From a virus, in IMG/VR virus record IMGVR_UViG_3300019487_000059, positions 1 to 37,930 of that record: a stretch of 37,930 bases of DNA, one strand, 5' to 3'. Made by a program: the position numbers and the translations under genes. Positions within the stretch are counted from its first letter, which is position 1. Each line of letters starts with the position of its first letter. The notes beneath the pieces were generated by a model, which had not been told where the DNA came from, did no database searches, and was given only the letters and a program-made list of their open reading frames with translations. Of the stretch, positions 1 through 37,930 are shown in pieces.

Positions 1-317
1 AGAAGAGAAATTTTGCATCATGGTTTGTTAGTAGATGTATAAAATTACTTCCAAACCAATATACAACAATTATCTCTTACACAGATACTACTTTCAATCA
101 TAATGGAACAGTCTATAAAGCATTAAATTTTAAGTTAGATAGTGAAATAAAACCAGACTATTGGTATGTTGATAAAGATGGATGGGTGATGCATAAAAAG
201 TCGTTATATGATCATGCTAGGAAAATGAATATGATAGAAAAAGATTTTGCTGAGAAGAATGGCTATAAGAAAATACATGGTAACAAGAAATTGAAATTTG
301 TTTTTAAGCGTATTTAA
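1..317 (+). CDS. C-terminal part of a phage protein resembling homing-endonuclease/Mom-like C-terminal domains
   Basis: This reading frame is open from the window edge (first full codon at position 3) to TAA at 315-317, giving about 104 residues. It has an ordered stretch with LLPNQYTTIISYTDTTFNHN, then PDYWYV, a lysine-rich helix and a final NGYKKIHGNKKLKFVFK. From memory, this layout (ISYAD-type strand, YWYV, then NGYxxI...LKFxF) matches the domain at the C-terminus of several phage VSR/HNH-type homing endonucleases, and it is related to Mom-like acyltransferases. No nuclease catalytic domain is visible because the N-terminus lies outside the window. It could be a free-standing modification-type enzyme or the tail of an endonuclease. 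Confidence 0.5.
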   Translation, partial: KRNFASWFVSRCIKLLPNQYTTIISYTDTTFNHNGTVYKALNFKLDSEIKPDYWYVDKDGWVMHKKSLYDHARKMNMIEKDFAEKNGYKKIHGNKKLKFVFKRI

Positions 318-322
318 ATGTG

Positions 323-586
323 ATGCTACCTTCTCTTTTTGATATAATTAAAGATTGGATAGCAAACCATCCTCAATTATATAAACGATGGTGGTTTAAT
401 GATGATCGTCAGGAATTGTGTTCACCACATACTGCTTATCACGTAGAAACAGATTATATAATAAGAGATTTACGTAGACATGGGTTATATACATTTATAC
501 TACATGCTGCAGATCCAGAATTCTTTAATAAATTAGAACGTGAATTATTGGATAGGATGGCTAGATATGAGGCATTCTATAATTAG
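323..586 (+). CDS. Small hypothetical protein, member of the DPxFF paralogue family
   Basis: This 87-residue protein starts at ATG 323; a GTG at 320 is an alternative start. Function is not recognised. It begins with a short amphipathic segment (LFDIIKDWIANHPQL), has a charged middle, and ends with ADPEFFNKLERELLD. The same two segments at the same relative positions occur in the proteins at 1493-1798 and 1801-2175, so the three look like divergent paralogues. It lies 5 nt after the preceding stop and has no strong ribosome binding site, so translation may be coupled. Confidence 0.7.
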   Translation: MLPSLFDIIKDWIANHPQLYKRWWFNDDRQELCSPHTAYHVETDYIIRDLRRHGLYTFILHAADPEFFNKLERELLDRMARYEAFYN

Positions 587-662
587 ATTGGCACTATCGC
601 TTCGACTTTGTATTTAATATTCCTCAAAATCATCTGGTCGCTATTTGCTTGGGTGCTCGTTC

Positions 663-1109
663 TTATTTTGTGGGGGTCTTGGGAAATGGGGACTGTGTTA
701 TTAAGTGATCTGTTGGTTTTAAAAGTGCTTTGTTAAATTCATCAAAATTTGCATCGGTAAATGGTTGGAGTTTCTTGTGGCTTGGTACTACTCCCCAATT
801 AGTTCCTCTATCTATGCCAAATAGGGCAATTCCTAAGTGAATGCCATTCTTGAATTTAAATTTCTCACCATTGGTATCGATCCAAATTGTATCAAGTAAT
901 TCTAATGTTATTGGACTAGTGTATGTATATCGGAGATATGCATTTGAACCATCACTGAGTCTTATAATGTAAGCAATAGGTTCTGTTTCATTCTCCCATA
1001 TATCTTCATCATGCATTTCAATTTGTTTGTTATAAGTTAATGGGTCGATTGTTGTTCCGAATGTTTGTATAATATGTCGATGACTCTCTGTTAGGGCTAT
1101 TAATTTCAT
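663..1109 (-). CDS. Hypothetical protein with an HDxDxW motif
   Basis: This 148-residue minus-strand gene is convergent with the gene ending at 586 and divergent from the one starting at 1187. It is a soluble, beta-rich protein with no recognised family. Residues around 31-38 read IEMHDEDIW, a motif that recurs in the proteins at 5438-5767, 22718-23143 and 28533-30686. Upstream of the ATG is the octamer TAAAATAC (minus strand), shared with two other minus-strand gene starts. No convincing Shine-Dalgarno is seen. A role is not predicted. Confidence 0.6.
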   Translation of the reverse strand: MKLIALTESHRHIIQTFGTTIDPLTYNKQIEMHDEDIWENETEPIAYIIRLSDGSNAYLRYTYTSPITLELLDTIWIDTNGEKFKFKNGIHLGIALFGIDRGTNWGVVPSHKKLQPFTDANFDEFNKALLKPTDHLITQSPFPKTPTK

Positions 1110-1120
1110 ATTGTAACTTT

Positions 1121-1128
1121 GTATTTTA
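1121..1128 (-). promoter_or_regulatory. Shared TAAAATAC octamer in a divergent intergenic region
   Basis: The minus strand reads TAAAATAC 12 nt upstream of the ATG at 1109. The identical octamer lies in the divergent gaps at 18820-18827 and 24527-24534. It may be a -10-like promoter element or an operator. Its distance from the start codon varies between the three sites, so the role is uncertain. Confidence 0.3.
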
Positions 1129-1186
1129 GAAGTATGGAAAAATTGGAAGAAATTCTTGATAATAGATAATTAATAAAGGAGAATTT

Positions 1187-1483
1187 ATGAGTAATACGCA
1201 AAAATTGGCGGATATTAAAATGAGTGAAGCGGTAATTTCTGCTATCAATGAAGAATTGACTTATCAGAGCACACTATCTAGATCTGGTCGTGCTGATACA
1301 CTAGAACATGGAGTGGAAGGTCAGCTTGTAACATTACAAGTTTATACGCAGAAAGCTATGGAAGCTTGGGTTATGAATGCTGGTGATAATGCAGCTCTTG
1401 ATAATTTGCGTAAAGTGGCAGCAATCGCTATTCGTGCGTTAGAACAATATGGGTGTCCCAGACGTGTTAAGTGTGCTGAATAA
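1187..1483 (+). CDS. Conserved-looking small helical phage protein of unknown function
   Basis: This 98-residue protein has a strong ribosome binding site (AAAGGAG) shortly before ATG 1187. The sequence is almost entirely helical, with a central GVEGQLVTLQVYTQKAMEAW and a C-terminal IAIRALEQYGCPRR. Proteins with this EGQL...YxxKAxEAW...IAIRALExxG arrangement occur in other tailed phages as conserved hypotheticals. The helical pattern vaguely recalls MazG-like pyrophosphatase subunits, but the metal-binding ExxE motif is not evident, so no function is assigned. Confidence 0.7.
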   Translation: MSNTQKLADIKMSEAVISAINEELTYQSTLSRSGRADTLEHGVEGQLVTLQVYTQKAMEAWVMNAGDNAALDNLRKVAAIAIRALEQYGCPRRVKCAE

Positions 1484-1492
1484 TGGTAAAGA

Positions 1493-1798
1493 ATGAGTTT
1501 AGAATATCTTGACGATTTTATAATAGAATGGATTAAAGAGCATCAAGAATTAAAAATTAAGGTGCTTCATCCGATACCAGTTGAAATCAGCACTGGATTC
1601 TGGATATTGCCAGATCTGATTTCTTTTATTTTTAATAGTGATAATATTTGGATTGGATGTATTTGGGATGATGAAGTTAAAATTGGGTTTTTTCCTTACA
1701 TGCCTGGTGATAATAGATTATCAGTTTGTTTAAACCCGATTGATCCAAATTTTTTTGAAAAATTAGAAGAAGCAGTAAAATGGAGAAATAGTTTATAA
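1493..1798 (+). CDS. Small hypothetical protein, DPxFF paralogue family
   Basis: This 101-residue protein starts at ATG 1493, ten nucleotides after the previous stop. It opens with LDDFIIEWIKEHQEL, has a beta-rich middle (FWILPDLISFIF, IWIGCIWDD) and ends with NPIDPNFFEKLEEAVKW. It shares the opening amphipathic helix and the DPxFFxKLE ending with the proteins at 323-586 and 1801-2175. It has no transmembrane segment and no recognised domain. Confidence 0.7.
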   Translation: MSLEYLDDFIIEWIKEHQELKIKVLHPIPVEISTGFWILPDLISFIFNSDNIWIGCIWDDEVKIGFFPYMPGDNRLSVCLNPIDPNFFEKLEEAVKWRNSL

Positions 1799-1800
1799 TT

Positions 1801-2175
1801 ATGCCAAAAATTGGAGAAAGCTCGCCCTTTGAATTGACTTGGAAAGAACAATTAGGTCTTGATTCAGTAGCGAGTCATGACGTTGATTTGTTTGATATTT
1901 TAACAGAATGGATTAATATTTTTAATGATACTAATTTATCTATGGCGCGATCCACATTGATGGATAAATCATTTGATGATCAGATAGGGACATTATATAT
2001 TTATTCTAAATTGTTGCCGCCGCCGTTCAACGCCATAAGTTTTACTGAAGTAATTCACATTTATAAAAATTATATTCAATATTATCATATGAATAAAGTA
2101 GTACGTCTCGATGCTTCAGATCCTGAGTTCTTTGAGAAATTTTATGATATATTGATAGTGCAGATTGGGCAATAG
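1801..2175 (+). CDS. Small hypothetical protein, DPxFF paralogue family
   Basis: This 124-residue protein starts 3 nt after the preceding stop, suggesting coupled translation. It has an N-terminal extension of about 28 residues, then VDLFDILTEWINIFND and a C-terminal LDASDPEFFEKFYDIL. It is the longest of three neighbouring paralogues that share an N-terminal [LF]-x-D-I-I/L-x-[ED]-W-I helix and a C-terminal DPxFFxK motif. Tandem copies suggest local duplication followed by divergence. Function is unknown. Confidence 0.7.
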   Translation: MPKIGESSPFELTWKEQLGLDSVASHDVDLFDILTEWINIFNDTNLSMARSTLMDKSFDDQIGTLYIYSKLLPPPFNAISFTEVIHIYKNYIQYYHMNKVVRLDASDPEFFEKFYDILIVQIGQ

Positions 2176-2206
2176 ATGGGATTGGTAATAGTTTATTCAG
2201 TGTTGT

Positions 2207-2245
2207 TTTATCCGAGAGGATTTGAAATTATGGGGATCGGATAAA
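2207..2245 (+). other. Stem-loop upstream of the tail tube gene
   Basis: TTTATCCGA at 2207-2215 pairs perfectly with TCGGATAAA at 2237-2245, a 9-bp stem with a 21-nt loop. No U-run follows, so it does not look like a standard intrinsic terminator. The right arm overlaps a late-promoter-like octamer at 2240-2247. Confidence 0.45.
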
Positions 2246-2247
2246 TA
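2240..2247 (+). promoter_or_regulatory. Candidate late promoter before the tail tube gene
   Basis: GATAAATA differs from the T4 late consensus TATAAATA at the first base only. It lies about 115 nt upstream of the tail tube start, where late transcription would be expected, and a gp55-type sigma factor is encoded in this window. The single mismatch and the AT-rich background keep confidence low. Confidence 0.35.
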
Positions 2248-2352
2248 ATTAATGGTTATAATAAGATATTTGGTGATAAAGAATTGAGATTTATTTCAAA
2301 AGATGAATTTGTTGTTAAAATTTTGTCATCAAAAATAATGCAGATACAATGA
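2245..2352 (+). pseudogene. Short coding-like remnant without a standard start
   Basis: The frame from 2245 to TGA 2350-2352 reads as a plausible 35-codon peptide (it includes NGYNKIFGDKELRFISKDEF), but its only ATG is five codons from the end. It may be a decayed gene fragment, or a mini-ORF starting at ATT 2248 behind GGAT. The rest of the 2176-2361 gap holds only the stem-loop and the late-promoter-like octamer. Confidence 0.25.
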
Positions 2353-2361
2353 GGAGTTAAA

Positions 2362-2895
2362 ATGCCTGGATTTAATATTGGTGGTGGCGGTGGTGGTAAT
2401 GAGCCATCAAACCTCACTGAAACACGTAGAAAGCACAGATGGGTATTTGCTGTATTACAGCCACTTCAGCACGAAGCCCTCTTATTTTTACAAAAGGCAT
2501 CACGGCCCCAATTTAAATATGAGGAAGCTGTAATGCACCATGATCAAGAACAAGCATATTTTGCTGGTAAACAATCGTGGGAACCAATTACACTAACTTT
2601 TTATGATGCTGAGCAAGATCCTAACGTTTCTGAACAAATGCATAAGTGGATTACTACAGTTACGACTAGTGGTTTAGGTGGTTCTGGTCCAGTAACTGTT
2701 GCAGTTCCAAGTGCTTATAAGAAAGAAGCTTCACTCACAATGACTAAGGGTGATGGTAGTGTTTCTGAAAGATGGACTCTTAAGGGGGTATGGCCACAAC
2801 AGACTAATTGGCAAGATCTTGATTATACAAATACAGAGATCCAATTAGTTGAAGTCACAATGCGATTTGATCGTGCAATTAGAACAAATACATAA
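2362..2895 (+). CDS. gp19: Tail tube protein (T4 gp19-like), copy 1
   Basis: This 177-residue protein has a strong ribosome binding site (GAGGAG) before ATG 2362. It fits the T4 gp19 tail-tube family in length and in its features: an N-terminal MPGFNI start, an EPSNLTETRRKHRW segment, a central ITLTFYDAE strand, and a C-terminal LKGVWPQQTNW followed by EIQLVEVTMRFDRA. Stacked hexamers of this protein would form the inner tube of the contractile tail, polymerising on the baseplate with length set by the tape measure at 9276-12344. A glycine-rich insert (residues 7-12) distinguishes it from copy 2. Confidence 0.88.
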   Translation: MPGFNIGGGGGGNEPSNLTETRRKHRWVFAVLQPLQHEALLFLQKASRPQFKYEEAVMHHDQEQAYFAGKQSWEPITLTFYDAEQDPNVSEQMHKWITTVTTSGLGGSGPVTVAVPSAYKKEASLTMTKGDGSVSERWTLKGVWPQQTNWQDLDYTNTEIQLVEVTMRFDRAIRTNT

Positions 2896-2914
2896 TCAAT
2901 TCAATCATTCAAAT

Positions 2915-2939
2915 GTTACTACAAATTTATTGTAGTAAC
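2915..2939 (+). other. Perfect 10-bp hairpin between the two tail tube genes
   Basis: GTTACTACAA at 2915-2924 and TTGTAGTAAC at 2930-2939 are perfect reverse complements around a 5-nt loop (ATTTA). The hairpin ends 7 nt before the GAGG ribosome binding site of the second tube gene. With no U-run it is more likely an mRNA-stabilising, processing or translation-modulating element than a terminator. Confidence 0.65.
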
Positions 2940-2955
2940 TTATATTGAGGTATTC

Positions 2956-3489
2956 TTGCCAGGTTTTTCAATCAATAGTGCTGGAAATCGTATTGAACCT
3001 TCTAACAATACGGAAATATTTCGCTCCCATAGATGGCGGATAATAGCTCTTGGTGGAGAATCTGGAGGAGCTGGTTTAGCTGATAAATTAATATATGTTA
3101 AGAGTTTACAATTACCATCTTTTACTTTTGAAGAAGAAACTGTAATAGGTGGAGCTATTAAATACAAATTTGCTAAAACTGTCAATTGGGAAGATGTTGT
3201 AGTAACGTTTTATGATACCGTTGGAGTTTATGATAATTTAATTAATTGGCAAAATGATGTTTATACTCCATCAGCTGGTATTAAACCAGCTGATTCATAT
3301 AAAAGGCAATCATCATTTGCATTGACTGATGGTAGTGGTGCTGAAAGTCATCAATTCGTTCTTAAAAATAGTTGGCCTAAAAGTGTTTCACATAGTGCTC
3401 TGTCATATGATAATAGTGAAATAAAATTGTTGAATTTGACATTGTCATATGATTGGGCAGAAATATTCTTTTCAACCAGATCTCAATAG
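2956..3489 (+). CDS. gp19: Tail tube protein paralogue (T4 gp19-like), copy 2, TTG start
   Basis: This 177-residue protein has exactly the length of copy 1 and is collinear with it: MPGFSIN..., EPSNNTEIFRSHRWRI, a VVVTFYDT strand, SSFALTDGSGAESHQFVLKN and a final SWPKSVSHSALSYDNSEIKL. The start is TTG 2956, supported by GAGG at 2947-2950 and by alignment to the MPGF start of copy 1. It is probably a second tube protein, either for a distinct section (for example a distal or junction ring) or co-assembled. A perfect hairpin separates the two genes. Confidence 0.85.
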   Translation: MPGFSINSAGNRIEPSNNTEIFRSHRWRIIALGGESGGAGLADKLIYVKSLQLPSFTFEEETVIGGAIKYKFAKTVNWEDVVVTFYDTVGVYDNLINWQNDVYTPSAGIKPADSYKRQSSFALTDGSGAESHQFVLKNSWPKSVSHSALSYDNSEIKLLNLTLSYDWAEIFFSTRSQ

Positions 3490-3497
3490 TCTTCACT

Positions 3498-3505
3498 AAT
3501 AAATA
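3498..3505 (+). promoter_or_regulatory. Candidate late promoter upstream of the gp26-like gene
   Basis: AATAAATA, one mismatch from TATAAATA, lies 20 nt before ATG 3526. Placement before a structural gene is suitable. The AT-rich context makes chance occurrence plausible. Confidence 0.25.
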
Positions 3506-3525
3506 ATTTGTAATAGAGGTAATAT

Positions 3526-4413
3526 ATGCCTGATAATATTAATGAATCTCAATCACAAAAGCCACAAGATGTTCTTGATCGCGTACTGCAAATGCCAGAA
3601 GATGCAGTCATGCCATGGGAGGAAGTAGTTCTTCCTAGCCAAGGATTATATTATGATGGAGCTATTCCAGATGGACGTGTTAAAGTTCGTCCTATGGGGT
3701 TGGCAGCTGAGAAAATTTTAGCTACGCAGAGATTGGCTCAATCTGGTAAATCGTTAGATTGGTTATTTAAGAAGTGTGTGGAATTTCCTGATGGAAAGTT
3801 TGATCCATTATCACTGCTTGCTGGTGATCGTGTTTTTCTGTTATATTATTTGCGTGGTATTACACATGGTAATATGTATGAATTTATAGTTAAATGCACT
3901 AATGAAGATTGTAAACAATCCAGTACTCACGAATATGATTTAAATGAATTATCAACTACAATAACTAAACCCAAGCCAGAGCTTGGCACAGAACCATTTA
4001 AAGTTGTATTACCAAATCTATCAAAAGTTTCAAATTCGGAATTTTGGGTTAAAGTTCGTTTCATGCGTGGTTATGATATGCAATCAATTTTAAATGGACG
4101 TCGTGCTACGCGTAAAATAATGGGAACTAGAATACAATCAAATGAGACTATTGATGAGACTTTAGAAGAAAATCTCAATATGTTAATTGTTGAAGCAATG
4201 GGTTCAACTGATAGGACTAAGATAAGTAATTTGGTTAGCCGTATGCATGCTTTAGATACTGCTACTATTAGAGAATTTTTACGTGAAAATTCTCCAGGTG
4301 TTGATACAACTTTAAATGTTACATGTTCTACATGTAACAATGAGATGCGGATGGAGCTACCGATTACAGAAAGCTTTTTTCGTCCTAAAACCTCCAGAAG
4401 TCTTCGAGAATGA
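3526..4413 (+). CDS. Baseplate hub protein, T4 gp26-like (T4_baseplate family)
   Basis: This 295-residue protein starts at ATG 3526 behind GAGGT. It has the typical opening of this family, with a VVLPSQGLYYDG segment (residues ~35-46), a long helical middle, and a Cys-containing core: KCTNEDC around residue 125 and TCSTC near residue 268. Together these suggest a four-cysteine zinc site. T4 gp26 is 208 residues; longer versions are common in large T4-like phages. It is expected to help build the baseplate hub. The small gene after it has the size and placement of a gp51-type partner. Confidence 0.7.
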   Translation: MPDNINESQSQKPQDVLDRVLQMPEDAVMPWEEVVLPSQGLYYDGAIPDGRVKVRPMGLAAEKILATQRLAQSGKSLDWLFKKCVEFPDGKFDPLSLLAGDRVFLLYYLRGITHGNMYEFIVKCTNEDCKQSSTHEYDLNELSTTITKPKPELGTEPFKVVLPNLSKVSNSEFWVKVRFMRGYDMQSILNGRRATRKIMGTRIQSNETIDETLEENLNMLIVEAMGSTDRTKISNLVSRMHALDTATIREFLRENSPGVDTTLNVTCSTCNNEMRMELPITESFFRPKTSRSLRE

Positions 4414-4426
4414 GTATTTCCATTTA

Positions 4427-4606
4427 ATGGAACAATCATTCCTGTTGAAATATTATGGTAATATTGATCTTAATGAACAGAATTTGATGACTGCGGAAGA
4501 TAGAATTTGGTGGTTAGAACGACTAGATAAAGAAAATAGCGCTAAGAAATCTAATATGCCAGATGCTAATAGGTTGCCCAATTCTCCAGGTAAACCACCA
4601 ACATAG
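4427..4606 (+). CDS. Small baseplate-associated protein, possibly a gp51-type hub assembly factor
   Basis: The product from ATG 4427 is 59 residues and starts MEQSFLLKYYGNIDLN. The frame remains open upstream into the gp26-like gene, but that extension lacks a plausible start signal, so 4427 was chosen, 13 nt after the preceding stop. Position right after a gp26-like gene, together with the YYG...DRIWWLERL pattern, recalls the small proteins (gp51-like, with a YxGG...MPxxxRxxYIxKL pattern) that follow gp26 homologues in other T4-like phages. Functional assignment is tentative. Confidence 0.55.
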   Translation: MEQSFLLKYYGNIDLNEQNLMTAEDRIWWLERLDKENSAKKSNMPDANRLPNSPGKPPT

Positions 4607-4618
4607 CAAATATAGTAT

Positions 4619-5401
4619 ATGGCAGATTCAAGGATTTCTACTCATACTGGTGGTACAGTTGCATTAAATGTGACGTTTTTACACAATGGAGTTCCTGAGA
4701 ATCCATTTGCTATTAGGCGTATTGATATATATCAAGGGTCAGAAAAACCAGAAAACTTAGTAGCACAAGTGCCAGTAGTAAATTCAGATGATGATTTTTA
4801 TCCATCGCCAGTAATCCAGGATGTTGATGAAAGTGGCAATCCTAGACCAGGAATGTTTACATTGTTTTTTGATGTACCAGCTGATTTTATAGCACCATCA
4901 GCTTATGTTGATGTATGGAGATTTATTGGAACAGATCCAGGTGGTACCGACGTGGATTTTGATGATGAAACTTTATGGCATTCACAATGTAATAGATTTT
5001 TCGTTTTCGCAGATAATTTTTATTTGGATGATGGATTAGTAGTGCCACGGCTGGCTTTTGAACCTTTAGATAAAGTATTTCGCAAACCTGAAATTAGGGA
5101 TTTAGAAGTTGGTATAATGCCGTTGCCTCTCTATGACTATGATTTTAATAGAATAACTCCTATAATTCCACAATTAAAAGCTTTTATTAGTATATCTACT
5201 GAAAATTGTGAATTATTAGTTAGTGAGGACCCATGCAGGATTGGGATTAGACAAGGATCTTATCGTTCTAATCCATTTTCAATTCAATATAGACTTGATA
5301 CTACTCAATTTCTAGTTGGAACATATTTATATAGAATAAAGGTACAATTACCTGATGGAACTACTAGATTATCAGACGACTTAAGATTTACGATATATTA
5401 G
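4619..5401 (+). CDS. Probable virion structural protein, beta-rich
   Basis: This 260-residue protein starts at ATG 4619, 12 nt after the previous gene. It is beta-rich with no transmembrane segment or signal. The first ~125 residues look like an Ig-like domain (TGGTVALNVTFLHNG, RRIDIYQG, PGMFTLFFDVPADF). The C-terminal half ends in another sandwich-like repeat (NPFSIQYRLDTTQFLVGTYL, YRIKVQLPDGTTRLSDDL). Position between baseplate and accessory genes and the fold suggest a virion decoration or tail component. The exact role is unknown. Confidence 0.6.
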   Translation: MADSRISTHTGGTVALNVTFLHNGVPENPFAIRRIDIYQGSEKPENLVAQVPVVNSDDDFYPSPVIQDVDESGNPRPGMFTLFFDVPADFIAPSAYVDVWRFIGTDPGGTDVDFDDETLWHSQCNRFFVFADNFYLDDGLVVPRLAFEPLDKVFRKPEIRDLEVGIMPLPLYDYDFNRITPIIPQLKAFISISTENCELLVSEDPCRIGIRQGSYRSNPFSIQYRLDTTQFLVGTYLYRIKVQLPDGTTRLSDDLRFTIY

Positions 5402-5428
5402 TTCTAAGTAGAAATTGAGTAGTATCAA
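5295..5428 (+). repeat. Perfect 20-bp inverted repeat spanning a gene junction
   Basis: The left arm at 5295-5314 (TTGATACTACTCAATTTCTA) is the exact reverse complement of the right arm at 5409-5428. The arms are 94 nt apart. The left arm lies in the coding sequence for DTTQFLV of the preceding protein. The right arm lies in the 36-nt gap just before the ATG at 5438. In RNA it would form a long, fully paired stem enclosing the upstream stop codon. Confidence 0.9.
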
Positions 5429-5437
5429 AGATAAGGA

Positions 5438-5767
5438 ATGAAGTTGAAGACACTCTTTGAGGGGAAATCAAACGTGTCAGATGTCTATGATAAAATTAAG
5501 AATAGGTATTCTGATGAGTTTAATAATCTATATGGATCTACTCGTTATGATGGATGTGGATATGTAGCAGGGTTTACTTCTTTCCCAAATATTGAACAAT
5601 TTGAAATTGAATTTCCTGATATTGAATTTCGTGTAAATCCAGATCCAAAATTATTTACATCAAATATCGATGGTATTCATGATGTTGATGAATGGATTGA
5701 TGAAATTGCAATTCAATTTCGTATACGAGGCAATAAGGGTTGGTGGCCAAGATCTTCGAGATGGTAG
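5438..5767 (+). CDS. Hypothetical protein with an HDxDxW motif
   Basis: This 109-residue protein starts at ATG 5438 with AAGGA immediately before it. It is acidic in the middle, contains FPNIEQFEIEFPDIEFRVNP, and carries GIHDVDEWIDEI near residue 85. That HDxDxW core also occurs in the proteins at 663-1109, 22718-23143 and three times in 28533-30686. The right arm of a perfect 20-bp inverted repeat ends 9 nt upstream of its start codon, so expression may depend on RNA structure. No known family is recognised. Confidence 0.6.
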   Translation: MKLKTLFEGKSNVSDVYDKIKNRYSDEFNNLYGSTRYDGCGYVAGFTSFPNIEQFEIEFPDIEFRVNPDPKLFTSNIDGIHDVDEWIDEIAIQFRIRGNKGWWPRSSRW

Positions 5768-5768
5768 T

Positions 5769-6017
5769 TTAATCAAAAAGACATTTTAGAAATATCATAC
5801 ATACTACCAATATTATAGATACACCATTAGCTATAATAATTGGAATGGATTTTAGTAATATGCCATAAATTAACCATAATGTTAATCCAACAAATAAAAA
5901 TATTAACATTCCGAAAGATAAATCTGATGCATTTCTGGTCTTGATTGTTTTAATAATTTGTGGGATGAATGATATGGTAGTAAGGAGAGCGGCGATGTAA
6001 CCAATGATTGAAATCAT
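5769..6017 (-). CDS. SemiSWEET-like (MtN3/PQ-loop) membrane transporter
   Basis: This 82-residue minus-strand protein has three predicted transmembrane helices (about residues 3-21, 34-54 and 58-79). The first contains the PQ motif, ISFIPQ, with P19 and Q20, followed by IIKTIKTRNASDLSFGML. Length, helix count, the PQ motif and the RxASDLS turn match bacterial SemiSWEETs, which work as dimers in the cytoplasmic membrane to move sugars down their gradient. It is last in a minus-strand group with 6033-6275 and 6259-6741 and starts 15 nt after the preceding stop. The substrate cannot be told from the sequence. Confidence 0.85.
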   Translation of the reverse strand: MISIIGYIAALLTTISFIPQIIKTIKTRNASDLSFGMLIFLFVGLTLWLIYGILLKSIPIIIANGVSIILVVCMIFLKCLFD

Positions 6018-6032
6018 GTTGTTTAACCAATA

Positions 6033-6275
6033 TTAAGGCATTGGAAACAATTTGTCAATTTCAATTTTGTCAGTTTCAGTTGATATACATGAATCTATTG
6101 TTGCTAATAGAATTTCTGGTTCATACCCATTTCGTAAAACAGCCATAATGCGTGGGTCGATAATTCCACAATACATACAACGCCATCCTTCTTTTATTGG
6201 CCAGCGATGCCCATCTCTATCTCTTCCTTTGATGTGATTTTGATCGTTTAGAAGATTTTTATAATTCTTTGACAT
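6033..6275 (-). CDS. Small hypothetical protein with a CxxC pair
   Basis: The start is taken at ATG 6275 (MSKNYKNLLNDQNHI, 80 residues); an in-frame ATG at 6299 would add eight residues and increase the overlap with the upstream gene. It contains DGHRWPIKEGWRCMYCGI, a single CxxC in a basic-aromatic context that could be half of a zinc site, and an acidic tail. It overlaps the end of 6259-6741 and precedes the SemiSWEET gene, so the three are probably co-transcribed. Function is unknown. Confidence 0.6.
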   Translation of the reverse strand: MSKNYKNLLNDQNHIKGRDRDGHRWPIKEGWRCMYCGIIDPRIMAVLRNGYEPEILLATIDSCISTETDKIEIDKLFPMP

Positions 6276-6741
6276 ATGAGTTCCAATTAATGGTATCATG
6301 AAAATGCTTATATAGATTTGATAACATCATTTTAAATTTATTAGCGGTGTTGCAATTGACTTTTGATGATATGCGTATGTTGTGTATTAATTCTGAAGCG
6401 GTGTCGATATACCAACATTGCTTAGAACAATATTGGTAGTTTTCCTGTATGTCGTAACAAGTTTCTGCGGCGATTAAATCATCTGCCTCGTCAAATTTTT
6501 TAGATTTTATTAATTTATGGAATTGATCTGAATCATACACAAGTAGTGCTCTACACCATGGTTGTGGTGGGCCTATTATAATTTGTGGTATTTTATAATA
6601 AATTGAATTAATGGGTCTTATTTTGGCCATATCAACATCATATAATTTATCCCATGAACATTCTGGATATGGGCCAAGCCATTGTTGTGTATCGATGAAT
6701 GTCAATAATTGACCAGATTGTGTTTGATATGTAGTTCTCAT
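6259..6741 (-). CDS. Hypothetical cysteine-containing protein
   Basis: The start was set at ATG 6741 (MRTTYQTQSGQLLTFID, 160 residues). The frame extends to 6789, but that would overlap the divergent primase start at 6768. The protein is soluble, with PPQPWCRALLVYDSDQFHK and a cysteine group in its second half (ETCYDIQENYQYCSKQCWYI, then VNCNT). No family is recognised. It heads the minus-strand group that ends with the SemiSWEET gene. Confidence 0.6.
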   Translation of the reverse strand: MRTTYQTQSGQLLTFIDTQQWLGPYPECSWDKLYDVDMAKIRPINSIYYKIPQIIIGPPQPWCRALLVYDSDQFHKLIKSKKFDEADDLIAAETCYDIQENYQYCSKQCWYIDTASELIHNIRISSKVNCNTANKFKMMLSNLYKHFHDTINWNSYVKEL

Positions 6742-6767
6742 AGGTTCATCATAGTATGTAATATACA

Positions 6768-7742
6768 ATGGCGCAATTATTCCAACCAACTCCTGAGCAG
6801 ATCACAACATGGGTTATTAGACATTTTCAATTTAAATCACGTAAGAGCGGAGTGGAATTGAAGATTAATAATCCATTTGATGGCGATGATGGTCTACATT
6901 TTAATATTAATACAATTAAAGCCAAATGTCACGATTGGAGACCTGGACATCAACAATATGATGGATCATTTATACGGTTTGTTCAGAAATATAAAAATTT
7001 AACATTTCAAGAAGCTTTAAAAGATATATGTGGCAATGATATTGATCTTAGGGATATTTTAAAACCTAAAACTCAAAATGTAGAATCAGAAGAAGAAAAG
7101 ATTATTGATGTATCGTTACCAGATGGTGTTAAATCATTACGTGATGATACTTCTAAAATGGCTAAGATGGTTGTTGCTTATCTTATGTCGCGTGGTGTAA
7201 ATCTTGAATTGGCTTATAAATTTGATATTCATCATGGTGGTGGTAAGATATATTTCCCATATTATGAATATGGTGCACAAGTATATTGGCAAGCGCGAGC
7301 TATACATGATAAGATTTTTGAATTCCCTGAGTTAGGTGGTGCTGGAATTGGTAAAGAAAAATTTCTGTATGGATTTGATAATGTTGAACCATTATCAATT
7401 TTAATCGTAGTTGAATCGATATTCAATGCTATAACTCTGGGCGATGGTGCTGTAGCTACTGGTGGGGCTGATATGAGTATGGCACAAGCTAGGAAGATTA
7501 GAGCATTAAATCCATCTATAATTATATTAGCGCCTGATCGAGATAATACTGGTATAATGTCTGTTTCTAAGAACGCTTCAACTTTGCGATCAATTGTGAA
7601 TGCAGATATACAATTTGTAATACCTCCAAAAGTTAAAGATTGGAATGATATGTGGCAGGGAAATCCACGGTTATATGTTGATCAAAATGCTAAACCTGCC
7701 AATGCTGTAAATATTAATAAGGCTGTCATGTCAATTCAATAG
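6768..7742 (+). CDS. DNA primase with Toprim domain (T4 gp61-type)
   Basis: This 324-residue enzyme would make RNA primers for lagging-strand synthesis with a replicative helicase encoded elsewhere. The C-terminal half has the Toprim signature: LIVVES with Glu216, then ILAPDRDNTG with Asp257 and Asp259, the metal-binding acids. The N-terminal region has INNPFDGDDGLHFNINTIKA followed by CHDWRPGH, like the N-terminal domain of phage gp61-type primases, but it lacks the four cysteines of a zinc ribbon. It is close to T4 gp61 in length (342). It lies between an accessory island and the hub gene rather than with replication genes. Confidence 0.82.
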   Translation: MAQLFQPTPEQITTWVIRHFQFKSRKSGVELKINNPFDGDDGLHFNINTIKAKCHDWRPGHQQYDGSFIRFVQKYKNLTFQEALKDICGNDIDLRDILKPKTQNVESEEEKIIDVSLPDGVKSLRDDTSKMAKMVVAYLMSRGVNLELAYKFDIHHGGGKIYFPYYEYGAQVYWQARAIHDKIFEFPELGGAGIGKEKFLYGFDNVEPLSILIVVESIFNAITLGDGAVATGGADMSMAQARKIRALNPSIIILAPDRDNTGIMSVSKNASTLRSIVNADIQFVIPPKVKDWNDMWQGNPRLYVDQNAKPANAVNINKAVMSIQ

Positions 7743-7760
7743 CCAAATATATTGTATCAT

Positions 7761-8042
7761 ATGCATTTAGCGTGGATACAATATCAGAAAGGCTCCAAGG
7801 TTGATTATCATTTGATTTTATTATTGGCTGAATTGGATGATAGATACCTTGGTTTAGAATGCGATCGTATTCCAGATGACCAAATTGATCGTATTAGAAA
7901 AGCATTAGATGAATTAATTGGTATGAATATTGGAGAGAAATTGAATTGGTTTAAAACTAATGTTAGTTATAATACTGCATTTAAAGAATTCTTAAAAAGT
8001 CGTACACATATAGATAAAACATTTGCATTAAGTAAGAAATAA
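7761..8042 (+). CDS. Small helical hypothetical protein
   Basis: Start ATG 7761 (MHLAWIQYQKGSKVDYHLIL, 93 residues) was preferred to the in-frame TTG at 7752; neither has a clear ribosome binding site. It is helical and mixed-charge, with LGLECDRIPDDQIDRIRKAL and a lysine-rich end. It sits between the primase and the hub gene, ending 1 nt before the latter, so it is probably read with the structural operon. No function is recognised. Confidence 0.6.
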   Translation: MHLAWIQYQKGSKVDYHLILLLAELDDRYLGLECDRIPDDQIDRIRKALDELIGMNIGEKLNWFKTNVSYNTAFKEFLKSRTHIDKTFALSKK

Positions 8043-8043
8043 T

Positions 8044-9276
8044 ATGGGCGAACCCAAAATAACACATCGACCACTAGTGGAAATATCTGTAGATGGTGGA
8101 CCTGATATAGGTGATAAATTCACTAAATTTGAATGGGCTAGTTTTATAAATGGTGGGTATATTATACGCGCTAAGATTACTGATTATCATTTTAATATTT
8201 TAACTGACTTGGCAACTAAACAATATTTAAAAGATGGGCGTAAAAAAGAAACTCCAGTAAAATTTAAAGCTAAATGGGCTGCTGGTGAATCAACAAGTGA
8301 GCGGACGGCATTTATAACTACTTTAGATAGTCGTGGAAGTTTTACAGATGGAGAATTGGAATTTATAGCAATAGATCCACCTAGCTTTTATTTAAATGAA
8401 GGTACAGCTGATGGTCGAGCATATAAGGGTAAGGTTAGTACAGTTATTCGTCAAGTTATAAATGATTTTGCACCAGCGGTTACTAATGTTGAAATTACTG
8501 AAACTAATGACAATTCAGAAAATATTTGGTGGATGATGAGGCAAGATCCTAAAACGTTTATCAGATCATTATTAGATTGGTCTTCTAGTGTAACACCAAA
8601 TAAAACACATTGGATAGTCGCTAGTGTTGATAATAAGTTAATTATAAAAGAACAAGCTGAATTGCAACCGTTTGACTTTGGAATATATCATGTCAATCAA
8701 AAGACCAATTCTGGTGGCACTGATATATTGTCATTTGAAATGTTAGCTAATAATTTTGTTAGTCCGTTACAAACTAAACTTATAACTTCTGGAATATCAT
8801 CTATTTCAGGCGAATATTTAGATAAAATAACTGACATTGGTGAGAATAAAGTACATATTAAAGATCAAAATACTGCCAATAAGGTCAATGTTAATATAAC
8901 TCAATCTCAAGGATTTAGCAAGCCTGATAAAAAATGGGCTACGAGTGTGATGGCTATTCCAGAACACAATGCTGGAGATTTAGGATTACAATACAGTCAA
9001 TACATTGATGGACGTGCGCGTGGCATGTTTTTAAATATGTTAAATTTGGTGATGCGCATGAAACTTAGAGTATATGGTGAAGTTAAAGCTGATGACAGTA
9101 GTAAATTAGGAGTAGCAACTGCAACTGTAAAGTGGATTGGGAAAGATAATGAGCCATATTTTCTTGGTGGTAGATGGTTGGTGTATGGTTTTCATCATAT
9201 TGTGACTGTTGATGGATGGGTAACAGACATATATTTAAGTCGTCTGGATCATGATGCTAGTGCAAAGAAGGTGTAA
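8044..9276 (+). CDS. Baseplate hub protein (gp27 / late-control-gene-D-like)
   Basis: This 410-residue protein starts at ATG 8044. Its beta-rich N-terminal domain (about residues 1-110), then VSTVIRQVINDF and the DPKTFIRSLLDWSS segment, follow the plan of gp27/gpD hub proteins, where a tube-like domain is followed by a LysM-like helical insert. The C-terminal part has the expected ATATVKWIG and WLVYGFHHIV strands. A trimer would connect the spike (13229-15757) to the tail tube. Its stop overlaps the tape-measure start (TAATG), indicating coupled translation. Confidence 0.72.
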   Translation: MGEPKITHRPLVEISVDGGPDIGDKFTKFEWASFINGGYIIRAKITDYHFNILTDLATKQYLKDGRKKETPVKFKAKWAAGESTSERTAFITTLDSRGSFTDGELEFIAIDPPSFYLNEGTADGRAYKGKVSTVIRQVINDFAPAVTNVEITETNDNSENIWWMMRQDPKTFIRSLLDWSSSVTPNKTHWIVASVDNKLIIKEQAELQPFDFGIYHVNQKTNSGGTDILSFEMLANNFVSPLQTKLITSGISSISGEYLDKITDIGENKVHIKDQNTANKVNVNITQSQGFSKPDKKWATSVMAIPEHNAGDLGLQYSQYIDGRARGMFLNMLNLVMRMKLRVYGEVKADDSSKLGVATATVKWIGKDNEPYFLGGRWLVYGFHHIVTVDGWVTDIYLSRLDHDASAKKV

Positions 9277-12200
9277 TGGCTGATATTAATACATATGCTC
9301 TTGGATTAGAATTGGATCTACAATTAGGCCCAGTGCTTAAGGAATTATCTCACATTAATGATGCTATTAGTAATATTCATAAGGGGCTTAAAGAAACAGC
9401 AGAAACTGCTAATAATGATGAATTGGTGAGTGGTTTACAACAGGAGGTTGATCTACGTTGGAATGTTAGTAAATTGTTGAATTTAATGAATGATAGACAT
9501 AGAGAATTACAAGCAACATATGATCAGGGGAAATTTTTAACTTTTGCTAATGCACGAGCGTTGGAAGAACATAATAGAATGATTGAAATTGCTGTTGAGA
9601 GATATAATGATGCTAGAGGCGCAGCAAGTGCATTTTTTGCAGATCATAAGAAACATAGAGAAGTATTAGGAGATTTAGTAGTAAAATTTGATAAAAATAT
9701 AGATGCGGTAAGAGAATTACAAAGGGAATATCAAAAATCTAAGAAAGTATTAGATATACAGAGGACGGCTTTATCTCAGATTGGCACATCTTTAGAAAAT
9801 CTTGAAAAAGAAGGGCTTGGACCAGTAATAGGTATCATTCGTAGTGCAGTTGGTCAATTTGGTATTCTAGCAGGAGTGTTAGCATATTTAGGCCAAGGAT
9901 TTAAATTAATTATAAATTTGCAAAATGAATATTCTAGGGTAAATTATCAAGCTATTGGTGGTGTGGAAAGATTAACTTCGGTATCATTAGATTTACGACG
10001 TTCACTTGGTGCAACATATGAGGAAGGTACTAAGACTTTAAATGCATTAGCAGATGCTGGTTTCCAATTACATCATAATTTGGATGAATTAGCTTCTGCT
10101 AATTACAAATTTTCAAAAGCCACTGGAGTATCACAAGCAACAACTGGAATATTCCAACGTAGAATAGTACAATTAACTAGTGATGAGAAGCAAGCTACAT
10201 TAGCTCTTGCTAAAATGTCTGCAGTTATTCGTGATAGTGGTTTATCGGCTCAACAAGCTGAATCTATGCTTAGGGAATTGTCAGAAACTGTATTAGATTT
10301 GAGTTTAATGTTTGATGCTGCTCAAGTTGAACGATATGTAGAAGCTATGAGTCATTTGAGTGGTGCTGCTCAACGTGCTGGTGTTAATGCTGATGTTTTG
10401 CGTACACAATTTGCAAAGATGTCTGAGGATGTACTAGATAATGCTGTATCATGGGCTTATGCTGGTGTTAATATTGGTGAAGCTTTAACTGATGTTGGTT
10501 CAGCCACAGAGAAAGCCATAATTAATTTAGGGCCTAAATTTGCGGAAATGCAGAAGAAAACTGGAGGAATATCTCCAATATTGGTAAAAGCAATGGGTTA
10601 TAATGTTAAGTTCGCAGCATCTCTTGCTGCTATGTATAAAGAATCTGAAAGACTTGGGAAATCATGGCCAGAATTTTTAAAGGAACAAAAAGAAGTTGCA
10701 AACTTAAATGAAGATTTTGAGAAATCTATTAGTACTTTAACAGAACAACTTAAGCGTGTGTTCTTACCATTACTAACTCAAGCTGCTGAAGCATTAAAAT
10801 TAATGGTTCCTGCATTAACTGAAATAGTTAAATGGTTTGCATATTTAATTGGAAAGGTTTCGGAATTTGTTGCGTGGATTCAAAAAATACCAGTTTTAGG
10901 TAGTTTATTTAATGCTACGTTTGTTGGAGTTTTAGTGGTTGCAGCATTAAAAGCTACTGGTGCTCTTAGTATATTTACGAGTGTATTACGTGGTATTAAA
11001 ACCGTAGCAAGCGGTGTGATGGGTGCGCTTGGTAAAACATCTGAACATATAATGAAGGTTAATGAAGCAGCTAAAACAGTTGATCCAGGAAAGGCTGTAG
11101 GTATACGATCATTTTTAACTGGTCTAGGAGAAGGATTGAAATCATTAGGAACACCAGCAGCATTTAAGGGAGTGTTAGTGTTGGGATTGCTTGCAGTAAT
11201 AGTTGTTGGATCATTGTTACTTACTGCGTATGCGATGAATAAATTAGGATTAAGCATTACTGATATTATTGGAGCTGCTTCAGGATTGGTAATTGCATCT
11301 GTTGCATTTATTATAATGGCTAAAGCGATAGCAATACTTGGTACAGTTGGAATGATAGCAGTTAAACCTCTAGCAATTTTAGCTGTTTTATTTTTAGCAT
11401 TTGGTGTGGCTATAGCTTTAGCTGGTGTTGGCATTATGTTGATTACTAAAGGATTTACTGAATTATTTAAGGTAATATTAGCTAATGGCCCAATGTTTAT
11501 AAAAGTTTTAGGTGTGATGGCTATAGTATTTCCAGGATTAGCAATTGGTATGATGTTATTTGGTGGTGCTGTTGCGATAGCGGCCCCAATGATATTATTA
11601 GGGTTTGTGGCATTGGCAGCAGCTGCAGCATTAGGATTGTTTATAAATCCAGTGTTAGAAAGATTTGGTACTGCATTAACTATAGTTACAACTGCATTAT
11701 CTGGTGTTGGATTAACATCTGGATTAGCTTTATTTAATTTGGCAGCTGGTATTACAGCATTTATGATGGCATTATTTGGAACTGCTGCGCTTGGTGCGGC
11801 TGGGGGTATAGCATCAATATTTGGAGTTAAAGATCCATTATCACAAGCACGCAGTATTGCAGATGCAATTATTGCTATTGCTAATCCAGCCAATATTTTG
11901 GCTGGTGCGTTAGATAAGTTAGGAAAAATTACTGACGTTTTTGGACCATTTATAAGTAGTATTCTTGGTCATAAAGATGAATTAATGCAATCTGTTGTGA
12001 TTCTAGAAAACATGGCTGCTAGAATACAAGCTATACAGAAATCAATTGGTGAAGAGAATATATTTGCTGGTATTCCTACTGGAACATTTACTTTAAGAGC
12101 GGACCCAGTTAGGAAGCCGCTTATTACTGAAGATACTGCGCGTAAACTTCGTGAAGAGCGTAATCAACAATTATTAGTAAGTGGTACGAAAGATGTTAAA

Positions 12201-12344
12201 GGTTCACTTGATAAGATTAGTGATAAGATAAGCGATAACATGGGTTTGAGTGATTTAATTAAATTATTGCAAACATGGTTGCCAAAAATTGCTAAAGGCG
12301 AAGATAATGGTGGATTGGCAAGTGCTGCCAATCAATGGATATAA
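9276..12344 (+). CDS. Tail tape measure protein
   Basis: At 1022 residues this is the longest continuous structural protein of the window. The first ~180 residues are charged and coiled-coil-like. Residues ~300-500 are helical (for example QQAESMLRELSETVLDLS). The second half carries several long hydrophobic segments (near KGVLVLGLLAVIVVGSLLL, then PLAILAVLFLAFGVAIALAG and later Gly/Ala-rich stretches), the usual layout of tape measures that later act in membrane passage of DNA. By the family rule of roughly 0.15 nm per residue, a tail of about 150-170 nm is inferred. It starts at the TAATG overlap with the hub gene. Confidence 0.92.
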   Translation: MADINTYALGLELDLQLGPVLKELSHINDAISNIHKGLKETAETANNDELVSGLQQEVDLRWNVSKLLNLMNDRHRELQATYDQGKFLTFANARALEEHNRMIEIAVERYNDARGAASAFFADHKKHREVLGDLVVKFDKNIDAVRELQREYQKSKKVLDIQRTALSQIGTSLENLEKEGLGPVIGIIRSAVGQFGILAGVLAYLGQGFKLIINLQNEYSRVNYQAIGGVERLTSVSLDLRRSLGATYEEGTKTLNALADAGFQLHHNLDELASANYKFSKATGVSQATTGIFQRRIVQLTSDEKQATLALAKMSAVIRDSGLSAQQAESMLRELSETVLDLSLMFDAAQVERYVEAMSHLSGAAQRAGVNADVLRTQFAKMSEDVLDNAVSWAYAGVNIGEALTDVGSATEKAIINLGPKFAEMQKKTGGISPILVKAMGYNVKFAASLAAMYKESERLGKSWPEFLKEQKEVANLNEDFEKSISTLTEQLKRVFLPLLTQAAEALKLMVPALTEIVKWFAYLIGKVSEFVAWIQKIPVLGSLFNATFVGVLVVAALKATGALSIFTSVLRGIKTVASGVMGALGKTSEHIMKVNEAAKTVDPGKAVGIRSFLTGLGEGLKSLGTPAAFKGVLVLGLLAVIVVGSLLLTAYAMNKLGLSITDIIGAASGLVIASVAFIIMAKAIAILGTVGMIAVKPLAILAVLFLAFGVAIALAGVGIMLITKGFTELFKVILANGPMFIKVLGVMAIVFPGLAIGMMLFGGAVAIAAPMILLGFVALAAAAALGLFINPVLERFGTALTIVTTALSGVGLTSGLALFNLAAGITAFMMALFGTAALGAAGGIASIFGVKDPLSQARSIADAIIAIANPANILAGALDKLGKITDVFGPFISSILGHKDELMQSVVILENMAARIQAIQKSIGEENIFAGIPTGTFTLRADPVRKPLITEDTARKLREERNQQLLVSGTKDVKGSLDKISDKISDNMGLSDLIKLLQTWLPKIAKGEDNGGLASAANQWI

Positions 12345-12346
12345 TC

Positions 12347-12916
12347 ATGCCTTTTATACTTCAATCTGTAGATAACGAATTAATTAAGAAAGTATCTATT
12401 AAAATTATCTCTGATCCAGAACCGGTTAGTGGTTTACCAAATGGCGAAGATGTAAAATTTCAATTTCCTCCAAGAATTACTGATGATACTAAATCAGCTA
12501 ATTGGGAGGAAAAAGATAAATTTACATTTGAACCATATCCAGTATGGATGGGATCAACACCTAGGAAAATTACGATAGAATTAATGTATATTGTTACTGG
12601 TCGTGAATTTACCACAGCAAAAATTGCACGCACAACGAAACAACTTAAAGCTTATTTTTATAGGTCAGTAGCAAAAGGTTCTGTAGATATCCCAATTGTT
12701 AAAATTAAATTTTATGATCATGTTAAAGGTGGTAGGAATGCCACGTTTAGACTTACTGATATTAATATAACACATGGTGATACAATAATTTCAGATGACG
12801 AAGGACAATTTCCATTGTTAACTAAAATTCGCATTGGAGCAGTTTTAACAACAAATGCTGGAGATGTGTGGGATATTCCTAAACTTCCTAGTGCACCAAT
12901 TCAGGATTGGTATTAA
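12347..12916 (+). CDS. Tail tube/baseplate junction structural protein
   Basis: Start ATG 12347 (MPFILQSVDNELIKK, 189 residues) lies 2 nt after the tape-measure stop; an in-frame ATG at 12335 is possible. The protein is beta-rich, with VKFQFPPRITDDTKSANWEE followed by PVWMGSTPRKITIELMYIV. This resembles the PPxI.....NW....P....Q..PR.I.. pattern of phage proteins between tape measure and spike that seed or cap the tail tube (gp48/gp54-like role). The exact T4 equivalent is not certain. Confidence 0.6.
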   Translation: MPFILQSVDNELIKKVSIKIISDPEPVSGLPNGEDVKFQFPPRITDDTKSANWEEKDKFTFEPYPVWMGSTPRKITIELMYIVTGREFTTAKIARTTKQLKAYFYRSVAKGSVDIPIVKIKFYDHVKGGRNATFRLTDINITHGDTIISDDEGQFPLLTKIRIGAVLTTNAGDVWDIPKLPSAPIQDWY

Positions 12917-12918
12917 TT

Positions 12919-13236
12919 ATGTCATTATCTCGTGAATCACAATCTAGGTTTAGATTTTCAACTCCAATTGTTCGTGATAATATTGAGACATTTGGATTGA
13001 TGATGAAACATAACTTTTTAGATCCTAAAAATCTTACTGAAGATGATATTGTTTCAGTCAATATTACTCATGAATTTGTTGGCAAGCCATGGGCAGTAGC
13101 TGAAAAATTATATGGATCACCAATGTTAGATTGGGTGATTGTTTTATTTAATAAGCCATTAAATCCAGTAAATTGGCCTCATATGGGCACGGTGATTAAA
13201 GCTCCATCGATAAATATAGTACTACCAAATGTCTAA
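12919..13236 (+). CDS. gp53: Baseplate wedge protein gp53-like
   Basis: Start ATG 12919 (MSLSRESQSRFRF, 105 residues) is 2 nt after the previous stop. The core GKPWAVAEKLYGSPMLDWVI followed by NKPLNPVNWP is typical of the gp53/LysM-like wedge family, where the YG...W.I...N...NP pattern recurs. T4 gp53 is about 196 residues, so this is a short version. It joins wedges around the hub. The stop lies inside the start of the spike gene (8-nt overlap). Confidence 0.75.
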   Translation: MSLSRESQSRFRFSTPIVRDNIETFGLMMKHNFLDPKNLTEDDIVSVNITHEFVGKPWAVAEKLYGSPMLDWVIVLFNKPLNPVNWPHMGTVIKAPSINIVLPNV

Positions 13237-15757
13237 AGATAATATCGATCGTGTTTTCCAAAAATTTTTCGAAGAACGTACTAAACATTTATTTAGTCGA
13301 TTTGATGGTTTATTTCGAGCTGTAATTGTTGAAACTAATGATCCATTGCGTATTGGACGTGTTAGAGTGCGTATTCCTGAATTACATAACAATGATGTTA
13401 AACGTGATGAATTGCCGTGGGCCGCACCAGCATTCCCTATAGGTGGTAAAGGATCTGGATGGTGGGGTAATCCTTCAATTGGCGATGTTGTTTTTATACA
13501 ATTTGAGAAGAACCATCCATATGCTCCGGTTTGGGTGGGTGCAGCCGATCCTACTCGTAGGAAGTTTTATCCATTAGAATCAGTTCATGGCATTACCCCT
13601 CTGGCAGTAAGTGTTGATGGATCACCGGCTGATTCTCCGAATGATTTTGAAAAAGATTATTTACCTAAAGATGAACGTCCTATGAGTATAGGTATTCGTG
13701 ATAGGTATGGTACGTTTCTTATGATGAATTCTGTTGGATTTTTCCCAATTGAACATGCTGAATCTCCAGCTCCTGCTGGTACTGATGCTATTAGTAGATC
13801 AGATTTTAAATCTTCTAGAAATGAACCTAAAGAAAATGATCCTGATGTGAAATATGCTGTTTTGCATACTAAGTATGGTCATACTATATTATTAAATGAT
13901 GTTGGATATGATTGGAAGAAAGAATTTGATGGTGATCATACTAAGGATGAAAAATTTGAAATTGCTAGACATAAATATTTGATAAAATTATTTAATGAGG
14001 ATAAACCTAAGGATCGTGATCAACGGCGTATCGAAATGCGCACGAGATATGGTCATAAATTAGAAATGCGTGATGTTGGTTGGATTAAGAATCGTCCTGG
14101 TGAATATGATAAACAAGTTGATATTTCTAAAGATCAAGAATCTGATGAACGTTGGATTAAATTACGTACTAAGGGTGGGCATTTGATTCAATCGATTGAC
14201 AAGGGTAATGATCCAAAACAAGATGTATATGTTAAACAATTATTAAAAACTGATAAAGGATCTGATTTAGATGGTGAGAATGAAGAAGAATTTAAAAAAG
14301 ACGCTCGGCAAATTCGATTTGTTTCTAGGCATGGCAACAAGCTTGTAATAGATGACCGTGGTTCTGATAAAGTTGATGCATCTTCTAAAGAAGATCCTCG
14401 TGGTAATGGATTTTTAATGAAGAGTCGCAGAGGATTTGCTATTGATATAAATGATAAAGACCCAGCTAATAGATTAATGATTTATACTCCACAGTCTAAA
14501 ATTATTGATTTAAATGATCGTCATGGATATGTAATAGTTTCTACAGATACAGCAGGCAAAATATCTGAGAAATATAAAGGTGTCAAAGGAAATGAATTTG
14601 CAACAACGGTTGCATTAACTCACGATCCAGAACGAACCAGTTATTGTTTGAAATTGGATCGTAAGAATAAATATATAAGTTTAAAAACACCAGAGGGGCA
14701 AGGTATTGAAATGAGAGATGGAAATGCTCCATGTGCTTCATTTCATGAAACTACTGGACCTGAAGACAGAGGAATTTGGATGTCTCGTGACCATAATAGA
14801 GCAGTGTGGCGTAGCAAGAATAATAATATGTATATTGCACTTGATGATGGACAACAACTAATAATGATTCGTAATAATGATAAGAAGATTCAAATAGTAG
14901 CTCAAACTGATGTTGAAGTTATAGCTCAGAATAATATTAATTTGCAAGCTGGTCGTAGTATTAATATAAAGGCCGGTAATGACATTTGTATGGAAGCAGC
15001 TGGTACTAAATGGACGGTTCAATCTGGACATGTTGGTACTAATAATGAAATTCGTGGGAATAGGTTGAATGTTAGAACTATGTTTGGCACTCATGAATCA
15101 TGTCCAGACCCTAGATGTGCATCTGCGCCATCTGGCGTTGCAACTGATTGTACGATTGATAATATACAATCAACTGATATTACACCACGTAAGCCACGAC
15201 CATTTAATATGGAACGAAATTGTACAACTAATAAATTACAAGCACGTCCACTTCCTTCTTCAACATTCCCTGGTGGAGGAGGAGGATTTGATATGCCACC
15301 TCCATCAATTGAACCACCTCCAGATTCTAGCCCTTTCGCACCACCATCAGAACCTGATGTCGTTGTAAAACCGACACCTCAACCATCTGATCCATTGGAT
15401 CCTAGTGGTGGTGTATTGTTCTATGGTACTAGTACAAAATTTGAAAGTGAAATTAAATCGATTGGATTAAAATTGGATTCATTTGCGAATAATAATAATA
15501 TACCACCAAATACAAATGCTAAATTTATAACATTATTCTTTAATTCTATACAAGCTGCTGAAGTGGCTACTGAAGCCCAATTAAGATATGGTGGACAATC
15601 TATAATATATCGTGTTTTGAGCGTTTCAGATCCAACTAAATTAGTTTATAATTTATCAGAGGAAATTGCGACATATGCTGGAGATATACCTGCAGAATCA
15701 TTTGAAATTTTTGAAATTGGCCCTGATGCTTCTATTACGCCAATTTTTCAAATATAA
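13229..15757 (+). CDS. gp5: Baseplate spike, gp5-like, with tandem repeats and an extra C-terminal domain
   Basis: This 842-residue protein has an N-terminal OB fold (residues ~28-108: FRAVIVETNDPLRIGRVRVR, then GDVVFIQFEKNHPYAPVWVG) typical of gp5/gpV spikes. Instead of the T4 lysozyme domain it has at least four beta modules near residues 212, 271, 313 and 366, each like TKYGHTILLNDVG or TRYGHKLEMRDVG. A needle-like repeat (NINLQAGRSINIKAGNDICM, ~residues 570-590) follows, then a short Cys-containing segment and a Pro/Gly-rich linker. The last ~116 residues are a separate globular domain, described on its own line. It would form the membrane-piercing trimer on the hub. Confidence 0.82.
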   Translation: MSKDNIDRVFQKFFEERTKHLFSRFDGLFRAVIVETNDPLRIGRVRVRIPELHNNDVKRDELPWAAPAFPIGGKGSGWWGNPSIGDVVFIQFEKNHPYAPVWVGAADPTRRKFYPLESVHGITPLAVSVDGSPADSPNDFEKDYLPKDERPMSIGIRDRYGTFLMMNSVGFFPIEHAESPAPAGTDAISRSDFKSSRNEPKENDPDVKYAVLHTKYGHTILLNDVGYDWKKEFDGDHTKDEKFEIARHKYLIKLFNEDKPKDRDQRRIEMRTRYGHKLEMRDVGWIKNRPGEYDKQVDISKDQESDERWIKLRTKGGHLIQSIDKGNDPKQDVYVKQLLKTDKGSDLDGENEEEFKKDARQIRFVSRHGNKLVIDDRGSDKVDASSKEDPRGNGFLMKSRRGFAIDINDKDPANRLMIYTPQSKIIDLNDRHGYVIVSTDTAGKISEKYKGVKGNEFATTVALTHDPERTSYCLKLDRKNKYISLKTPEGQGIEMRDGNAPCASFHETTGPEDRGIWMSRDHNRAVWRSKNNNMYIALDDGQQLIMIRNNDKKIQIVAQTDVEVIAQNNINLQAGRSINIKAGNDICMEAAGTKWTVQSGHVGTNNEIRGNRLNVRTMFGTHESCPDPRCASAPSGVATDCTIDNIQSTDITPRKPRPFNMERNCTTNKLQARPLPSSTFPGGGGGFDMPPPSIEPPPDSSPFAPPSEPDVVVKPTPQPSDPLDPSGGVLFYGTSTKFESEIKSIGLKLDSFANNNNIPPNTNAKFITLFFNSIQAAEVATEAQLRYGGQSIIYRVLSVSDPTKLVYNLSEEIATYAGDIPAESFEIFEIGPDASITPIFQI
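15407..15754 (+). other. C-terminal spike domain, possible ADP-ribosyltransferase-type fold
   Basis: Residues ~727-842 of the spike follow a Pro-rich linker. They begin GGVLFYGTSTKFESEIKSIG, then ITLFFNSIQAAEVATEAQLR, then QSIIYRVLSV, and end with TYAGDIPAESFEIFEI. This order (L[YF]xGTS...I...GL, TxxxxxAxxxA, a central VYxV strand, and Y.GxIPxxxxE near the end) is that of ART-fold enzymes such as KptA-like and toxin transferases. The His usually found before GTS is Tyr732 here, so activity is doubtful. The call rests on pattern recognition only. Confidence 0.4.
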
Positions 15758-15774
15758 TTTAAAGGATCATTACT

Positions 15775-16497
15775 ATTATTATTAAATTTCCAACTGGATT
15801 GTATCAAGATGCTGGCCAACTGCCTCAATCACCGAGTGACGTTGGAAATGTGATATATACTATATCAAATGAAGACCCTAAGAGATCAAATGCATTAGTC
15901 GTACAATTACCAGTAGCAGAAGAAATAAGGAAACGTCCTGGTATAGTGTATAATGATAAGGATCGTCGGGTGGCATTTGGCGAATTAATATATACATTGA
16001 TTGAAGCTAATAGAACAGAAACAGGAACAAATAGGAAATTATTTGATGTGGGAGAAATATTAGAATTTGATGATGATGATATCGTAATTCCTGATCAAAT
16101 GAAAATTCCAAAACAGGTTGATATTCAACATAATACTAATTTATTGGATCTAGAAGATATTGGTTTATCTGTTGATGAAATAAACAGTGTAATTACTCAA
16201 GTTGAAAATCGTAAGAAAGAACTTGAAAATAAAGTTGCAGAATTTCAATCATTAATTTCTAATAATCAAACTCTTATACAAGAGAATCAAAAGAAATTAA
16301 ATGAGACCCATAAAGCTATGAATGCCGTTAAAATTGCTTTTAACGATGCATCTAATCCAATAGTGTTAAAGTTATTGGCACATGTTGAAGAACTTTCTAA
16401 TGAAAGAGATACATTGATAGCTACTGTTAACAGTTTAAATGATGAGGCTTCCAAAGCATTTGATGAATTAATTAAAGTTTCAACTTTGGTGAAATAA
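15775..16497 (+). CDS. Coiled-coil structural protein, probable AUU start
   Basis: No ATG, GTG or TTG lies close enough to the Shine-Dalgarno AAAGGA at 15761-15766. The frame is open from 15763, and ATT 15775 sits 8 nt behind that site, giving a product beginning (M)IIKFPTGLYQDAGQLP of 240 residues. The only conventional start, TTG 15799, would remove the KFPTG segment and has no ribosome binding site. The N-terminal half is compact (NVIYTISNEDPKRSN). Residues ~150-235 form a long charged coiled coil. It lies between spike and gp25, so a baseplate role is likely, but the T4 counterpart is not recognised. Confidence 0.65.
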   Translation: MIIKFPTGLYQDAGQLPQSPSDVGNVIYTISNEDPKRSNALVVQLPVAEEIRKRPGIVYNDKDRRVAFGELIYTLIEANRTETGTNRKLFDVGEILEFDDDDIVIPDQMKIPKQVDIQHNTNLLDLEDIGLSVDEINSVITQVENRKKELENKVAEFQSLISNNQTLIQENQKKLNETHKAMNAVKIAFNDASNPIVLKLLAHVEELSNERDTLIATVNSLNDEASKAFDELIKVSTLVK

Positions 16498-16902
16498 ATG
16501 AAATCATTATTTTTTGGATTCAATCCACCATTCTTATCGGATATTGCTGTAATGCCTGTGCAGGCTGATGAGAGATTAATTAAGAATGATTTGTTACAAT
16601 TATTATTAACATCGCCAGGTGAACGTGTATTTCGAGGAAATTTTGGTACTGCTGTACGTAGTACGTTATTTGAACAGATCGATGATATATCAATAGATTC
16701 ATTGAGATCATCGATACTTGAAGCCATAGACACTTTTGAACCTAGAGTGAAAGTTTCAGAATTATTAATACAACCTGAAGAAAATAAAAATCAATTATCT
16801 ATAAAATTATTTGGATCATTAATAAATACACCAAATAAAACGTTAGAAATTGATTTATCTCTTCCTCTAAATAATACTATTCCACAGGAGCAATTGATTT
16901 AA
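16498..16902 (+). CDS. gp25: Baseplate wedge protein gp25-like (GPW/gp25 family)
   Basis: The protein has 134 residues (T4 gp25: 132). It contains the family hallmark LLLTSPGERVFRGNFGTAVR followed by STLFEQ, and the C-terminal beta strands expected for this fold. It belongs to the inner baseplate and interacts with the sheath start and with gp6-type wedges. The ATG follows the previous TAA directly, and the next gene starts 1 nt after its stop, consistent with a tight baseplate operon. Confidence 0.9.
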   Translation: MKSLFFGFNPPFLSDIAVMPVQADERLIKNDLLQLLLTSPGERVFRGNFGTAVRSTLFEQIDDISIDSLRSSILEAIDTFEPRVKVSELLIQPEENKNQLSIKLFGSLINTPNKTLEIDLSLPLNNTIPQEQLI

Positions 16903-16903
16903 T

Positions 16904-18580
16904 ATGGTTGATGAAACTGTTTTTAGTTTGCCTACTGATCCACAGGAATTTGGAGTTGTATTGACTCCTGCGGAGTTACGTCGTATAAATTTTAGTGCTT
17001 TAGATTTTCAAACGATGCGCAGGATGTTGATTGAGTATATTAAAACCTATTTTGCGGATGATTTTAATGATTTCGTTGCCAGTAATGGCGTAGTAATGTT
17101 TACTGAGTTGGTAGCAGCAGTTGGTAATATATTATCTCAACGTGGTGATATTTTGACTGATGAATCGTTTTTACCAACAGCTCAAACTAAAGAAGCAGTC
17201 ATTAATCATTTAAGATTAATTAATCAAGATATTAAAAGAGCCACTCCAGCAATTGTGGATGTTGAGGTTAGTGTAGGCACCCCTACATTAGCCAATGTTA
17301 GTATAACGCCTGGAATTAGATTTAATTTAACAGGTGCCGATGGCAATCCATTAACTTATGAATTATATAGATCACCTGGCGATTTTAATAGTAAAATCGT
17401 AATACCAGTTGGTAAACGTGGAATTGTAGCGTTTGGGATTGAAGGTAGATTTGCTGATCCAATTGTTGTTGAATCAGCTGGTGGATCAGATCAGATAATT
17501 GATATACAAAATGTAAATGTTTTGAATGAACCTATCGTTGTGGAAGTGACTACTGGTAATTTTACTACAGAATGGAAGCGCGTTGCGAACATTGAGAGAT
17601 TTGACTCTAATGATGAAGTATTTGAAGTGAAATTTTTGTCTGATAGAGCTAGAATAGTGTTTGGAGATGATGTTGCAGGTAAATCACCATTGTCTGGTCA
17701 AACAATAACTGTTCGTTATAGAATAGGTGGTGGAATTCGTGGACGCATTCAAGCCAATGCTATCAATGAATCTAGACCTATAGTTCCAGATGCACCAGTA
17801 AATGCTCCAATAGAAGTATTTTTCAGAAATATTTCTCCAAGTTCAGGTGGGACTGATGAAGAAAGTTTAGATGCCGCTAGAACTAGAGCGCCCAAAGAGG
17901 CTGCGACATTGGGATCAGCCACATCTGGTGAGGATTATGCACAATTAGCCAAAGAATTTACACATCCTGTATTTGGTTCAGTGCTTCGTGCTATAGCAAT
18001 TTTGCGAACTGGTGTTGAAGCGGTTTTATCAGATCTGGCAACGAAGGTGCGTGCGGCTTCGTCTATAGATGAAGCTGTAGTTATTCTAGATGCTAATTTT
18101 ATTAATAGAAATATTGTTGAATTGTACATCTTAGCAGAAGGTCCTGATAATATCCCGGTATTACCGAGTGCTGGATTGAAGAAGGGTTTAACTCAATTTT
18201 TCTCTGAATTGGCGGTACTTACTGATGAAGTACGAGTATTAGACGGAGCTATAAAATCTATAAATTTTAGAGCTAATGTTATTATAAGTAGATCGGCAGA
18301 TGTTGGTACTGTTAGAGAAGCTGTGAATACGGTTATAGATGACTTCTTTAATGTTAAGAATTTTGATATGGGTCAAGCATTGTATTTAAGTCATTTATAT
18401 GAAGCAATTCAATCTGTTCCTGGAGTTAAATTTGTGACAATATTCGATCCCGCAGATGATATATTACCTACTAAACGCCTTGCAGAAATAGATTCAATTG
18501 GTGTCGGCATGAATGAGTTGATAACGCTTGGTGAGAAGAATGTTCTATTCTTCTTTGAACGTGGTGCAGCTGATCGTTAG
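16904..18580 (+). CDS. gp6: Baseplate wedge protein gp6-like (baseplate J family)
   Basis: The protein has 558 residues. The N-terminus has the gp6-like DFQTMRRMLIEYIKTYFADD and ASNGVVMFTELVAAVGNILS. The middle has the Baseplate_J pattern: an RIVFGDDVAGKSP strand, then VRYRIGGGIRGRIQANAI, and SSGGTDEESLDAARTRAP. This wedge protein forms the central ring around the hub together with gp25 and gp53. It overlaps the end of the convergent minus-strand gene by 4 nt. Confidence 0.88.
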   Translation: MVDETVFSLPTDPQEFGVVLTPAELRRINFSALDFQTMRRMLIEYIKTYFADDFNDFVASNGVVMFTELVAAVGNILSQRGDILTDESFLPTAQTKEAVINHLRLINQDIKRATPAIVDVEVSVGTPTLANVSITPGIRFNLTGADGNPLTYELYRSPGDFNSKIVIPVGKRGIVAFGIEGRFADPIVVESAGGSDQIIDIQNVNVLNEPIVVEVTTGNFTTEWKRVANIERFDSNDEVFEVKFLSDRARIVFGDDVAGKSPLSGQTITVRYRIGGGIRGRIQANAINESRPIVPDAPVNAPIEVFFRNISPSSGGTDEESLDAARTRAPKEAATLGSATSGEDYAQLAKEFTHPVFGSVLRAIAILRTGVEAVLSDLATKVRAASSIDEAVVILDANFINRNIVELYILAEGPDNIPVLPSAGLKKGLTQFFSELAVLTDEVRVLDGAIKSINFRANVIISRSADVGTVREAVNTVIDDFFNVKNFDMGQALYLSHLYEAIQSVPGVKFVTIFDPADDILPTKRLAEIDSIGVGMNELITLGEKNVLFFFERGAADR

Positions 18581-18810
18581 GACAATTCAGAATCTATCTG
18601 CTTCATGAACTTCTTTAGTACTCTATTTAATAAACATGTAACATCATAAAAATGCCCACGATAAAACAATGCGATTTCATCACTTTCAGGTTTGGCAGCG
18701 ATTACAATGGCATTTTCAATTTTGTGTTGTTCCAATAATGGGCCTATTATATCATTTATTTTTTTATCAAGAGAATCTTGAGATGTTTCTGAAACATTAT
18801 GTTCTTCCAT
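18577..18810 (-). CDS. Small hypothetical phage protein
   Basis: Start ATG 18810 (MEEHNVSETSQDSLDK, 77 residues) is supported by GGAG 5 nt upstream; a longer frame to 18834 lacks such a signal. The C-terminal half, AIVIAAKPESDEIALFYRGH followed by FYDVTCLLNRVLKK, is compact and resembles small conserved hypotheticals of other T4-like phages. It has no known function. It is antisense to, and overlaps, the last 4 nt of the gp6-like gene. Confidence 0.6.
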   Translation of the reverse strand: MEEHNVSETSQDSLDKKINDIIGPLLEQHKIENAIVIAAKPESDEIALFYRGHFYDVTCLLNRVLKKFMKQIDSELS

Positions 18811-18819
18811 ATTACTCCA

Positions 18820-18827
18820 GTATTTTA
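18820..18827 (-). promoter_or_regulatory. Shared TAAAATAC octamer (second site)
   Basis: The minus strand reads TTATAAAATAC directly before the GGAG of the gene starting at 18810. The octamer is identical to those at 1121-1128 and 24527-24534. All three lie between divergent genes. Confidence 0.3.
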
Positions 18828-18833
18828 TAAACA

Positions 18834-19508
18834 ATGGCCGATTATAATACAGTCATTTCTATGTACGCTTCGTATAGACGTGCGATGGTAAATGTTGGAT
18901 GGAAAGTTAAATTACCTGCCAATACTAATCCTTCTAAAACATATGCATATCGTGCAATTAATAAATTTATTGATCAAGTCAAACAATGGAAGCTTGATAA
19001 TTCTATGATTGACATGCTGATAAATGAAATAGTCCAATATGGTAAACGCAATGGATTGTTAAGTAAAGGTACAGCATTGTTGAATATGAAATCAATCTTG
19101 CAGATATGCTATAATTTATTAAAGGGTCAAACAGATAGATCTGAATTATTGATTAATGAAATTAAAAAATCTCATGAATTCGTTTGTAAACATGCAAATG
19201 TTAATAAAGTTAAAATTTTTGTAACTAATCAACATAAAAATGGTTATGCTAATATTACTAAATGGTTTAGATCTGGCAATATTTCATTAAGTTATATTTC
19301 CATATCTGCTTCATGTAGAAAAGCTCTTAATTTGTTGAGTGTTGAAGATCGTTATGAATTTCCTGATGATTGTGCTTTATTGAGAAATAAGATTAAAATA
19401 TTACATGATAGTAATATGCGTGAGAAAATAAATAATATCATGGGTACTGATTTATTAGATATTGGATTAATGGAGAGTAGAAATGAAGATTTCAAGACAC
19501 TTCACTAA
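18834..19508 (+). CDS. Conserved-looking helical phage protein of unknown function
   Basis: This 224-residue protein starts at ATG 18834. It is basic and mostly helical, with NPSKTYAYRAINKFIDQVKQ, then INEIVQYGKRNGLLSKGTAL followed by LNMKSILQICYNLL. Proteins of this type occur in other large T4-like phages, but their role is not known to me. Its 3' end overlaps the nrdJ start by 26 nt, so it would be co-expressed with the reductase. It lacks a visible Shine-Dalgarno. Confidence 0.6.
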   Translation: MADYNTVISMYASYRRAMVNVGWKVKLPANTNPSKTYAYRAINKFIDQVKQWKLDNSMIDMLINEIVQYGKRNGLLSKGTALLNMKSILQICYNLLKGQTDRSELLINEIKKSHEFVCKHANVNKVKIFVTNQHKNGYANITKWFRSGNISLSYISISASCRKALNLLSVEDRYEFPDDCALLRNKIKILHDSNMREKINNIMGTDLLDIGLMESRNEDFKTLH

Positions 19509-22500
19509 AGCTGGAATTGATCCATTTAGTTATGTTGATTGGCGTGAGACCAATACAATTATTAAAAATGAAGTAACTGGTGAAGTGATTTTTAAAATTG
19601 AAAATGCTGAAGTACCAGCACATTTTTCTCAAATATCTCAAGATATAATTTTATCAAAATATTTAAGACTTACTAATATACCAACTAAAACTATAAAGAT
19701 TTCAGAAAAGACGCCAAGTGGTAAATTTATACCAGAATGGCTTCAACGATCTGTCCCGGTTGATGGATGTCAATTTAGTTATGAAATAAGTACTAAACAA
19801 GTGTTTCATCGAATGGCAGGATTTTGGACGTATTGGGGATTCTGGTATAATTATTTTGATTCTGAAGAAGATGCGCGAGCATTTTATGATGAGTCAATTT
19901 TTATGTTAGAAAATCAAATTGCTGCTCCAAATACTCCTCAATGGTTTAATAGTGGCATATATTGGGCATATGGATATACTGGTAAAAAGAAAGGATTCTG
20001 GAAAGCCGATCCTCAAACTTGTGTTGCTACAGAAACAGAAAATACATATGAATATCCAGGTGTTCATGCATGCCATCTTCAATCAGTGGGTGATAATTTA
20101 TTCGAGAGTGATGGTATCTTTAATAGAATAGTTAGTGAAGCTCGAGCATTTGTGTCTGGTGGTGGGACTGGTAGTAATTTTTCGGCAATTCGTTCGCGAT
20201 TTGAGAAACTTAGTAGTGGTAATATGGCTACTGGTTTGATGAGTTTCTTAAAAATATTTGATAAATCCGCTGGAGTTGTTAAATCTGGGTCTACACAAAG
20301 ACGAGCTGCTAAAATGGTAGTTGTGGATGCTGACCACCCTGAAGTATTAGAATTTATAAATTGGAAAGGTGTTGAAGAGAAGAAAGTTCAAGCATTAGCA
20401 CATAATGGATTTGATGCTGGTTGGGAAGGTGAAGCCTATCAAACTGTATCTGGACAAAATTCTAATAATTCAATTCGTATTAATAAAAAATTTATTGATT
20501 CGGTTGTAAATGATATAATATGGGAGATGACTGCTCGTACCACTGGTAAAGTTGTTAGACAAATTAAAGCATCCGAATTATGGCAAGCAATTAAGAAAGC
20601 TGCATGGGAATCTGGTGATCCAGGTATTCAGTATGATGATATTATCAATGATTGGAATACTTGTAAAAATGATGGTCGTATTAGGACTAGTAATCCATGT
20701 AATGAGTATGTTTTCTTAGATGATACATCGTGTAATTTAGCAACTTTGAATTTGCAGCGCTTATTTACTGACAATGGAGAATTGAAAATTGATGATTTTA
20801 AAGTTGCTTGCAGACATTGGATGATGGTATTGGATATATCGATAAATGCGGCACAGTTGCCCACTAAGGCATTGGCTGAAGGAACAGTGAAATATAGAAC
20901 TACTGGTTTAGGTCATTCTGGTATTGGAGCAGTTCTTATGCGGGCTGGTATACCTTATGATAGTGATAAGGCATGCCATTTATTAGCTGCTGTCACATCA
21001 TTGATGTTAGCTGAAAGTTATAGTATTAGTGCTGAAATGGCAAATGATCTTGGTACATTTCCTAGATATGCTGCCAATAAAGAATGTATGAATGCTGTGT
21101 TGCACAATCATGCAGTTAGCTCTCTTAAAAAGACTGAAAAATCGTGGTCTCTTCATAATTTAACAATAAAACCTTGGATAATAGATCATAATGCAATATC
21201 TGATACTTTAAGTGAAGCTATTACTGCTTCATGGAACAATACAATATCATTAGGTAATAAACATGGATATCGCAATGCGTTTACGACGGTTATTCAACCA
21301 AGTGGCACTGTTGGATTGATATTGGGTTGTGATACTACTGCCATTGAACCAGATTTCGGCATAGTTAAATTTAAACGTTTATCTGGTGGCGGATCAATGA
21401 AAATTGTCAACGAATCAGTTGAAATTGCATTGCGTAATTTAGGTTATACTGAACAACAAATTGATGATATAATGGTATATGTTCTTGGAAATAATACACT
21501 GGATGGTGCACCATATATTAATAGACAATCACTGATTGAACGTGGTATTACTGAATCTGATTTAGATGATATAGAAGCTAGATTTAGTGGATTGTGTCAA
21601 TTACGATATGCCATAATGCCACATAATTTATCTGATGAATCATTATATGCTATCGGATGTAATAAAACTACAGCTAATATTTTTAGTGCAATGGGGTTTC
21701 TTCAAGAACAATATGTTGAAGCTAATAAATGGATATGTGGATTTGGTACCTTAGAAGGTGCTCCCCATATTAAACCCGAACATCTCAACATATTTGATTG
21801 CGCAAATCGGAGTGGATATGGCAAACGATTTATTGGATGGGAGGCTCATGTTCGAATGTGTTCTGCTACATCAACATTTGTTTCGGGAGCGATATCTAAA
21901 ACTATAAATATGCCTAATGATGCAACAGAAGATGATATCGGGAAGGTTTATTTAATGTCATTTGATGGTCGTGGATCGACTAATTATTGTCCTGGTGGGA
22001 TTAAAGGTTTGGCAGTGTATAGAGATGGATCTAAACAATCTCAACCTCTTAATAATCCAACTGATATGAATTGGTGGATGTCATCAATTGATGATAATAA
22101 AATATATTTCCGTGGTGATCGTCGTAGACCACCTCGGAAACGTGAGTTAGTTGCTCATGAAATTACTATTTTTAATCCTCAAGGTTCTCATAAAGTAATT
22201 ATAAAGTTTGGAGAATATGAGGATGGAAATTTGGCAGAAGTATGGATAGAAGTTGGTAAGAGTAATCCAGATTTCACATTAGCAATGCGGTGGATGAGTA
22301 GAGCAATGTCTAATGCTATTCAATATGGACAGCCGTTGTCAGAAATTGCTGATAGTTTTATAAATGAGGAAGGTGGCCCAGCTGGTCGTACAGATCATCA
22401 ATATATAACATATTGTTCTAGTGTTCCAGATTTGGTAGTAAAATTAGCCATGCTAGAATATGAAGGCGATACAACGTATTGTAAGCGTATACCAGCACAA

Positions 22501-22707
22501 CATGAAGTTCGACGTGGACGTATATCCTATAAAAATGGTAATGGCAATGGTAATGGGCATAAAACAAATGGTGTATTAGGAGAACGTAGTATTATCACTA
22601 CACAAAAGGGCAGGGGTTGTCCCAAATGTGGATCTAGTGATTTACAGAAGTTCCCATGTGAATTATGTAATGCATGTGGATCATCATTGGGAGGGTGTTC
22701 TCCGTAA
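19483..22707 (+). CDS. nrdJ: Class II (adenosylcobalamin-dependent) ribonucleoside reductase NrdJ
   Basis: This 1074-residue enzyme has a strong ribosome binding site (GGAGAG) before ATG 19483. It converts ribonucleotides to deoxyribonucleotides using adenosylcobalamin to create the thiyl radical. Visible catalytic residues are the redox Cys197 in GVHACHLQSVGDN, the thiyl Cys406 and Glu408 in NPCNEY, and the partner Cys417 in DDTSCNLATL. The substrate-binding loop is VIQPSGTVGLILG. An Asn-Gly-rich linker leads to a C-terminal CPKCG...CELCNACG...GGC segment that is likely to receive electrons from thioredoxin. There is no intein, although reductases are common intein hosts. T4 itself uses class I and III enzymes, so this is a gene-content difference. 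Confidence 0.96.
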   Translation: MKISRHFTKAGIDPFSYVDWRETNTIIKNEVTGEVIFKIENAEVPAHFSQISQDIILSKYLRLTNIPTKTIKISEKTPSGKFIPEWLQRSVPVDGCQFSYEISTKQVFHRMAGFWTYWGFWYNYFDSEEDARAFYDESIFMLENQIAAPNTPQWFNSGIYWAYGYTGKKKGFWKADPQTCVATETENTYEYPGVHACHLQSVGDNLFESDGIFNRIVSEARAFVSGGGTGSNFSAIRSRFEKLSSGNMATGLMSFLKIFDKSAGVVKSGSTQRRAAKMVVVDADHPEVLEFINWKGVEEKKVQALAHNGFDAGWEGEAYQTVSGQNSNNSIRINKKFIDSVVNDIIWEMTARTTGKVVRQIKASELWQAIKKAAWESGDPGIQYDDIINDWNTCKNDGRIRTSNPCNEYVFLDDTSCNLATLNLQRLFTDNGELKIDDFKVACRHWMMVLDISINAAQLPTKALAEGTVKYRTTGLGHSGIGAVLMRAGIPYDSDKACHLLAAVTSLMLAESYSISAEMANDLGTFPRYAANKECMNAVLHNHAVSSLKKTEKSWSLHNLTIKPWIIDHNAISDTLSEAITASWNNTISLGNKHGYRNAFTTVIQPSGTVGLILGCDTTAIEPDFGIVKFKRLSGGGSMKIVNESVEIALRNLGYTEQQIDDIMVYVLGNNTLDGAPYINRQSLIERGITESDLDDIEARFSGLCQLRYAIMPHNLSDESLYAIGCNKTTANIFSAMGFLQEQYVEANKWICGFGTLEGAPHIKPEHLNIFDCANRSGYGKRFIGWEAHVRMCSATSTFVSGAISKTINMPNDATEDDIGKVYLMSFDGRGSTNYCPGGIKGLAVYRDGSKQSQPLNNPTDMNWWMSSIDDNKIYFRGDRRRPPRKRELVAHEITIFNPQGSHKVIIKFGEYEDGNLAEVWIEVGKSNPDFTLAMRWMSRAMSNAIQYGQPLSEIADSFINEEGGPAGRTDHQYITYCSSVPDLVVKLAMLEYEGDTTYCKRIPAQHEVRRGRISYKNGNGNGNGHKTNGVLGERSIITTQKGRGCPKCGSSDLQKFPCELCNACGSSLGGCSP

Positions 22708-22717
22708 AATATATATT

Positions 22718-23143
22718 ATGGTAAATGAAGATATTATTAAAAGAATTGCAGAATTATTGAATGAAGATGATCAAGGAATACATGATCATGATGTGTGGGG
22801 TGATGCATATAGTGCTTCACAATTATTATCACAAACGTTCCGTGATATCGATTGTTCAACAATGAATCAAGATGAAGCTATACAATATCTTGATGATTTT
22901 GTGAAACTTCAAAATGATCCTAGAATTACTATACAAGTTATTGAATATGCCAAACATGAGATTATGACTAGCTGGAATGAAGTAGCGCAAGCTTTTTGCC
23001 GACATAATCGCGATGAATCTGGTGAAGAAATTGTTGCTGGTACAGATAACGATTTGAATGTACCTTGGGGTGATGATTTGGATGTAGATATAGATCGTGA
23101 AGATTTTGAAGATAATTTAGATTTTGATGTTGATGAAAAATGA
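22718..23143 (+). CDS. Acidic hypothetical protein with an HDxDxW motif
   Basis: Start ATG 22718 (MVNEDIIKRIAELLNE, 141 residues) follows nrdJ by 10 nt; an open frame further upstream only shadows nrdJ. Residues ~17-25 read DQGIHDHDVW, the HDxDxW motif seen in three other proteins of the window. The middle is helical and the last ~40 residues are strongly acidic (DDLDVDIDREDFEDNLDFDV). Its TGA overlaps the ATG of the next gene (ATGA). The acidic tail might mimic DNA or bind a basic partner, which is inference. Confidence 0.65.
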   Translation: MVNEDIIKRIAELLNEDDQGIHDHDVWGDAYSASQLLSQTFRDIDCSTMNQDEAIQYLDDFVKLQNDPRITIQVIEYAKHEIMTSWNEVAQAFCRHNRDESGEEIVAGTDNDLNVPWGDDLDVDIDREDFEDNLDFDVDEK

Positions 23144-23715
23144 ATTCTCAATGTTTCGATTTGAAGATTGGATATATTTCCAAACTCAGACAAGAAACTG
23201 CTAATAAAGTTTTAAAATTAAAATCGTTAATAACGCCAGATAAAATATCATTCCCATTAGAGACTTTAATATCGAAATTGTTTGATCTAGGTGGTATAAT
23301 TAGTGGAGGTGCAGCATTATCATTATTAAATAATAAACCAATACGCGATATTGATTTTTATTTTAATAATGATAATTCTTACGTAGAAGCTGCTAATTTA
23401 GTTGGATTTAATAGGAAAATTGATGTTTGTTGGTATTTTAATAATCCTATGGAATTACATGATATATCATATGTAATGTGTACGTTAAATCGAAATGGTG
23501 TATATATAACTGAAGCAGCGCAAGAGGCATTTGATACAGGAATTTCTGAATTGTATTTAAATCATATAATATATCCTAATCGTACAGCACAGAGAATGTT
23601 AAAATATAATGACCGGTATAATTGTAAATTTAAATTGGCACAAGTGTTAGCATTTATTTCAATATTTAATATTGAACGACAAATTGCAAATAAATTATTG
23701 ACAATAAGTATATGA
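23140..23715 (+). CDS. Nucleotidyltransferase-fold protein
   Basis: This 191-residue protein starts at an ATGA overlap with the previous gene. Residues 56-72 (GGAALSLLNNKPIRDID) match the nucleotidyltransferase signature GG-x(9-13)-DxD, with Asp70 and Asp72 as likely metal ligands; Asp95 in KIDVCWYF is a candidate third acid. A C-terminal RTAQRMLKYNDRYNCKF helix recalls the region after the catalytic core in CCA-adding and related phage enzymes. It could modify an RNA or protein with a nucleotide. The substrate is unknown. Confidence 0.65.
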   Translation: MNSQCFDLKIGYISKLRQETANKVLKLKSLITPDKISFPLETLISKLFDLGGIISGGAALSLLNNKPIRDIDFYFNNDNSYVEAANLVGFNRKIDVCWYFNNPMELHDISYVMCTLNRNGVYITEAAQEAFDTGISELYLNHIIYPNRTAQRMLKYNDRYNCKFKLAQVLAFISIFNIERQIANKLLTISI

Positions 23716-23870
23716 AACGAAATAAGATTAAAACTAATAAAGCGCAAATTAAAGGTAATGCATTTCGTGTTCCAAAGGATTGGGATGTGAAATGTCACAT
23801 GCAGATGGATAGCGATTGGGCCAAGCAGCGTGTGGAGCAGAAGGAAAAGTCAGTTCCAAATGGCAAATAA
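23712..23870 (+). CDS. Small basic hypothetical protein
   Basis: This 52-residue frame starts at ATG 23712, overlapping the nucleotidyltransferase stop (ATGA), and ends at TAA 23870. The product is basic (MKRNKIKTNKAQIKGNAFRV) with KDWDVKCHMQMDSDWAKQ in the middle. The tight overlap, the plausible composition and the absence of any alternative gene support it as real. It may act with the nucleotidyltransferase upstream. No family is recognised. Confidence 0.6.
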   Translation: MKRNKIKTNKAQIKGNAFRVPKDWDVKCHMQMDSDWAKQRVEQKEKSVPNGK

Positions 23871-23900
23871 ATTGTTTAATGGGCAAAGAAACTTATTTTA

Positions 23901-24524
23901 CTAAGGATTAGTATCCTGATCAAACCAAGTTTTTAATTTATCTCTAGATTTTAGGAATAATTTGTACTTTTTAGATGATATCTTACCTAATTCACACATT
24001 CTATTTAGAGATTTTAACCCACGCAAAATAACATATTGATCTTCGGGTCCACCAAATGTCATAAGCCATGCTAATGCTCGTTTATATTTAGAATTTACTA
24101 ATTCTTCGCAGAAACCGCTGAAATCTGGTATTAAAATAGAATTTCGAACACATTCTAATTTGATATTTATGTCTGGATCGTGTTTGGCCCAATAATAATA
24201 TGCGGCATATAACCATTCTTGTGCATTTTTTCTATCTCGTGCTAGTTTAATTGCTTTGGTGTATGCTTTCCTCATTGTTTTGATTTCATTTTTATCATAA
24301 CTGCGATGACCAAGCATTATGTATGCCAATATAGCTAAATTAATTAATTTATTTTGAAGTAGAATTTGGCAGAATTTATTATATTTATTGAATCCAATAG
24401 TTTTACAATATTGACTTAGGAATTCTTGACATTTTGCACTAAATGGATGGACATTCAATGATTGGAATAATTTTTTATAATTTCGTGTTTTTGCTGCCGT
24501 CCAAAATTTATCTAAATTATACAT
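23901..24524 (-). CDS. Hypothetical helical protein
   Basis: This 207-residue minus-strand protein is lysine-rich and helical throughout, with NLAILAYIMLGHRSYDKNEI and AQEWLYAAYYYWAKHDPDIN, and repeating Ala/Leu/Tyr helix pairs that look like an alpha-solenoid (TPR-like) arrangement. It has no catalytic motif. It is convergent with the small gene ending at 23870 and divergent from the helicase. The minus-strand octamer TAAAATAC lies 2 nt upstream of its ATG, leaving almost no leader. Function is unknown. Confidence 0.65.
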   Translation of the reverse strand: MYNLDKFWTAAKTRNYKKLFQSLNVHPFSAKCQEFLSQYCKTIGFNKYNKFCQILLQNKLINLAILAYIMLGHRSYDKNEIKTMRKAYTKAIKLARDRKNAQEWLYAAYYYWAKHDPDINIKLECVRNSILIPDFSGFCEELVNSKYKRALAWLMTFGGPEDQYVILRGLKSLNRMCELGKISSKKYKLFLKSRDKLKTWFDQDTNP

Positions 24525-24526
24525 AT

Positions 24527-24534
24527 GTATTTTA
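24527..24534 (-). promoter_or_regulatory. Shared TAAAATAC octamer (third site)
   Basis: This site is identical to those at 1121-1128 and 18820-18827. It lies only 2 nt from the minus-strand ATG at 24524 and 37 nt from the helicase ATG at 24572. At this spacing it cannot be an ordinary -10 for the minus gene unless a later start is used, so it may act as an operator or serve the plus strand. Confidence 0.25.
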
Positions 24535-24571
24535 GTAATATGAATTCTAAATTATATTTAAGTATAGACTT

Positions 24572-26515
24572 ATGTTAGCTCGTCTGATTGATAATCATTG
24601 GGTATATCTTGATCAAGTTACATTAGGTATTGAACCTAAACTTATTGATCATTTTAGTGTTAGACATCCAAGATCATATTTTATTGATACTTCTCAACAA
24701 TCGTGGGATGGTTATTATCGTAAATATGATGCGAAACGTAAAAGGTTAGCACGTCCATTACTTCAAGAATTGATTAAATTTTGTAATGATAATGATATTC
24801 CATTAGAAATTAGTGATACTCGTCCTAAAGTCAATGTTCCAGATCCAAATCAAGTTGGTCCAGATTGGTTGCCTGGAATAATTCTTGAACAATATCAAAT
24901 TGATGCAATCAAGAAAACTACTGAAAATGAAGTTGGAATAATTAAATCTATTACTGGTAGTGGGAAGAGTGTTATGTTGACGGGTATAGTTAAATTATTT
25001 AATTGTCTAACTGTTGTAATTGCTGAGCAGAGAATTGTTATTGAACAATTGAAAGAGCGTCTTCAATTATTAGATATATTCGATGTTGGAATGTTTTATG
25101 GAGGAGAACGTCCAAATGGTCAAAAAGTAATAGTGGGATCTATTCAATCATTGAGTACACCTCCTGATTCATTAAGATTGAAGAATCCTACGATGTATGC
25201 TTCACGATTAAAGCACGCGCGTCAATTTCAAGCAATAGTGAAAAAAACTGATTTGTTGTTGGTTGATGAATGTGTACATGAAATGTCACGCATATCTACG
25301 GATAAGGGTTTAATTACCGCTAAAGAATTGGTTGAGAGATTAAAAAATAACGATCATATACAAGCTAGAGTAAATAATCAATATTATCCAATAACTGGTT
25401 GGTCTGATAAACATGATAAATCATTGATTATTACCACTAATACTTATAGAACTTTACAATGTTCTAGAAATCATAAAATTGTTACATTCGTGGATGGTAA
25501 GCGTGTTGATAAATATGCATCAGACCTTAAAGTTGGTGATTTATTGTTAGCATGCAACATGATATCAAAACTTAAAAGTATTGAAATTGATAATTTGAAT
25601 TCATATTCTATTGAAAGTGTGCGTTCTGTTAATGAAGGTGATGTGTGTAGGTTAATTGACTTTTCTGTTGATAATGTTCATTTATTTGAGGCGAATGGGT
25701 TATTGGTTCATAATTGTGACAAGGCCAGTGCTGCTAACTATCGAAATTTATTTAAATATTTTTATAATGGTAGAAGGCTTTATGGATTTACTGCTACTCC
25801 ATTTGATGTTCGTAAACCGGTTGAAAATTTAATTCTTAAAGAACATTTAGGATCAGTAATCTTTGAATCTGATAGACGTGAATTAGAAAAATTAGGTCGA
25901 ATTATTCCTATTAAATTCAATATGATTGTAGTTGGTGAGGATGGTTCTAAAAGTGATAAGACTGCATTCGATATTGCTGAGCGTGAACAACTTATAGATA
26001 ATATAGATTTTCATAATTTAATATCGAAGATTGTTAATAATTTTTATGATGAAAGTACGTTAATATTGGTTGATACGTGTAATGTTGAAGATTTAGGGTT
26101 TGCATTAGAAAAAGCAATCCCAGGATCTAAATTCATTTATGGTAAGACTACTAAGACAATGCGCAGAAAATATTTGAAAATGTTTGAAGCTAAAGAATTG
26201 AAATGCTTGATAGGGGGCAAGATACTCAAAAGGGGCTTAGACGTATGTCATGGGATGAATAATTTAATATTGTGTGGTGGAGGTCAATTGTGGTCTAATT
26301 TGGAGCAATCGATAGGAAGAAGTTTAAGATTAAATGATAAAGGATATGCTAGGGTGTTTGGATTTTTGTTCATGAATAGTTACTATTTATATAAGCATGG
26401 TAAAGAGCAATTAAAAGCTGTAGTTAGTATGGGGTATAAATCATCAGTTATATTTAGTGATAAAATAGTAGATGGCGAACAATTTGTAAAATCTAAATTT
26501 AGAAAACCAAAGTAA
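24572..26515 (+). CDS. uvsW: UvsW-type superfamily 2 helicase interrupted by a mini-intein
   Basis: The precursor has 647 residues; without the intein it has 499, close to T4 UvsW (503). Motif I is TGSGKS (residues 128-133), and motif II becomes VDECDKAS once residues 234-381 are removed. Motif III is FTATP (406-410) and motif VI is QSIGRSLR (579-586). The N-terminal ~100 residues carry the UvsW-like DNA-binding region (SFxxxDTSQQSWDGYYRKYD type). UvsW unwinds branched DNA and R-loops and controls origin use in T4. The protein cannot bind ATP properly before splicing, so the intein gates its activity. Confidence 0.88.
   Translation: MLARLIDNHWVYLDQVTLGIEPKLIDHFSVRHPRSYFIDTSQQSWDGYYRKYDAKRKRLARPLLQELIKFCNDNDIPLEISDTRPKVNVPDPNQVGPDWLPGIILEQYQIDAIKKTTENEVGIIKSITGSGKSVMLTGIVKLFNCLTVVIAEQRIVIEQLKERLQLLDIFDVGMFYGGERPNGQKVIVGSIQSLSTPPDSLRLKNPTMYASRLKHARQFQAIVKKTDLLLVDECVHEMSRISTDKGLITAKELVERLKNNDHIQARVNNQYYPITGWSDKHDKSLIITTNTYRTLQCSRNHKIVTFVDGKRVDKYASDLKVGDLLLACNMISKLKSIEIDNLNSYSIESVRSVNEGDVCRLIDFSVDNVHLFEANGLLVHNCDKASAANYRNLFKYFYNGRRLYGFTATPFDVRKPVENLILKEHLGSVIFESDRRELEKLGRIIPIKFNMIVVGEDGSKSDKTAFDIAEREQLIDNIDFHNLISKIVNNFYDESTLILVDTCNVEDLGFALEKAIPGSKFIYGKTTKTMRRKYLKMFEAKELKCLIGGKILKRGLDVCHGMNNLILCGGGQLWSNLEQSIGRSLRLNDKGYARVFGFLFMNSYYLYKHGKEQLKAVVSMGYKSSVIFSDKIVDGEQFVKSKFRKPK
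25271..25714 (+). mobile_element. Mini-intein in the UvsW DExD box
   Basis: This is a 148-residue intein without an endonuclease domain. It starts at Cys234 (CVHEMSRISTDKGLITAKEL), has a block B-like TLQCSRNHKIVTF, LKVGDLLLA, and a canonical end, VCRLIDFSVDNVHLFEANGL then LVHN, followed by Cys382 as the +1 residue. Excision restores VDE|CDKAS, splitting the Walker B motif exactly. All splicing nucleophiles (Cys1, His-Asn, Cys+1) are present. Confidence 0.9.
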
Positions 26516-26525
26516 TTGGAAATTA

Positions 26526-26553
26526 ATACTGAATTTCAGGCATTTGTCAGTAT
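26526..26553 (+). other. Stem-loop upstream of the sigma factor gene
   Basis: ATACTGA (26526-26532) pairs with TCAGTAT (26547-26553), a 7-bp stem with a 14-nt loop. It lies 18 nt before ATG 26572. The right arm runs into TATAAT at 26553-26558, a possible host-type -10 box without a clear -35. This is weak evidence for regulation. Confidence 0.3.
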
Positions 26554-26571
26554 ATAATTGTAATCCTTAAC

Positions 26572-28485
26572 ATGAAAAAGATTAAAAAAGAGCCTACAAC
26601 CTTACCATCTAAGGAAGGTGTTGAACAACAAGAGAAAAGTTATTATTTTAAGAATAGTGTGGTAGAAGCATTATTAACTAAATATGTTCAAGGTGGATGT
26701 GTAGATGTAAAATTGAGAGATGAGATAATGTCTCATGCCACAGAATTGATTAGACAAGTTATTCGCACCCATAATTTGCACAGCATATATCCAGGACACG
26801 ACCCAGCTAGTTTTGGGGATTTAATGCAGATAGCTTACTGTCAATTGGAAAAGTCATTGTACAAGTTTGATTGGAAACCTGGTCATACTAAAGTATTTAA
26901 TATGTGGTGTGTTAGTCCTGATACTATGCTCATGACCAATAATGGCATTGAACGAATGGGAAATGTTACTGCTTCTGCATTAGAATCTAATATATTTGGA
27001 CAGGCTTATGGTATTGGTGGGTTGCATAACGTAGAAGCAACCAAAATAAAAGCTCCACAAGATGTAGTGGATATTACTACTTCATTAGGATATAATATTA
27101 AATGTACTAGAGAGCATAATATTTTAACATTATCGTCAACTGGCCCACATTGGATGGCTGCTGGTGATCTTAAAAATGGTGATTTGGTAGGTATTCAATA
27201 TAATCAACAATATTTTGTCAATAATGATGATATTAGTGATATTAAGCTAAATTCTAAAGTTAGGGATAAATGGCATCCTCCTACTATATTAACTGAAGAA
27301 TTGGCATATATTATTGGTTTGTTTATATCAGAGGGTGCATTTGATACAAATGCGGTATGTATCTATAATAGTGGTATACAAGTTTGTGAATCAGTATTGA
27401 ACAATAAATCAGGAATTGTTTTTAATTATGATAAACGCAATAATAAACTTTATACATGTATAAAAAGGTTTAAAGAATTTTTATTGGCGTTGGGATTTCC
27501 AGAAAAACTTACTGCTCAAACTAAATTTATTCCATCTAGACTATTAAAGTGTTCTAAACCCATATTGGCTTCATTATTACGTGGAATTTTTAGTTCTAAC
27601 AATTATAATATTTTTTCATCTTCTTCAAAATTATTATTCGATCAAGTTCGCATGTTATTATTAAATTTTGGTATTATATCAAGAGTTTTTGTTGATGATC
27701 GTATTGGATATGTCAGTAAAATTATTAGACGCAATCAAACTGAAGGACGTATGTATGGCGTTTCGGATCATATGTATAGACTGGCACGCACATGCAAACT
27801 TAATGGCAAATTGCAATATGATCTAGGTAATAATTATAATGCTTTATGGCGCATACAAAGAGATTTTCCGATTATAGAATCAAAGGTTGACCATGATAAT
27901 CTCGATTATAAGTTTGTAAGAGAACGTTTAGATGAACGCGTCGCTATTTCTGATAATGTCATATGGTTGCCGGTTAATAAGATTAAAAATGATAAGAGTG
28001 TTGTTTGTGAGATTTCTGTTGATTCATTAGATCATTCTTATATTGCTAATGGTATTATATCTCATAATTCACAAGTAACTCGAACTGTCATTCTAGCTCA
28101 CATTAAACGTGAAATGCGAGATAAGAAAAATTATGGATCGTATAAAGGCCACCTTTCCAATAAACATCGACCTAACAGCGCAATGTTTGAAAGATTTGTA
28201 AATGAAGCTAAAGAGATAGCTAAATATGATCCAGATGCATTGGCGATAGTTGGTGCGTTAGAACAATTATATCAGAATGATGAAAAACCATATGATGGTT
28301 TAATTGGTAAACTTGTTAAAATTAGCAAATTGTCTAGACAGAAAGTGATAGCGTTTTTGAAACAAGTTAGATTACGAAGTTTTGAATTTACTGACTCTCC
28401 TCTTAATCAGATTCGTCATTCTAAATCTACTGGCAATCCTAGGTATGATGAAGAGTCTGATGATGATATGGAGGAAGATGGATAA
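26572..28485 (+). CDS. gp55: Late sigma factor (T4 gp55-like) interrupted by a LAGLIDADG intein
   Basis: The precursor has 637 residues; the spliced product has 250. Exteins are KSYYFKNSVVEALLTKYVQG at the start and a sigma-70 region-2-like core, DLMQIAYCQLEKSLYKFDWK, that joins as KVFNMW|SQVTRTVILAHI plus KREMRDKKNYGSYKGH. This matches gp55-type phage sigma factors, which pair with host RNA polymerase core and recognise TATAAATA late promoters. The C-terminus is acidic. A second helical part (KIAxLSRQKVIAFLKQVR type, ~residues 590-610) resembles a helix-turn-helix. Late gene expression would require splicing. Confidence 0.85.
   Translation: MKKIKKEPTTLPSKEGVEQQEKSYYFKNSVVEALLTKYVQGGCVDVKLRDEIMSHATELIRQVIRTHNLHSIYPGHDPASFGDLMQIAYCQLEKSLYKFDWKPGHTKVFNMWCVSPDTMLMTNNGIERMGNVTASALESNIFGQAYGIGGLHNVEATKIKAPQDVVDITTSLGYNIKCTREHNILTLSSTGPHWMAAGDLKNGDLVGIQYNQQYFVNNDDISDIKLNSKVRDKWHPPTILTEELAYIIGLFISEGAFDTNAVCIYNSGIQVCESVLNNKSGIVFNYDKRNNKLYTCIKRFKEFLLALGFPEKLTAQTKFIPSRLLKCSKPILASLLRGIFSSNNYNIFSSSSKLLFDQVRMLLLNFGIISRVFVDDRIGYVSKIIRRNQTEGRMYGVSDHMYRLARTCKLNGKLQYDLGNNYNALWRIQRDFPIIESKVDHDNLDYKFVRERLDERVAISDNVIWLPVNKIKNDKSVVCEISVDSLDHSYIANGIISHNSQVTRTVILAHIKREMRDKKNYGSYKGHLSNKHRPNSAMFERFVNEAKEIAKYDPDALAIVGALEQLYQNDEKPYDGLIGKLVKISKLSRQKVIAFLKQVRLRSFEFTDSPLNQIRHSKSTGNPRYDEESDDDMEEDG
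26908..28068 (+). mobile_element. Full-length intein with a LAGLIDADG domain in the sigma factor
   Basis: This 387-residue intein begins at Cys113 (CVSPDTMLMTNNG), has block B IKCTREHNILTL and LKNGDLVGIQ, and ends VCEISVDSLDHSYIANGIIS then HN, with Ser500 as +1. The endonuclease domain has LAYIIGLFISEGAF (catalytic Glu254) and LLRGIFSSNNYNI, where the second catalytic acid is Asn343. The splicing elements look intact, but the nuclease is probably impaired. Confidence 0.92.
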
Positions 28486-28509
28486 TATAGCTCGTGCACT
28501 GATTAAATA

Positions 28510-28541
28510 ATTAGGCGAAGATACTATATTCAATGCCTAAT
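28510..28541 (+). other. Hairpin covering the start codon of the repeat protein gene
   Basis: ATTAGGC at 28510-28516 pairs with GCCTAAT at 28535-28541, whose first base is the G of ATG 28533. The 18-nt loop holds the region where a ribosome binding site would lie. This could limit initiation in some transcripts. Confidence 0.35.
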
Positions 28542-30686
28542 ATATCATCAAAGATTGAAAATAAATTGCTTCAGGAATCGACATCTGATTTAGAAATGTC
28601 TCTTGTTGATATTTGGCGTTATGAGGATCTGCATGAAGTATTCCAACCATACGATAGACAGAAAGCAATTGAATGGTTAACTTATAGTGGGTTAACAACA
28701 TTACGCGATGATAAAGATAGAATTGTTAAGATTAGAGGTAGGTTTAAAAATGTTTGGTTAGAGCATCATATTTCACCATATATTAATGTTAATGTTTATG
28801 ATAATAATGATAATTGGATAGCATGGGGATATGATAATGTTTGGAATAAGGATCTTCATGCTTATAGAGATTTAGAAGAATTTCTACCTAGAATAGAACA
28901 ATATCTTAATGAACCGATAAAAAAGCCACAAAGGCCGAGTGATTTTAGAACCATTGGACAAGAAATTGTACTTCATGTTTCTAATGGTTCTAAGATATAT
29001 ATATTTAGTTATCATTCATTAGTAGCAATAAAATTTTATCCTAAGATTCATGAACCGACTGAGTTACATGATAAGGATGAATGGGAGGAAGAAAATTCTT
29101 TCAGGAGATTATCTATAGAAGAAGCTGACAAAGATTTTATGCAAGAAATTTCTAAAGGTGCTGAAATTCTTGAAAATATAAATCGGAGTTTGATAGTGGA
29201 ATCAATTGATATGGAAATGGCATTGTTACCTCAAGGTTTACTTCCTTCACCATCAAGTTTGAAATCAATACAATCTAAGTTACAACCATATAATAGAGAA
29301 AAAGCAATTTCTTTTTTGTTAAGAGATGATTCATATAATTATATGGTTATGAAGGGGGCTGTTAAAACGGCTATAATTGATTGTTTTGGTGCTATTATGC
29401 ATGTTGAAGTAGATGGGAAGAATGTTTCATATTATTTAGATATGCCAAATTTGGCCCGTGCTAATCCTACTTACAATATACGCCCTAAATTAATGTGGTT
29501 AGAAACTTATCTTAATGAACCAATTAAAGAGCCTACTAGACCAAATGAATTTCGTGTTGATGATCAAGAATTGATTTTAAAATGGACTGATATAAATAAA
29601 AATACAACTTATACTAGTTTTAAATACGATTATCCTAGTGATGAAATTATAGTTAGTGATTATAAAATAACGATTCCAACAGAATTACACGATCAAGATG
29701 AATGGTATAAGGCTGAACTTTGGTTTATTCAAACTGCTGATAAATTGTTTAATGATTTAGTAAAGTCTGGGGCCCAGTTAACTAAATCAATAAATGAAGG
29801 TATTTCCCCTCTTTCTCATGACAATTCAATATCACGAGCTATTCGTAAACATAAAACACCTCGTTCACGTCGTCATATGCATGGGAGTGATCGTTATCGT
29901 AAATCTAATCCTACCCGTAAAGTTCAAGCACATATGAGACGAGATTCAAGACATCAACCCAAACCGGAATCTGAAGAAGTTTCTAAATTTATAATAGATA
30001 ATAATGGTAAGAAAGTTGAAGTTGAATCTATTAGGAATATTGATAAGAATTTGTTATATGAATCGATTTGCGCTCTATTATCGATGTCATTGGCAAAATG
30101 GAATAAATTAGAAAATGGTGTTACAGATGGAACAACTATTTTAGAACATGATGGTCTAACATGTGAAAATGGTAATCTACTTCTTAATGGCAAGAAATTG
30201 AATTTAAATTTTGATTGGTTATATGAAGTTAAAGAAATGATAATTAAAGTACTTAATGAGGATAATCAATCTATAGATTTATTAAATGGTCAAGTATTAA
30301 AGATCGGTGATTGGTTTGAATATCGTGGATGGCCATTACAATTAGTTAAATTTAGAGGTCGATTTGCTGGTGATAATGCATTTTATATTAATGATGAATT
30401 ATTGCCAGATACTTCTGGAGTGACATGGAATGGTAGACCGCATAATAAGCATAACCCATGTAGTTCAATTTTTAGATGGCCAGAGCGAATTTCTAATCAA
30501 GAGGTAGTGGAGATGCATGATAAAGATGAGTGGGAAGGTAATACTCATTCTTTTTTCGGTGGCATTATACATGAGTTAGATATTCTAGATTTTGTGTCAA
30601 ATAATGAGATACATAAAATAAACGATATTAAAGATTACTCAAAAAAGAATAACATAAATTGGGATACATATGGACATAAATGCTGA
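28533..30686 (+). CDS. Large repeat protein of unknown function with three HDxDEW motifs
   Basis: The protein has 717 residues. Two clear repeats contain YLNEPIKKPQRPSDFRTIGQ...PTELHDKDEWEEEN and YLNEPIKEPTRPNEFRVDDQ...PTELHDQDEWYKAE, each followed by a helix ending SKGAEI or KSGAQL. A third, more divergent unit ends VVEMHDKDEWEGN. Between the second and third is a strongly basic linker (RAIRKHKTPRSRRHMHGSDR and further Arg/Lys). No known domain is recognised. It is encoded between the sigma factor and the terminase and overlaps the small terminase start by 17 nt. Confidence 0.7.
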   Translation: MPNISSKIENKLLQESTSDLEMSLVDIWRYEDLHEVFQPYDRQKAIEWLTYSGLTTLRDDKDRIVKIRGRFKNVWLEHHISPYINVNVYDNNDNWIAWGYDNVWNKDLHAYRDLEEFLPRIEQYLNEPIKKPQRPSDFRTIGQEIVLHVSNGSKIYIFSYHSLVAIKFYPKIHEPTELHDKDEWEEENSFRRLSIEEADKDFMQEISKGAEILENINRSLIVESIDMEMALLPQGLLPSPSSLKSIQSKLQPYNREKAISFLLRDDSYNYMVMKGAVKTAIIDCFGAIMHVEVDGKNVSYYLDMPNLARANPTYNIRPKLMWLETYLNEPIKEPTRPNEFRVDDQELILKWTDINKNTTYTSFKYDYPSDEIIVSDYKITIPTELHDQDEWYKAELWFIQTADKLFNDLVKSGAQLTKSINEGISPLSHDNSISRAIRKHKTPRSRRHMHGSDRYRKSNPTRKVQAHMRRDSRHQPKPESEEVSKFIIDNNGKKVEVESIRNIDKNLLYESICALLSMSLAKWNKLENGVTDGTTILEHDGLTCENGNLLLNGKKLNLNFDWLYEVKEMIIKVLNEDNQSIDLLNGQVLKIGDWFEYRGWPLQLVKFRGRFAGDNAFYINDELLPDTSGVTWNGRPHNKHNPCSSIFRWPERISNQEVVEMHDKDEWEGNTHSFFGGIIHELDILDFVSNNEIHKINDIKDYSKKNNINWDTYGHKC

Positions 30687-31119
30687 TACAAATTTGCCTT
30701 TTGAACCTGATATCAATGCTTCATTAGATTCTGTTCAAAATGAATTAGAGAATCCAGCAGATCAAAATTTGGAAGAACAAAAAGATGAAGTACAGCAATT
30801 GGTTTCTAGATTTAAGCAAATAGCTGATGTTATATTGACAAATTATAATTCAGATCGTGATCAGATTGAAGATACAATTAAACATTTAGATTCAATAGTT
30901 CAAATGGGTCCTAAAGTACCAAGAGTGTATGTAGAAATGTTAGTGTCTGCTTTACGGGTGAAAACTGAGACTAGCGGTAATGTAGTTAAATTGCTTGATT
31001 CTCTTGCAAAATTATTATCTGCTGGTAAGAATACTCAAATTTTTACAGCTTCAGTTAATACATCACCAGCAGATCTTAAAGCATTGTTGGATGTTCCCAG
31101 ATTTCCGGATGAAAAATAA
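30670..31119 (+). CDS. Small terminase subunit, gp16-like (tentative)
   Basis: This 149-residue acidic, helical protein lies directly before the large terminase, with 2 nt between them. T4 gp16 is 164 residues. The segment IEDTIKHLDSIVQMGPKVPR followed by VYVEMLVSALRVKTETSGNV has the antiparallel coiled-coil core seen in small terminases, which form a ring that regulates the motor and recognises DNA. The assignment rests on position, size and helical layout more than on a strict motif. Confidence 0.7.
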   Translation: MDINADTNLPFEPDINASLDSVQNELENPADQNLEEQKDEVQQLVSRFKQIADVILTNYNSDRDQIEDTIKHLDSIVQMGPKVPRVYVEMLVSALRVKTETSGNVVKLLDSLAKLLSAGKNTQIFTASVNTSPADLKALLDVPRFPDEK

Positions 31120-31121
31120 AC

Positions 31122-33380
31122 ATGGCTTTAGATGAAGTAGCGAAGAAGATCCTTAGACGATGTCAAGGAAGTCCATCATATTTTCTTGACACATTTGCTA
31201 AAATTAACCATCCTAAATTAGGTATAATCCCTTTTAAATTGTTTTCATATCAGCAGAAATGCTTAAAGGAATTTTTAAAGAATAGATTTACAATCTTTAA
31301 GAAAACAAGACAGTGTTTAGCAGAAGGCACGATAATTTATACTCCAAATGGTCCTAAAAAGATTGAAGATCTTAAAATAGGAGATATAATCTATTCATAT
31401 AAAGATGGCAAAGTTGTTGAATCTGCAGTTAGTAACCATTTCGAAACTGGTATACGTGAATGTATTAAAATAAGTACAGAAAATAAAGATATTATTTGTA
31501 CACCTGATCATAAATTTTTAATTAATGATAAATGGGTCAGAGCTGATGAACTTAAAATTAAAGTTGATTCATTCACAATGCCGTTTGGTGATGAATTATC
31601 TGAAGTTAGTAATAAATTTGGTTTAATTAAAAAAATTGAGCCAGCTGGTAAACATTGTGTGTTTGACATTACTGTTGATAATACACATTGTATGGTTGCT
31701 AATGGTTTTGTTACTCATAATTGCGGCGTGTCCACCATATCAGGTGGTTTTGCACTTTGGTATGCTATGTTTTCAAGCAATAAGAATATTTTAATTGTGT
31801 CGAAGCGTGATGATGATAGTAAGGAATTTCTGAATAAGAATGTTAAGACAATTTATAATAATCTTCCAGAGTGGATGCAAAATTTATGGCCACTTACGTC
31901 AAGCAATGAGCATGAGATAGTATTTGCTAATAATTCTCGCATTAAAAGTTTAACATCTTCTAAGGATACATTAAGATCACAAGCCGCATCATTAAACATC
32001 ATTGATGAGGCTGCCTTTTGTCCTGAAATGGATATCATGTGGTCTGGAGGTTGGTCTACTATCTCTCATGGAGGTTCAGTTATAGTTATTAGTACTGTCT
32101 CAGGTGTTGGAACTTGGTATTGGCAAACATGGACTGATGCGGAAGCTGGATTGAATGATTTCAAGCCAATTGTAATAAATTGGTGGGATATGGATTGGAA
32201 ACTCTCATTCGTTGATGAATTATCTGGTAAAAACACTATAATAGCGCCTACTGATAGTATGCGTAAGTGTGAAGTTCAAGAGGAGATTGATAAATATGGA
32301 CAATATTGGAGTCCATGGCTCGAGGAGCAATATCGAAATTTGACACAAAAAGGAGATCCTAGGAAATTTTATCAAGAAGTATTGGCTCAATTTATTGGAT
32401 CAGGAAATACTGTCTTGGGTCGTCCTGCATTAGTTCATATTCAAAACAACATACAAGAATCCAGTAAAGAATATAGAACAATTGCTGAAGTTGATTATGT
32501 CAATCCAACAACGGATGAACCATCAATACTAAATTTTGAGGATAAATTGTGGATATGGAAAACACCATATCATGGTTCTAATAAACAAGGCGACGATTCA
32601 CATATATATTCAGTTGGTGTTGATACTAGTTCAGGTGATGGGAATGATTTTTCTGCTATTCAAGTAATTGATATTTCTACTCAAGAGCAAGTAGCGGAAT
32701 TACAAATTCGCACATTACCTCGTACTTTGTCTATGATGGCTGATTATATTGCTAGATGGTATAATAATGCTTTTATGGTAGTAGAACGCACTGGTATTGG
32801 TTCTACAATATGTCAAGATCTTGCTGAAATGTTATTATATCAAAATTTATATCGTCGGCCTAAGAAGAATATGTATAATAAGGAATCTAAATATGGTGAT
32901 GTTGGATTTAATACTAGTGTTACTACTAAGCCATTATTAAATAAGGTCTTAATAGATCATATAGGTGAAGAAGGAATTACAATAAGATCTCCTAGGTTAT
33001 ATAAGGAATTTACTATTTATGTGCATTTAAGAGGTGGTCGCACTGGAGCTGAACCTGGTAAAGGTAATACTGACGATTTAGTAATGTCATTTGCATTGGC
33101 ATTAATAGGTATGAATCAAGCAGTGTCAATTGATAATACTGCATTAAAACCTGTTCAAGGATCTATAAATCCTGCATTACATAATCCTGTGGTAGTACAG
33201 CAAAAATTGCAGAAGATGATGACTGATAATAATTTATTATTACCAACAGCTATTCCTCTTGATATAAATTCATCTCCCACAATAAGTCAAGAAATTTCTA
33301 AATTTACTAAGCAGTTGGTATCATTACCGAAATCTAATGTTGTTAATATTAAAAATCACATCATTCGTAAGAAGAAATAA
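31122..33380 (+). CDS. terL: Large terminase subunit (gp17/TerL) interrupted by a mini-intein
   Basis: The precursor has 752 residues; the spliced product has 616 (T4 gp17: 610). Removing residues 65-200 rejoins the Walker A as FKKTRQ|CGVSTISGG. Walker B is SLNIIDEAAF (Asp295, Glu296), followed by the coupling motif VISTVSGVGTW. The nuclease domain has YSVGVDTSSGDGNDFSAIQV (Asp501) and NTDDLVMSFALAL. It drives DNA into the prohead and cuts concatemers. The gene ends at 33380, nine bases before a late promoter octamer. Confidence 0.93.
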   Translation: MALDEVAKKILRRCQGSPSYFLDTFAKINHPKLGIIPFKLFSYQQKCLKEFLKNRFTIFKKTRQCLAEGTIIYTPNGPKKIEDLKIGDIIYSYKDGKVVESAVSNHFETGIRECIKISTENKDIICTPDHKFLINDKWVRADELKIKVDSFTMPFGDELSEVSNKFGLIKKIEPAGKHCVFDITVDNTHCMVANGFVTHNCGVSTISGGFALWYAMFSSNKNILIVSKRDDDSKEFLNKNVKTIYNNLPEWMQNLWPLTSSNEHEIVFANNSRIKSLTSSKDTLRSQAASLNIIDEAAFCPEMDIMWSGGWSTISHGGSVIVISTVSGVGTWYWQTWTDAEAGLNDFKPIVINWWDMDWKLSFVDELSGKNTIIAPTDSMRKCEVQEEIDKYGQYWSPWLEEQYRNLTQKGDPRKFYQEVLAQFIGSGNTVLGRPALVHIQNNIQESSKEYRTIAEVDYVNPTTDEPSILNFEDKLWIWKTPYHGSNKQGDDSHIYSVGVDTSSGDGNDFSAIQVIDISTQEQVAELQIRTLPRTLSMMADYIARWYNNAFMVVERTGIGSTICQDLAEMLLYQNLYRRPKKNMYNKESKYGDVGFNTSVTTKPLLNKVLIDHIGEEGITIRSPRLYKEFTIYVHLRGGRTGAEPGKGNTDDLVMSFALALIGMNQAVSIDNTALKPVQGSINPALHNPVVVQQKLQKMMTDNNLLLPTAIPLDINSSPTISQEISKFTKQLVSLPKSNVVNIKNHIIRKKK
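31314..31721 (+). mobile_element. Mini-intein in the terminase Walker A motif
   Basis: This 136-residue intein begins at Cys65 (CLAEGTIIYTPNGPKKIEDL), has block B DIICTPDHKFLI with the standard TPDH, and ends VFDITVDNTHCMVANGFVTH then N, with Cys201 as the +1 residue. There is no endonuclease domain. It interrupts the nucleotide-binding loop, so the unspliced terminase cannot hydrolyse ATP. Confidence 0.94.
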
Positions 33381-33388
33381 TTTTCAAA

Positions 33389-33396
33389 TATAAATA
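33389..33396 (+). promoter_or_regulatory. T4-type late promoter upstream of the portal
   Basis: TATAAATA is a perfect match to the T4 late promoter recognised by gp55. It lies in the 180-nt gap after terL, 30 nt before the leader ORF and 165 nt before the portal ATG. The phage encodes a gp55-like factor at 26572. Confidence 0.75.
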
Positions 33397-33425
33397 AAGT
33401 ATATATAAAATTAGAGGAATAATTA

Positions 33426-33557
33426 ATGCATCGTGCTTTTAAATATCGTCTTATTTTAAGGCTTGGACGAAGCCTTCGGGGTTCTGCTTTCAGCACCGAG
33501 AAAGCCCTTACTCAGAGTAATAGAGTAGAGAATAATAAAGTAAGGGAGGAGTCATAA
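33426..33557 (+). CDS. Leader ORF of 43 codons upstream of the portal gene
   Basis: ATG 33426 follows a good ribosome binding site (AGAGG) and the frame ends at TAA 33557, 3 nt before the portal ATG. The product (MHRAFKYRLILRLGRSLRGS...) is basic. The DNA is visibly richer in G+C than its surroundings and folds into several hairpins, so this may be a translated leader or simply structured RNA that happens to be open. Confidence that the peptide matters by itself is low. Confidence 0.4.
   Translation: MHRAFKYRLILRLGRSLRGSAFSTEKALTQSNRVENNKVREES
33458..33546 (+). promoter_or_regulatory. Structured leader with competing hairpins before the portal
   Basis: AAGGCTT (33458-33464) pairs with AAGCCTT (33470-33476). 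An overlapping alternative pairs CTTCGG (33474-33479) with CCGAG around a TGCT/AGCA stem. CCCTTACT (33505-33512) pairs perfectly with AGTAAGGG (33539-33546), which runs into the portal Shine-Dalgarno GGGAGGAG. Mutually exclusive stems and a partly covered ribosome binding site suggest translational control of the portal. Confidence 0.5.
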
Positions 33558-33560
33558 AAT

Positions 33561-36536
33561 ATGTCTTGGCAACTATTTGATAGGTTAGCTGCTTTCTTTA
33601 AAGCTACTAACATATATAGATCTGAAAATCTTTTCCAGGATCAATCATCCTTAGCGCGGATTTCGGCTGGTGGGGAATTTGTAAATTATAGTAGCCATGC
33701 TAGCTTGTTAGAACAAACTAATTTACAGATCAATCGCCTAGAACGCTATAAGGATTTTGACATGGAGGATAATGTAGGGGAAATAACTGCGGCACTTGAT
33801 ATGTATGCTGATTATGCTAGTTTGATAGATCCTGAATATAGACATAGCATAATGATTAAAGCTAAATCATTACGAGTTAAAACAGAATTAGAAGATCTGT
33901 TTTATAACACATTAATGATTGATAATATGCTTCGGCCTATGATCCGTTATTTATGCAAATATGGAGATTTTCCAGCAGAAATTGTTCCAACTCAAAATCG
34001 TAATGGTATAGCATCATTGCGACATATGAACATTTATAATTTTACGCGTGTAGAAACTAAATATGGTGATTTAGTTGGTTTCTTTTATCAAGATGAAATG
34101 GCTAGTCAACCAACATTCTTGCATCCATGGCAAGTTCTACATTTAAGATTAACTAGTTATGAATCTTTATATAATCCATATGGGAGGTGCGCTGGGTTTG
34201 GTACTAAAATTCTTACCCCCAATGGATATAAGAATATTGAGAATTTTAAATCTGGTGATGACGTTTATGTCTATGACCGTAATAATAAACTAGTTGTCAG
34301 TAAAGTTGTTGCTGCTTGCCATAGTGGTGAGAAGGATATTTTAGAGATCAAGACACGACACTATTCTAATCATTGTAGCCCCAACCATCCAGTACTAGTT
34401 CGTGAATGGACTAAGAAACCATCCAAAGTCGGTGGTCGTAAGTGGTTTGCAGATCTTGTTTATAAGCGTGCTGATGAATTGAAAGCAGGTGATGAATTAG
34501 TTATTCCAAGACCATTAGAAAAACATGATTATCAAGTATTGGGAGATATTAAAGGTAATGTTATAAAAGCTGATGAGCAATTCGCCAAGTTATTTGGGTT
34601 TCTAATTGGTGATGGATGGATTAAGAGAGCTTATGGAAATAATAAAGGCGTAGAATTTGCAAATGGCGTAGATGATATTCAAAATGAATATTATAAATCG
34701 TTATTAGCTGAATATAGTCCTAATAAGGTTGTTTCTTATAAAAAAGTTGGATCATTAAGTGTTTTAACAGAAGATGCAACTCATACTTATTCTAAAGATT
34801 TTGCTAATTTCTTAGAATCTAAATGTGGTTTCATTCAAGGATCTCATAATAAGAGAATTCCTCAATGGGTTTTTGCAAGTCCAAAATCAGTACAAATTGC
34901 TTTTATTGAGGGATTAGTTGACGCTAATGGGTCTATCAATACAGATAGATGGAATTGCGATCGATATCAGATTGAACTTTCCAATCATGAATTAATTAAA
35001 GATGTGAAGTTCTTATTACATCTTATTGGTTGGAAATGTAGTCATATTCAAAAACGCAAGCGTAATGGTAAAGTGATATTCCATAGTAAAGAATATGAGC
35101 GCAGTGGTTCATGGTTGTTATATTTTTATAAATCTGACATTTTCAAGTCAGCTGGCAAACATGTTCAAAGAAATGGTTGTCATGGTTACGATATTCGTAT
35201 TGAAGAATCGAAGAGATTTGGTACTGATACCATATTCGAGCCGATTATTTCTATAGCTAATGATGGTCGTGCTAATACGGCTGATATCCAGGTTGCCCAT
35301 GAAGCTTCGAATTTTATTGCTGATGGTATAGTAGTTCATAATAGTATTCTTGATGGTACACGTAAGACATTTAAACAATTAAGATTAATGGAAGATGCAG
35401 CATTAGTTTATCGTTTAGAACGTGCATCGGAGAAGTTAATCTTCAAAATCCCAGTAGGAAATATTCCTCCCAAAGAAGTTCCACAATATTTGCAATTAAT
35501 CGCTCGTGAATTTAAGAAGCGTAAAATTTTCGATCCAGCTTCTGGTGATGTGTCTGAAAGATATCAACCATTAATTCAGAATGATTACATATTCCTTCCA
35601 AGAAGAGCTGATGGGACTGGTCCCGAAATAGACACTTTGCCTGGTGCAGAAAATCTTGATCAAATAGCAGATATTGAATATTTTAAAAAGAAAATGGTTT
35701 CGGCTTTGAAAATTCCATTTTCTAGAGTTGGTATCGGAGAACCGTCCGATGGAGATTCCGAGCCACTTTCAAAGGTAGCGCCAGAATTTGCTAAATCTGT
35801 TCAATGGATTCAACGAGAAATTGCCATCGGGTTAAAGAAAGTTGCTATAACTCATTTAGCTTTACGTGGTTTTTCTGCTGATGAAATTCGTTCATTTGAT
35901 TTATTTATGACTGCTTCATCTGCTATTGATGAATTGTATAGGATTGAGACTTGGGCATCTCGTGCCGATGTTATTGATTCTCTTAAGAATACTGAGCTAT
36001 TCACTGATAAGTGGATACTGGAACATTTTAGTACAATGACTGAAGATGAAATTCAACAAATGAGAGATGAAAAAGAAAAACAACAAGAGAAAGAAACTAG
36101 CCCTGGAGGTGGTGGGCTTCCTAAATTAGGTGGTTCACTTCCTAAGCCTGGAATGCCTGAAATGCCTGATTTAATTCCAGGAGAAGGTGAAGGAGCTGAA
36201 TTAACTGATATGCCTATGCCTGGTGAAACTGAAGGATTAGATACGGCACCATTAGAACCTCCATTGGAAGGTTATAATCTTGATAAAGAAAAACAAGTTT
36301 TAATGGAATTTCATAATCAATTTAAGAAGCGTAAAGTAGACTATAATAGTGCTTTTGATTATTTGATGGCCGTTGGTGAATTTGATGAGTTGCCATTTTC
36401 TGGTGATAAACTTGTGAAGCGTGTATTAAAAGAGGAAGATGTAAAAAGTGCAATAGAAGATGCTAAAATTATTATTAAGCAGGAGTCTCAGCCAGTAATT
36501 TTAGAGGATATCACTGTTGATGACATTCCTGAATAA
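33561..36536 (+). CDS. gp20: Portal protein (gp20-like) interrupted by a LAGLIDADG intein
   Basis: The precursor has 991 residues; the spliced product has 606. Extein features fit T4-type portals: LQINRLERYKDFDMEDNVGE near the start, YRHSIMIKAKSLRVKTELED, the join ESLYNPYGR|SILDGTRK then TFKQLRLMEDAALVYRLERA, and PSDGDSEPLSKVAPEFAKSV. The C-terminal region is Gly/Pro/Met-rich (residues ~845-910), longer than needed for the portal core. The dodecameric portal is the DNA gate of the head and nucleates prohead assembly. The gene has a strong ribosome binding site, and its leader carries a perfect late promoter. Confidence 0.92.
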   Translation: MSWQLFDRLAAFFKATNIYRSENLFQDQSSLARISAGGEFVNYSSHASLLEQTNLQINRLERYKDFDMEDNVGEITAALDMYADYASLIDPEYRHSIMIKAKSLRVKTELEDLFYNTLMIDNMLRPMIRYLCKYGDFPAEIVPTQNRNGIASLRHMNIYNFTRVETKYGDLVGFFYQDEMASQPTFLHPWQVLHLRLTSYESLYNPYGRCAGFGTKILTPNGYKNIENFKSGDDVYVYDRNNKLVVSKVVAACHSGEKDILEIKTRHYSNHCSPNHPVLVREWTKKPSKVGGRKWFADLVYKRADELKAGDELVIPRPLEKHDYQVLGDIKGNVIKADEQFAKLFGFLIGDGWIKRAYGNNKGVEFANGVDDIQNEYYKSLLAEYSPNKVVSYKKVGSLSVLTEDATHTYSKDFANFLESKCGFIQGSHNKRIPQWVFASPKSVQIAFIEGLVDANGSINTDRWNCDRYQIELSNHELIKDVKFLLHLIGWKCSHIQKRKRNGKVIFHSKEYERSGSWLLYFYKSDIFKSAGKHVQRNGCHGYDIRIEESKRFGTDTIFEPIISIANDGRANTADIQVAHEASNFIADGIVVHNSILDGTRKTFKQLRLMEDAALVYRLERASEKLIFKIPVGNIPPKEVPQYLQLIAREFKKRKIFDPASGDVSERYQPLIQNDYIFLPRRADGTGPEIDTLPGAENLDQIADIEYFKKKMVSALKIPFSRVGIGEPSDGDSEPLSKVAPEFAKSVQWIQREIAIGLKKVAITHLALRGFSADEIRSFDLFMTASSAIDELYRIETWASRADVIDSLKNTELFTDKWILEHFSTMTEDEIQQMRDEKEKQQEKETSPGGGGLPKLGGSLPKPGMPEMPDLIPGEGEGAELTDMPMPGETEGLDTAPLEPPLEGYNLDKEKQVLMEFHNQFKKRKVDYNSAFDYLMAVGEFDELPFSGDKLVKRVLKEEDVKSAIEDAKIIIKQESQPVILEDITVDDIPE
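34188..35342 (+). mobile_element. Full-length intein with a LAGLIDADG domain in the portal
   Basis: This 385-residue intein begins at Cys210 (CAGFGTKILTPNGYKNIENF), has HYSNHCSPNHPVLV as block B and LKAGDELVIPR, and ends TADIQVAHEASNFIADGIVV then HN, with Ser595 as +1. The endonuclease motifs are FAKLFGFLIGDGWI (Asp351) and FIEGLVDANGSI, where the second catalytic position is Asn456. It may be a weak or dead nuclease. Confidence 0.93.
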
Positions 36537-36585
36537 TTTCGGGACAAAGATAATCTTGAATTAACAAATTTAAAGGAGTCTATTG

Positions 36586-37930
36586 ATGGGCACAAATCAG
36601 AAGCCAATTCCTACATCGATCAATATGGATGCTAGGAATTTTCTGCGTGCTATAAATAATTCAGCACAAAGTAAAGTGGTATTTTTTGAGAATATCGTAA
36701 AGCGTCTCGGGCAAGAGACTAAACGTTCACTCAAATTAGTTGCGCTTCATCCAACTAGCTTAATGTTTGAAGATGTCAATACACATGATTATTATGCTGG
36801 TGACATTAAGAAAGATGGAGTGCGTTATATTGTTGAAAATATAAAGTATATAAAAGTCGTTGAAGAGAAGAAAGCAGATCTATTTGATAAGAATTGTTCT
36901 GAATTAGTTGAATCTATTTCGGAATCAGATTTCAAAACTGCTGAAAAGACATTTGCAAAGATAGAATCTCAACGTTTCCGCAGTAAAGTTATCCCAGAAA
37001 GTGGATGGGTTACTACTCGCGACGGTGAAGCTAGATTTGTTAATGTTAGTGATAACCTTCCTCAAGTTGACAGTGATTTGATGCAGAGAATTGCAAAAGC
37101 TTTTGCTGATGCAGTTTCTGATTCTGTAGAATTATCTGAAGGTCGTATAGTACGTGGTACATTCTTAGAAACAGGTGATAAATTTGTTATTCCTATTGAT
37201 GAATTAGCTCGTCGTAGAATTGTTGCTCGTCATATGCGTAATGTGGCTGTAGAAGCATATAATTCACCTAGTTTCCAAAAATTAGTTGTGAATATTGCTG
37301 GTTTAGTTAGTCAGCAAAAAGTAGCGGAAGCTGTTGAAATGGCTGCTAAATTTTTGAAAGAAGAGCAAGAGTTCTGCCTATTGAATCGTGAGGCAATGAA
37401 TAAATTAGTTGAAGCCACTCTTGCCACACAATTGGAATTTAATTCGTTTTTAATTGAAGATGTTACAACTCTAATATATAAGACTAATTTAAAGGTCAAC
37501 AAAGATTCCATAGTTGAATGTTGGACTAAGACTGCGCAGAAAGCACAAAATGCTGATTGGCTTACTCGCGTCAAGTCAATGTCCGAATCTAAAGACTTTG
37601 GGTCAGATTATGATCTATTCTTAGAGGAACTATTTAAAGAGAGTGGAGATATAAATTCTCAACGTGCTAAGGCATATTTAGTCTCACTGAAAGTTATTAA
37701 AGATGTGTTAAAGCACATAGATGGACATGAACAACTAGTTCAAGATATCGATCAAATGGTTACTTCGTTAAGTGCTGAGGAACCATCAACTGAATTGATT
37801 TATAAGACAGAAGAACTATTAGCAGGCATTTCTGATACAGTCATTGATCGCATCCAGACTCTTGATGGTTTTGATCAAATGCCTGGTGTTGAAGATGAAA
37901 AACAAGCTGAGCCAGAAGCTTCAGAAGATG
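36586..37930 (+). CDS. Probable virion or prohead protein after the portal (N-terminal 448 codons, runs off the window)
   Basis: ATG 36586 follows a strong ribosome binding site (AAAGGAG, 7 nt before it). The frame stays open to the window edge. The product starts MGTNQKPIPTSINMDARNFL and is helical with many Lys/Glu repeats. It has an internal compact part (residues ~140-230: KVIPESGWVTTRDGEARFVN and VRGTFLETGDKFVIPIDELA) and an acidic end. It uses more C- and G-ended codons than most genes here, suggesting high expression. In T4 the portal is followed by prohead core genes 67, 68 and 21, so a prohead core or scaffold role is plausible but not shown. Confidence 0.7.
   Translation, partial: MGTNQKPIPTSINMDARNFLRAINNSAQSKVVFFENIVKRLGQETKRSLKLVALHPTSLMFEDVNTHDYYAGDIKKDGVRYIVENIKYIKVVEEKKADLFDKNCSELVESISESDFKTAEKTFAKIESQRFRSKVIPESGWVTTRDGEARFVNVSDNLPQVDSDLMQRIAKAFADAVSDSVELSEGRIVRGTFLETGDKFVIPIDELARRRIVARHMRNVAVEAYNSPSFQKLVVNIAGLVSQQKVAEAVEMAAKFLKEEQEFCLLNREAMNKLVEATLATQLEFNSFLIEDVTTLIYKTNLKVNKDSIVECWTKTAQKAQNADWLTRVKSMSESKDFGSDYDLFLEELFKESGDINSQRAKAYLVSLKVIKDVLKHIDGHEQLVQDIDQMVTSLSAEEPSTELIYKTEELLAGISDTVIDRIQTLDGFDQMPGVEDEKQAEPEASED

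Follow-up and report, generated by a model that had tools for sequence, protein, structure and literature searches.

The window, by which we mean the whole stretch of DNA analysed here, is the complete IMG/VR record IMGVR_UViG_3300019487_000059, a linear metagenomic fragment of 37,930 bases. Pfam matches to Portal_T4 (9.3e-65) and T4_baseplate (2.1e-11) place the phage among the T4-like myophages. Four of its genes, for a UvsW-like helicase, a probable gp55-like late sigma factor, the large terminase subunit (TerL) and the portal, encode precursors that are each a single open frame without internal stops and that each contain one intein. The features are as follows, with carets at the splice junctions:

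24572..26515, plus strand: precursor of a UvsW-like DEAD/DExD helicase, 647 aa, of which 499 aa are extein; matched by Pfam ResIII (7.7e-14) and Helicase_C
25271..25714, plus strand: mini-intein of 148 aa in the DECD box of UvsW, lacking an endonuclease domain; VDE^CVHEM..LLVHN^CDKA; Pfam match, Hint fold in the model
26572..28485, plus strand: precursor of a probable gp55-like late sigma factor, 637 aa, of which 250 aa are extein; fold match, no sequence-family match
26908..28068, plus strand: 387-aa intein of gp55, whose LAGLIDADG endonuclease is degenerate; NMW^CVSPD..IISHN^SQV
27589..27603, plus strand: destroyed LAGLIDADG motif 2 in the gp55 intein, reading FSSNN, against FDGDG in 6/6 relatives
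31122..33380, plus strand: precursor of TerL, 752 aa, of which 616 aa are extein; matched by PHROG terminase large subunit (2e-31) and, in tblastn, by TerL of T4-like phages
31314..31721, plus strand: mini-intein of 136 aa in the Walker A region of TerL, lacking an endonuclease domain; TRQ^CLAEG..FVTHN^CGVS(T)
33561..36536, plus strand: precursor of the gp20-like portal, 991 aa, of which 606 aa are extein; Pfam Portal_T4 9.3e-65, PHROG portal 7.4e-58
34188..35342, plus strand: 385-aa intein of the portal, whose LAGLIDADG endonuclease is full-length; YGR^CAGFG..IVVHN^SIL
34926..34928, plus strand: AAT codon in the portal intein endonuclease, encoding Asn at the place of the second catalytic Asp (LVDANG); Asp in 6/6 other full-length same-site inteins

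The initial annotation had placed four inteins at 25271-35342, in the DExD box of UvsW, region 2 of gp55, the Walker A motif of TerL and the portal, each with Cys1, a terminal His-Asn and Cys or Ser at +1, and each flanked by exteins that rejoin to a normal-length homologue. Boundaries computed from the splice residues bore this out to the base, as the interval runs exactly from the start of the first intein to the end of the last. Cys1 and the terminal His-Asn are present in all four inteins, and the +1 residues of UvsW, gp55, TerL and portal are Cys, Ser, Cys and Ser, respectively. Pfam Intein_splicing (PF14890) matched all four with E values from 7e-8 to 2e-10, and the NCBIfam models of intein N- and C-termini (TIGR01445/01443) matched most of the eight ends. 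The exteins were aligned with intein-free homologues, as had been proposed, and the joins were clean at all four sites, the homologues without an insert aligning straight across the junction. The gene and motif assignments hold as well; sequence matches make those of the helicase, TerL and the portal secure, whereas that of gp55 is held up by its fold match to T4 gp55 only. Chance or false inteins were ruled out by the Pfam matches, the splice residues and the Hint fold of the UvsW intein; the four inserts are inteins with an in-frame Hint splicing domain, for which splicing itself is predicted. Because key motifs are interrupted, the helicase, the sigma factor, the packaging motor and the portal would all depend on splicing.

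The G+C content of the inteins (0.29-0.34) is similar to that of the exteins (0.31-0.35). A whole-window scan with PF14890 revealed no inteins beyond these four, and no group I introns, other RNA elements or tRNAs were found in the window, including by an Rfam search. Class II ribonucleotide reductase genes are frequent intein hosts; the window encodes such a B12-dependent enzyme of 1074 aa (19483-22707), which adjoins baseplate genes and in which no intein was found. The gp55 and TerL genes are separated by two ORFs of 717 aa and 149 aa. The longer one (28533-30686) had no family match and carries, as judged by eye, HDKDEW-like motifs three times; its similarity to relatives is confined to residues ~420-586, which correspond to a shorter ORF in the same position.

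Mini-inteins of the helicase and the terminase

For comparison, we compiled a set of 237 loci (numbered with the prefix L), almost entirely from IMG/VR, which gave 131 clusters after merging of loci sharing sequence. Homologues were aligned with a program allowing long insertions, and inteins were called on a length of at least 120 aa together with a junction score, which thereby excluded native inserts of ~60-110 aa in gp55 and UvsW. IMG/VR fragments may miss genes, and cluster counts are given without phylogenetic correction. The nearest relative of the window (L005/L010) shares 65-76% extein identity with it, and its UvsW, gp55 and TerL sites are empty.

The joined UvsW extein matched the PHROG DNA helicase family at 3.6e-48. 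The UvsW intein is the weakest of the four by sequence, with a Pfam score of 32.9 bits, just below the curated cut-off of 35.8 bits, and of 36.1 bits in the whole-window scan. Its structural model (pLDDT 85.7) gave 63 PDB matches at E<=0.001, inteins leading, with a TM of 0.82 to gp41-1; as modelled, the UvsW intein is of the Hint fold. In the alignment of homologues, the intein-free UvsW of L005/L010 reads VDECDRA across the site. The inteins found at the same site in L021 and L079 are full-length (448 and 457 aa) and retain both LAGLIDADG motifs. The UvsW homologue of L079 (L079:2283-6584, a 4.3-kb ORF) carries two inteins, one in the DECD box and the other just before the downstream SGT motif.

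The TerL mini-intein matched the Mtu RecA intein by sequence (PDB search, 2e-11). Over 108 aa it is 63% identical to the splicing region of the L093 intein (335 aa), and it is without the ~190 residues that form the endonuclease of the latter; full-length inteins at this site measure 331-337 aa and have both LAGLIDADG motifs. TerL of L005/L010 is unbroken across the site, and intein-free TerL was found in 47 of the 68 complete genes of relatives. Endonuclease-free inteins recur at this position (TerL 64), namely in the window, L073, L094 and L113. A Cys at -3 could take part in a redox-trap disulphide. Many relatives have this residue (KCRQ^C), and a redox trap at the window TerL was rejected, as Thr takes its place there (KTRQ^C). 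A second TerL hotspot lies at extein residues 173-176 (L077, L084, L088, L099, L113, L116, L128, L155, L167, L177 and L183); its inteins are full-length and all have Thr at +1, and their aligned position varies by 1-3 residues between lineages in an unrefined alignment.

Altered endonucleases in the sigma factor and the portal

The gp55 assignment was made by fold comparison, because Pfam, PHROGs, a PDB sequence search, tblastn against phages and hhalign to T4 gp55 gave no match. The intein-free homologue of L005 was modelled with a pLDDT of 78.7, and the model matched T4 gp55 in the RNA polymerase complex (7d7c_F) with a probability of 1.00, an rmsd of 2.8 and a TM of 0.66 by target length over 120 columns. 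Most of the matches listed for this model were sigma factors, all at E>0.01. Judging from the model, the interrupted gene very likely encodes a gp55-like sigma factor with the intein in region 2. In L005/L010, the site is uninterrupted and reads FNFWSQVAK. The loss of the second LAGLIDADG motif in the gp55 intein is accompanied by wider decay of the endonuclease: of 42 endonuclease columns invariant in the other members, the window keeps 28, with 5 gaps, against a loss of only 1-4 columns in each of the other inteins at this site, and 14 of 15 splicing columns are kept. Many relatives (e.g. L027:3032-4060) have just before the intein site a Cys-rich, zinc-ribbon-like insert of ~68 aa, which is not an intein and is absent from the window and L005.

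The portal intein shares 70% identity with its counterpart at this site in L010 (69% within the endonuclease), and intein-free portal homologues occur in L008 and L006. A faster decay of the window's portal endonuclease was not seen, with 18 residues changed in the window only and 14 in L010 only. Since the domain is otherwise well kept and one catalytic codon is changed, its activity, as far as the sequence tells, may have been lost only recently. Alternatively, the Asn codon may be a minority variant or a base error.

Distribution of inteins among related phages

The presence of inteins in related genomes, proposed as a check together with the initial annotation, proved to be patchy. Among the 47 clusters with four complete genes, 27 had no intein, 11 had one, five had two, one had three and three had four; all four genes were interrupted in the window only. 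At the sites used in the window, inteins were also present in other clusters, namely two in the case of UvsW, four in that of gp55, ten in that of TerL and six in that of portal (one with two), and each of the four proteins has further insertion sites. Whole-record scans also revealed relatives, of 98 to 185 kb, that have no Pfam intein match. The spread of inteins between genomes was slightly above that expected from independence (p 0.034, with the window left out and the genomes being few and related), which suggests a mild per-genome excess. The notion that four inteins in one genome are unique was rejected: the same number was found in the genes considered here in L084/L085 and in L025, and the phage represented by L086-L088 has at least eight.

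The inteins were related by site rather than by genome. The best match of 47 out of 57 inteins was at the same insertion site, compared with 6.2 expected and a maximum of 19 in 5000 label shuffles, and all four window inteins were closest to the same-site intein of another phage. This kinship, read from sequence comparison, is as would be expected of site-specific homing elements. A single intein spreading within the genome as the source of all four was rejected, each being closest to its same-site counterpart in another phage.

Predicted loss of endonucleases and proposed origin

An intact homing endonuclease, with both catalytic acids, was found in none of the four window inteins, and it is this prediction that is new here. 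The domain is lost from the UvsW and TerL inteins, motif 2 is lost and the remainder decayed in gp55, and a catalytic Asp is replaced by Asn in the portal. By the same criteria, 18 of the 23 same-site inteins in other phages look intact, the remaining five being three TerL mini-inteins, one portal mini-intein and one portal intein with Asn in motif 1. Under random assignment, four dead endonucleases out of four would occur with a chance of 0.007, a post hoc value that treats the inteins as independent and comes from a window selected for having four. In the PhoVMA intein, loss of the catalytic aspartates was shown by experiment to accompany loss of cutting (PMC8966425), and we infer that all four window inteins have lost homing activity. 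The window would thus represent a late stage of the homing cycle in which only splicing is kept, because the endonucleases are lost or broken in all four inteins and more often intact elsewhere.

The reading that we consider highly probable is that the four inteins belong to independent site lineages, were acquired by homing and now only splice, as worn-out parasites rather than parts of a shared switch. Four independent cis-splicing inteins would have been acquired by a T4-like phage from an intein-rich clade, arriving in conserved codons through endonuclease-driven homing between co-infecting phages. Splicing by the standard chemistry of Cys1, His-Asn and Cys+1 or Ser+1 would yield a normal-length helicase, late sigma factor, TerL and portal. 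The endonucleases would then have decayed, by deletion in UvsW and TerL, by loss of motif 2 and further decay in gp55 and by the change of a catalytic Asp to Asn in the portal. Splicing would be retained because without it the host motif stays broken, and the inteins would persist since the interrupted residues are essential, so that removal could occur only by exact deletion. Boundaries, clean joins, kinship by site, patchy occupancy and the state of the endonucleases can be read directly from the sequences; the splicing of all four, their arrival by homing and the present loss of homing would follow as the probable interpretation.

Regulatory and other explanations

The initial annotation had offered two readings, a chance enrichment of mobile elements or a gate by which a single condition controls late development. 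The former fits the patchiness and the site lineages and stands; the latter is disfavoured by the patchy occupancy and by the lack of a shared sensor. Under a gate, one shared signal (redox, metal or temperature) would slow all four inteins and delay late transcription, packaging and head assembly; inteins kept for splicing only, by jointly delaying the maturation of the sigma factor, terminase, portal and helicase, would form a protein-level timer of late development. All four do lie in essential genes, their endonucleases are lost and their splicing residues kept, as for elements retained only for splicing, the combination of four interrupted genes is the window's alone among the 47 phages, and host inteins that splice conditionally have been documented (e.g. 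PMC6195587, PMC7360933). However, the conservation of occupancy that would be expected of a conditional-splicing regulator is not seen among the relatives, as the nearest one is without three of the four inteins and most are without all. Moreover, the four inteins are of different lineages, one per site, the -3 Cys that many relatives have in TerL is absent from the window, and no sensor feature shared among the four window inteins was found. Insertion into functional or conserved motifs is a general rule for inteins (PMC2814812); the interruption of key motifs is therefore no evidence of regulation and needs no regulatory reason. Because the predicted conservation is contradicted and a common sensor is unsupported, a gate or timer of this kind seems very unlikely.

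A more limited role, in which one or some of the inteins (e.g. that of TerL or UvsW) are kept as a brake on that protein and the others are decaying passengers, appears somewhat less improbable and is still unlikely. The recurrence of endonuclease-free inteins at the TerL 64 site might mean that they were kept once homing had been lost, but repeated endonuclease loss combined with rare exact excision gives the same pattern, and TerL is commonly intein-free in relatives. As the window is a metagenomic fragment, it could also be an assembly artefact or a chimera of unrelated intein-bearing pieces. The order UvsW, gp55, two ORFs, TerL and portal is, however, the same in L005, every precursor is a single open frame, and inteins and exteins are alike in G+C, which leaves an artefact extremely improbable.

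Relation to known intein-bearing phages

Phage inteins are usually reported singly or in pairs. Intein-rich phages and inteins in TerL and portal are already known, and the count in the window is high but exceeded by that of the L086-L088 phage. The Campylobacter phages CP220, CPt10 and IBB_35 (Eucampyvirinae, T4-related) have a small TerL intein at the equivalent residue (PRQ^C..SHN^S, compared with TRQ^C..THN^C in the window), but the extein is distant (24% identity) and +1 is Ser there and Cys here; the IBB_35 genome also has other inteins and introns (PMC3322345). Dense inteins and introns occur in core genes, including TerL, of crAss-like Zeta/Delta phages, with at most three inteins per genome reported (PMC7886860); these belong to another phage order and have mostly group I introns, whereas the window has inteins only and no Rfam match. 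Mycobacteriophage inteins reside in the TerL ATPase centre and the portal, at several sites per protein and in some cases with functional endonucleases (PMC5050341), but the phages are unrelated and the sites and inteins differ. In haloarchaeal MCM, several inteins per gene, in full and mini forms, show patchy gain and loss (PMC10643990), although this is a cellular helicase and one gene, not four. The VMA intein of P. horikoshii resembles those of the window in that its LAGLIDADG domain is degenerate through catalytic Asp loss and truncation while the splicing domain is kept (PMC8966425); both motifs are lost there and its inactivity is experimental, whereas that of the window inteins is predicted. 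The cyanophage-like inteins gp41-1 and NrdJ-1 (PDB 6qaz, 8ubs), whose Hint fold the model of the UvsW mini-intein matched, are naturally split, unlike the contiguous inteins of the window.

With empty, full, degenerate and mini alleles matched by site, this uncultured T4-like clade makes the homing cycle measurable rather than assumed, and it supplies natural mini-inteins together with their full-length site-mates. In the window genome, any regulatory role of splicing could be examined without homing as a confounder.

A higher count than in the window was observed in the phage of L086-L088, three overlapping assemblies identical in their overlap, which has at least eight inteins in ~14 kb (L088:3-3110, L088:4327-8622 and L087:5438-11617). 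Four lie in the portal and two each in TerL and gp55, one of the gp55 pair being truncated where the contig ends. No precedent for a back-to-back intein tandem was found in the largely open-access literature searched. In this phage, two portal inteins (L087:6536-7753 and L087:7754-8983, also in the ORF L086:7575-13754) abut with zero extein residues between them (PYGR^CQIFG..VVHN^CLGGD..VVHN^SVLD). Each has splice residues and LAGLIDADG motifs, and Cys1 of the second is the +1 residue of the first, which raises the question of the order of splicing. The portal ORF of L086/L087 as a whole holds four inteins in 2060 aa.
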